Positions 1 through 33,105 of a DNA stretch of 33,105 nt are shown here, piece by piece. The translations under genes and the position numbers were made by a program. Location of the stretch: NCBI GenBank assembly GCA_019683695.1, contig JADGHX010000034.1, forward strand, positions 1 to 33,105, in the 5' to 3' direction. Under the pieces are notes generated by a model. That model made no database searches, had not been told where the DNA came from, and saw only the letters and a list, made by a program, of their open reading frames with translations. Origin of the DNA: Steroidobacteraceae bacterium. Lineage in GTDB: Bacteria; Pseudomonadota; Gammaproteobacteria; Steroidobacterales; Steroidobacteraceae. The stretch's first letter is position 1. Every line of letters begins with the position of its first letter.

Positions 1-912
1 GCCCAATCCTCCGCCGCGGCCGAATCCGCCGCCACCCAGGCCGCCGAACCCTCCGCCATAGCCCCAGCCGCCGTAGCCTCTGTGCCGGCCACCACCGCTG
101 TACCAGCCGCGCCCGCCAAGGCCCGTGAACAGCGTAAATAGAAACGCGAGGCCTCCAGCGAACAACGCAATCGGCATCACGTGGCTGAAGAGATACGCGA
201 GCACGCCCGTGGCGCCACCCGTGGCCACGGAACCCAGCCCGCGACCGAAAATCCCGCGCAGGATCATCGACGCGATGAGCACGAAGAAGATGAGGAACGG
301 CAGCGCGCCACCAATCTGCTGCGCACCGCCGCGCCACTGCCGGTCCGGCGGCGGCAGCGGCTCGCCATCGATGACGCGGATCATCTGATCGAGGCCCGCA
401 TTGATTCCGGCGTAGAACTGCCCCTGCCGGAACAGCGGTGTGATGGTCTCCGCAATGATGCGGCGGGACGTGGCATCCGTGAGGGCGCCTTCCAGCCCGT
501 AACCCACTTCGATACGCAGGCGACGGTCGTTCTTCGCGACCAGCAGCAGCGCGCCATCATCCACGCGCTGCCCATTCACCTCGCGACGGCCGAGCTTCCA
601 TTCGTCCACGACACGAATCGAGTACTGCTCGATTTCCTCCGGTTGCGTGGTGGGCACGATCAGCACGGCCACCTGCGCGCCCTTGCGCTGCTCGAACGCG
701 GCGAGCTTCTGCTCGAGCGCGCTGCGTTCCTCGGGTGTGAGCGTGCCTGTGAGATCCGTGACGCGGGCACGGAGCGGCGGGATGGGTTGCAGCGCCTGCG
801 CGAAGAGCGCACCGGAAACGCACAGGAGCACTGCGAACGCGAGCCACGCGAGCGTGGCATGCGCCCGCCAGCCCTCCCGTGCGCGCGGGGCGCTGAGCGC
901 AGGCAACAGCAA
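1..912 (-). CDS. TPM-domain (YgcG-like) membrane protein, 3' end outside window
   Basis: The frame stays open from a TTG at 912 to the window edge, giving at least 304 residues. No ATG fits. The TTG lies six bases after a GAGGGG ribosome site that follows the lemA stop codon, so I chose it. The product begins with a charged stretch and a hydrophobic signal segment ending in LFAQA (about residues 25-40). A TPM domain follows, with TDLTGTLTPEE near its start and RLRIEVGYGLEGALTD further on. Two hydrophobic membrane segments follow (about 205-225 and 240-270). The C-terminus is a Gly/Tyr/Phe-rich tail (GYGGWGYGGGFGG). This layout is typical of YgcG-type TPM proteins, which are usually encoded next to LemA, as here. 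The molecular function is not established; TPM domains have been linked to photosystem repair in plants and to membrane or envelope roles in bacteria. Family assignment is firm; function is open. Confidence 0.88.
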   Translation of the reverse strand, partial: MLLPALSAPRAREGWRAHATLAWLAFAVLLCVSGALFAQALQPIPPLRARVTDLTGTLTPEERSALEQKLAAFEQRKGAQVAVLIVPTTQPEEIEQYSIRVVDEWKLGRREVNGQRVDDGALLLVAKNDRRLRIEVGYGLEGALTDATSRRIIAETITPLFRQGQFYAGINAGLDQMIRVIDGEPLPPPDRQWRGGAQQIGGALPFLIFFVLIASMILRGIFGRGLGSVATGGATGVLAYLFSHVMPIALFAGGLAFLFTLFTGLGGRGWYSGGGRHRGYGGWGYGGGFGGLGGGGFGRGGGLG

Positions 913-922
913 CGCCTACCCC

Positions 923-1618
923 TCAGCGCGCAGGTTGCGGCGCATTCGGCGCTTCAGGCGGATTCTGCGGTTGCGCGGGCTGCTGCGGCTGCGCGGGTTG
1001 CGCGCCTTCGCGCGCCTGCGCACCGACACCCGTGCCGAAATCCACCGTGGGCGCGGTGGAGATGGCGGCCTCGTTCTCCACGCTGAAGTTCGGCTTCACT
1101 TCGAAGTCGAACAGGTTTGCCGTGAGGTTGGTGGGGAACTGGCGCACCGTGGTGTTGTACTGCCGGACCGCATCGATGTAGCGATTGCGCGCCACGGTGA
1201 TGCGGTTCTCCGTGCCCTCGATCTGCGCCTGCAGGTCGCGGAAGTTCGCATCCGATTTCAGCTGGGGATACGCCTCGGCCACGGCGAAGAGGCTTTTCAG
1301 GGCCTGCGTCAGCGCGCCCTGCGCGGCCTGGAAACGCGCGAACGCCTGCGGATCGTTGATGAGCTCCGGCGTCAGCTGGATGGAGCTCGCCTTGGCGCGC
1401 GCCTCGGTGACCCCGATGAGGACCTGCTGCTCCTGGATGGCAAAGCCCTTCACGGTATTGACCAGATTCGGAATGAGATCCGCGCGACGCTGGTACTGGT
1501 TGACCACCTCGGCCCAGGCGGCCTTGACCTGCTCGTCCTGCTGCTGAAGCGTGTTGTAGCCGCAGCCGGAAAGCCCGATCGTCGCGGTGACGAGAAGTGC
1601 AAGTGCCCACGCACGCAT
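923..1618 (-). CDS. lemA: LemA family lipoprotein
   Basis: 231 residues. The N-terminus is a lipoprotein signal with lipobox LSGC, so the predicted mature protein starts at lipidated Cys19. Right after it comes the LemA core (YNTLQQQDEQVKAAW, then QYQRRADLIPNLVNTVKG), which is all helical. The last 25 or so residues are rich in Pro, Gln and Ala, a low-complexity tail not part of the LemA core. AAGGGGA lies seven bases before the ATG and supports the start. The gene is first in a two-gene unit with the TPM protein, with a ten-base gap. LemA proteins are membrane-anchored with an unclear role; pairing with TPM proteins is common. Family call is sure. Confidence 0.95.
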   Translation of the reverse strand: MRAWALALLVTATIGLSGCGYNTLQQQDEQVKAAWAEVVNQYQRRADLIPNLVNTVKGFAIQEQQVLIGVTEARAKASSIQLTPELINDPQAFARFQAAQGALTQALKSLFAVAEAYPQLKSDANFRDLQAQIEGTENRITVARNRYIDAVRQYNTTVRQFPTNLTANLFDFEVKPNFSVENEAAISTAPTVDFGTGVGAQAREGAQPAQPQQPAQPQNPPEAPNAPQPAR

Positions 1619-1746
1619 CGTGTGATCCCCTTGTCTTGAGTGTCTGCGGCGCGCGTTTCAGACGACGCCTGCATTCGCCACGGACAAGAATCTGATCTTG
1701 CCCAGCCTGTGCCCTTGTGACGGGCGACCCGCGGCTATATGGGCCA

Positions 1747-1784
1747 TTGAACCGCCCGGTTCAAGTCCCGCGGCGCATGCGCCG
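1747..1784. promoter_or_regulatory. Two adjacent palindromes upstream of lemA (candidate operator)
   Basis: TTGAACCG and CGGTTCAA are perfect 8-base inverted arms separated by CC (1747-1764). Six bases on, CGGCGCATGCGCCG (1771-1784) is a perfect 14-base palindrome. Both sit about 130 bases before the lemA start, in the only non-coding stretch upstream of it. No convincing -35/-10 pair was found. A protein-binding site is inference. Confidence 0.35.
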
Positions 1785-1823
1785 TGCCCGCGCGGGTGTG
1801 CGGGGTGCGCGATCCGCGCCCAT

Positions 1824-1851
1824 AAAAAACCCCGGGCCGGATGGCCCGGGG
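1824..1851 (-). terminator. Rho-independent terminator of the small minus-strand gene
   Basis: On the minus strand CCCCGGGCC, loop ATCC, GGCCCGGGG form a perfect 9-bp stem (1830-1851) followed at once by six T (1829-1824). It lies about 50 bases past the stop codon at 1900 and separates that gene from lemA. Confidence 0.9.
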
Positions 1852-1899
1852 GCAAAAACGCGGACTTTCGATGAAGGGAAGGAAGTCCGCTAGGGGATA

Positions 1900-2106
1900 T
1901 CAGTGCAACCGGGCCCAGTGGAGAATCTTGATGTCCTCTGAGTCCAGATCGAAACTTTGCGCGAGCAGTGCCCGCAGCTCCCGCGTACCGCCGTTCGGCT
2001 CGATGGGGCTGCGCAGCTCCACCACTCCGCTCCACTCACTCGCTTCCGGCCCCTGCTTCGGTGCGCCGCCCGCGGTGAGGAAGTGCGTGTAGTACTTCGC
2101 GGCCAT
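1900..2106 (-). CDS. Small conserved-looking protein of unknown function
   Basis: 68 residues starting MAAKYYTHFL. A longer reading from 2190 would add 28 residues of cysteine-rich, unlikely sequence (start MSQCCLQNG), so I prefer the inner ATG, though no clear ribosome site precedes either. The protein is soluble, has no signal peptide, and has an acidic second half (SFDLDSEDIKILHWARLH). The gene has its own strong terminator at 1824-1851 and diverges from greB across about 100 bases, so it looks like a true transcription unit. I do not recognise the family. Confidence 0.6.
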   Translation of the reverse strand: MAAKYYTHFLTAGGAPKQGPEASEWSGVVELRSPIEPNGGTRELRALLAQSFDLDSEDIKILHWARLH

Positions 2107-2209
2107 GGCCGCAAAGAGTAGACAACGGCGTACCTGCGGGGCGTGAAGCGCTCCACAGATCGACCCGTTTTGTAAACAGCATTGCGACATAACGCCATTT
2201 GAACGAGCG

Positions 2210-2722
2210 ATGGGACGTTACCGAGCACCCGAGCAACCTGGTTCCCAATACATCACACCGGCCGGCGCGCGCCGCCTTCGGCAGGAACTCGACGAGCTCT
2301 GGCGCGTGGAGCGGCCGCGCGTCACCCAGGCGGTCGCGGAGGCCGCCGCCCAGGGCGACCGCTCCGAAAACGCCGAGTACACGTACGGCAAGCGCCGTCT
2401 GCGAGAGATCGACCGGCGCGTGCGCTTCCTGCGCAAGCGGCTCGACGGCATGGTCATCGTCGACAAGCCGCCCTCGGACCCGACGCGCGTGTTCTTCGGT
2501 GCGTGGGTTTCACTCGAGGCGGAGGACGGCACCACCACGCGCTACCGCATCGTGGGGCCGGATGAGTTCGATGCCGCGCCGGGCTACATCAGCATGGATT
2601 CGCCGCTGGCGCGTGCGCTCATGAAGAAGAAGCTGGACGACGAGGTGTCCGTGGAAGTGCCGGGCGGCGTGCGCACCTACACGATCGTGGACGTGCAATA
2701 CGAGCCGAGCGAAGCCGAGTGA
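2210..2722 (+). CDS. greB: Transcription elongation factor GreB
   Basis: 170 residues, the usual GreB length. The N-terminal half is the coiled-coil hairpin that enters the RNA polymerase secondary channel. Its tip and following helix are visible as QGDRSENAEYTYGKRRLRE, with the acidic residues that help the polymerase cleave backtracked RNA. The C-terminal half is the FKBP-like globular domain (WVSLEAEDGTTTRYRIVGPDE, then YISMDSPLARALMKK). GreB rescues stalled transcription complexes. The gene stands alone, divergent from a small unknown gene and convergent with homospermidine synthase. The ribosome site is weak (GAGCG close to the ATG). The repeat array that follows supplies its terminator. 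Confidence 0.96.
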   Translation: MGRYRAPEQPGSQYITPAGARRLRQELDELWRVERPRVTQAVAEAAAQGDRSENAEYTYGKRRLREIDRRVRFLRKRLDGMVIVDKPPSDPTRVFFGAWVSLEAEDGTTTRYRIVGPDEFDAAPGYISMDSPLARALMKKKLDDEVSVEVPGGVRTYTIVDVQYEPSEAE

Positions 2723-2728
2723 GCTTGC

Positions 2729-3131
2729 GCCGGCGGCAACGTCACTCCTTGCAGGCGGCATGAGGCCCGGTCCGCGAAAGCGCCCGCCCCTGAAAGCGGT
2801 TGGAGAACACCCGCCGGCAAGCATCGCGCCGCTTGCCCGACGGAGCGGCGGTTTCGCAAAAGCGCCGCCTCGGGCGGATTCAGGGAATCCAGCCGGCAAG
2901 AGTCACGCCCCTGCCGGCTGAACGAGTCACGATCGCTAAAAAGCGCCAACGAGGTTCAAGGGGATCAGCCGGCAAGAGTCACCTCTTGCCGGCTGGAAAC
3001 GAAGGCACAGTCTCGAAAAAATCGCCGCCCAAACCCGATGCAGCGGCACAGCCGGCAAAAGTCGCGCCTTTTGCCGGCGGGAACGAAGCTACGGTCTCGA
3101 AAAAATCGCCGCAGGCGATTTTTTCCGATTA
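2729..3131. repeat. Tandem array of five ~80-base structured repeat units (locus 1)
   Basis: Five units begin with GCCGGC at 2729, 2813, 2892, 2968 and 3051, spaced 84, 79, 76 and 83 bases. Each has a GC hairpin, then a small hairpin with an A-rich loop, then a spacer. The first hairpin is perfect over 11 bp in unit 4 (GCCGGCAAGAG with CTCTTGCCGGC) and unit 5 (GCCGGCAAAAG with CTTTTGCCGGC), so arm changes are matched. The second hairpin also changes on both sides: CGC-AAAA-GCG, CGCT-AAAA-AGCG, CGA-AAAAA-TCG. Units near 3131 are well kept; those near greB are decayed. The spacings are not multiples of three, so this is not coding. The same unit recurs at 31312-31641. Confidence 0.85.
3099..3125. 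terminator. Bidirectional terminator between greB and homospermidine synthase
   Basis: GAAAAAATCGCC, loop GCA, GGCGATTTTTTC is a perfect 12-bp stem with A and T tracts, able to end transcription from both sides. It lies three bases past the homospermidine synthase stop and is built from the tail of the last repeat unit. Confidence 0.85.
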
Positions 3132-4550
3132 AAAGATGACCCGCACGTTCTTGAACTGCCACGGATCGGACTTGTCGATGTCCTCCGGAAAGAGCCGCTC
3201 GCGCTCGTGCAGCGGCGTCCAGTCCGTGTACTCCCCGTGCATCTTGCCGAGATAGGGCGTGCAGATCTCGAGGTTGCGGCGGAAGTCCATCTCGTCGGGC
3301 TCCACGATGCCGCAGTTCGGATTCTCCATCGCCCAGATCATGCCGGAGAGACACGACACCGTAACCTGCAGGCCCGTCGCGTTGTTGTAGGGCACGAGCC
3401 TGCGGGTCTCCTCGATCGAGAGCTGCGAGCCGTACCAGTACGCGTTCTTCTTGTGCCCGGCGAGAAGCACACCGAGCTCGTCGATGCCCGTCGTGATGTC
3501 GTCCATGAGGATGCGCTGGCGCTCCTGCAGCACGAAATTGCGCCCGGCGAACTCATGCATCGACACGACAGCGGCATCGCAGGGGTGATAGGCGTAGTGA
3601 ACCGTGGGCCGGTACACGACCTGCGCGCCATCGCGCACTGTGAAGTAATCCGAGATGGAGATGGACTCGCCGTGCGTGATGAGGAAGCCGTGGAAGTGGC
3701 CCGCCAGCGGCGTCCAGGTGCGCACGCGGGTAGCCGCGCCCGGCTGCATCAGGTAGATGGCCGACATGCAGCCGAAGTCGTGCCGCTTCCCGTCGCGCGG
3801 GAAGTTGCGCTCGTGCGTGCCCCAGCCCAGCTCACTCGGCTGGGAGCCTTCGCTCACGAAGCCATCGACCGACCAGGTATTCACGAACTCGCCGGGCTCC
3901 TTCGGCTTGTTCGACACCTGCGTGTCGCGCTCGGCGATGTGAATGACCTTCACGCCGAGGCGCCGCGCAAGATCGCCCCAATCCCCGCGGGTGCGCGGGT
4001 TGCCCGCGTCCACACCCGTGTCGGCGGCGATGTTGAGCAGCGCCTGCTTCACGAAGTGAGACACGAGCCCCGGATTCGCACCATGCGTGAGCACAGCGGT
4101 GGGCGCGCGCGCGTTTCCGGGGCGCAGCGCAAGCGCCTCTTCGCGCAGTGCGTAGTTCGTGCGCCGCGCCGCCGGCACTGTGGGATCCGTGTACCCCCCC
4201 GGCCAAGGCTCGATGCAGGTGTCGAGGTACATCGCGCCCTTTTCCCAGCAGAACTTGATGAGCGCGATGCTCGACACGTCTACCGACACGTTCAGCACGA
4301 AGTCCCCCCGACCCACGAGCGGGTTCAGCACGCGGCGATAGTTCTCGCGCGTGAGGGCTTCCTTGATGAACTTGATGCCGAATTTCTCCGCTTCCTCGCG
4401 GCCGCGATCATCCGCGGTCACGATGGTGATGCGCTCCGGTGAGACGCCGATGTGCCTCAGCACGAGGGGCAACGTGCCCTGCCCGATGCTGCCAAAGCCG
4501 ATGAAAATGATGCGCCCGGGAAATTCGACGTAGACCTTGTGATTGCTCAT
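3129..4550 (-). CDS. hss: Homospermidine synthase
   Basis: 473 residues. The enzyme makes sym-homospermidine from two putrescines (or putrescine and spermidine) with NAD as internal redox cofactor, in the cytosol. The Rossmann loop GFGSIGQG is at residues 18-25. Further family stretches are LNVSVDVSS, DTCIEPWPGG, THGANPGLVSHFVKQAL, FVNTWSVDGFVSEG (holding the active-site Trp region), GKNAYWYGSQ-like KKNAYWYGSQLSIEETRR, and a C-terminal DWTPLHERERLFPEDI. The match to the bacterial enzyme characterised in Blastochloris viridis runs over the whole length. The ATG follows GGAG by six bases. The gene appears to be transcribed alone. speA, which feeds putrescine synthesis, is 2 kb away on the other strand; no agmatinase or agmatine deiminase gene is seen here. 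Confidence 0.95.
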   Translation of the reverse strand: MSNHKVYVEFPGRIIFIGFGSIGQGTLPLVLRHIGVSPERITIVTADDRGREEAEKFGIKFIKEALTRENYRRVLNPLVGRGDFVLNVSVDVSSIALIKFCWEKGAMYLDTCIEPWPGGYTDPTVPAARRTNYALREEALALRPGNARAPTAVLTHGANPGLVSHFVKQALLNIAADTGVDAGNPRTRGDWGDLARRLGVKVIHIAERDTQVSNKPKEPGEFVNTWSVDGFVSEGSQPSELGWGTHERNFPRDGKRHDFGCMSAIYLMQPGAATRVRTWTPLAGHFHGFLITHGESISISDYFTVRDGAQVVYRPTVHYAYHPCDAAVVSMHEFAGRNFVLQERQRILMDDITTGIDELGVLLAGHKKNAYWYGSQLSIEETRRLVPYNNATGLQVTVSCLSGMIWAMENPNCGIVEPDEMDFRRNLEICTPYLGKMHGEYTDWTPLHERERLFPEDIDKSDPWQFKNVRVIF

Positions 4551-4856
4551 GATGCTCCAGCAAAGGGGGAGCCCGCCCGAGGATGATCACCTGGATGCGC
4601 GCGGCCTCGCGGCGGCGATCATTCTCGGACAGGCTCCCGGGAAGCGGCTCGCGACGCCAACCGCCGCGGCCTTGGGCGGGCAGCCTACCAATCGACGCTC
4701 GTCGATACCACCCCACGGGCGCCGCGCAGGAACCCTCGGGCAAGTGATCAGAACTCGCCGGCGGCGATGCTCATGCGAGCAATGCCGGGCGGCAGGCGTG
4801 AAGTCCGGTGCGCGCGAAGAAGGCGCCCGCGTGAGCTGCGAAGCTGCGCGATCGCT
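4551..4856. other. Non-coding gap with a perfect inverted repeat upstream of hss
   Basis: No believable gene lies in these 306 bases. ATCGACG-CT-CGTCGAT (4691-4706) is a perfect inverted repeat with 7-base arms, about 140 bases before the homospermidine synthase start, and could be an operator. I see no T-tract terminator for the upstream GST gene and no clear promoter. Confidence 0.4.
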
Positions 4857-5528
4857 TCAGGCGCGACCGGTGCGCCAGTGCGGCGGGTACGTGCGCTCGT
4901 AGCCCGGCAACGCTTCCACTCGCCGTGTCCAGCGCGCGAGCGCGGGATAGTGCACATCCAGCGGCAGAAAGCGCGCGGACAGCTCCTGCGCTTCCGGCTT
5001 GGCCAGCGCACGCAGCAGCACCTGCAGCCCCGGGAAGATGACGATGTCGGCGGCGGAGAAGCTTTCGCCCACGACCCAGTCGGATTTCGCCAGCCGCGCT
5101 TCGATGGAGCGCGCCTCGCTCGCCACCACGTGCATGGAATCCGCGAGCTCGTCATGCCGCACGGCATGCGGCCGCAGGAAATACGCTCGGGCGATGCGCA
5201 TCACGTGATCTTCCGCGTACGACTGGTACTCGCAGATCACGCGCATGATGACGCCCGCCTCCTCCGGCGTACGGCCGAACAGGGGCGGATCGGGATACTT
5301 GCGGTCGAGGTAGTACAGCACCGCCAGCGATTCGAATACGACGTAATCGCCATCCTTCAGCACAGGCACGCGGCCGCGGAAGTTGAGCGCGAGCATCTGT
5401 GGCGACTTGTGTTCCTGCTTCGAGAACTGCAGCAGATGGCTCGTGTACGCCAGCCGCTTGTATTCGAGGGCCAGCAGCACTCGCCACGAGTACGGGCTAC
5501 CGCTTCCCCAGTAAACGTCGATGGCCAT
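4857..5528 (-). CDS. Glutathione S-transferase family protein
   Basis: 223 residues, normal GST size. The N-terminal thioredoxin-like domain (about 1-80) starts VYWGSGSPYSWRVLLALEYK, with the Ser/Tyr of GSPYSWR as likely glutathione-activating residues. It holds the cis-proline motif GRVPVLKDGD and the glutathione gamma-glutamyl contact FESLAVLYYLDRKYP. The helical C-terminal domain (about 90-215) ends in GESFSAADIVIFPGLQ, with the usual N-capping Asp, and YPALARWTRRVEALPGY. It likely conjugates or reduces electrophiles in the cytosol; the substrate cannot be told. It diverges from the sulfurtransferase gene over 180 bases. The ribosome site is weak. Confidence 0.9.
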   Translation of the reverse strand: MAIDVYWGSGSPYSWRVLLALEYKRLAYTSHLLQFSKQEHKSPQMLALNFRGRVPVLKDGDYVVFESLAVLYYLDRKYPDPPLFGRTPEEAGVIMRVICEYQSYAEDHVMRIARAYFLRPHAVRHDELADSMHVVASEARSIEARLAKSDWVVGESFSAADIVIFPGLQVLLRALAKPEAQELSARFLPLDVHYPALARWTRRVEALPGYERTYPPHWRTGRA

Positions 5529-5711
5529 GCGTCGTCGGAGTCAGAGTGCGTGAGCAGTGTGCGCGGAACAGATGAGCGTCGGGTGGATTGTAGCCAGATG
5601 GCGTCAGGCCGAGAATGCGCGCTCGGCACCGAAGGGCTGGCTTTGCCCGCGGGTGCGAGCCGCTTCAACCGGGCGAGCGGTGACAGCACTTCCGCAAGGG
5701 AGTCGAGCACG

Positions 5712-6572
5712 ATGACTTCTTACACCACGCTGATCAAGGTTCCAGAACTGGCGCACCTGCTGGCCACGCACGAGCGAGCCGTCGTCGTTCTCGACTGCCG
5801 CCACGAGCTTGCGCGCCCGGAGTGGAGCGACACTGCATACGCGCAGGGCCACATTCCCACGGCGGTGCAGGCTCACCTGGACCGCGATCTCTCGGGTCCT
5901 GTCACGGCGAGCACCGGACGCCATCCGCTGCCGGAGGTCTCGACGCTCGCCCGCACGTTCGGCGCGTGGGGCATCGGAGAAGGCGTGCAGGTCGTGGCAT
6001 ACGATCAGGGCAACGGCGCCTTCGCCGCTCGCGCCTGGTGGCTGCTGCGCTGGCTCGGGCACCCGGATGTCGCCGTGCTCGATGGCGGCTTCGCCGCCTG
6101 GCAGGAAGCCGGGCTGCCCCTTTCGACCGAGCCCGCGCTAGCGGCGGCTCGCACGTTTGTCCCGCACGTGTCGCAGGCGGCAACGCTCACTGCCGCCGAG
6201 GTTCAGCAAGCGCTCGCGCGTGATGCCATCGTGCTCGTGGATGCTCGCGGTGCCGACCGATTCGCCGGCGAGAACGAAACGCTGGATCCCGTGGCGGGTC
6301 ATGTTCCCGGCGCACGCAACCGGCCGTTTGCCCGAAACGTCGATGCGCGCGGCCGCTTTCTCCCCGCCGACGAGCTGCGCGGCCAGTGGCAGCAGTTTCT
6401 CGGCGGCCGCCCGGCATCCGAGGTCGTCTCGATGTGCGGCTCGGGTGTCACCGCGTGCCACAACGTGCTCTCGCTCGAGATTGCGGGGCTGAAGGGTGCG
6501 CGCCTGTATCCGGGTTCCTGGAGTGAGTGGATCCGCGATCCCGCACGTCCCGTCGCACGAGGCCCGGCATGA
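5712..6572 (+). CDS. Tandem-rhodanese sulfurtransferase (3-mercaptopyruvate type)
   Basis: 286 residues in two rhodanese domains. The first, non-catalytic one (about 1-130) has VVVLDCRHELARPEW and GHIPTAVQAHLDRDLSG, then GVQVVAYDQGNGAFAARAWW. The second (about 150-285) has IVLVDARGADRFAGENE, GHVPGARNRPFARN and the active loop MCGSGVTACHN. The nucleophile is Cys242. CGSGVTA is the loop typical of 3-mercaptopyruvate sulfurtransferases rather than CRKGVT of classic thiosulfate sulfurtransferases, so I favour mercaptopyruvate as donor. The frame is open further upstream, but the ATG at 5712 after GGGAG begins the real domain, and the upstream part covers the antisense GST gene. A terminator-like hairpin follows at 6626. 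Confidence 0.92.
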   Translation: MTSYTTLIKVPELAHLLATHERAVVVLDCRHELARPEWSDTAYAQGHIPTAVQAHLDRDLSGPVTASTGRHPLPEVSTLARTFGAWGIGEGVQVVAYDQGNGAFAARAWWLLRWLGHPDVAVLDGGFAAWQEAGLPLSTEPALAAARTFVPHVSQAATLTAAEVQQALARDAIVLVDARGADRFAGENETLDPVAGHVPGARNRPFARNVDARGRFLPADELRGQWQQFLGGRPASEVVSMCGSGVTACHNVLSLEIAGLKGARLYPGSWSEWIRDPARPVARGPA

Positions 6573-6595
6573 GACTCTTACTCGTCATGCATTTT

Positions 6596-6604
6596 TGCTA
6601 TCTT
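6596..6604 (+). promoter_or_regulatory. Candidate extended -10 promoter for speA
   Basis: TGCTATCTT fits an extended -10 element (TG-N-TATCTT). The -35 region is poor (TTACTC at 6578, spacer 15). A transcript would start near 6611, about 85 bases before the speA start codon and just before the hairpin at 6626. Weak evidence. Confidence 0.35.
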
Positions 6605-6625
6605 CCGCGCCACTCATCGACTCAC

Positions 6626-6667
6626 ATGGCTGGCACCGTTCTTCGGGACCAGCCATTTGTCTTTTGG
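6626..6667 (+). terminator. Terminator-like hairpin between the sulfurtransferase gene and speA
   Basis: ATGGCTGG (6626-6633) pairs perfectly with CCAGCCAT (6649-6656), with an inner CCG-TTCTT-CGG helix, followed by TTGTCTTTT. It can end the sulfurtransferase transcript. If the -10 element at 6599 is real, it also lies inside the speA leader and could act as an attenuator. Confidence 0.65.
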
Positions 6668-6696
6668 CGTTCCGGAATCTGCGACAGGTAGGCGAA

Positions 6697-8676
6697 GTGG
6701 CAGTCGACCCGAAACTCGCACTCAACGGACGGGCGAAGTTCAATCCCGCGAAGCCCTGGCGCGTGGAGGATTCGCTCGAGCTGTACCACGTGAACGCGTG
6801 GGGCAAGGGGTACTTCTCCATCAACGATGCCGGGCATGTCGTCGTGCGGCCGTACACGACCCCCGAGCGGGAGATCGATCTCTATGAAGTGGTGGAGGGG
6901 CTGAAGGCCCGCGATCTCACCACGCCGGTGGTGGTGCGCTTCTCGGACATCCTGGCGCAGCGGTTGCGGCACCTGCACGCCGCCTTCCAGCAGGCCATCA
7001 CCGAGAACGACTACCAGAACCGCTACGCTGCCGTTTACCCCATCAAGGTGAATCAGCAGCGCCTGGTCGTGGAAGAGGTGTATCGCTACGGCAAGGAATT
7101 CGGGTTCGGCCTCGAGGTGGGCTCCAAGCCCGAGCTGCTCGCCGTCATGGCGATGACGGAAAGCGAGCCGGAGCGACTCATCATCTGCAACGGCTTCAAG
7201 GACGACAGCTACATCGAGGCGGTCACCCTGGCCACCAAGCTCGGCCGCACGATCATTCCGGTGGTCGAGAACTTCGATGAGCTGGCGCTCATTCTCAAGC
7301 ACGCTGCGAACTACCGCGTGCGGCCGCGCATCGGGGTGCGTGTGAAGCTCTTCAGCGAGGGCTCCGGGCGCTGGGCGGACTCGGCCGGTGAGAAGTCGAA
7401 GTTCGGCCTGTTCGCCACCGAGATCATGGAGCTATTCAACATATTGAAAGAGCGCAACATGCTCGATTGCCTGCAGCTGGTGCATTGCCACCCCGGCAGC
7501 CAGCTGCAGGACATCCGCCGTGTGAAGGATGCCATCAACGAGCTGGCTCACGTGTACGCGGAGCTGAAGCTCATGGGGGCAGGACTGCAGTACATCGACG
7601 TGGGCGGCGGGCTCGGCGTGGACTACGACGGCAGCGGCACGAACTTCTCGTCTTCCATGAACTACACGCTCAACGAATACGCGAGCGATGTGGTGTATCG
7701 GATCGCGAGTGTGTGCAACGCGCGAGCGATCCCGCATCCGATGATCATCAGCGAATCGGGGCGGGCCATCGCCGCGTACAGCAGCGTGCTCATCTTCAAC
7801 GCGCTCGGCTCCTCGGCGCTCGACCGCTTCAAGGTCTCCGGCGATCCCGCGGCCGATTACACCGGCAGCAAGGAGCTGCCCCAGCCCATCCTCGATCTGT
7901 TCGAGGCGTATCGCTCGGTCTCGGAGCGGCGGCTCGTCGAGTGCTATCACGACACGCTCACTGCGCGCGAGCAGGTGCTCCAGATGTTCAACCTGGGGCT
8001 GCTCTCGCTCGAGTTCCGCGCGCTCGCCGAACGACTCTACTGGGCCACCACCGCGAAGATCCGCGACTGCTGCAGAAAGCTCGACCGTCGCCCGGAGGAG
8101 CTGGATGCGCTCGAGTCCATTCTTTCGGACACCTATTTCTGCAACTTCTCGGTGTTCCAGTCACTGCCGGACAGCTGGGCCATCGACCAGCTCTTCCCGA
8201 TCATGCCGATTCACCGGCTCGACGAGCGCCCCACGCGTACCGGCGTGCTCGCGGACATCACCTGCGACTCGGACGGCAAGATCGATCGCTTCGTCTCGCT
8301 GCGAGATGTCAAACGCGCGCTCGAGCTGCATGAATTGCGTCCCGGCGAGGAGTACTACCTCGCCGCCTTCCTCGTCGGCGCGTATCAGGAAACGCTCGGC
8401 GACCTGCACAACCTGTTCGGCGACACGCATGTCGTGCACATCCGCCTGCACGATGAGGGTGGCTGGTGGATCGAGGAGATCGTCAAGGGAGACACCGCCA
8501 ACAAGGTGCTCGAATACATGGAGTACGACGTTGCGGAGCTCTACCCCGCCCTCGCGCGGGACTGCGAGCGCGCCATTCGCGACGGCCGCATGACCCTCGC
8601 CGAGAGCCAGCTGCTCAAGCGCTTTTACGAGAATGAGCTGAACGGCTACGCCTATCTCGAGCCCGCCGGCGCGTGA
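6697..8676 (+). CDS. speA: Biosynthetic arginine decarboxylase
   Basis: 659 residues from the GTG at 6697, almost the length of the E. coli enzyme. I chose this GTG because AGG repeats lie just upstream and the homologous part starts soon after (PWRVEDSLELYHVNAWGKGY). The frame is open further upstream, but that part contains a hairpin and no family sequence. The PLP lysine is Lys117 in YPIKVNQQR. Other fold-III decarboxylase marks are LEVGSKPELLAV, GEKSKFGLF, CHPGSQLQDI, DVGGGLGVDYDG, ISESGRAIAAYSSV and the C-terminal DITCDSDGKID and AYQETLGDLHNLFGDTH. It makes agmatine from arginine, the first step to putrescine. Its likely downstream partner here is the homospermidine synthase at 3129-4550. 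Confidence 0.96.
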   Translation: MAVDPKLALNGRAKFNPAKPWRVEDSLELYHVNAWGKGYFSINDAGHVVVRPYTTPEREIDLYEVVEGLKARDLTTPVVVRFSDILAQRLRHLHAAFQQAITENDYQNRYAAVYPIKVNQQRLVVEEVYRYGKEFGFGLEVGSKPELLAVMAMTESEPERLIICNGFKDDSYIEAVTLATKLGRTIIPVVENFDELALILKHAANYRVRPRIGVRVKLFSEGSGRWADSAGEKSKFGLFATEIMELFNILKERNMLDCLQLVHCHPGSQLQDIRRVKDAINELAHVYAELKLMGAGLQYIDVGGGLGVDYDGSGTNFSSSMNYTLNEYASDVVYRIASVCNARAIPHPMIISESGRAIAAYSSVLIFNALGSSALDRFKVSGDPAADYTGSKELPQPILDLFEAYRSVSERRLVECYHDTLTAREQVLQMFNLGLLSLEFRALAERLYWATTAKIRDCCRKLDRRPEELDALESILSDTYFCNFSVFQSLPDSWAIDQLFPIMPIHRLDERPTRTGVLADITCDSDGKIDRFVSLRDVKRALELHELRPGEEYYLAAFLVGAYQETLGDLHNLFGDTHVVHIRLHDEGGWWIEEIVKGDTANKVLEYMEYDVAELYPALARDCERAIRDGRMTLAESQLLKRFYENELNGYAYLEPAGA

Positions 8677-9347
8677 CCACGCCGCGCTGCGCCGAAGGCG
8701 CTGTGCGGCACATTGCTGAACCGCCAACCTCCGTCACCTGCGAGGCACCGGTAGAGCCGCCACTGTTGGCACTCTCGCCTGGCGACTGCCAACACACGCA
8801 GGCCGGGAGCACTGTCGGCCAGCGTATGTGCAAGCGAGGCGGCATGCCGCAGCACATGCAGCACGGGATACGTCAAAGCCCGAAATCGAGACAACTTGCG
8901 GACCGGCCGGCGCAAAACCCCGCTCACATGCGCTGACCCCGTGTACGCGCCCGAGCCGGTGGGAGTAGACCGGTGCAGCGCGACGATTCTTACTGCCGAC
9001 CCGCGTGCATCGAGTTTGGATTTTCGCGCATTACGGGTTTGCCCCGATTGCATTTCCACCGGCTGTTTACTTCGCTGAGCGGCCGGGAGTAGCATCCGGC
9101 GGGCGTTCGGTCTCCGCCAACGGATGAGCGTCTCGTGTGTGCTTTGAGCCCACTTCTTTCCACCCGCGGCACGTCTTCCGGGGGCGCGAACGCAAGGTGC
9201 AGGCCGCCGGCCCAAGCGCTGCGCATTGACTACTAAAACTGCCGATCGTGTGCCTTGAAGCCTTGACCTGTTTGATGTCCCTCACGCGGTACATGCGACC
9301 GACTCGTGCGGTACGCCGCTGTCCGCATTTCTTGAGCGAGTGATTGG
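8677..9347. other. Long non-coding stretch before the RRM gene
   Basis: About 670 bases hold no frame with believable protein sequence. GTTGGCA...TGCCAAC with an inner TCGCC-T-GGCGA helix forms a hairpin at 8765-8793, about 90 bases after the speA stop, but lacks a T tract. Several TTGAC-like motifs occur just before the RRM gene (9226, near 9262) without a matching -10. The stretch may hold the speA terminator, the RRM promoter and a long leader, or a small RNA. I cannot show which. Confidence 0.4.
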
Positions 9348-9629
9348 ATGACGACGATCTACGTGGGGAATCTCCCCTTCAGCGCGACAGAGCAGGACGT
9401 CCGGAGCCTCTTCGAGCGTCACGGCAAGGTCGATTCGGTCAAGCTCATCAATGACCGTGAAACCGGCAAGCCGCGGGGCTTCGGTTTCGTAGATATGCCG
9501 CAGAGTGAAGCGCAGAACGCCATTCAGGCATTGAACGGATTTCAGATGAATGGCCGTCCGCTGCGCGTGAACGAAGCACAGGAACGTCCACAGCGACCGC
9601 GTCAGGGCGGAGGCCCTTTCCGCCGCTGA
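9348..9629 (+). CDS. Small RRM-domain RNA-binding protein
   Basis: 93 residues, nearly all one RNA recognition motif. RNP2 is IYVGNL (residues 4-9) and RNP1 is KPRGFGFVDM. The rest of the fold is clear: EQDVRSLFERHGKVDSVKLI, SEAQNAIQALNGFQMNGRPLRVNEA. A short basic Arg/Gly/Pro tail ends the protein (RPRQGGGPFRR). Bacterial proteins of this kind bind single-stranded RNA and are often cold-induced, as in cyanobacteria. The gene has a long non-coding upstream region and its own strong terminator, so it is likely transcribed alone. The ribosome site is weak (GAGTGATTGG before ATG). Confidence 0.94.
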   Translation: MTTIYVGNLPFSATEQDVRSLFERHGKVDSVKLINDRETGKPRGFGFVDMPQSEAQNAIQALNGFQMNGRPLRVNEAQERPQRPRQGGGPFRR

Positions 9630-9656
9630 TGCCGTACCGACCCTGACGGGTCCTTG

Positions 9657-9689
9657 AGAACCCCGCCTTGTGCGGGGTTCTTTGTTTTT
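9657..9689 (+). terminator. Rho-independent terminator of the RRM gene
   Basis: AGAACCCCGC, loop CTTGT, GCGGGGTTCT is a perfect 10-bp stem (9657-9681) followed by TTGTTTTTG. It lies 28 bases past the stop codon. Confidence 0.93.
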
Positions 9690-9749
9690 GCGGTACGCGC
9701 TATCGTTCAGGGGACAGCTCCCGAAGTCACGAAGCTAGGGGAACATTCC

Positions 9750-10580
9750 ATGTCGGCATCGATGCGCGCAGCGCTCGCTGCAGCCATCACCGCTGCGCTG
9801 CTGAGCGGATGCGCAACGCAGTTCAGCACTCGGCAGGAAACCGCTGCCGCGCTGGACAAGGTGCTCGCCGGTGAGCATCGCTCAGAGGCCAACAAGGCCC
9901 GCGATGCGTACCGGCATCCGCGTGAGACACTGCTGTTCTTCGGACTGCGTCCGGAGATGCACGTCGTGGAGATCTGGCCGGATCCGGAAGGCTGGTACAC
10001 CGAGATCATCGCGCCCCTGCTGCGCGAGAAGGGCAGGTACTACGCGGCCATCATCGATGCCGAGCCCGGCAATGCGTATGAGGAGCGGCGTGTCACGCGC
10101 TTTCGCGAGAAGCTCGCGAGCCGCCCGGATCTGTACGACCGCGTCGTGGTGACCCAACTGCCCGCGGATGGCGGCGACATCGTGCCGCCCGGCACCGTGG
10201 ACATGGTGCTCACCTTCCGCAATATCCATAACTGGATGGCGAGCGGCACGGCTGAACAGGCCTTTGCCGCAATGTTTCGCGCATTGAAGCCGGGCGGCAC
10301 GCTCGGCGTGGTCGAGCACCGCGGGGACCCGTCGAAGCCCCAGGATCCGCAGGCGAAGAGCGGGTACGTGAACGAGCAGTACGCGATCGATCTCATCGAG
10401 GCCCAGGGGTTCCGCCTCGTCGCCAAATCCGAGATCAACGCCAATCCACGCGATACCAAGGATTATGCGCAGGGCGTGTGGACGCTGCCGCCCGTCTTCC
10501 GGGCGGGCGATCGCGAGAAGTACGCCGCGATCGGCGAGAGTGACCGCTTCACGCTGAAGTTCGTGAAGCCCCAGAACTGA
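9750..10580 (+). CDS. Exported methyltransferase-like lipoprotein
   Basis: 276 residues from the ATG at 9750, which follows AGGGGA. The frame opens earlier (9654), but that would run through the terminator of the RRM gene. The N-terminus MSASMRAALAAAITAALLSGC is a lipoprotein signal with lipobox LSGC. The rest resembles exported predicted methyltransferases of the COG4798 kind: ANKARDAYRHPRETLLFFGL, then EIWPDPEGWYTEIIAPLL at the SAM-binding loop, VDMVLTFRNIHNWM, and ALKPGGTLGVVEHRG. The glycine-rich loop is altered: WPDPEG stands where family members have a run of glycines. SAM use outside the cytosol is unexplained, so the activity is in doubt. It converges on the helicase gene with a three-base gap. 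Confidence 0.85.
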   Translation: MSASMRAALAAAITAALLSGCATQFSTRQETAAALDKVLAGEHRSEANKARDAYRHPRETLLFFGLRPEMHVVEIWPDPEGWYTEIIAPLLREKGRYYAAIIDAEPGNAYEERRVTRFREKLASRPDLYDRVVVTQLPADGGDIVPPGTVDMVLTFRNIHNWMASGTAEQAFAAMFRALKPGGTLGVVEHRGDPSKPQDPQAKSGYVNEQYAIDLIEAQGFRLVAKSEINANPRDTKDYAQGVWTLPPVFRAGDREKYAAIGESDRFTLKFVKPQN

Positions 10581-10583
10581 GCG

Positions 10584-12665
10584 TCACCACATTTCCTTCA
10601 ACCGGGCACCCACATCGAGCGAGGTGCCCGTCGCGTCCTGCAGCGAAGCCTCGCCGGGGCTCGAGCCCTCGAAGGTCTTCAAGTCGAAGGTCTTCAGCAC
10701 CTTCTCGGTCATGAAGCGGCTGCGGCCGCCGTACACGTGCGCATCGCCGGTGCGCGACTGCTGGGTGAGGTGAAACTTCAGCGGCGAGATGAGATACAGA
10801 TCGTTCTGCGCGCGCGTCATCGCCACGTACAGCAGGCGCCGCTCTTCCTCGATGAGCTCCGGCTTGCCGGTGGCGAACTCGGAAGGGAAGCTGCCATCCA
10901 CCACGTTCAGCAGGTACACGGTGTCCCACTCCATGCCCTTTGCGGAGTGGATGGTCGAGAGCACCAGATAGTCCTCATCGAGCACGGGCTGCCCGGCCAG
11001 GTCGCTCGTGGCATTGGGCGGGTCGAGTGTCAGCTCGGTGAGGAAGCGCTCGCGCGAGGCATACTGCCCGGAGAGCAGCTCGAGCTGATCGATGTCGCCG
11101 ATGCGCGTGTGAAAGTGCTCGTAGATGCGCTCGAAATGCGGCCGGTACCACTCGCGCACGAGATGCACCTGCCCTGGCCACTGGCGCTGCGGATCCGCCA
11201 GCGCGAGAAGCAGCTCGATGGTCTTGCGCCAGTCCATGCCGAGCGCCTGCGGCACCTCGAAGGACTTCAGCGCCTCGAACGAATACTGGTGCGCCTCGAA
11301 ATGCTCGATGCACTTGCGCGCATTCACCGGCCCCATGCCGGGCAGGAGCTGCAGCACACGGAATGCGGCAAGCGTGTTGCGCGGGTTGTCTGCCCAGCGC
11401 AGGACGGCCATCAGGTCCTTGATGTGCGCGGCTTCCAGAAAGCGCAGCCCGCCATACTTCACGTACGGAATCTTGCGCCGGGCGAGCTCCACTTCGAGCA
11501 CGTCGCTGTGACTCGAGCTGCGAAACAGCACCGCCTGGCGCTTGAGCGGCACGTTCATTTCGCGCCGTTTCAGCACTTCCGAGCACACGCATTCCGCCTG
11601 TGTCTTGAGGTCCGCAACGGTGACGTAGCTCGGGCGCACGCCCTGACCGCGCATGGATAGCAAATGCTTCCGGTACTGGCGCGGCGCTTCGGCCATGAGT
11701 GCGTTGGCCGCATCCAGCACCTGCTGGGTCGAGCGATAGTTCTGTGCGAGCGTGACGACTTCCGCGCGCGGCGTGAAGCGATCCGGGAACCCGAGGATGT
11801 TGTCCACCGCCGCGGCCCTGAACGAGTAGATCGCCTGTGCGTCATCACCCACAACAGTGAGACCCGCGCCGTCCGGCCGCAGCGCCTGCAGGATCTCCGC
11901 CTGCAGGCGGTTTGTGTCCTGGTACTCGTCCACGAGCACATGATCGAAGTGACTGCTCACGTGCTGCGCCAGCCGCGCCTCTCCCATCATGGCGTGCCAG
12001 TAGAGCAGCAGATCGTCGTAATCGAGGATGCCGCACCGTTGCTTGCGCTCCACGTACGTGCGGTAGAGCTTGCTGAGATCGGCTTCCCACTGCAGACACC
12101 AGGGGAATTGCTGCTCGAGGGTTTCCTTGAGCGACTTCTGCGTGTTCACCCGATAGGAGTAGATCTGCAGGCAGGTGTCCTTCCGGGGAAAGCGTTGCTC
12201 CTTGGTGGCAAAGCCGAGATCCATCCGGACGGCGTCCATCAGATCCGCGGCGTCGCCGCGGTCCACCACCGTGAAGTGCGGATCGAGCTTCAGATGCTTC
12301 GCATAGTGACGCAGCAGGCGGTTACCGATGGAGTGGAACGTGCCCGCCCAGGTGAGCCGCTGCGAAATCGTGTGGCTCACGCCGCCGAGCGGCTCGTTCA
12401 ACGCGGTCTTCACGATGTCGTGAGCGCGGCGGCGCATCTCCGCCGCGGCCCGCCGCGTGAAGGTGAGCATGAGTATGCGTGCAGGATCCACACCGTGAAT
12501 GGCCAGGTGCGCCACACGGTGCGCCAGCGTGCTCGTCTTGCCCGTGCCCGCGCCGGCGATGATGAGCAGCGGGCCGGCCTTCACGCCCTTCGGCAGAGGC
12601 TCGCCATAGCTCACCGCCTTTCTTTGCGGCCCGTTGAGTTTCTCGAGATGTGACGCAGTCGACAT
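10584..12665 (-). CDS. UvrD/Rep-type superfamily 1 DNA helicase
   Basis: 693 residues with all SF1A helicase motifs in order: Q-motif LNGPQRKAV (10-18), Walker A GAGTGKTST (38-46), motif Ia LMLTFTRRAAAEMRRR, motif II DEYQDTN (246-252), motif III GDDAQAIYSFRAA, motif IV QNYRST, motif V TIHSAKGMEWDTVYL, and motif VI LLYVAMTRAQNDLY. It should move 3'-5' on single-stranded DNA using ATP and work in repair or restart of replication. The sequence is not close enough to classic UvrD or Rep to give a symbol. It follows the P-loop kinase gene by 35 bases on the same strand and is probably cotranscribed with it. Confidence 0.94.
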   Translation of the reverse strand: MSTASHLEKLNGPQRKAVSYGEPLPKGVKAGPLLIIAGAGTGKTSTLAHRVAHLAIHGVDPARILMLTFTRRAAAEMRRRAHDIVKTALNEPLGGVSHTISQRLTWAGTFHSIGNRLLRHYAKHLKLDPHFTVVDRGDAADLMDAVRMDLGFATKEQRFPRKDTCLQIYSYRVNTQKSLKETLEQQFPWCLQWEADLSKLYRTYVERKQRCGILDYDDLLLYWHAMMGEARLAQHVSSHFDHVLVDEYQDTNRLQAEILQALRPDGAGLTVVGDDAQAIYSFRAAAVDNILGFPDRFTPRAEVVTLAQNYRSTQQVLDAANALMAEAPRQYRKHLLSMRGQGVRPSYVTVADLKTQAECVCSEVLKRREMNVPLKRQAVLFRSSSHSDVLEVELARRKIPYVKYGGLRFLEAAHIKDLMAVLRWADNPRNTLAAFRVLQLLPGMGPVNARKCIEHFEAHQYSFEALKSFEVPQALGMDWRKTIELLLALADPQRQWPGQVHLVREWYRPHFERIYEHFHTRIGDIDQLELLSGQYASRERFLTELTLDPPNATSDLAGQPVLDEDYLVLSTIHSAKGMEWDTVYLLNVVDGSFPSEFATGKPELIEEERRLLYVAMTRAQNDLYLISPLKFHLTQQSRTGDAHVYGGRSRFMTEKVLKTFDLKTFEGSSPGEASLQDATGTSLDVGARLKEMW

Positions 12666-12700
12666 GCGACCCGGACTATACGGAACGCGCGTCGGCCCTG

Positions 12701-13348
12701 CTATTGAAGTGGTTCACCGGCGCCCGTGCTTTTGGACGAAAACGTGCGCGAATTCCACCAGTTGTCGAGCAAGTGGAGCACGCGTGCATCGTCGCTCCCC
12801 TCGCGCAGGAGCCGCTCGCCGGGCAGGTCCAGAAATGAGTCGTTGCTTGCGGAAGGCGGCGTCGTGGCGAGTGCCGAATCGTTGTGCCCCGCGTGGCGCG
12901 CCGGATCGGATGCGCGCTGCGCGAGCCTGTGGACGCGCTCGGTTTCCGGCACCCGGCAAAGCACTTGGGCGATTGCAACGGGCGCGTTCGCATCGAGCTC
13001 CGCGAGCTGCAAGGCCCGGCGCAGGGCGGGCTCGTGCTCACCTGCGCGAAAGTTGCCTTCGAGCAGCAGATGCGTGCCTGCAAGGCTCATCTCCCGAACG
13101 ATGCGAAACAGAACCTCGAAGCTCGCGTCGCTGAGCGCCCTCGAGCGTGCCGCATCGTGCCCACCGGACGACCGGACGACCAACACATCGAACAAGCCTT
13201 CCTTGATCAGATCCTTGCCCAGCACCGGCAGGCCGAAGCGGGCCGCCAGCTGACGCGCAAGCGTGGTCTTGCCCGTGCCTGGGAGACCCGTCACGAGAAT
13301 CACTCTTTGCTGTACGCGAGTCGTACGCACCGCTACTCTGCCCTTCAT
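12701..13348 (-). CDS. P-loop kinase-like ATPase (zeta-toxin/AAA_33 type)
   Basis: 215 residues. Walker A GLPGTGKTT sits at residues 21-29, followed by LARQLAARFGLPVLGKDLIKEGLFD, with an Asp/Lys pair common in small-molecule P-loop kinases. LLLEGNFRAGEHEPALRRAL is the likely second acidic motif and lid region, and CRVPETERVHRLAQRA carries the arginines of a lid. Such proteins phosphorylate small substrates or sugars; the substrate is unknown. The ATG at 13348 overlaps the Nudix start codon on the other strand by two bases. GTG at 13330, six codons in, is an alternative start that would separate the two genes by 16 bases. The helicase gene follows. Confidence 0.85.
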   Translation of the reverse strand: MKGRVAVRTTRVQQRVILVTGLPGTGKTTLARQLAARFGLPVLGKDLIKEGLFDVLVVRSSGGHDAARSRALSDASFEVLFRIVREMSLAGTHLLLEGNFRAGEHEPALRRALQLAELDANAPVAIAQVLCRVPETERVHRLAQRASDPARHAGHNDSALATTPPSASNDSFLDLPGERLLREGSDDARVLHLLDNWWNSRTFSSKSTGAGEPLQ

Positions 13349-13898
13349 GACACTTCACAAAAGCACGACTCACTTCCGCGGCCGCATCGTACGCCTGACG
13401 ACCGACGAAGTGACGCTCCCGAACGGTCACCGTGCCGTACTGGAAATCGTTCACCATCCCGGAGGCGCGGCCGCCGTGGCACTCGACGAGAACCAGCGCG
13501 TCTGCCTGGTCCGGCAGTACCGGCACGCAGCGGGTGGCTGGATCCTCGAGCTGCCGGCCGGGAAACTCGAGCCGAACGAGCCACCACTGGCCACCGCACA
13601 GCGCGAGCTCATCGAGGAGGCGGGACTGCGCGGACGAGAATGGCAGAGCCTCGGGGTGTGCACGCCCTCTCCCGGCATTCTCACCGAAGTCGTGCATCTG
13701 TTCCTCGCCACCGGGCTCGAGAACACCCGGAGCGCGCTGGAGCGGGCGGAGGTGCTCGAGGTTCGGTGGGTTCCGCTGGAGGAGGCGTTCGAGTGGGTGC
13801 TGAACGGCACCATCACGGATGCGAAAACCGCCTTGGGACTCACCCGTGCGCGCCATGTCGTGGCCGAAGGCCGCAGGCCCGCGCCGGCCGATTCGTGA
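13347..13898 (+). CDS. Nudix hydrolase, ADP-ribose pyrophosphatase type
   Basis: 183 residues from the ATG at 13347. The Nudix box is complete: G, five residues, E, then RELIEEAGL (GKLEPNEPPLATAQRELIEE). It is preceded by VCLVRQYRHAAGGWILELPAG, the RQYR and ELPAG pattern typical of ADP-ribose pyrophosphatases (NudF/YjhB-like), so ADP-ribose or a related sugar nucleotide is the likely substrate. TPSPGILTEVVHLFLA, a proline-rich signature after the box, agrees with this. The frame is open to 13263, but that part is antisense to the kinase gene. No ribosome site is visible, and TACTCT at 13334-13339 could be a -10 giving a leaderless message. Confidence 0.92.
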   Translation: MTLHKSTTHFRGRIVRLTTDEVTLPNGHRAVLEIVHHPGGAAAVALDENQRVCLVRQYRHAAGGWILELPAGKLEPNEPPLATAQRELIEEAGLRGREWQSLGVCTPSPGILTEVVHLFLATGLENTRSALERAEVLEVRWVPLEEAFEWVLNGTITDAKTALGLTRARHVVAEGRRPAPADS

Positions 13899-13978
13899 CG
13901 AAGGACGCAGACCCCGCGCTTGCCGGCACCTACGCTCGCACTCGCCGGATCGGGGCCGGCACGCATGCGACTTAATAC

Positions 13979-14374
13979 ATGAACAAATACAACGCCGGAC
14001 CGACCCCTTTGCACGGCGCGAAGGACGATGAAACCGAAACCTCGGCGTCCGGGGAGCGCCGCCGGCTGAGCCGCATCCGTCACGATGAGCGCGGCATGGC
14101 GTACGTCGAGTGGATCGATGCGCCGAGTGATTATCAGCGACCCGTGCTCAGCATCGAGGACGAGCCCGGCGTGCAGCCCCGCGACACCGTCCGGGGACGG
14201 CGCCTGGAGCTGTCCATCCAGAACGAGGACTCGTTCAACCCCTACGATCGCAGGCCCGATCCCGCCGCGGGCAACGGCGCGCCGCGCAGCGCCCGGCGCG
14301 ATCTTCGCAAGCTCTCCGAGTGGATGAAGATGATGCGCCGCCTGGAAGAGCAGAAGAAGAACGGCGAGGAGTAA
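13979..14374 (+). CDS. Hydrophilic protein of unknown function
   Basis: 131 residues, highly charged, without signal or membrane segment. The N-terminal 25 residues are flexible-looking (DDETETSASGERRR). A more ordered centre reads RHDERGMAYVEWIDAPSDY and VRGRRLELSIQNEDSFNPYDR. The C-terminus is a basic helix (RRDLRKLSEWMKMMRRLEEQKK). The gene follows the Nudix gene by 80 bases on the same strand and may be cotranscribed. TAATAC lies directly before the ATG. I recognise no domain. It ends 12 bases before a convergent gene stop. Confidence 0.7.
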   Translation: MNKYNAGPTPLHGAKDDETETSASGERRRLSRIRHDERGMAYVEWIDAPSDYQRPVLSIEDEPGVQPRDTVRGRRLELSIQNEDSFNPYDRRPDPAAGNGAPRSARRDLRKLSEWMKMMRRLEEQKKNGEE

Positions 14375-14385
14375 CTCCCGCGCGA

Positions 14386-15045
14386 TCAGCTCACGCGCTC
14401 GATGTGAGCCACCTTGCGCTCGTCCGTCAGCCGATAGAACCTTCTGAGCTCCGCGAGCACCGCATGCCCGAACTCACGGCGCGAGGCGCGCAGTGAGCGA
14501 TCGAGCCGGCGGCAGAACTTTTCCGCGTGACGGCTCGCGGCGCGATACAGGTGCTCGCGCCCGCCCGCGAGCCTCGGGTCGATGCGCGTTCGCTCGAACA
14601 GCACCCGCAGCAGCTCCGACGGGAAGCGCTCGGGGAACTGGCGCTTCAGCAGCAGATAGCTCGCCACGTACTTGTCGATCTCCGCCTGCAGCTCGAGCTC
14701 GAGCAGCGAGACCGTCTTGTCGTGCTCGGCATTCCACGCGAAGTAGAGGAAGTGACTCACGCCTTCGAGCGCCGTCCAGTAGTCCGCCACGTTCGCATCG
14801 GTGAGGCGCACCATGGGATCCGACTGCCGCAGGCGCTCGAGCAGCGCCGGGTCCAGGTAGAGCGAGACACCCACCTCGGAGGTTCCGGATTCACCCGATG
14901 CGATGATCAGCTGCTCGTCGGTGTCGTGGGCGCGGGCGGCTGGCGGAAGCGCCTGGCGATCGGTGACGAGAAAGTCGTACACATCGTGCGCGACATTCAC
15001 GTCGTAGATGCCCGCAATCAGCTGCTGGAGCTGCCGCAGGATCAT
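14386..15045 (-). CDS. Conserved helical protein of unknown function, second gene of a pair
   Basis: 219 residues, cytosolic, mostly helical and rich in Arg and Leu. Notable stretches are MILRQLQQLIAGIYDVNV, a central SHFLYFAWNAEHDKTVSLLELELQ which looks like a helix of conserved aromatic and acidic residues, and KYVASYLLLKRQFPERFP. The last third is strongly basic (LYRAASRHAEKFCRRLDRSL). It starts one base after the stop codon of the upstream gene (15047), so the two are translated as a unit and probably act together. I do not recognise a domain or catalytic motif. Confidence 0.8.
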   Translation of the reverse strand: MILRQLQQLIAGIYDVNVAHDVYDFLVTDRQALPPAARAHDTDEQLIIASGESGTSEVGVSLYLDPALLERLRQSDPMVRLTDANVADYWTALEGVSHFLYFAWNAEHDKTVSLLELELQAEIDKYVASYLLLKRQFPERFPSELLRVLFERTRIDPRLAGGREHLYRAASRHAEKFCRRLDRSLRASRREFGHAVLAELRRFYRLTDERKVAHIERVS

Positions 15046-15046
15046 G

Positions 15047-15685
15047 TCAGTGCGCGCGCTGGGTGTGAGCGGCCGCCGTCGGATTCACACCGAGCCGCTT
15101 CAGGATCTCGTACGAGCGTTTGCTGCCGGTCTTGAGCCAGATCTCGTAGAGACGCAGGATGTCCTTGTCCGAATGCACGTATGAGGTTTCGCTCACGTCA
15201 TTCAGGGCATCCACCATGGGCTGGAACTTGTCCGCAAGCTCGGCGAACACCTGCGCGAGCGCGCGCCAGCGTGTGCGCGCGAGCGAGTCCGCGAGCGTGC
15301 TGTAGGCGCGGCCGCCCATCGCGATGTGGTAGTCGATGTCGATGAGCTTGCGCGCGAAACTCTGCGCAAAGAAGCCGGCGATGAACAGCGAGACGTCTCC
15401 GAGCCGCTGCAGGCCGCGGTTGCGGTCCGCGGCGGAGGGCGCTTCCAGCGCTTCGGTGAGCATCACGACGAGCGGCTTCAGGTGCACCCCCTGATCGGGC
15501 CCCGGCCTCTTCTCGAAGAGCGCGTCCGAGCGCGCAAAGAGCGTGAGCAGGTTGACGACGTAGTGTTCGGTCTGGTCCTCGACGGTGAGATGTTGGCGCT
15601 CGAGGGCGCCCTGCAGGGCCTCGTGGAAGAACTCGCGCAGGTTGCTCACCGGCACGACGCGCGATGAATTCTGACCTTCGATCAT
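15047..15685 (-). CDS. Conserved helical protein of unknown function, first gene of a pair
   Basis: 212 residues from the ATG at 15685, which has a perfect GGAGGT ribosome site nine bases upstream. A reading from 15820 would add 45 residues across that site and is unlikely. The protein is all helical with no signal peptide: SNLREFFHEALQGALERQHL, then HYVVNLLTLFARSDALFEKR, a hydrophobic centre GDVSLFIAGFFAQSFARKLI, DIDYHIAMGGRAYSTLADSL, and a C-terminal KTGSKRSYEILKRLGVNP. I do not recognise the family. The strong start and one-base coupling to the next gene argue for a real operon. Confidence 0.82.
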   Translation of the reverse strand: MIEGQNSSRVVPVSNLREFFHEALQGALERQHLTVEDQTEHYVVNLLTLFARSDALFEKRPGPDQGVHLKPLVVMLTEALEAPSAADRNRGLQRLGDVSLFIAGFFAQSFARKLIDIDYHIAMGGRAYSTLADSLARTRWRALAQVFAELADKFQPMVDALNDVSETSYVHSDKDILRLYEIWLKTGSKRSYEILKRLGVNPTAAAHTQRAH

Positions 15686-15846
15686 CTTGCATCCACCTCC
15701 AGTGACTACTGGATCGGCTTGCCCCGGCCGAAGTTCACTCGCAAACACCCTCGCATACTGTGATCGAAGCGCCAATTCCCGTGTGAGTTGCAGCGAGCGC
15801 AATCTTCCGCAGGCATCCACGCAATGTTCTTACCCGTTAGCAGCTG

Positions 15847-15861
15847 AGCAGTTAGACTGCT
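15847..15861 (+). promoter_or_regulatory. Hairpin directly before the MFS start codon
   Basis: AGCAGT-TAG-ACTGCT is a perfect 6-bp inverted repeat ending one base before the ATG at 15863, where a ribosome site should be. None is visible. It could be a binding site or mask translation. Confidence 0.35.
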
Positions 15862-15862
15862 G

Positions 15863-17208
15863 ATGATGTCAACGGCCCCTACACAGCGCGCCGGATTGCT
15901 CGGACTCTCCGGCTATCACTGGATCGTGCTCGCCGCAGCCTGGCTCGGCTGGGGCTTCGATGTCTTCGACGCCCTCCTGTTCAACTTCGTGGCCCCCAAT
16001 TGCGTTCCCGTGCTGCTCGGCCTGCCGCTCGGCTCCGCCGAGGCACGGGAGGCCACCGTGTTCTGGACGGGCGTGCTCACGTCGATTCTGCTCGTCGGGT
16101 GGGCCGTGGGCGGTCTTCTGTTCGGCTGGTTCGCGGACCGCTATGGCCGAAAGCGTGCACTGTTCGTCACGATCGCACTGTACGCGGGCGGAACCGCGCT
16201 GTGTGCCCTCGCCGGGGAGATGTGGCATCTGGTGCTCTTCCGCGTGCTCGCGAGCCTCGGGATCGGCGGCGAGTGGGCCGTGGGCGCGGCGCTGGTTGCG
16301 GAGACCGTGCCGGAGGAGCGGCGCGTCGAAGCGGCCACCCTCGTGTACACCTCCTCTCCGCTCGGGATCATTCTCGCCAGCACGGTGAATTACCAGATCG
16401 CCGGCGTGTGGCTGCCGGACTCGCCGGAAACCTCCTGGCGCTATGTGTTTCTCTTCGGGCTCGTGCCCGTGGTCCTTGCGTTCGTCGTTCGCCTCTTCAT
16501 TCGCGAAAGCGAGGTGTGGGAGAAACACGTGCGCCATGCGGCTCCGCCCAGGCTGCGGGAGCTGTTCACCGGCAACATGCGAGCGCTCACGGTGAGCGGC
16601 ATGGCGACCGCCGTCACGGCGCTTCTCACATGGTGGGCCTGCAATGCCTTCGTTCCCCTTCTCGGCGCCACGCTGGCCAACGAGCACGCGGCGGCCACCG
16701 GCATCACCGGTGAGGCCGCGCGCGTGCTGGCCGAAGCCTGGAAATCTGAGGCCTCCAACGCATTCAATCTCGGTGGCCTCATCGGAGCGCTCGCCGCCAT
16801 ACCGCTCGCGCGCGCATGGGCCGGCGCGCGATGTTCGTCACGTACTTCCTCTATTCGGCGGTGACGCTGTTCGCCACGTTCGGGCTGGACCTCACGCCGC
16901 AGGTTCGCGTGCGCATGCTGTTCGCCGTGGGCATGGGCGTGTATGGCGTATTCAGCACATTCGTGTTCTATCTGCCGGAATTGTTTCCCGCCCGACTGCG
17001 CGCGACGGGCTCCGGGCTCTGCTACAACATCGGCCGCGTGGTCGCCGCGCTCGGGCCCGTCTTCGTGGGTCTCGTCTCCTCGGCCGCGGGAGGCTCGAGC
17101 GACGTCATCGTGCGCACGCTCTTCTGGCTCGGGCTCATACCGCTCACCACGGCGCTGCTCGCCCGCCGTGTCATCGTCGAAACGCGCGGACGAACGTTGC
17201 TGTCCTGA
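15863..17208 (+). pseudogene. MFS transporter gene with a frameshift
   Basis: The first frame (15863-16864) encodes about 314 good residues of a major facilitator transporter and then runs into nonsense ending at 16864. The rest of the protein continues in another frame from 16816 (GRRAMFVTYFLYSAV) to the stop at 17208. Joined, they give about 445 residues, normal for the family. The switch lies in CTCGCGCGCGCATGGGCC, a GC dinucleotide run where one base is missing or two are extra. N-terminal features are intact: GWGFDVFDALLFNFVAPN in helix 1, the loop motif GWFADRYGRKRALF after helix 2, and GIGGEWAVGAALVAE in helix 4. It resembles sugar/organic-acid transporters of the sialate-lactate type. 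A sequencing error would restore a working gene. Confidence 0.85.
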
Positions 17209-17278
17209 TTTGCGAACACCGCGGTCCAGCTCGGGCTGAACGTCGCGCTCTGCGGGGTGCCTGCGCCGTCGAGCGGCG

Positions 17279-17284
17279 TATGAT
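17279..17284 (+). promoter_or_regulatory. Candidate -10 element before the second GST gene
   Basis: TATGAT in GCGTATGATCTGC lies about 110 bases before the GST start, in a 184-base gap without other content. No good -35 is seen. Weak evidence. Confidence 0.25.
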
Positions 17285-17392
17285 CTGCGCCATGCCGCGC
17301 GCACAAGGCGATCGCGATAGGCGCCCGCGGCAGCTGTCCGAAGGCCCGATTATTGCTTTCCTGCCCGGCCCGTCAGTCCGTCAAGGTCGCTC

Positions 17393-18046
17393 ATGGCCGA
17401 ATTCACACTCGTCATCGGGAACAAGAACTACTCCTCCTGGGCACTGCGGCCCTGGATCCTCATGAAACATCTCGGGCTGCCGTTCGAGGAAAAGCTGATC
17501 CCGCTCGACACGCCCACCTTCAAGCAGGAGGTGGCGAAGTACGGGCCGAGCGGGGGCATGCCGGTGCTGAAGCACGGCAACATCACGGTGTGGGACTCAC
17601 TCGCCATCTGCGAGTACCTCGCCGACATCACCGGCAAGGGCTGGCCGCGGGATCTGGAGGCTCGCGCGTTCGCACGCTCCGTGTGCGCGGAGATGCACGC
17701 GGGGTTCGTGAACCTCCGCATGGAATGGCCGTTCAACGCGCGCGCCCGCAACCGCCGCACCTTCATGACCCCGGGGCTCGAGATGGACATCGAGCGCATC
17801 GATGAGATCTGGATCGACTGCCGCCGCCGGTACGGATCGGATCATGGCCCGTGGCTCTTCGGCGAATACAGCATTGCGGACGCGATGTACGCGCCGGTGG
17901 TTCTGCGATTCAACACGTATCGCGCCCAGGTCTCGGACACCACGCGCTGGTACATGGCCGAAGCGCTGCAGGACCCCGCGCTCCAGGAGTGGGTGCACGC
18001 CGCTCAACAGGAGCCCTGGACGATCGAGGCGTTCGAAGTAGGCTGA
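17393..18046 (+). CDS. Glutathione S-transferase family protein
   Basis: 217 residues. The thioredoxin-like domain starts LVIGNKNYSSWALRPWILMK; the SSWALRPW motif with a likely catalytic Ser is typical of a bacterial GST group near maleylacetoacetate isomerase and YfcF. GGMPVLKHGN holds the cis-proline, and VWDSLAICEYLAD binds the gamma-glutamyl part of glutathione. The helical domain carries FGEYSIADAMYAPVVLRF with the capping Asp. AAGGT lies just before the ATG. It is only distantly like the GST at 4857-5528, so it is not a recent duplicate. Substrate unknown. Confidence 0.92.
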   Translation: MAEFTLVIGNKNYSSWALRPWILMKHLGLPFEEKLIPLDTPTFKQEVAKYGPSGGMPVLKHGNITVWDSLAICEYLADITGKGWPRDLEARAFARSVCAEMHAGFVNLRMEWPFNARARNRRTFMTPGLEMDIERIDEIWIDCRRRYGSDHGPWLFGEYSIADAMYAPVVLRFNTYRAQVSDTTRWYMAEALQDPALQEWVHAAQQEPWTIEAFEVG

Positions 18047-18060
18047 GCGCGCACGCGCGC

Positions 18061-18131
18061 CCGAAAAAATCGGCGCCCGGAACCCGATACGCGACCAGTT
18101 GCCGAGCGCCGCGCCTTCGGCCGATCGGCAA
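18061..18131. repeat. Probable diverged single copy of the 80-base repeat
   Basis: CCGA-AAAAA-TCGG, then CGCCCGGAACCCGATACGCG, then TTGCCGA...TCGGCAA (18099-18131, 7-bp stem) repeats the order seen in the arrays at 2729 and 31312: A-loop hairpin, CGCC...AACCCGATGC spacer, GC hairpin. Base identity is partial, so relation is likely but not sure. Confidence 0.45.
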
Positions 18132-18136
18132 TGAAC

Positions 18137-18142
18137 TACAAT
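18137..18142 (+). promoter_or_regulatory. Candidate -10 element of the S9 peptidase gene
   Basis: TACAAT in AACTACAATGCG lies 33 bases before the ATG at 18176, giving a leader of about 27 bases. No good -35 is seen at the right distance. Confidence 0.4.
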
Positions 18143-18175
18143 GCGCGCCCTCACCATTCAGCGCAGACCTTCATC

Positions 18176-20269
18176 ATGCCTCACACGGTCCGCATCCTTC
18201 TCGGAATTGGAATCTTCAGCTTCTGGGCCGGCGCGCTCATCGCGCAGCCCGCCAGCCATCCCGGCCCGGCCGCGGGCGCGCCCTTCACCGCCGAGGATCT
18301 CGTGCGGCTGAAGCGCCTCTCGGACCCTCAGGTCTCGCCCGACGGGCGCCGCGTGGTTTTCGTGCTCAGCGAAACGGACATGGGGGCCAACAAACGCCCC
18401 ACGGATCTGTGGCTTCTGGACCTCACCGCGCGAGAGGCCACACCCCGGCGCCTCACGCAGCATCCCGCCAACGACTCGAGCCCGCGCTGGTCGGCAGACG
18501 GCCAGAGCCTCTTCTTCCTCTCCACGCGTTCGGGCTCGTCTCAGGTGTGGCGCCTGTCCCTCGCGGGCGGCGAGGCCACGCAGGTCACGGACTACCCGCT
18601 CGACGTGGGCTCGCTCAAGGTGGCGCCCGCGGGCAATCGCATCGCGGTCTCCATGGAAGTGTTCGTGGACTGCGCGGACCTGAAGTGCACGAAAGATCGG
18701 CTCGAGGCCCGCAAGGCGAGCAAGGCCACGGGCCGCACCTACGATCGCATCTTCATCCGCCACTGGGACATGTGGAGCGAGGGCACGCGCTCGCATCTCT
18801 TCGTTGCCACGGTCGGGCCGGACGGCAAGGCCGGTGCGCCCGTCGACGTGTCGAAGGGGCTCGATGGAGACGTGCCCTCGAAGCCTTTCGGCGGCGACGA
18901 GGAATACGCGTTCAGCCCGGACGGCGAGCACGTCGTGTTCAGCATGCGCGTCGCGGGCCGCACGGAGCCCTGGTCGACGAACTTCGATCTCTACCAGGCG
19001 CCGGTCGATGGATCCGCCGCTCCACGCAATCTCACGGCCGACAACCCCGCGTGGGACACGCAACCCGTCTTCCTGAAGAACGGCGACCTCGCCTGGCTCG
19101 CGATGGAACGGCCCGGCTTCGAGGCCGACCGCTTCCGCGTCATGCTCCGGAACGCGCGCACGGGCAGCACGCGCGCACTCACGCAGAACTGGGACCGCTC
19201 CGCGAGCCATCTCAGCGCGACCGCGGATGGCCGCAGACTTCTCGTTTCGGCAGACGACATCGGCCAGCACGCGCTCTACTCCATCGACGTTTCGAATGGC
19301 ACGCCTCGCAAGGTGCTCGGCACGGGTCAGGTCACCGCCTATTCCCCGGGCACCGGCGATGCCGTGGTCGTTGCGCTCGCGAGCCTCGGCAGCCCCGCGG
19401 ATCTCTACCTTGCACGCGTGGGCAGCGACATGCCTCGCCGGCTCACATCCGTGAACCAGGACGTGCTGAGCCGGCGCGCGATGAGCGAGTACGAGCAGTT
19501 CAGCTTCAAGGGCTGGAACGACGAAACGGTGTACGGCTACGTGATGAAGCCTTACGGCTTCCGCGAGGGCGCCCGTTATCCCGTGGCCTTCATCATCCAT
19601 GGCGGGCCGCAGTCGAGTTTCCAGAATCAGTGGAGCTACCGCTGGAACCCGCAGGTGTGGGCCGGCCAGGGCTATGGCGTGGTGTTCATCGATTTCCACG
19701 GCTCACCGGGATACGGGCAGGCGTTCACGGATTCGATCTCCGGCGACTGGGGCGGCAAGCCGCTCGAGGATCTGCAGAAGGGACTGGCCGCCGCTCTGGA
19801 GAAGTATCCCTGGCTCGACGGCGACAACGCCTGTGCCGCCGGCGCCTCCTACGGCGGCTTCATGATCAACTGGATCGCCGGCAACTGGCCGGACCGCTTC
19901 AAGTGCCTCGTGAACCACGACGGCGTCTTCGACCAGCGCAGCATGTACTACGCCACCGAGGAACTGTGGTTCCCCGAGTGGGAGAACGGCGGCCCGTACT
20001 ACGCCACGCCCGAAAGCTACGAGAAGTTCAACCCCGCGGCCTTCGTTTCGAAATGGCGCACGCCGATGCTCGTGATCCACGGCGAACAGGATTTCCGCGT
20101 GCCGCTCGAACAGGGCATCGCCGCCTTCACCGCCCTGCAGCGCCGCGGCATCGAGAGCAAGCTTCTCGTCTTCCCCGACGAGAATCACTGGGTGCTCAAG
20201 CCGAGCAACAGCGTGCAATGGCACGCAACCGTGTTTGACTGGGTCGCCAAATATCTGAAGAGGCAGTGA
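18176..20269 (+). CDS. S9 family (prolyl oligopeptidase type) exported peptidase
   Basis: 697 residues. I chose the ATG at 18176 because it begins a clean signal peptide (MPHTVRILLGIGIFSFWAGALIAQP), so the enzyme is likely periplasmic. Residues about 35-430 are a WD40-like beta-propeller with TolB-type repeats (DPQVSPDGRRVVFVL, DSSPRWSADGQSLFFLS, EYAFSPDGEHVVFSM). The C-terminal alpha/beta-hydrolase holds the triad Ser558 in GASYGGFM, Asp639 in HGEQDFRVP and His671 in DENHWV. HGGPQSSF supplies the oxyanion region. It resembles dipeptidyl peptidase 5 and acylaminoacyl peptidases (S9C). It should release dipeptides or acyl amino acids from peptides. A 9-bp hairpin follows the stop. Confidence 0.94.
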   Translation: MPHTVRILLGIGIFSFWAGALIAQPASHPGPAAGAPFTAEDLVRLKRLSDPQVSPDGRRVVFVLSETDMGANKRPTDLWLLDLTAREATPRRLTQHPANDSSPRWSADGQSLFFLSTRSGSSQVWRLSLAGGEATQVTDYPLDVGSLKVAPAGNRIAVSMEVFVDCADLKCTKDRLEARKASKATGRTYDRIFIRHWDMWSEGTRSHLFVATVGPDGKAGAPVDVSKGLDGDVPSKPFGGDEEYAFSPDGEHVVFSMRVAGRTEPWSTNFDLYQAPVDGSAAPRNLTADNPAWDTQPVFLKNGDLAWLAMERPGFEADRFRVMLRNARTGSTRALTQNWDRSASHLSATADGRRLLVSADDIGQHALYSIDVSNGTPRKVLGTGQVTAYSPGTGDAVVVALASLGSPADLYLARVGSDMPRRLTSVNQDVLSRRAMSEYEQFSFKGWNDETVYGYVMKPYGFREGARYPVAFIIHGGPQSSFQNQWSYRWNPQVWAGQGYGVVFIDFHGSPGYGQAFTDSISGDWGGKPLEDLQKGLAAALEKYPWLDGDNACAAGASYGGFMINWIAGNWPDRFKCLVNHDGVFDQRSMYYATEELWFPEWENGGPYYATPESYEKFNPAAFVSKWRTPMLVIHGEQDFRVPLEQGIAAFTALQRRGIESKLLVFPDENHWVLKPSNSVQWHATVFDWVAKYLKRQ

Positions 20270-20643
20270 AGATCCCTGCGCCAGCAATGGCGCAGGTGAT
20301 TGCAGATCACAGCGAACTTGCGCACCAAGCGTGCTATCGCAAGCGTGCAGCTCATGCAGCTGCACCTGCGATCAGCCGCGCTCTGCTGGCGACGGCACCT
20401 TGTTCCGGCTGGATGATGCGCATATACCGTGCGCCCCGTCGAGCGCGAGGCGGCGCTGCATGCTGATGCTGCGATGGACGCCTCGCCCGATCGACGCGAG
20501 TCACGCAGCTCGTACGAGCGTACGAATGTTTTCAGCCTGAATTTCGGCGAAGCGTGCTCGCAGGCTCTTGCGCAACCGAGTAGAATCGCGTCATCTCGTA
20601 GAGAGCATGGATGCTCGAATCGTCTTTACCAGGGAGAGGCCTT
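20270..20643. other. Non-coding stretch with two strong hairpins and a palindrome
   Basis: No believable gene lies here. CCTGCGCCA-GCAA-TGGCGCAGG (20275-20296) is a perfect 9-bp stem with a GNRA-type loop, five bases after the peptidase stop. GTGCAGCT-CATGC-AGCTGCAC (20345-20365) is a perfect 8-bp stem. GCTCGTACGAGC (20508-20519) is a 12-base palindrome. None has a T tract, so they are not standard terminators; the first may still end transcription or protect the 3' end. TAGAAT (20581-20586) may be the -10 of the next gene. Confidence 0.5.
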
Positions 20644-21093
20644 GTGGACACGCCTTTTCGCGATCATCCCGCTTGGTCGAAGGGCGACCGACCCGAATCC
20701 GTGGGTGATCAGAAGCCCTATGTGTCATGGAAACAGGCGCTGCGCGTGCGGATAGACCCGACGTGGGCATGCCCATCATCCGCGCGCGACCCTCGCGTTT
20801 CGGCATGGAAGTCCGTCGGAACTCGTCGGCCGCCACACCCGCGAGGTCATCACTCGCTGACGCAGCTCGTCGGCCATGTGTTTGGCACGACGTTCATTTA
20901 TCTCGTTCTCTTCACGCTGGCGTGGATGCTCGGCGTTTTCAGCGCGTGGCTGAATGAGCTGCACGCTTTGCCCGATGAGACCCTTACGCTTCTGTCGCGC
21001 GTCGAACTGGCCATCGTCTACGGCGATACCGCGGTGTGCGGATATTTCTGGCTGATCGGCGCGTACCGCTTTCTCAAGGAGTTGATGCGATGA
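20644..21093 (+). CDS. Small membrane protein of unknown function
   Basis: 149 residues from the GTG at 20644, which follows AGGGAGAGG by four bases; an in-frame ATG at 20611 lacks such a site. The first 65 residues are hydrophilic and disordered-looking. Then come two membrane segments: HVFGTTFIYLVLFTLAWMLG with the following short stretch, and VELAIVYGDTAVCGYFWLIG. The loop between them is acidic (NELHALPDETLT). The C-terminus is AYRFLKELMR. The stop codon overlaps the next start in ATGA. No family recognised; the membrane part looks real, while the N-terminal part could be shorter. Confidence 0.6.
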   Translation: MDTPFRDHPAWSKGDRPESVGDQKPYVSWKQALRVRIDPTWACPSSARDPRVSAWKSVGTRRPPHPRGHHSLTQLVGHVFGTTFIYLVLFTLAWMLGVFSAWLNELHALPDETLTLLSRVELAIVYGDTAVCGYFWLIGAYRFLKELMR

Positions 21094-21251
21094 ACGAATC
21101 ATTCGTCCAGGCGTTTGTGGCCGGTTTCACAGGCTGCTTCCGGCTGGCTCACGATCTCGTCGTGGCTGTCGCGAAGGCCGTCGCAACCGTGTCATCGGAT
21201 TTCGTGAATGGCAGGACGTCCACGGTGTCGGCCAAGCGGCCGCACGGCTGA
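21090..21251 (+). CDS. Small unknown protein coupled to the membrane protein gene
   Basis: 53 residues, starting at an ATG that overlaps the upstream stop codon by four bases (ATGA), a usual arrangement for coupled translation. The first 35 residues form an amphipathic helix-like stretch (FVQAFVAGFTGCFRLAHDLV, then VAVAKAVATV) and the end is basic. It has no recognised family. The overlap is the main support. Confidence 0.4.
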   Translation: MNESFVQAFVAGFTGCFRLAHDLVVAVAKAVATVSSDFVNGRTSTVSAKRPHG

Positions 21252-21426
21252 TCGCACGGCGGGTGGGGTGCGACGCCTGGCTCGATTTCCGTGCGGGGCG
21301 TGCGGTCGCAGTCGCCCCGCGCGGTGATGTCCCCGCGGACACGTCGATGCCGAGCTCCCTCGCCGGCAGGATCCGTTCTCTATCCGGCGCACCGCCAATC
21401 AGCGCTCCCGGCAAGACGAAGTCCGA

Positions 21427-22080
21427 TCAGGGCGCGGCGCGTTTGCGGTATCGGTAGAAGGGCTCCGCGGCATTCCCTTGCACCAGCTGCCCGTTCACGC
21501 CAAACGCCAGCTCGGCAAGCGCGAGCGAGTCGGCGGAAAGCTCTGCGCGCATGTCCATGCGCACGGTGCCACCGAGCGCGGGCACGGACAGGCGGCACAC
21601 GGAAGGGTCGTTCGCTCCCACGAAGCGGCCGTCGCTCTTCTTCCATCGCAGCTCGCATCCGGCCAGCGGCGAGGCGTCCTGATACATCATGCCCTTGAAG
21701 AGCGACGGATTGAGATGCCCATCCCGCCAGCGCTGCGGCTGGGCGAACGACCACACGGTCTGCACGATGTGCCCGCCCTTCGCCACATCGAAGGAGAGCA
21801 GCTTCTGTGACGTGACGCGGCGCGGATCATCCGCCGCGGACTCCTGCACATAGAAGACATGGTCGCCGATGGTCGGCACCCGCACCGGCACAATCGTCAG
21901 CGCCAGCGCCGGGTGCGCACCGGAACCTGCACCAGCCTCACCGCGGGCCTGCTCCACGTTGTCGTACTGGCCAGGAAGCCACGCATCGATCTGCGCGAGG
22001 TCCGCTTCCGCGAGCTTCATCTGATTTGCACAGGAAGCCAGCAGCAGGCTTCCGACGAGCACGGCCAGCCGCTCAGCCAT
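21427..22080 (-). CDS. CpcT/CpeT-like lipoprotein
   Basis: 217 residues with lipobox LASC, predicted lipidated Cys17. The body fits the CpcT/CpeT fold, a calyx-like barrel named for phycobiliprotein chromophore lyases: AWLPGQYDNVEQARGEAG, IVPVRVPTIGDHVFYVQES, RRVTSQKLLSFD, and LAGCELRWKKSDGRFVGAND with the family pattern GC...W...FvG...C. There are no phycobilins to expect here, and such proteins also occur in non-photosynthetic bacteria with unknown roles. The first 8 bases of the gene overlap the end of the ATP-grasp gene. It is the last gene of a three-gene operon. A reading from 22164 would lose the signal peptide. Confidence 0.78.
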   Translation of the reverse strand: MAERLAVLVGSLLLASCANQMKLAEADLAQIDAWLPGQYDNVEQARGEAGAGSGAHPALALTIVPVRVPTIGDHVFYVQESAADDPRRVTSQKLLSFDVAKGGHIVQTVWSFAQPQRWRDGHLNPSLFKGMMYQDASPLAGCELRWKKSDGRFVGANDPSVCRLSVPALGGTVRMDMRAELSADSLALAELAFGVNGQLVQGNAAEPFYRYRKRAAP

Positions 22081-23107
22081 AGTACGCACGCCACTCCGCC
22101 TGATAAGACAGACCGAGCCCCATGAGCCGCGCGAGCAGCTCATCGTAGGCAATGCCCGCCGCACGCGCGGACTGCGCGAAATCCTCCGCGGCCTCGAGGT
22201 TCGGATTCGCGTTCGCCTCGAGCACGTACACCTGCCCCTCGCTGGTCACGCGGAAATCCATTCGGGCGTAGCCGGACATACCGAGCGCCCGGTAAATGCG
22301 ACGTGACATCTTGTCGAGCTGAGTCTCCACGCCGGGGGGCAGATCCGCCGCGGCTCGCGTCGTGATGCCATAGCGGGTCTGGTATTTCTTGTCCCACTTC
22401 ACCTTGCGCGTGGCGATGGCGGGCAGCGACTCGGGCATCGAGCCGAACACCATTTCCCAGACAGGCAGGCGCGTGAGCCGCTCGTTGCCGAGCACCCCCA
22501 CGTACAGCTCGCGCCCTTCGATGAATTCCTCGACGAGCGCATCCGACCCCACCTGCTCGTGCACGAACTCGACACGCTCCTTCAGTTTCGTGACATCGTC
22601 CACGACCGACGCCTGCGCGATGCCGAGCGAGGCATCCTCCACCGTGGATTTCACGAAGAGCGGGAAGCGCAGCTTGCGCGCGGGGCGGAACTTCGTGCCC
22701 CGCCGGAACACGGTGAACTGCGGCGTCGGGATGCGGTGGAACGCGAGCAGCTGCTTCGAGAGCGCCTTGTCCCGCGACAGCAGCAGGCCGCGCGGATTGC
22801 AGCCGGTGTACGGCTGGCGAAGCAGCTCGAGAAACGCGACGACGTGCTGGTCGTACGTGACGATGCCGTCGAACTCTTCCAGGAGATTGAACGCAATGTC
22901 CGGCTTCCAGTCCGCAATCATCGTGCGCAGCTCGGTGAGGCTGTCGAGCACGCCCACGCAGCGCACCTCGTGCCCCATCTTCCGCAGCGTGCTCGTGACG
23001 TCGTACTCCGTACGCCACTCGTCAATCTGCTTTTCAGAGTAACCCTCGAGCTTTTCGGGGGGGATCAGGCTCGCATGCACTACGACGAGCACACGGAGCT
23101 TCTTCAT
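22073..23107 (-). CDS. ATP-grasp ligase, D-Ala-D-Ala ligase-like
   Basis: 344 residues from the ATG at 23107, which overlaps the upstream stop as ATGA. The N-terminal domain (MKKLRVLVVVHASLIPPEKL, then IADWKPDIAFNLLEEFDG, RQPYTGCNPRGLLLSRDK) resembles Ddl-type preATP-grasp domains. The ATP-grasp core has FPLFVKSTVEDASLGIAQAS for the phosphate loop and VEEFIEGRELYVGVLGN. The metal ligands are in RMDFRV and VLEANANPNL. Such enzymes join a carboxylate to an amine through an acyl phosphate. It is probably not the cell-wall Ddl, given its place between a metallopeptidase and a lipoprotein and the unusual N-terminus. The substrate is unknown. Confidence 0.88.
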   Translation of the reverse strand: MKKLRVLVVVHASLIPPEKLEGYSEKQIDEWRTEYDVTSTLRKMGHEVRCVGVLDSLTELRTMIADWKPDIAFNLLEEFDGIVTYDQHVVAFLELLRQPYTGCNPRGLLLSRDKALSKQLLAFHRIPTPQFTVFRRGTKFRPARKLRFPLFVKSTVEDASLGIAQASVVDDVTKLKERVEFVHEQVGSDALVEEFIEGRELYVGVLGNERLTRLPVWEMVFGSMPESLPAIATRKVKWDKKYQTRYGITTRAAADLPPGVETQLDKMSRRIYRALGMSGYARMDFRVTSEGQVYVLEANANPNLEAAEDFAQSARAAGIAYDELLARLMGLGLSYQAEWRAYYG

Positions 23108-24192
23108 AGCGCGAGCTGTGGAGTCTCGCCCTGTCCGTACAGACGCGTCAGGCGCAGCAGCATCCACTGGGCATGCCGCAAGGCATGGCGCCGGTTGCCA
23201 CGCACGAAGAGTTTCAGGATTTCGCTGCGCTCGATCACCATGCGATGGATCTGCTGCACCGTGTAAAGCTCGCTGCCAGCCTGCTGCGCGATCTTCGCAA
23301 GTATGCGCGGTTTCAGCGCGCGCAGGAACGTGCAGGCGCGCATGCACCGGGCGCTCGGCCGCTCCGGCGCGAAGATCTTCCGGAGCAGCTCATCGGCGAG
23401 CCCGCGGCGATAGTGGCGATGACGCGCGAGCTTGCGGCGATAGTGCTCGGCGAGCGTGCGCGTGTTCGACTCGATGGGCTCGATGCGCGCGCGATTGCGA
23501 ACCGGCGGCTTCTGGCCCCGGACGCTGTTCATGAGCTCGTCCACGAGACGCAGCTTGTGATATGCCGGCCATCCGGCGTACGTGCGCCGCCAGTCCGAGT
23601 TCGGCTTGAGCCACACGGCAAACGTCTCGGCGAAATCCTCCGTGGGATGCGACTGCGCATACCATTCGCCCAAATGGTGCACATAGCGCCGACTGCCCGG
23701 CCGCGCGCGATAACGATGCGGGTAGGGGAGCGATGCGGGCCCGAACACCTCACGCCAGCACTTGCGCCGGCGCAGCCGATACGCATTGTCGAGCGCGTGC
23801 CCGGCTTCGTGACGCAGGATGCGCATCTGCCAGCGCGCGTTCCCGCCTTCCGCTTCGCGCATGATGCGGCGCTCGAGACGCTCGAGCCTCGGATGGGCGA
23901 GATAGAACGGCACGGCGATACCGGGGACGCCATCCGGCGAGAACCATTCCTCCGAGAGCCACACGTGCGGCCGGAAGTGAATGCCGCGATTTTCCAGCTC
24001 TGCATACAGCCGCTTCACGCGGCGCGCGAGCGGCGAGCGCTCCAGCGAGAGCTTCAGATCACAAAAGCGCAGCTCGAGCAGCTTCTCATCGGACAGGCGC
24101 GTCCAGGGCAGACGCTGGCGCGAAGACCGCGCAGGTGCGCGGCGTGTGCGCGGCGCATGAGCACGACGGGTTGTTCGCACGGTGCCCGCCAT
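23104..24192 (-). CDS. Putative zinc metallopeptidase with HExxH motif
   Basis: 362 residues. The ATG at 24192 follows GGGAG by six bases; an ATG 22 codons upstream is less likely. The N-terminus is basic (TTRRAHAPRTRRAPARSSRQ). HEAGHALDNAYR (His128, Glu129, His132) is the zinc site, and HPTEDFAETFAVWLKPN downstream likely gives the third ligand, as in the putative zinc-binding Peptidase_Mx group. HVWLSEEWFSPDGVPGIAVPFYLAHP precedes it. The last third is very basic (RRKLARHRHYRRGLADELLRK) and extends past the usual domain. There is no signal peptide. First gene of an operon with the ATP-grasp ligase (4-base overlap) and the CpcT-like lipoprotein. Confidence 0.85.
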   Translation of the reverse strand: MAGTVRTTRRAHAPRTRRAPARSSRQRLPWTRLSDEKLLELRFCDLKLSLERSPLARRVKRLYAELENRGIHFRPHVWLSEEWFSPDGVPGIAVPFYLAHPRLERLERRIMREAEGGNARWQMRILRHEAGHALDNAYRLRRRKCWREVFGPASLPYPHRYRARPGSRRYVHHLGEWYAQSHPTEDFAETFAVWLKPNSDWRRTYAGWPAYHKLRLVDELMNSVRGQKPPVRNRARIEPIESNTRTLAEHYRRKLARHRHYRRGLADELLRKIFAPERPSARCMRACTFLRALKPRILAKIAQQAGSELYTVQQIHRMVIERSEILKLFVRGNRRHALRHAQWMLLRLTRLYGQGETPQLAL

Positions 24193-24450
24193 GGTCAGCT
24201 CCCGGAAGCCGCGCGCCGTGGCGACGCCTCGCCCGAATGCATCGTCATCGGGCGGCATCGCAGGCGTTGTCCGAAACCATCAACGCGGGACATTTTCTGT
24301 AGCCCAGTCGTATCGATTCGCGGCTCGGTGCCGCGTTGTTCTGGTTCACCTTGATGCGAAGGTTCAGGATCGCCGGCCGGCAGGCGCGAGCGCCCTGCGC
24401 GCTGGCGGCGGCAGCTTACCGAACCGGGTGCTGCGTGGCGAGAGCGCCGG

Positions 24451-25986
24451 TCAGCCGCTCAGGGCGACCATGGCCTGGGCCAGCAGTCGGTCTGCGAGGG
24501 TCTCGATCAAGTCCGCGCGCAGGAGACTGTTGCGCCAGGTGCCGGGGATGGCGCTCACCCCGTAATGCGCGCCTGCGAGCTGGCCATACACCGCCGCGGC
24601 GACGTCCGCGTTCCCGCCCAGGTTGGCGGCGCGGAGTGCGCCGTCCCGGAAGTTGTCCGTGGACCGGAAGGCCCAGAGCGCGGCCTCCAGCACCTCGATC
24701 ACGTTGCCCGCACGCGGGGAGGCAATGACCGCCGCACTGGCGGCCGTGCTCGCGACCTGCGCGACGCCCGTGCGAAGGCTGGTGATATCCAGCAGATCCC
24801 CTGCCGGTGTGAGCAGCGCCTTCTTCGCCTTTCCGGACAAGGCACCGTGCAGCACCGCCCCGAAGAACCGGCACGCCTCGAGGGCCCCCGGCGCCTGACA
24901 CGTCACGCGTGCCGCTTCACCTGCGTGCGCGACCGCCTCCGCGGGCGTCGCAAAGAAGAACATCACGACGGGCGCCACCCGGGACAGCACTTCCGGGTCG
25001 AGCTGCGCCGGATCGTGCGAGCCCGAATAAAGCTGGCGCCGCCACTTCGCCATGCCGAGCGCCCGTGCCGTGGAGGCCGTGATCCCGACGCACTGGCCGG
25101 TGGCCGAAAGGTGGCCCTGCTGCTGCCACATCGTGTACCGCTCGACCTGGTCCCGCGGATCGAAAACCCCTCGTTCGACCAGGCTCTCCGCGAGACACAG
25201 CGCCATGGCGGTGTCGTCGCTCCATGCGCCCCGCGGCAGGTCGAACGGACCGCCACCGAGCAGGTCCCCGATCGGCGTGAACGTGCCCGGTTTTCGATAC
25301 TGGGTGGCCGCGGCCAGCGCATCCCCCACTGCGAGCCCGATGAGCGCACCGAGGAAGCGCTCGCGCACATGACGGGCCACTGCGAGCGTGGAGGTATCGA
25401 AAAGCGGGTCCTTCTCCGGTGTGCCCAGGGTGGGCATCAGCGTCGCGAGCTGCGGCTTCCAGTTCCGGACGAAATCGCACTGATCGTCAGTTTCGGGCAC
25501 TTTCGGCCAGGTGTGCGCGCGGTCGCACTGCTGCCAGAGAGTATTGAGCCGCTCCAGTGCCTCGCGGCCGGAGAGCCCCTGCTCGACCAGGAAGCACCCG
25601 ATGACCGTACCGGTGCGCCCGATGCCGGCGCGACAGTGCACGTACGCCCGGCGCCCGGATCGCAACGCCTCGTGCAGACACGCCTGGATATCCAGCATGT
25701 GCTCGCGCCGCGCCGGGATGCCGTGATCGCGAATCGGCTTGCGGATGTACTCCACCGACATGGGCAGATCCACGTCGTACGCCGGCATCTCACCGGGCAT
25801 CGTCAGGTCGATGAAGCAATCGATGCCGGCGGCCAGCAGATCCTGCAGCCGCTGCTGCGTTTCCTCGAGCGTGACGCCTGCCGGGTGCTCACCGGCCAGC
25901 AGCTTCCCGGGGACGACCCAATAGCAGTTCGGATGGGGACGCGCTCTGTCGGCCACGTTCGCTATGCCGACGTCACGAGTCCGCAT
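24451..25986 (-). CDS. Fusion of dual-specificity phosphatase and ADP-ribosylglycohydrolase
   Basis: 511 residues from the ATG at 25986, after GGAG. Residues about 20-180 are a protein phosphatase with the P-loop [11 protein letters not shown] (Cys118, Arg124). A likely general acid is in the [15 protein letters not shown] or RDHG region. Residues about 205-511 are a DraG-type ADP-ribosylglycohydrolase: [30 protein letters not shown] (residues 255-265), and [20 protein letters not shown] (457-476). Family members usually have DADT or DTDT where this has NADV, so one metal ligand is Asn and a Thr is Val; Asp461 remains. The first domain would remove phosphate, the second ADP-ribose, from proteins or small molecules. 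The gene overlaps the end of ttcA by 14 bases. Confidence 0.9.
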
Positions 25987-26812
25987 CGGGCGACTCCGAA
26001 GCTGCGGCACCGCCCGGCAGCGCCTCGAGCGCGCTGAAATCGAACCGGCGCGGATCGGCGAGATGCTCGACCTCGACGCGGCGAATCGCGGAGAAGATCG
26101 CTTCCGTGCGGCCCGGGTACTGCCGTTCCCAGTCCGCGAGCATCTTTTTCACCGCCACGCGCTGCATGTTGTCCTGCGAGCCGCAGAGTTTGCAGGGGAT
26201 GATCGGAAAGCCGCGTCCGCGCGCATAGCGAGCGATGTCGCGTTCGGCAACGTAGGCCAGCGGGCGAATGACGATGTGGCGCCCGTCCTCCGACCTGAGC
26301 TTCGGGGCCATGGCCTTCAGCCGGCCGCCGAAGAACATGTTCAGGAACAGCGTCTCGACAATGTCATCACGATGGTGGCCCAGCGCGATCTTGGTGATGC
26401 CGTTCTCCGCGGCAAACCGATAGAGCGCGCCACGCCGCAGCCGCGAGCACAGCCCGCACATCGTGCGCCCTTCCGGGATCACGCGCTTCACGACGCTGTA
26501 AGTGTCCTGCTGGATGATCCGGTAGGGCACGCCGAGCGATTCGAGGTATTCCGGCAGCACATGCTCCGGAAACCCGGGCTGTTTCTGATCCAGGTTCACG
26601 GCCAGCAGCTCGAAGCGCACCGGCGCGCTCCGCTGCAGCGAGAGCAGGATGTCCAGCAGCGTGTACGAATCCTTCCCGCCCGAGAGACACACCATCACGC
26701 GGTCCCCGTCGGCGATCATGCCGAAGTCTTCGATGGCCTTGCCGACGAGCCCGCGCAGGTGCGCCTGCAGCTTCTGCAGGGTGCGTGAAGGTTTCGGGAG
26801 AACTGCATTCAT
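25973..26812 (-). CDS. ttcA: tRNA 2-thiocytidine(32) synthetase TtcA
   Basis: 279 residues. The enzyme puts sulfur on cytidine 32 of certain tRNAs, using ATP and an iron-sulfur cluster. The PP-loop SGGKDS is at 44-49. CGLC (Cys119, Cys122) is the cluster-binding pair, and PCKLC (Cys207, Cys210) gives a second cysteine pair. [19 protein letters not shown] is the TtcA-type signature after the PP-loop domain. The cysteine persulfide needed may come from cysteine desulfurase; the sulfurtransferase at 5712-6572 is far away and no link is shown. First gene of a two-gene unit with the phosphatase/ADP-ribosylhydrolase fusion. Confidence 0.96.
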
Positions 26813-26954
26813 GCGAGCGATTGTAGCGGTCGCAGCTTGCTACGAACCCGTAGCGGAAACGCTCGCGATGCAAACCCACCGGTGGCCACAGCATGCGCCG
26901 CATGCAATGGGCACGCCCCGGTACAGGCTCGGGAATGTGAAGGGCAGCGCGGCG

Positions 26955-28472
26955 TCATGCCGCCGCGCTGCTCGCTGCGGGCTCGAGGTATTTGGATTCC
27001 ACGTAGCGCACGAAGCACGCCGCGGTGAGCGGCTTGCCCGTGGCGGATTTCATCAGCTCCTGCACGGAGACCTTGGCGCCCAGGCCATGCACGTGCTTGC
27101 GCAGCCAGCCGAAGAGACCTCCGAACTCACCGCGCGCGATCTGATCGTCCAGCCCTTTCACGTCGCTGCGCAGGCTCTCGTACAGCTGTGCAGCGATCAC
27201 GGCGCCGAGCGCGTAGGACGGGAAGTAGCCGAACGACCCCACTGCCCAGTGGATGTCCTGCAGGCAGCCCTCCACGTCGTTTGATGGGCGGATGCCCAGG
27301 CGCTGCTCCATGCCGGCGTTCCAGGCTTCCGGCAGATCCTTCACCGCGAGCTCGCCGGTCAGGAGCTGCTTCTCGAGCTCGTACCGCAACCAGACGTGCA
27401 CGGGATACGTGAGCTCGTCGGCATCCACGCGGATGAGGCCGCGCCGCACCCGGGTGACATGGCGATAGAGGTTCTCCACTTCCCATTCCGGGCCGCTCAC
27501 GCCGAAGTGCTTCTCGAGCAGCGGCTTGAGATAGCGCATGAAGGGACGGCTGCGGCAGATGATCATCTCGATGAGCAGCGACTGGCTCTCCTCGAGCGCC
27601 ATGCCCCGATCGCGGCCGACGGGCTGGTCGCGCCAGTCCTGCGGCAGGCCGAGGTCGTACATCGCATGCCCGGTCTCATGCAGCGCCCCGAGCAGACCCG
27701 AGAACACATCGTCGGGATCGAACCGCGTGGTGACGCGGATATCGCCCGGCACGCCCTCGGTGAACGGATGCTCGCTCTCGTCCAGCCGACCGCGATCGAA
27801 CGGAAAGCCGATCGCCTTCATGATCTCCACGGCCAGCGCGCGCTGCTTGCTCGCCGGGAACTTGCCGTTGAGGGGCAGCGTGGGCCGCGCCTCCTGAAGC
27901 GCGATGGTCTCGCGCACGAGGCTCGGCAGACGGCGGGAGAGCGCCCGGAACATCGCGTCGATGTCGGCGCTGGTGATGCCGGGGCTGAACTCATCCACCA
28001 GCGCATCGTAGGGCGCGAGATTCAGCGCCTGGCCGAGAAGCGCGGCCTTGTCGCGCACGAGATGGACCACTTCCTCCAGGTACGGCGCGAACAACTCGAA
28101 CTTGCCTTGCTGACGGGCTTCGAGCCACTGCGCCTCCGCCCGCGAGGTGGCCTTGGCGAGCCGCGAGATGAGCGAGGCCGGCGTGGCGATTGCGTGATCG
28201 CGCTGGCGGCGCATCTCGCGAAGGTTGGCGATCTGCCAGTCCGCCAGGCCCTGCGAGTTGGCCTGTGCGCGGTCCAGCAGACGGGTGATGCGGGGCGCGG
28301 TGAGCAGCGCGTGGTGCTCCGTCTCGAGCGCGGCGATCTGATCGCCGCGAACGTCAGCGCTTCCACGGGGCATCATCACCGCGGCGTCCCAGCGGAGCAG
28401 CGAGAGCGCGCCACGGAACGCGTGGAGACGCCTGAACTCCTGCTCGAGCTGCTTGTACGTCGAGGCTGACAT
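26955..28472 (-). CDS. M32 family metallocarboxypeptidase
   Basis: 505 residues, the usual length of thermostable carboxypeptidase 1. HETGHAMYDLG places the zinc ligands at His265, His269 and a Glu in GMALEESQSLLIEMI about 30 residues on. Other M32 marks are SLLRWDAAVMMPRGSADVRG, DEFSPGITSADIDAMF, DIRVTTRFDPDDVFSGLLGA and DIHWAVGSFGYFPSYALGA. The enzyme removes C-terminal residues from peptides in the cytosol; no signal peptide is seen. It stands alone, with about 140 bases to ttcA downstream and 308 bases of non-coding DNA upstream. Confidence 0.96.
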   Translation of the reverse strand: MSASTYKQLEQEFRRLHAFRGALSLLRWDAAVMMPRGSADVRGDQIAALETEHHALLTAPRITRLLDRAQANSQGLADWQIANLREMRRQRDHAIATPASLISRLAKATSRAEAQWLEARQQGKFELFAPYLEEVVHLVRDKAALLGQALNLAPYDALVDEFSPGITSADIDAMFRALSRRLPSLVRETIALQEARPTLPLNGKFPASKQRALAVEIMKAIGFPFDRGRLDESEHPFTEGVPGDIRVTTRFDPDDVFSGLLGALHETGHAMYDLGLPQDWRDQPVGRDRGMALEESQSLLIEMIICRSRPFMRYLKPLLEKHFGVSGPEWEVENLYRHVTRVRRGLIRVDADELTYPVHVWLRYELEKQLLTGELAVKDLPEAWNAGMEQRLGIRPSNDVEGCLQDIHWAVGSFGYFPSYALGAVIAAQLYESLRSDVKGLDDQIARGEFGGLFGWLRKHVHGLGAKVSVQELMKSATGKPLTAACFVRYVESKYLEPAASSAAA

Positions 28473-28780
28473 GATTCACACCAGATTTCGTTGAGGCCCC
28501 GGCTCGAGAGGTACCGCTTCGGGGCGGCACGGAGACGGGCCGGAGGCGGAAGATGTGGGGGTAGTCTACCAGCGGGGGCGCTGCCGCCCGGCCGGCGCCG
28601 GGCCGAGCTTCAATAAAATCAAATGCTTACAGACCGACTCCGTGGTTGACACGGTCGCGCCCCAGTCCGCCGGGGGGCGCCGGAAGCGGCCCCGGCGCTG
28701 CACGTCAATCCGGCGCATGGAAGCGCCCGGTCTGCGGCCGACCGCGCGTGACGTGAGCCCTTTTCGCGTGTGGGCCTTCT
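28473..28780. other. Non-coding stretch between the M32 gene and the adaptor gene
   Basis: No convincing gene is present. GCCCGGC-CGGC-GCCGGGC (28586-28603) is a perfect 7-bp stem without a T tract. An A+T-rich patch next to it (CTTCAATAAAATCAAATGC, 28608-28626) could hold the M32 promoter. A 40-codon frame on the minus strand (start about 28720) has no recognisable sequence. Confidence 0.35.
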
Positions 28781-29950
28781 TCAGGACTCCGGCTGGCCCG
28801 ACTCCGCTGCGCCGGAGGGCCGCGCCTCTCGCACCGCGCTGCCGTCGCGCACCTTCTGCGTGCCCTCCACCACGACGCGCTCACCCGGCTCGAGCCCGGC
28901 CACGATCTCGACGCGCCCCGGCTCGCGGCGCCCGATGTGCACTTCGCGCCGCACCGCGCGACCGTCTTCCACCACGAACACGAACTGCCGGTTCTGCTCG
29001 GGCACCAGCGCGCCTTCCGGGATCAGCAGCGCATCGCGCGCGTCTCGCGCGAGGCGCACGTTGAGGAACATGCCGGGCTTGAGGGCGCCGTCGGGATTCG
29101 GCACCACGGCCCGCACGATCACGGAGCGCGACACCGGGTCCACACGCGAATCCACCCCGGTGACGGTGCCGGTGAACTCGCGGCCCGCGAAGGCGGCGGC
29201 GGTGGCCGTCACCTTCAGGCCCTCACGCAGGCCCGCCAGAAAGTTCTCGGGGACCGCGAAGTCCACCTTGATGACACTGATGTCATCGAGCGTCGTGATG
29301 ACGGTGCCCGGGCTGACGAGACTGCCCACGCTGACGCGCCGCAGCCCCACGCGACCCGTGAAGGGCGCCCGGATCACCGTGTCTTCGAGACGAGCTCGCG
29401 CGGACGCCACGCGCGCCTCGTTGGCCTTCAGGGTGGCTTCGAGCTGCTCGAACTGCGCTTCGGACAGCACGCGCGTGGCGAGCAGCTCCTTGCTTCGCTT
29501 CACCTGGCTGGCGCTGTCCGCGCGTGCGGCTTCGGCCTCCGCAAGGTCTGCGCGCGCCTGCGCACTATCCAGCTCCACGAGCACCTGCCCCGCGCGCACG
29601 CGCTGCCCGTCGCGGAAATGGACGGCGGTGACGATGTTCGAGGTCTTGGACGTGACCTCCACGGCCTCGTTGGCGCGCGCGGTGCCGAGCGCATTCAACT
29701 CCGACGTCAGGCGCTCTCTTCGAGCCACGTCAGTGATGACGGCCACCGCATCCGGCGAAACGCCCCGAGCGGGCACACTCGCGAGCGCGACGCCGCTCGA
29801 CTCGCCAGAGCGGTTCTGGACGAGCGCTTGCGAACCGCCCACGCCCTGTTCGATGCGCGCTGCGCGCTGCGTGACATACAGCCCCCAGCCAGCGGCAGCG
29901 ATGGCAACCGCCACACTGACGGCTGTGATGATGGTGCGGGAATCAGCCAT
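28781..29950 (-). CDS. RND-type efflux periplasmic adaptor protein
   Basis: 389 residues from the ATG at 29950, just before a single membrane anchor (IITAVSVAVAIAAAGWGLYV). Next come a lipoyl/barrel-sandwich half (VEVTSKTSNIVTAVHFRDGQ), an alpha-hairpin rich in Ala and Glu (about 125-190), the second lipoyl half (VIRAPFTGRVGLRRVSVGSL), and beta-barrel and membrane-proximal domains (EFTGTVTGVDSRVDPVSRSV, GMFLNVRLARDARDALLIPE). Such proteins join an inner-membrane RND pump to a TolC-type channel. Here no pump or channel gene follows; the next genes downstream are unrelated. The C-terminal tail is Ser/Gly/Glu-rich. A longer reading to 30028 would put the anchor off the N-terminus. Confidence 0.92.
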   Translation of the reverse strand: MADSRTIITAVSVAVAIAAAGWGLYVTQRAARIEQGVGGSQALVQNRSGESSGVALASVPARGVSPDAVAVITDVARRERLTSELNALGTARANEAVEVTSKTSNIVTAVHFRDGQRVRAGQVLVELDSAQARADLAEAEAARADSASQVKRSKELLATRVLSEAQFEQLEATLKANEARVASARARLEDTVIRAPFTGRVGLRRVSVGSLVSPGTVITTLDDISVIKVDFAVPENFLAGLREGLKVTATAAAFAGREFTGTVTGVDSRVDPVSRSVIVRAVVPNPDGALKPGMFLNVRLARDARDALLIPEGALVPEQNRQFVFVVEDGRAVRREVHIGRREPGRVEIVAGLEPGERVVVEGTQKVRDGSAVREARPSGAAESGQPES

Positions 29951-30287
29951 GCAAGAAACGAAGCGCAGTCGCCGGCCGAGTATCGCACCGATATCCGACA
30001 AAGCGAAAAGAAACGTCGCCCGCGGCACGGCCGGCCGCGCCCAAGTGCGGCGCGCGGCGCCGCTGGCCGGGCGCGTCAGCGTCCGTAAGCGGCGGGGGAC
30101 GACGGTGCCCCGGCCAGCTGGATAGCTTCACGGCACTGCCGGGAAACCAGCGCCACGCTCAGCGCCGACATGGATCGCGAATCGCCTGCGGCAATCGATC
30201 GACACATCCATCGGGCCGGCGCCATGACGCGGCCCACGTGACCGCATGTCGCTTCGTGCGGGCCGCAGCCGAGCCGATATCGGCGGC
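29951..30287. other. Non-coding gap between the adaptor and Ada-like genes
   Basis: No gene is seen. On the minus strand GAGCCG-CCGATAT-CGGCTC, which includes the palindrome GCCGATATCGGC (30273-30284), lies directly past the Ada-like stop codon and may end that transcript, though it has no T tract. The rest probably holds the adaptor promoter; no clear -35/-10 was found. Confidence 0.4.
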
Positions 30288-31232
30288 TCAGGACTGTGTC
30301 GAAGCGCGCCGCGCGAGCGTCCGCGACGCGTTGCCCCGCCCGGTTGGCGGCGCGTTGACGGTCACGTGTTCGTCACGAACCGTGCGCAGCGTTTCCCAGG
30401 CGAGCATGGCGCGTTTGCGGTCCTCACCCCAGCGATAGCCTCCCAGCCCGCCGCTCTTGCGTAACACGTGATGACAAGGAATGAGCCAGGCCACCGGGTT
30501 CGCACCAACCGCGCCGCCCACTGCGCGCATGCCGTGTTGAGCGCCGATGGCAGCGGCGAGCTCGCTGTAGCTTGTGCAGTCCCGCGCGCCCAGATCGAGG
30601 AGTGCTTGCCACACCTTCAGCTGAAAGTTGGTGCCCGCCACGTGTATCCGGAGCGGAGCGCGCGCACGACCAGGCCCACCCCAGATGCGCAACGCCATGG
30701 CGCGGGCGGCATCATCGTCTCGCTCGAACGTGGCGCGCGGCCATTGCGCCCGAAGCTCCGCGACTGCAGCGGTATCGCCGGCAGGTTCAACGAACGCCAG
30801 ATGGGAAAGCCCACGCGGGGTCGTTGCGAAGAGCGCCCGGCCGAACGGCGTGTTGCTGAAGCCGTAGCGGAGGGTGGTCCCGAGCCCCTGGGCCTTGATC
30901 TCGCCCGGCGTCATCGCCTCCACGCTCACGATGAGATCATGCAGCCGGCCCGGCCCTGACAATCCCACGTGCAGAGCCGCCTCCAGCACGGAGCTTTGCC
31001 CGACCAGCGCGGCGCGCGCGGCGGCGCCAGTGACCGCTGCGAGATACTGCTTCGGGGTGACACCCGCCCAGCGGCGGAAGAGCCGATTGAAGTGAAACTC
31101 CGAGAGATTCACGTGGGCGGCGACGCTTTCCAGGCGCGGCTGCTCGCGGAAGTGCTGATCGATGTAGCGAATGGCGCGGGCGATGCGGCCGAAGTCGCGG
31201 CTGTCGACGAAGCTGTCGGGGAGGACTTGCAT
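30288..31232 (-). CDS. AraC-type regulator fused to O6-methylguanine-DNA methyltransferase (Ada-like)
   Basis: 314 residues. Residues about 15-115 are an AraC-type double helix-turn-helix (RLESVAAHVNLSEFHFNRLF, RWAGVTPKQYLAAV). Residues about 120-285 are the methyltransferase: RALFATTPRGLSHLAF, then FQLKVWQALLDLG, SYSELAAAIG, and the active site NPVAWLIPCHHVLRKSGG with acceptor Cys253. The usual PCHRV is PCHHV here. E. coli Ada has an extra N-terminal domain whose zinc-bound cysteine takes methyl groups from phosphotriesters and switches on the regulon; it is absent. So this protein can repair O6-methylguanine, but its regulatory trigger must differ. The tail after 290 is basic and disordered-looking. 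Confidence 0.93.
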   Translation of the reverse strand: MQVLPDSFVDSRDFGRIARAIRYIDQHFREQPRLESVAAHVNLSEFHFNRLFRRWAGVTPKQYLAAVTGAAARAALVGQSSVLEAALHVGLSGPGRLHDLIVSVEAMTPGEIKAQGLGTTLRYGFSNTPFGRALFATTPRGLSHLAFVEPAGDTAAVAELRAQWPRATFERDDDAARAMALRIWGGPGRARAPLRIHVAGTNFQLKVWQALLDLGARDCTSYSELAAAIGAQHGMRAVGGAVGANPVAWLIPCHHVLRKSGGLGGYRWGEDRKRAMLAWETLRTVRDEHVTVNAPPTGRGNASRTLARRASTQS

Positions 31233-31311
31233 GGCGGGTTCACCGACGAATGCACAGGGCTCGCATCGTAAACTCTTCGCCCGGGCGGGCGACCCGATTC
31301 TTGCTGCCAGG

Positions 31312-31641
31312 GGGCAGGCGGAAGCTCTGGCGTTCCTGAAAAACAGGCGCTCGACCGGGTGTCATGACGACCTTGCCCGCTCGCAGCGGAGCCGGTGAGT
31401 TTCACCTCCTTGCCGGGCGAAGCCAGAAGGATTTCAAAAAAAATGCCCGAGCGACCCGCGGTGATGCAGCCGGCAACGGTCGCGCCTCTTGCGGGCGGAA
31501 ACGAAGCAGCGTCTCGAAAAAATTGCGCCGAAGCCGATGCAGTGACACAGCCGGCAAACGGTCGCGCCTTTTTCCGGCGGAAGCGAAGGCAGGATCTGGA
31601 AGAAATTGTCTCAGGCCATTCTTTCCAATGGACAATAGCGT
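31312..31641. repeat. Second array of the ~80-base structured repeat (locus 2)
   Basis: Units start at 31391, 31469 and 31550 (spaced 78 and 81), with a decayed one before them from about 31312. The stretch GATGCAGTGACACAGCCGGC (31536-31555) matches GATGCAGCGGCACAGCCGGC at locus 1, and GTCGCGCC and CTCGAAAAAAT are shared too. The A-loop hairpin recurs as CCTG-AAAAA-CAGG near 31335. GC hairpins are less perfect than at locus 1. The array fills the gap between the divergent Ada-like gene and the esterase-like gene, so promoters of both must lie in or beside it. Confidence 0.75.
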
Positions 31642-32373
31642 ATGCAGAAGGAAGCATGGCGCTGGAACAGTACGCTCGTGTCCGGACCCGGCCGCGTGGT
31701 GCGCTGGGGCCATTTCGGCGCACCGGTGCTCATCTTTCCGAGCGCGGGAGGCGACTGCGAAGAGATCGAGCGGTATCAGCTCATTCACGCGATGCGTGAG
31801 CTGATCGAGCACGGACGCATCAAGGTGTACTCGGTGGACGGCCTCGCCGCACGCGCCTGGCTTTGCGGCACATACACGCCGGACCAGTGCGCGCGCGCAC
31901 AAGCTGCGTACGACGCATTCATTCACGATGAAGTCGTGCCGATCATCCGCCGCGATTGCCAAAGCGACAGCATCGAGATCCTGACAGCAGGTGTTGCCCT
32001 GGGCGGCTGCGCGGCGGTGACCAGCCTGTGTGCTCACCCCAGCGTCTTTCGCAAAGCCATCGCAATCAGCGGAATTTTCGATCTCTCAAAATACGTGCGA
32101 GGCGGCCTCACACCGGAGCTGCGCCGCGTGCTTCCCGTGCACTATGTGCAGGATCTGGCCGAGGGCGTGCAGCTCGACACGCTTCGCCGGCGGCTCGTCC
32201 TGCTCGCAACCGGAGAAGGCGAATACGAATCACCGGAAGAGTCCGAGAGGCTCGCGGGCGTGCTGCTCGCGCGCGGCGTGCCGTGCCATCTGGAGCTGCT
32301 GGGCCCCGAGCACGCCCATTCCTGGAACACCTGGCGGAAAGTGCTGCCCCGCTACCTCGCGGCGCATGCGTAG
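31642..32373 (+). CDS. Esterase-fold protein lacking the catalytic serine
   Basis: 243 residues of an alpha/beta-hydrolase like the COG4947 esterase group: GRVVRWGHFGAPVLIFPSAGG, HGRIKVYSVDGLAARAW, HDEVVPIIRRDC, then the nucleophile elbow. There the sequence is TAGVALGGCAAV, so Ala119 replaces the Ser expected in GxSxG (codon GCC instead of a serine codon). The His region EHAHSWNTWRKVLPRYL is kept. The protein is thus probably not a hydrolase and may bind a ligand, or it uses other residues. There is no signal peptide. The gene starts right at the end of the repeat array with only a poor ribosome site (GGA). Confidence 0.85.
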   Translation: MQKEAWRWNSTLVSGPGRVVRWGHFGAPVLIFPSAGGDCEEIERYQLIHAMRELIEHGRIKVYSVDGLAARAWLCGTYTPDQCARAQAAYDAFIHDEVVPIIRRDCQSDSIEILTAGVALGGCAAVTSLCAHPSVFRKAIAISGIFDLSKYVRGGLTPELRRVLPVHYVQDLAEGVQLDTLRRRLVLLATGEGEYESPEESERLAGVLLARGVPCHLELLGPEHAHSWNTWRKVLPRYLAAHA

Positions 32374-32386
32374 TGTGTTGATGCAA

Positions 32387-32509
32387 TCAAGGAAACAGCA
32401 CGTGCCGCATGCGCGGCCAGTCGGCAACGAGCACGCCGATGCCCACCGACACTGCAACGAGCAGCACGAGCGTGAGCGCGATCAGAAAGCGACGAAGCGC
32501 CAATGACAT
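32387..32509 (-). CDS. Small single-span membrane protein
   Basis: 40 residues: a short basic start (MSLALRRF), one strong membrane helix (LIALTLVLLVAVSVGIGVLV) and a polar end (ADWPRMRHVLFP). AAGAAGAGGGG runs up to the ATG. The frame is open upstream to 32812 but that part has no protein-like sequence and overlaps glgA. The gene converges on the esterase-like gene and lies 265 bases from the divergent glgA start. Function unknown; the hydrophobic pattern is the main support. Confidence 0.5.
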   Translation of the reverse strand: MSLALRRFLIALTLVLLVAVSVGIGVLVADWPRMRHVLFP

Positions 32510-32774
32510 CCCCTCTTCTTCACTCTGCGTGCCGGCGGGTGGCGCCCTCTCGCCACGCCTCGAGCGGCCCGCAGAGCCGCACCCTTCCGGGCGAGCACTC
32601 TGCTGCCTGCCTGTACGCACGCCTCCTGGCCGGCTGCATCGGACATCGCATGCCCAATCGGGGCCGGTGGCTTCCCGTGAGCCGATGCGCCCGAGTCTGC
32701 AGACCGGGCCGAGTCGCGAATTGTAGACTGCGCGCCCCGACCTGAACCAACGACCTGACCGCGCACCACCGGCC

Positions 32775-33105
32775 ATGGCCCTCACTGTCTGCCTGATAAC
32801 CTCGGAAGTCACACCGCTCTCGAAGACCGGTGGGCTCGCGGATGTCTCCGGCGCGCTGACGCGCTATCTGCATGCCGCCGGACACGACGTGCGACTCTTC
32901 ACGCCCTTCTACACACTCGTCGATCGTTCGCCGCTCAATCTGCGCGCGGTGGAGTTCCTGCAGGATGTGCCGCTCGAGCTGGGCCCGCATCGCTACCGGT
33001 ACTCCGTGTTTGCAGGGCACCTGCCCGGCTCCACGGCCACCGTGTACCTCATCGATTGCCCGGTGCTGTACAGCCGCCCCACCCTATACACCACGGATGT
33101 AGATG
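32775..33105 (+). CDS. glgA: Glycogen synthase, 5' part (runs off window)
   Basis: The first 110 codons of a GT5-family glycogen/starch synthase. VCLITSEVTPLSKTGGLADV holds the ADP-glucose-binding KTGGL (Lys17), followed by SGALTRYLHAAGHDVRLFTP, the usual continuation in GlgA. The frame stays open to the last base. The enzyme adds glucose from ADP-glucose to alpha-1,4-glucan in the cytosol. The start codon has no strong ribosome site; the ATG is set by homology. No other glycogen gene is seen in the window, so the rest of the pathway must lie beyond. Confidence 0.93.
   Translation, partial: MALTVCLITSEVTPLSKTGGLADVSGALTRYLHAAGHDVRLFTPFYTLVDRSPLNLRAVEFLQDVPLELGPHRYRYSVFAGHLPGSTATVYLIDCPVLYSRPTLYTTDVD

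Follow-up and report, generated by a model that had tools for sequence, protein, structure and literature searches.

A dispersed, REP-like palindromic element with two hairpins and defined ends in Steroidobacteraceae

Introduction

The window, i.e. the complete stretch of 33,105 nt analysed here, holds an array of tandem hairpin units between greB (2210-2722, plus strand, stop codon at 2722) and a convergent gene (3129-4550, minus strand). The question was whether these units are a local repeat, a functional RNA or part of a wider family. The locus is one site of a lineage-specific, dispersed, REP-like mobile palindromic element with two hairpins and defined ends, which occupies dozens of sites in some soil bacteria, often exactly at gene ends. 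Mobility is read from the comparison of empty, inherited and replaced sites, not from observed movement.

Results

Structure of the array

The five successive units which an earlier note had described between the two genes are real. They follow each other at a spacing of 76-84 nt within 2729-3132, starting at about 2735, 2811-2813, 2890, 2966 and 3049 (Table 1). Every unit had been credited with a GC hairpin (H1), yet three units rather than five keep this first stem: it is intact in unit 4 (AAGAG/CTCTT) and unit 5 (AAAAG/CTTTT), shorter in unit 2 (AAGC/GCTT), interrupted by two mismatches in unit 3 (AAGAG opposite CCCCT) and not intact in unit 1. The hairpin described with an A-rich loop was misread: the array has stems of just 3-4 bp there (CGC/GCG, CGCT/AGCG, CGA/TCG), and the second hairpin kept by the family (H2) is a longer palindrome, whose left arm contains the A-run. 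A whole H2 is found in the last unit only, where 3099-3110 pairs with 3114-3125 in 12 of 12 positions.

Folding of 2723-3135 gave -185.2 kcal/mol, compared to -163.4 kcal/mol (SD 5.9) for shuffled sequences, of which 1 in 100 was equally low. Unit 5 folded alone forms two perfect hairpins, H1 and H2, with z = -4.1 on either strand. The proposed decay towards greB was borne out by the profile scores, which increase from unit to unit in the opposite direction and reach 77.4 bits in unit 5. Unit 1 shares 43-55% identity with 14 other units of the host genome. Taken alone, the pairing changes among these five units are little proof of a kept fold; the family-wide tests given below carry that point.

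The convergent gene had been named hss, which is unconfirmed: its product is saccharopine-dehydrogenase-like according to Pfam and there was no NCBIfam match. An arginine-decarboxylase gene is located nearby (6496-8676), which fits a polyamine role for the saccharopine-dehydrogenase-like gene without proving it.

Table 1. Coordinates of the element units and their parts in the window.
Feature	Position	Strand	Evidence
Unit 1, most decayed; H1 broken, A-run a remnant of the H2 left arm	2729-2810	+	Profile 7.4 bits at 2735-2778
Unit 2, decayed; H1 stem GGCAAGC/GCTTGCC kept	2811-2888	+	Profile 10.8 bits
Unit 3, decayed; H1 with two mismatches	2889-2964	+	Profile 25.9 bits; covariance model E 0.023
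Unit 4; perfect 13-bp H1 (2966-2978 with 2983-2995), H2 left arm only	2965-3048	+	Profile 54.6 bits; E 5.1e-6
Unit 5, complete element	3049-3132	+	R2 match 3046-3132, 99.5 bits, E 1.7e-20 (copy belonged to the R2 training set)
H1 of unit 5; stem 3051-3061/3068-3078, loop TCGCGC	3051-3078	+	Inverted-repeat search, folding
Tag GGTCTC before H2 of unit 5 (family consensus TGTCC/T)	3093-3098	+	Sequence
H2 of unit 5, GAAAAAATCGCC/GGCGATTTTTTC, loop GCA; possible bidirectional terminator	3099-3125	+	Folding; terminator scan negative
Tail CGATTAA of unit 5	3126-3132	+	Contains TTA (3129-3131), the minus-strand gene's stop codon TAA
Second family locus, two units	31467-31632	+	R2 E 8.6e-5 and 1.1e-12
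Weak remnant between ORFs; A-run and joint sequence	18060-18088	+	E 2.0e-4; profile E 0.38

Copies in the host genome and in relatives

A covariance model (R2) covering both hairpins was built from 37 sequences, 10 of them from the host genome, with 22 base pairs. A search of the genome and its relatives with such a model, which the earlier note had proposed, returned many other copies with paired changes beyond the controls. In the host genome, R2 gave 69 matches at E ≤ 1 and 33 at E ≤ 0.001, the E-values being rough due to a short calibration; values away from the array were as low as 5e-21. BLAST with the array as query gave 17 matches in the same genome, whereby the array itself and reverse readings of its own palindrome are counted. 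A second locus within the window (Table 1) is situated between divergent genes, one Ada-like (30288-31232, minus strand) and one esterase-like (31642-32373, plus strand). It lies in the leader of the latter, unlike most copies.

Scanning named genomes for the H1 pattern yielded 35 loci in 13 assemblies, namely metagenome-assembled genomes titled Gammaproteobacteria, Proteobacteria or Steroidobacteraceae as well as Steroidobacter agaridevorans and Peristeroidobacter soli. R2 found 4-92 matches per genome in all 13 of these, which had been chosen for H1 and in which reverse palindrome readings can count, and matches in 17 of 31 genomes from the genus of one carrier, where reverse H1 readings can count as well. 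Under a strict filter, by which weak copies are lost, 3 of 59 relatives had matches, namely the host, G006 and G025. By the same filter, 37 genomes in a sample of 200 from the family had matches, the host among them and 8 of 25 genera being covered, and in a class sample of 274 genomes the host was the only one. Identical contig positions obtained for the Steroidobacter genome (G064) and for G183, a genome of the host's own family, place the host in Steroidobacteraceae. No element was found on plasmids by blastn, or in viral contigs with the exact H1 pattern. Rfam had no match in the window at the gathering threshold; at E ≤ 1, four loci gave a tRNA that adjoins one copy and a sub-threshold match to anti-hemB, which lies outside the element. 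The copies of relatives were taken from the best-scoring end of ranked lists; thus, decayed copies are under-sampled and intact stems are favoured.

Anatomy of the element

In order, the unit of about 85 nt comprises H1, with the loop YCRCGC on the stem GCCGGCAAAAG, a spacer with TGTCC/T at its end, the sequence-variable H2 and the tail CCAATNRACTAR. Counts refer to 236 distinct copies after removal of identical element sequences, and copies below the stem-score limit (19 for H1, 32 for H2) were left out. Besides GCCGGCAAAAG, variants of the H1 stem occur, and its loop is mostly YCRCGC. H2 was scored in 194 cases. It is preceded by the tag GTCC or GTCT in 151, with T as the base 5' of this tag in 120 of the 151 and C in 11. 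The stem measures 11-12 bp in 169/194, the outer pair is G-C in 178 and the second pair C-G in 123; GCA (87/194) and TTCCT (46/194) are the commonest loops and GAA is rare (2/194). After the outer pair, the sequence continues with CAAT in 103/194 or CCAT in 26/194, hence CCAAT or CCCAT when the outer base is included. In 146 anchorable copies of 190, the consensus past the tail is N-R-A-C-T-A-R, and the triplets at this end were CTA (64), TCA (16) and TTA (11). The element itself, therefore, seems to bring CTA, which reads TAG on the other strand; this far-end CTA/TAG is located some 7-8 nt away from the H2 stem.

In 50 of 204 H2 fits, the right arm carries one additional base behind pair three or four; such a recurrent bulge may be a recognised feature. 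RNAalifold alone recovered H1 and missed H2, probably because H2 varies in sequence and length. The earlier claim that the fold and not the sequence is kept holds as far as the stems pair, but conservation of the H1 loop, the GTCY tag and the tail is at the sequence level. Ahead of several copies, a second short palindromic motif (approximately GCCTGTCGGACTNGCCGAC) is present, just upstream in L156-L159 of genome G061 and also at L190 in G065; it may belong to another dispersed repeat family.

Paired changes in the stems

Paired stem changes were well above the controls across the family. In the 37-row alignment, 13 pairs had changes on both sides, compared to 6.0 in shuffles, and 55 cells were changed on both sides, compared to 14.3; by either measure, none of 500 shuffles was as high, and the covariation measures drop when the partners are slid. 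In an arm-swap test, right arms were exchanged within the same genome, stem length and loop length. Of 182 H1 stems, 171 are perfect as they stand; after swapping, the mean over 500 trials was 51.9 and the highest value 65. For H2, 91 of 104 stems are perfect, with 36.1 on average and 51 at most after swapping. This set excludes bulged stems, other stem lengths and stems alone in their class, and its copies are not mutually independent. Mismatches on the element strand were more often G-T than A-C in H2 (14 vs. 4, p = 0.03) and, less clearly, in H1 (11 vs. 5, p = 0.21), whereby copies are again not independent.

Stems were further compared, in register, between copies at the same site in two genomes; 5 of 26 site pairs were left out for H1 and 12 of 26 for H2. 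H1 had 25 both-sided changes and no other among 231 cells (21 pairs), and H2 had 29 both-sided and four one-sided changes among 165 cells (14 pairs). As half-way states are few, replacement or arm-to-arm correction fits at least as well as slow compensation, and turnover of copies may be a source of the paired differences as well as selection.

Position relative to genes

The gene context was determined with a home-made ORF caller using third-position GC, which flagged nine copies as inside an ORF. In three relatives with 63 copies altogether, 47 copies have the 3' end of an opposing gene on their tail side, 39 of them within -4 to +7 nt of its stop codon; for the H1 side, the respective numbers are 35 and 9. 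The signal is weaker in the host genome, where 8 of 18 copies have a 3' end on the tail side and 5 are within -4 to +7 nt. Convergent gaps harbour 26 of the 63 copies and divergent gaps five, the orientation to the genes being mixed. At four loci (L145, L183, L195, L161), the element fills almost the entire convergent gap, and the CTA of the tail (TAG on the opposite strand) is often the stop codon of the neighbouring gene.

Copies also occur between the genes of essential operons, which we presume from their peptides to be sucC-sucD in two genomes (L154, L189) and, in the host, atpD-atpC (L032) and tuf-rpsJ (L033). The copy between the first two genes is common to both genomes with a similarity of 0.88 (top 0.2%) and, judged by this likeness, is clearly inherited in place. 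Further copies lie beside tRNA genes, one of these being recognised by Rfam and the others by eye.

Empty, inherited and replaced sites

At a site which we take to be between gspG- and gspH-like genes (L217), five genomes have 28-48 nt compared to 205-225 nt with two copies in the query genome; a sixth (G062) has 94 nt compared to 262. Three of the five short sequences were read, of which two are without trace of the element and the third holds a half element, i.e. the stop codon, the tail and one H2 arm as far as the loop. Relatives without a recognisable copy were also found for L202 (two genomes read) and L211 (several), and the flanking genes are kept at such element-free sites. Searching 334 loci outside recognised copies for half elements gave two matches, of which one retains the palindrome and the other, at L306, is clear. 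At this locus (L306:1472-1501, genome G061, minus strand), the stop codon, the tail and one H2 arm stand alone and end at the H2 loop; it is a possible excision or deletion scar. As regards the features of a MITE, i.e. terminal inverted repeats and a target-site duplication, the two element ends differ and no duplication was evident by eye at the few sites read.

The same gap is occupied in two genomes in 28 copy pairs, with masked flanks 71-88% identical. Both copies point the same way in 25 of these; their distance to the tail-side flank agrees within 9 nt and that on the H1 side often differs. The three opposite pairs all involve L194 (L194:1592-1669), compared to L180, L227 and L149, as if this copy had arrived independently or been inverted. 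Similarity at shared sites, for which the best match was used at multi-copy loci and the pairs are not independent, was in the top 5% for the genome pair in 9 of 28 (7 of 25 same-way pairs and two with L194), outside of it in 19 and above the mean in 21. Several pairs were no more similar than random copies; in one of them (L145/L213), the copies were less similar (0.682) than random pairs (0.748), yet the masked flanks are 87.0% identical. From this mix of high and random-level similarity, some copies are inherited in place and others look replaced. Mean copy similarity was 0.617-0.792 within a genome and 0.679 between genomes. Copies of one genome thus resemble each other little more than copies of different genomes do, and there is no evident sign of recent bursts.

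Order of units within arrays

In many arrays, the older units, situated on the H1 side, lack the right arm of H2, and the following copy begins shortly behind the loop of the older H2. An exception is L217, whose doubled copy retains both H2 palindromes. New copies had been suggested to arise at one end. The last unit is indeed the better one in 6 of 7 arrays of the host genome, but in 14 of 19 overall (two-sided p = 0.064); the polar order is a tendency, not a rule. Unit 5 of the window is closer to units on two other contigs (C205_u1-u3, C28_u5; 92-95% identity) than to the adjacent unit 4 (84%). This favours an arrival from elsewhere, though the likeness could also be due to unit 5 being the least decayed or unit 4 being older. 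At one tRNA site in two genomes (L176, L226), the terminal H2 with the rare GAA loop is common to both, and the first has an extra H1 unit before it.

Discussion

Explanations for the element

We consider it probable that this is a non-autonomous, REP-like mobile element of about 85 nt which belongs to Steroidobacteraceae and is spread in trans by an enzyme other than a RAYT reading the H1/H2 fold. Such an enzyme would recognise the single-stranded fold by the kept loop YCRCGC, the kept tag and tail and stems which vary but stay paired, and would join or replace copies at the H2 palindrome or close to it. On this reading, the array in the window would be a record of successive arrivals at one seat by the saccharopine-dehydrogenase-like gene, the oldest towards greB, and an effect on mRNA ends, if any, would be secondary. 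A local tandem repeat made by slippage, with chance hairpins elsewhere, was refuted by the genome-wide search. This origin, for which the three units of contig C205 with 97-98% identity could be cited, is extremely improbable given E-values down to 5e-21 elsewhere in the genome, a unit 5 nearer to other loci than to the adjacent unit 4, and a loop, tag and tail kept in 236 distinct copies from many genomes. An element that mainly acts as RNA, i.e. as a 3'-end terminator or mRNA stabiliser selected on its transcript fold and dispersed to a minor extent, is unlikely. Placement at stop codons, the 26 of 63 copies in convergent gaps, the paired stems and the G-T excess among H2 mismatches, expected if the fold of one strand is kept, agree with it, as does a T-run of at least five in 4 of 5 scored H2 of the host genome. 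Over all scored H2, however, such a T-run follows just 36 of 194, and a terminator scan of 2600-3300 gave no sites. The bidirectional terminator proposed for the last unit is plausible at this locus (A6/T6) but was not found by the scan, and its T-run is not kept in the family. Copies within operons and beside a tRNA gene, the mixed orientation to genes, the patchy presence and relatives with empty sites but kept genes argue against an RNA role as well. Pairing might instead be due to upkeep of palindromes at the DNA level (template switching, arm conversion) or to replacement by a perfect copy, not to selection on structure. Such upkeep or replacement would account for why the stems pair and does not conflict with a mobile element; we consider it less likely than not. 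It agrees with unlike copies at many shared sites and with the stems at these sites, where 54 of 396 cells differ on both sides and still pair, compared to four that differ on one side. The G-T over A-C mismatches, however, point to one strand, and the one-base bulge in about a quarter of the H2 right arms (50/204) should be erased by arm correction.

The remaining alternative is a common REP/BIME family whose RAYT transposase has since been lost. The placement at gene ends is of the kind described for REPs in PMC3733652 (Di Nocera et al. 2013), which also states that REPtrons may be missing through deletion; both would suit a lost RAYT. The domain of RAYTs is Y1_Tnp (PF01797), and the transposase search covered this domain only. 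Y1_Tnp was absent from the whole host genome and from 15 of 15 other carriers, with 5 of 14 control genomes being positive. The earlier statement that the window has no RAYT thus extends to these 16 genomes. Among the 200 family genomes, Y1_Tnp was present in 37; these include 6 of 37 element carriers, which speaks for a lost RAYT, but also 31 of 163 non-carriers (Fisher's Exact Test, p = 0.82). None of the six genomes with the highest element count in this sample has the domain, the element is not adjacent to any of three Y1 loci examined, and the tag before the stem is GTCY and not GTAG. Altogether, a vanished RAYT is very unlikely. Genes between two copies 0.25-4 kb apart were examined in six cases. 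Those recognised are presumably GshB, PurA, YrdC and SURF1, i.e. housekeeping, so that no autonomous parent was seen.

A narrower form of the mobile-element reading, which we put forward tentatively and judge somewhat doubtful, is spread by homing: the RAYT-free enzyme would read the fold of one strand and set new copies in or at older H2 palindromes and at TAG-like gene ends, from which polar arrays and turnover of sites would follow. If true, homing would represent a mobilisation mechanism of a new kind, by which the CGTC REPs without a transposase could be explained as well. The family is a tractable case, with up to 92 matches in a genome of 2.7 Mb, carriers such as Steroidobacter agaridevorans SA29-B and Peristeroidobacter soli JW-3, related genomes with inherited, replaced and empty sites and a hint that the fold of one strand is kept. 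In addition, copy turnover may pile up paired stem changes, which matters wherever covariation is read as proof of RNA function.

Comparison with known palindromic repeats

A literature search by lineage name and related terms, covering titles and abstract openings and few of the subscription journals, gave no description of the element. We presume that the element is not an integron attC site, a CRISPR repeat or an IS200/IS605 end. Stem-loop families have been surveyed in PMC2267715. According to PMC3733652, REPs are of a GTAG and a CGTC type, REPs between convergent genes are mostly ≤ 20 bp from gene ends, and GTAG termini often provide a TAG stop codon. With GTAG REPs and BIMEs, which have a RAYT, the element shares the palindromes, the dispersal, the position at gene ends and a TAG end which is often the neighbour's stop codon. 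It differs by the lack of GTAG at the stem foot (its tag is GTCY), by H1 and H2 being different sequences and by the lack of a RAYT-type gene in the host and 15 other carriers. The NIMEs of Neisseria are arrays of short palindromes in intergenic DNA as well. Their sequences are different, however, and PMC3898611 gives them as dRS3 of 20 bp with RS elements of 30-160 bp, occurring in dRS3 arrays; a phage integrase is said to use dRS3, whereas nothing of the kind is known for the present element.

The layout had been described as unlike common REP/BIME elements; this is true of the H1/H2 pair and of the missing GTAG at the stem, but the layout of H2 resembles CGTC-tagged REPs. For these, PMC3733652 lists a CGTC, TGTC or CCTC tag, a stem of 8-9 bp almost always starting with A-T, a loop of 4-5, a CCA tail, predominantly head-to-head dimers and no known transposase. 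The stem of H2 is 11-12 bp long with GCA or TTCCT loops, its first pairs are mostly G-C (outer pair 178/194), it is joined in fixed order to an unrelated H1 in head-to-tail arrays, and the element was found in one gammaproteobacterial family. The transposase-less CGTC-tagged REPs, including dRS3, are the nearest known systems, of which the element is at most a candidate member: both have an unpaired tag directly before the stem, of which TGTC is a stated variant, and a CCA-type tail after it, both are intergenic, adjoin gene 3' ends and are heterogeneous in sequence within families, and dRS3 likewise occurs mostly in large clusters.
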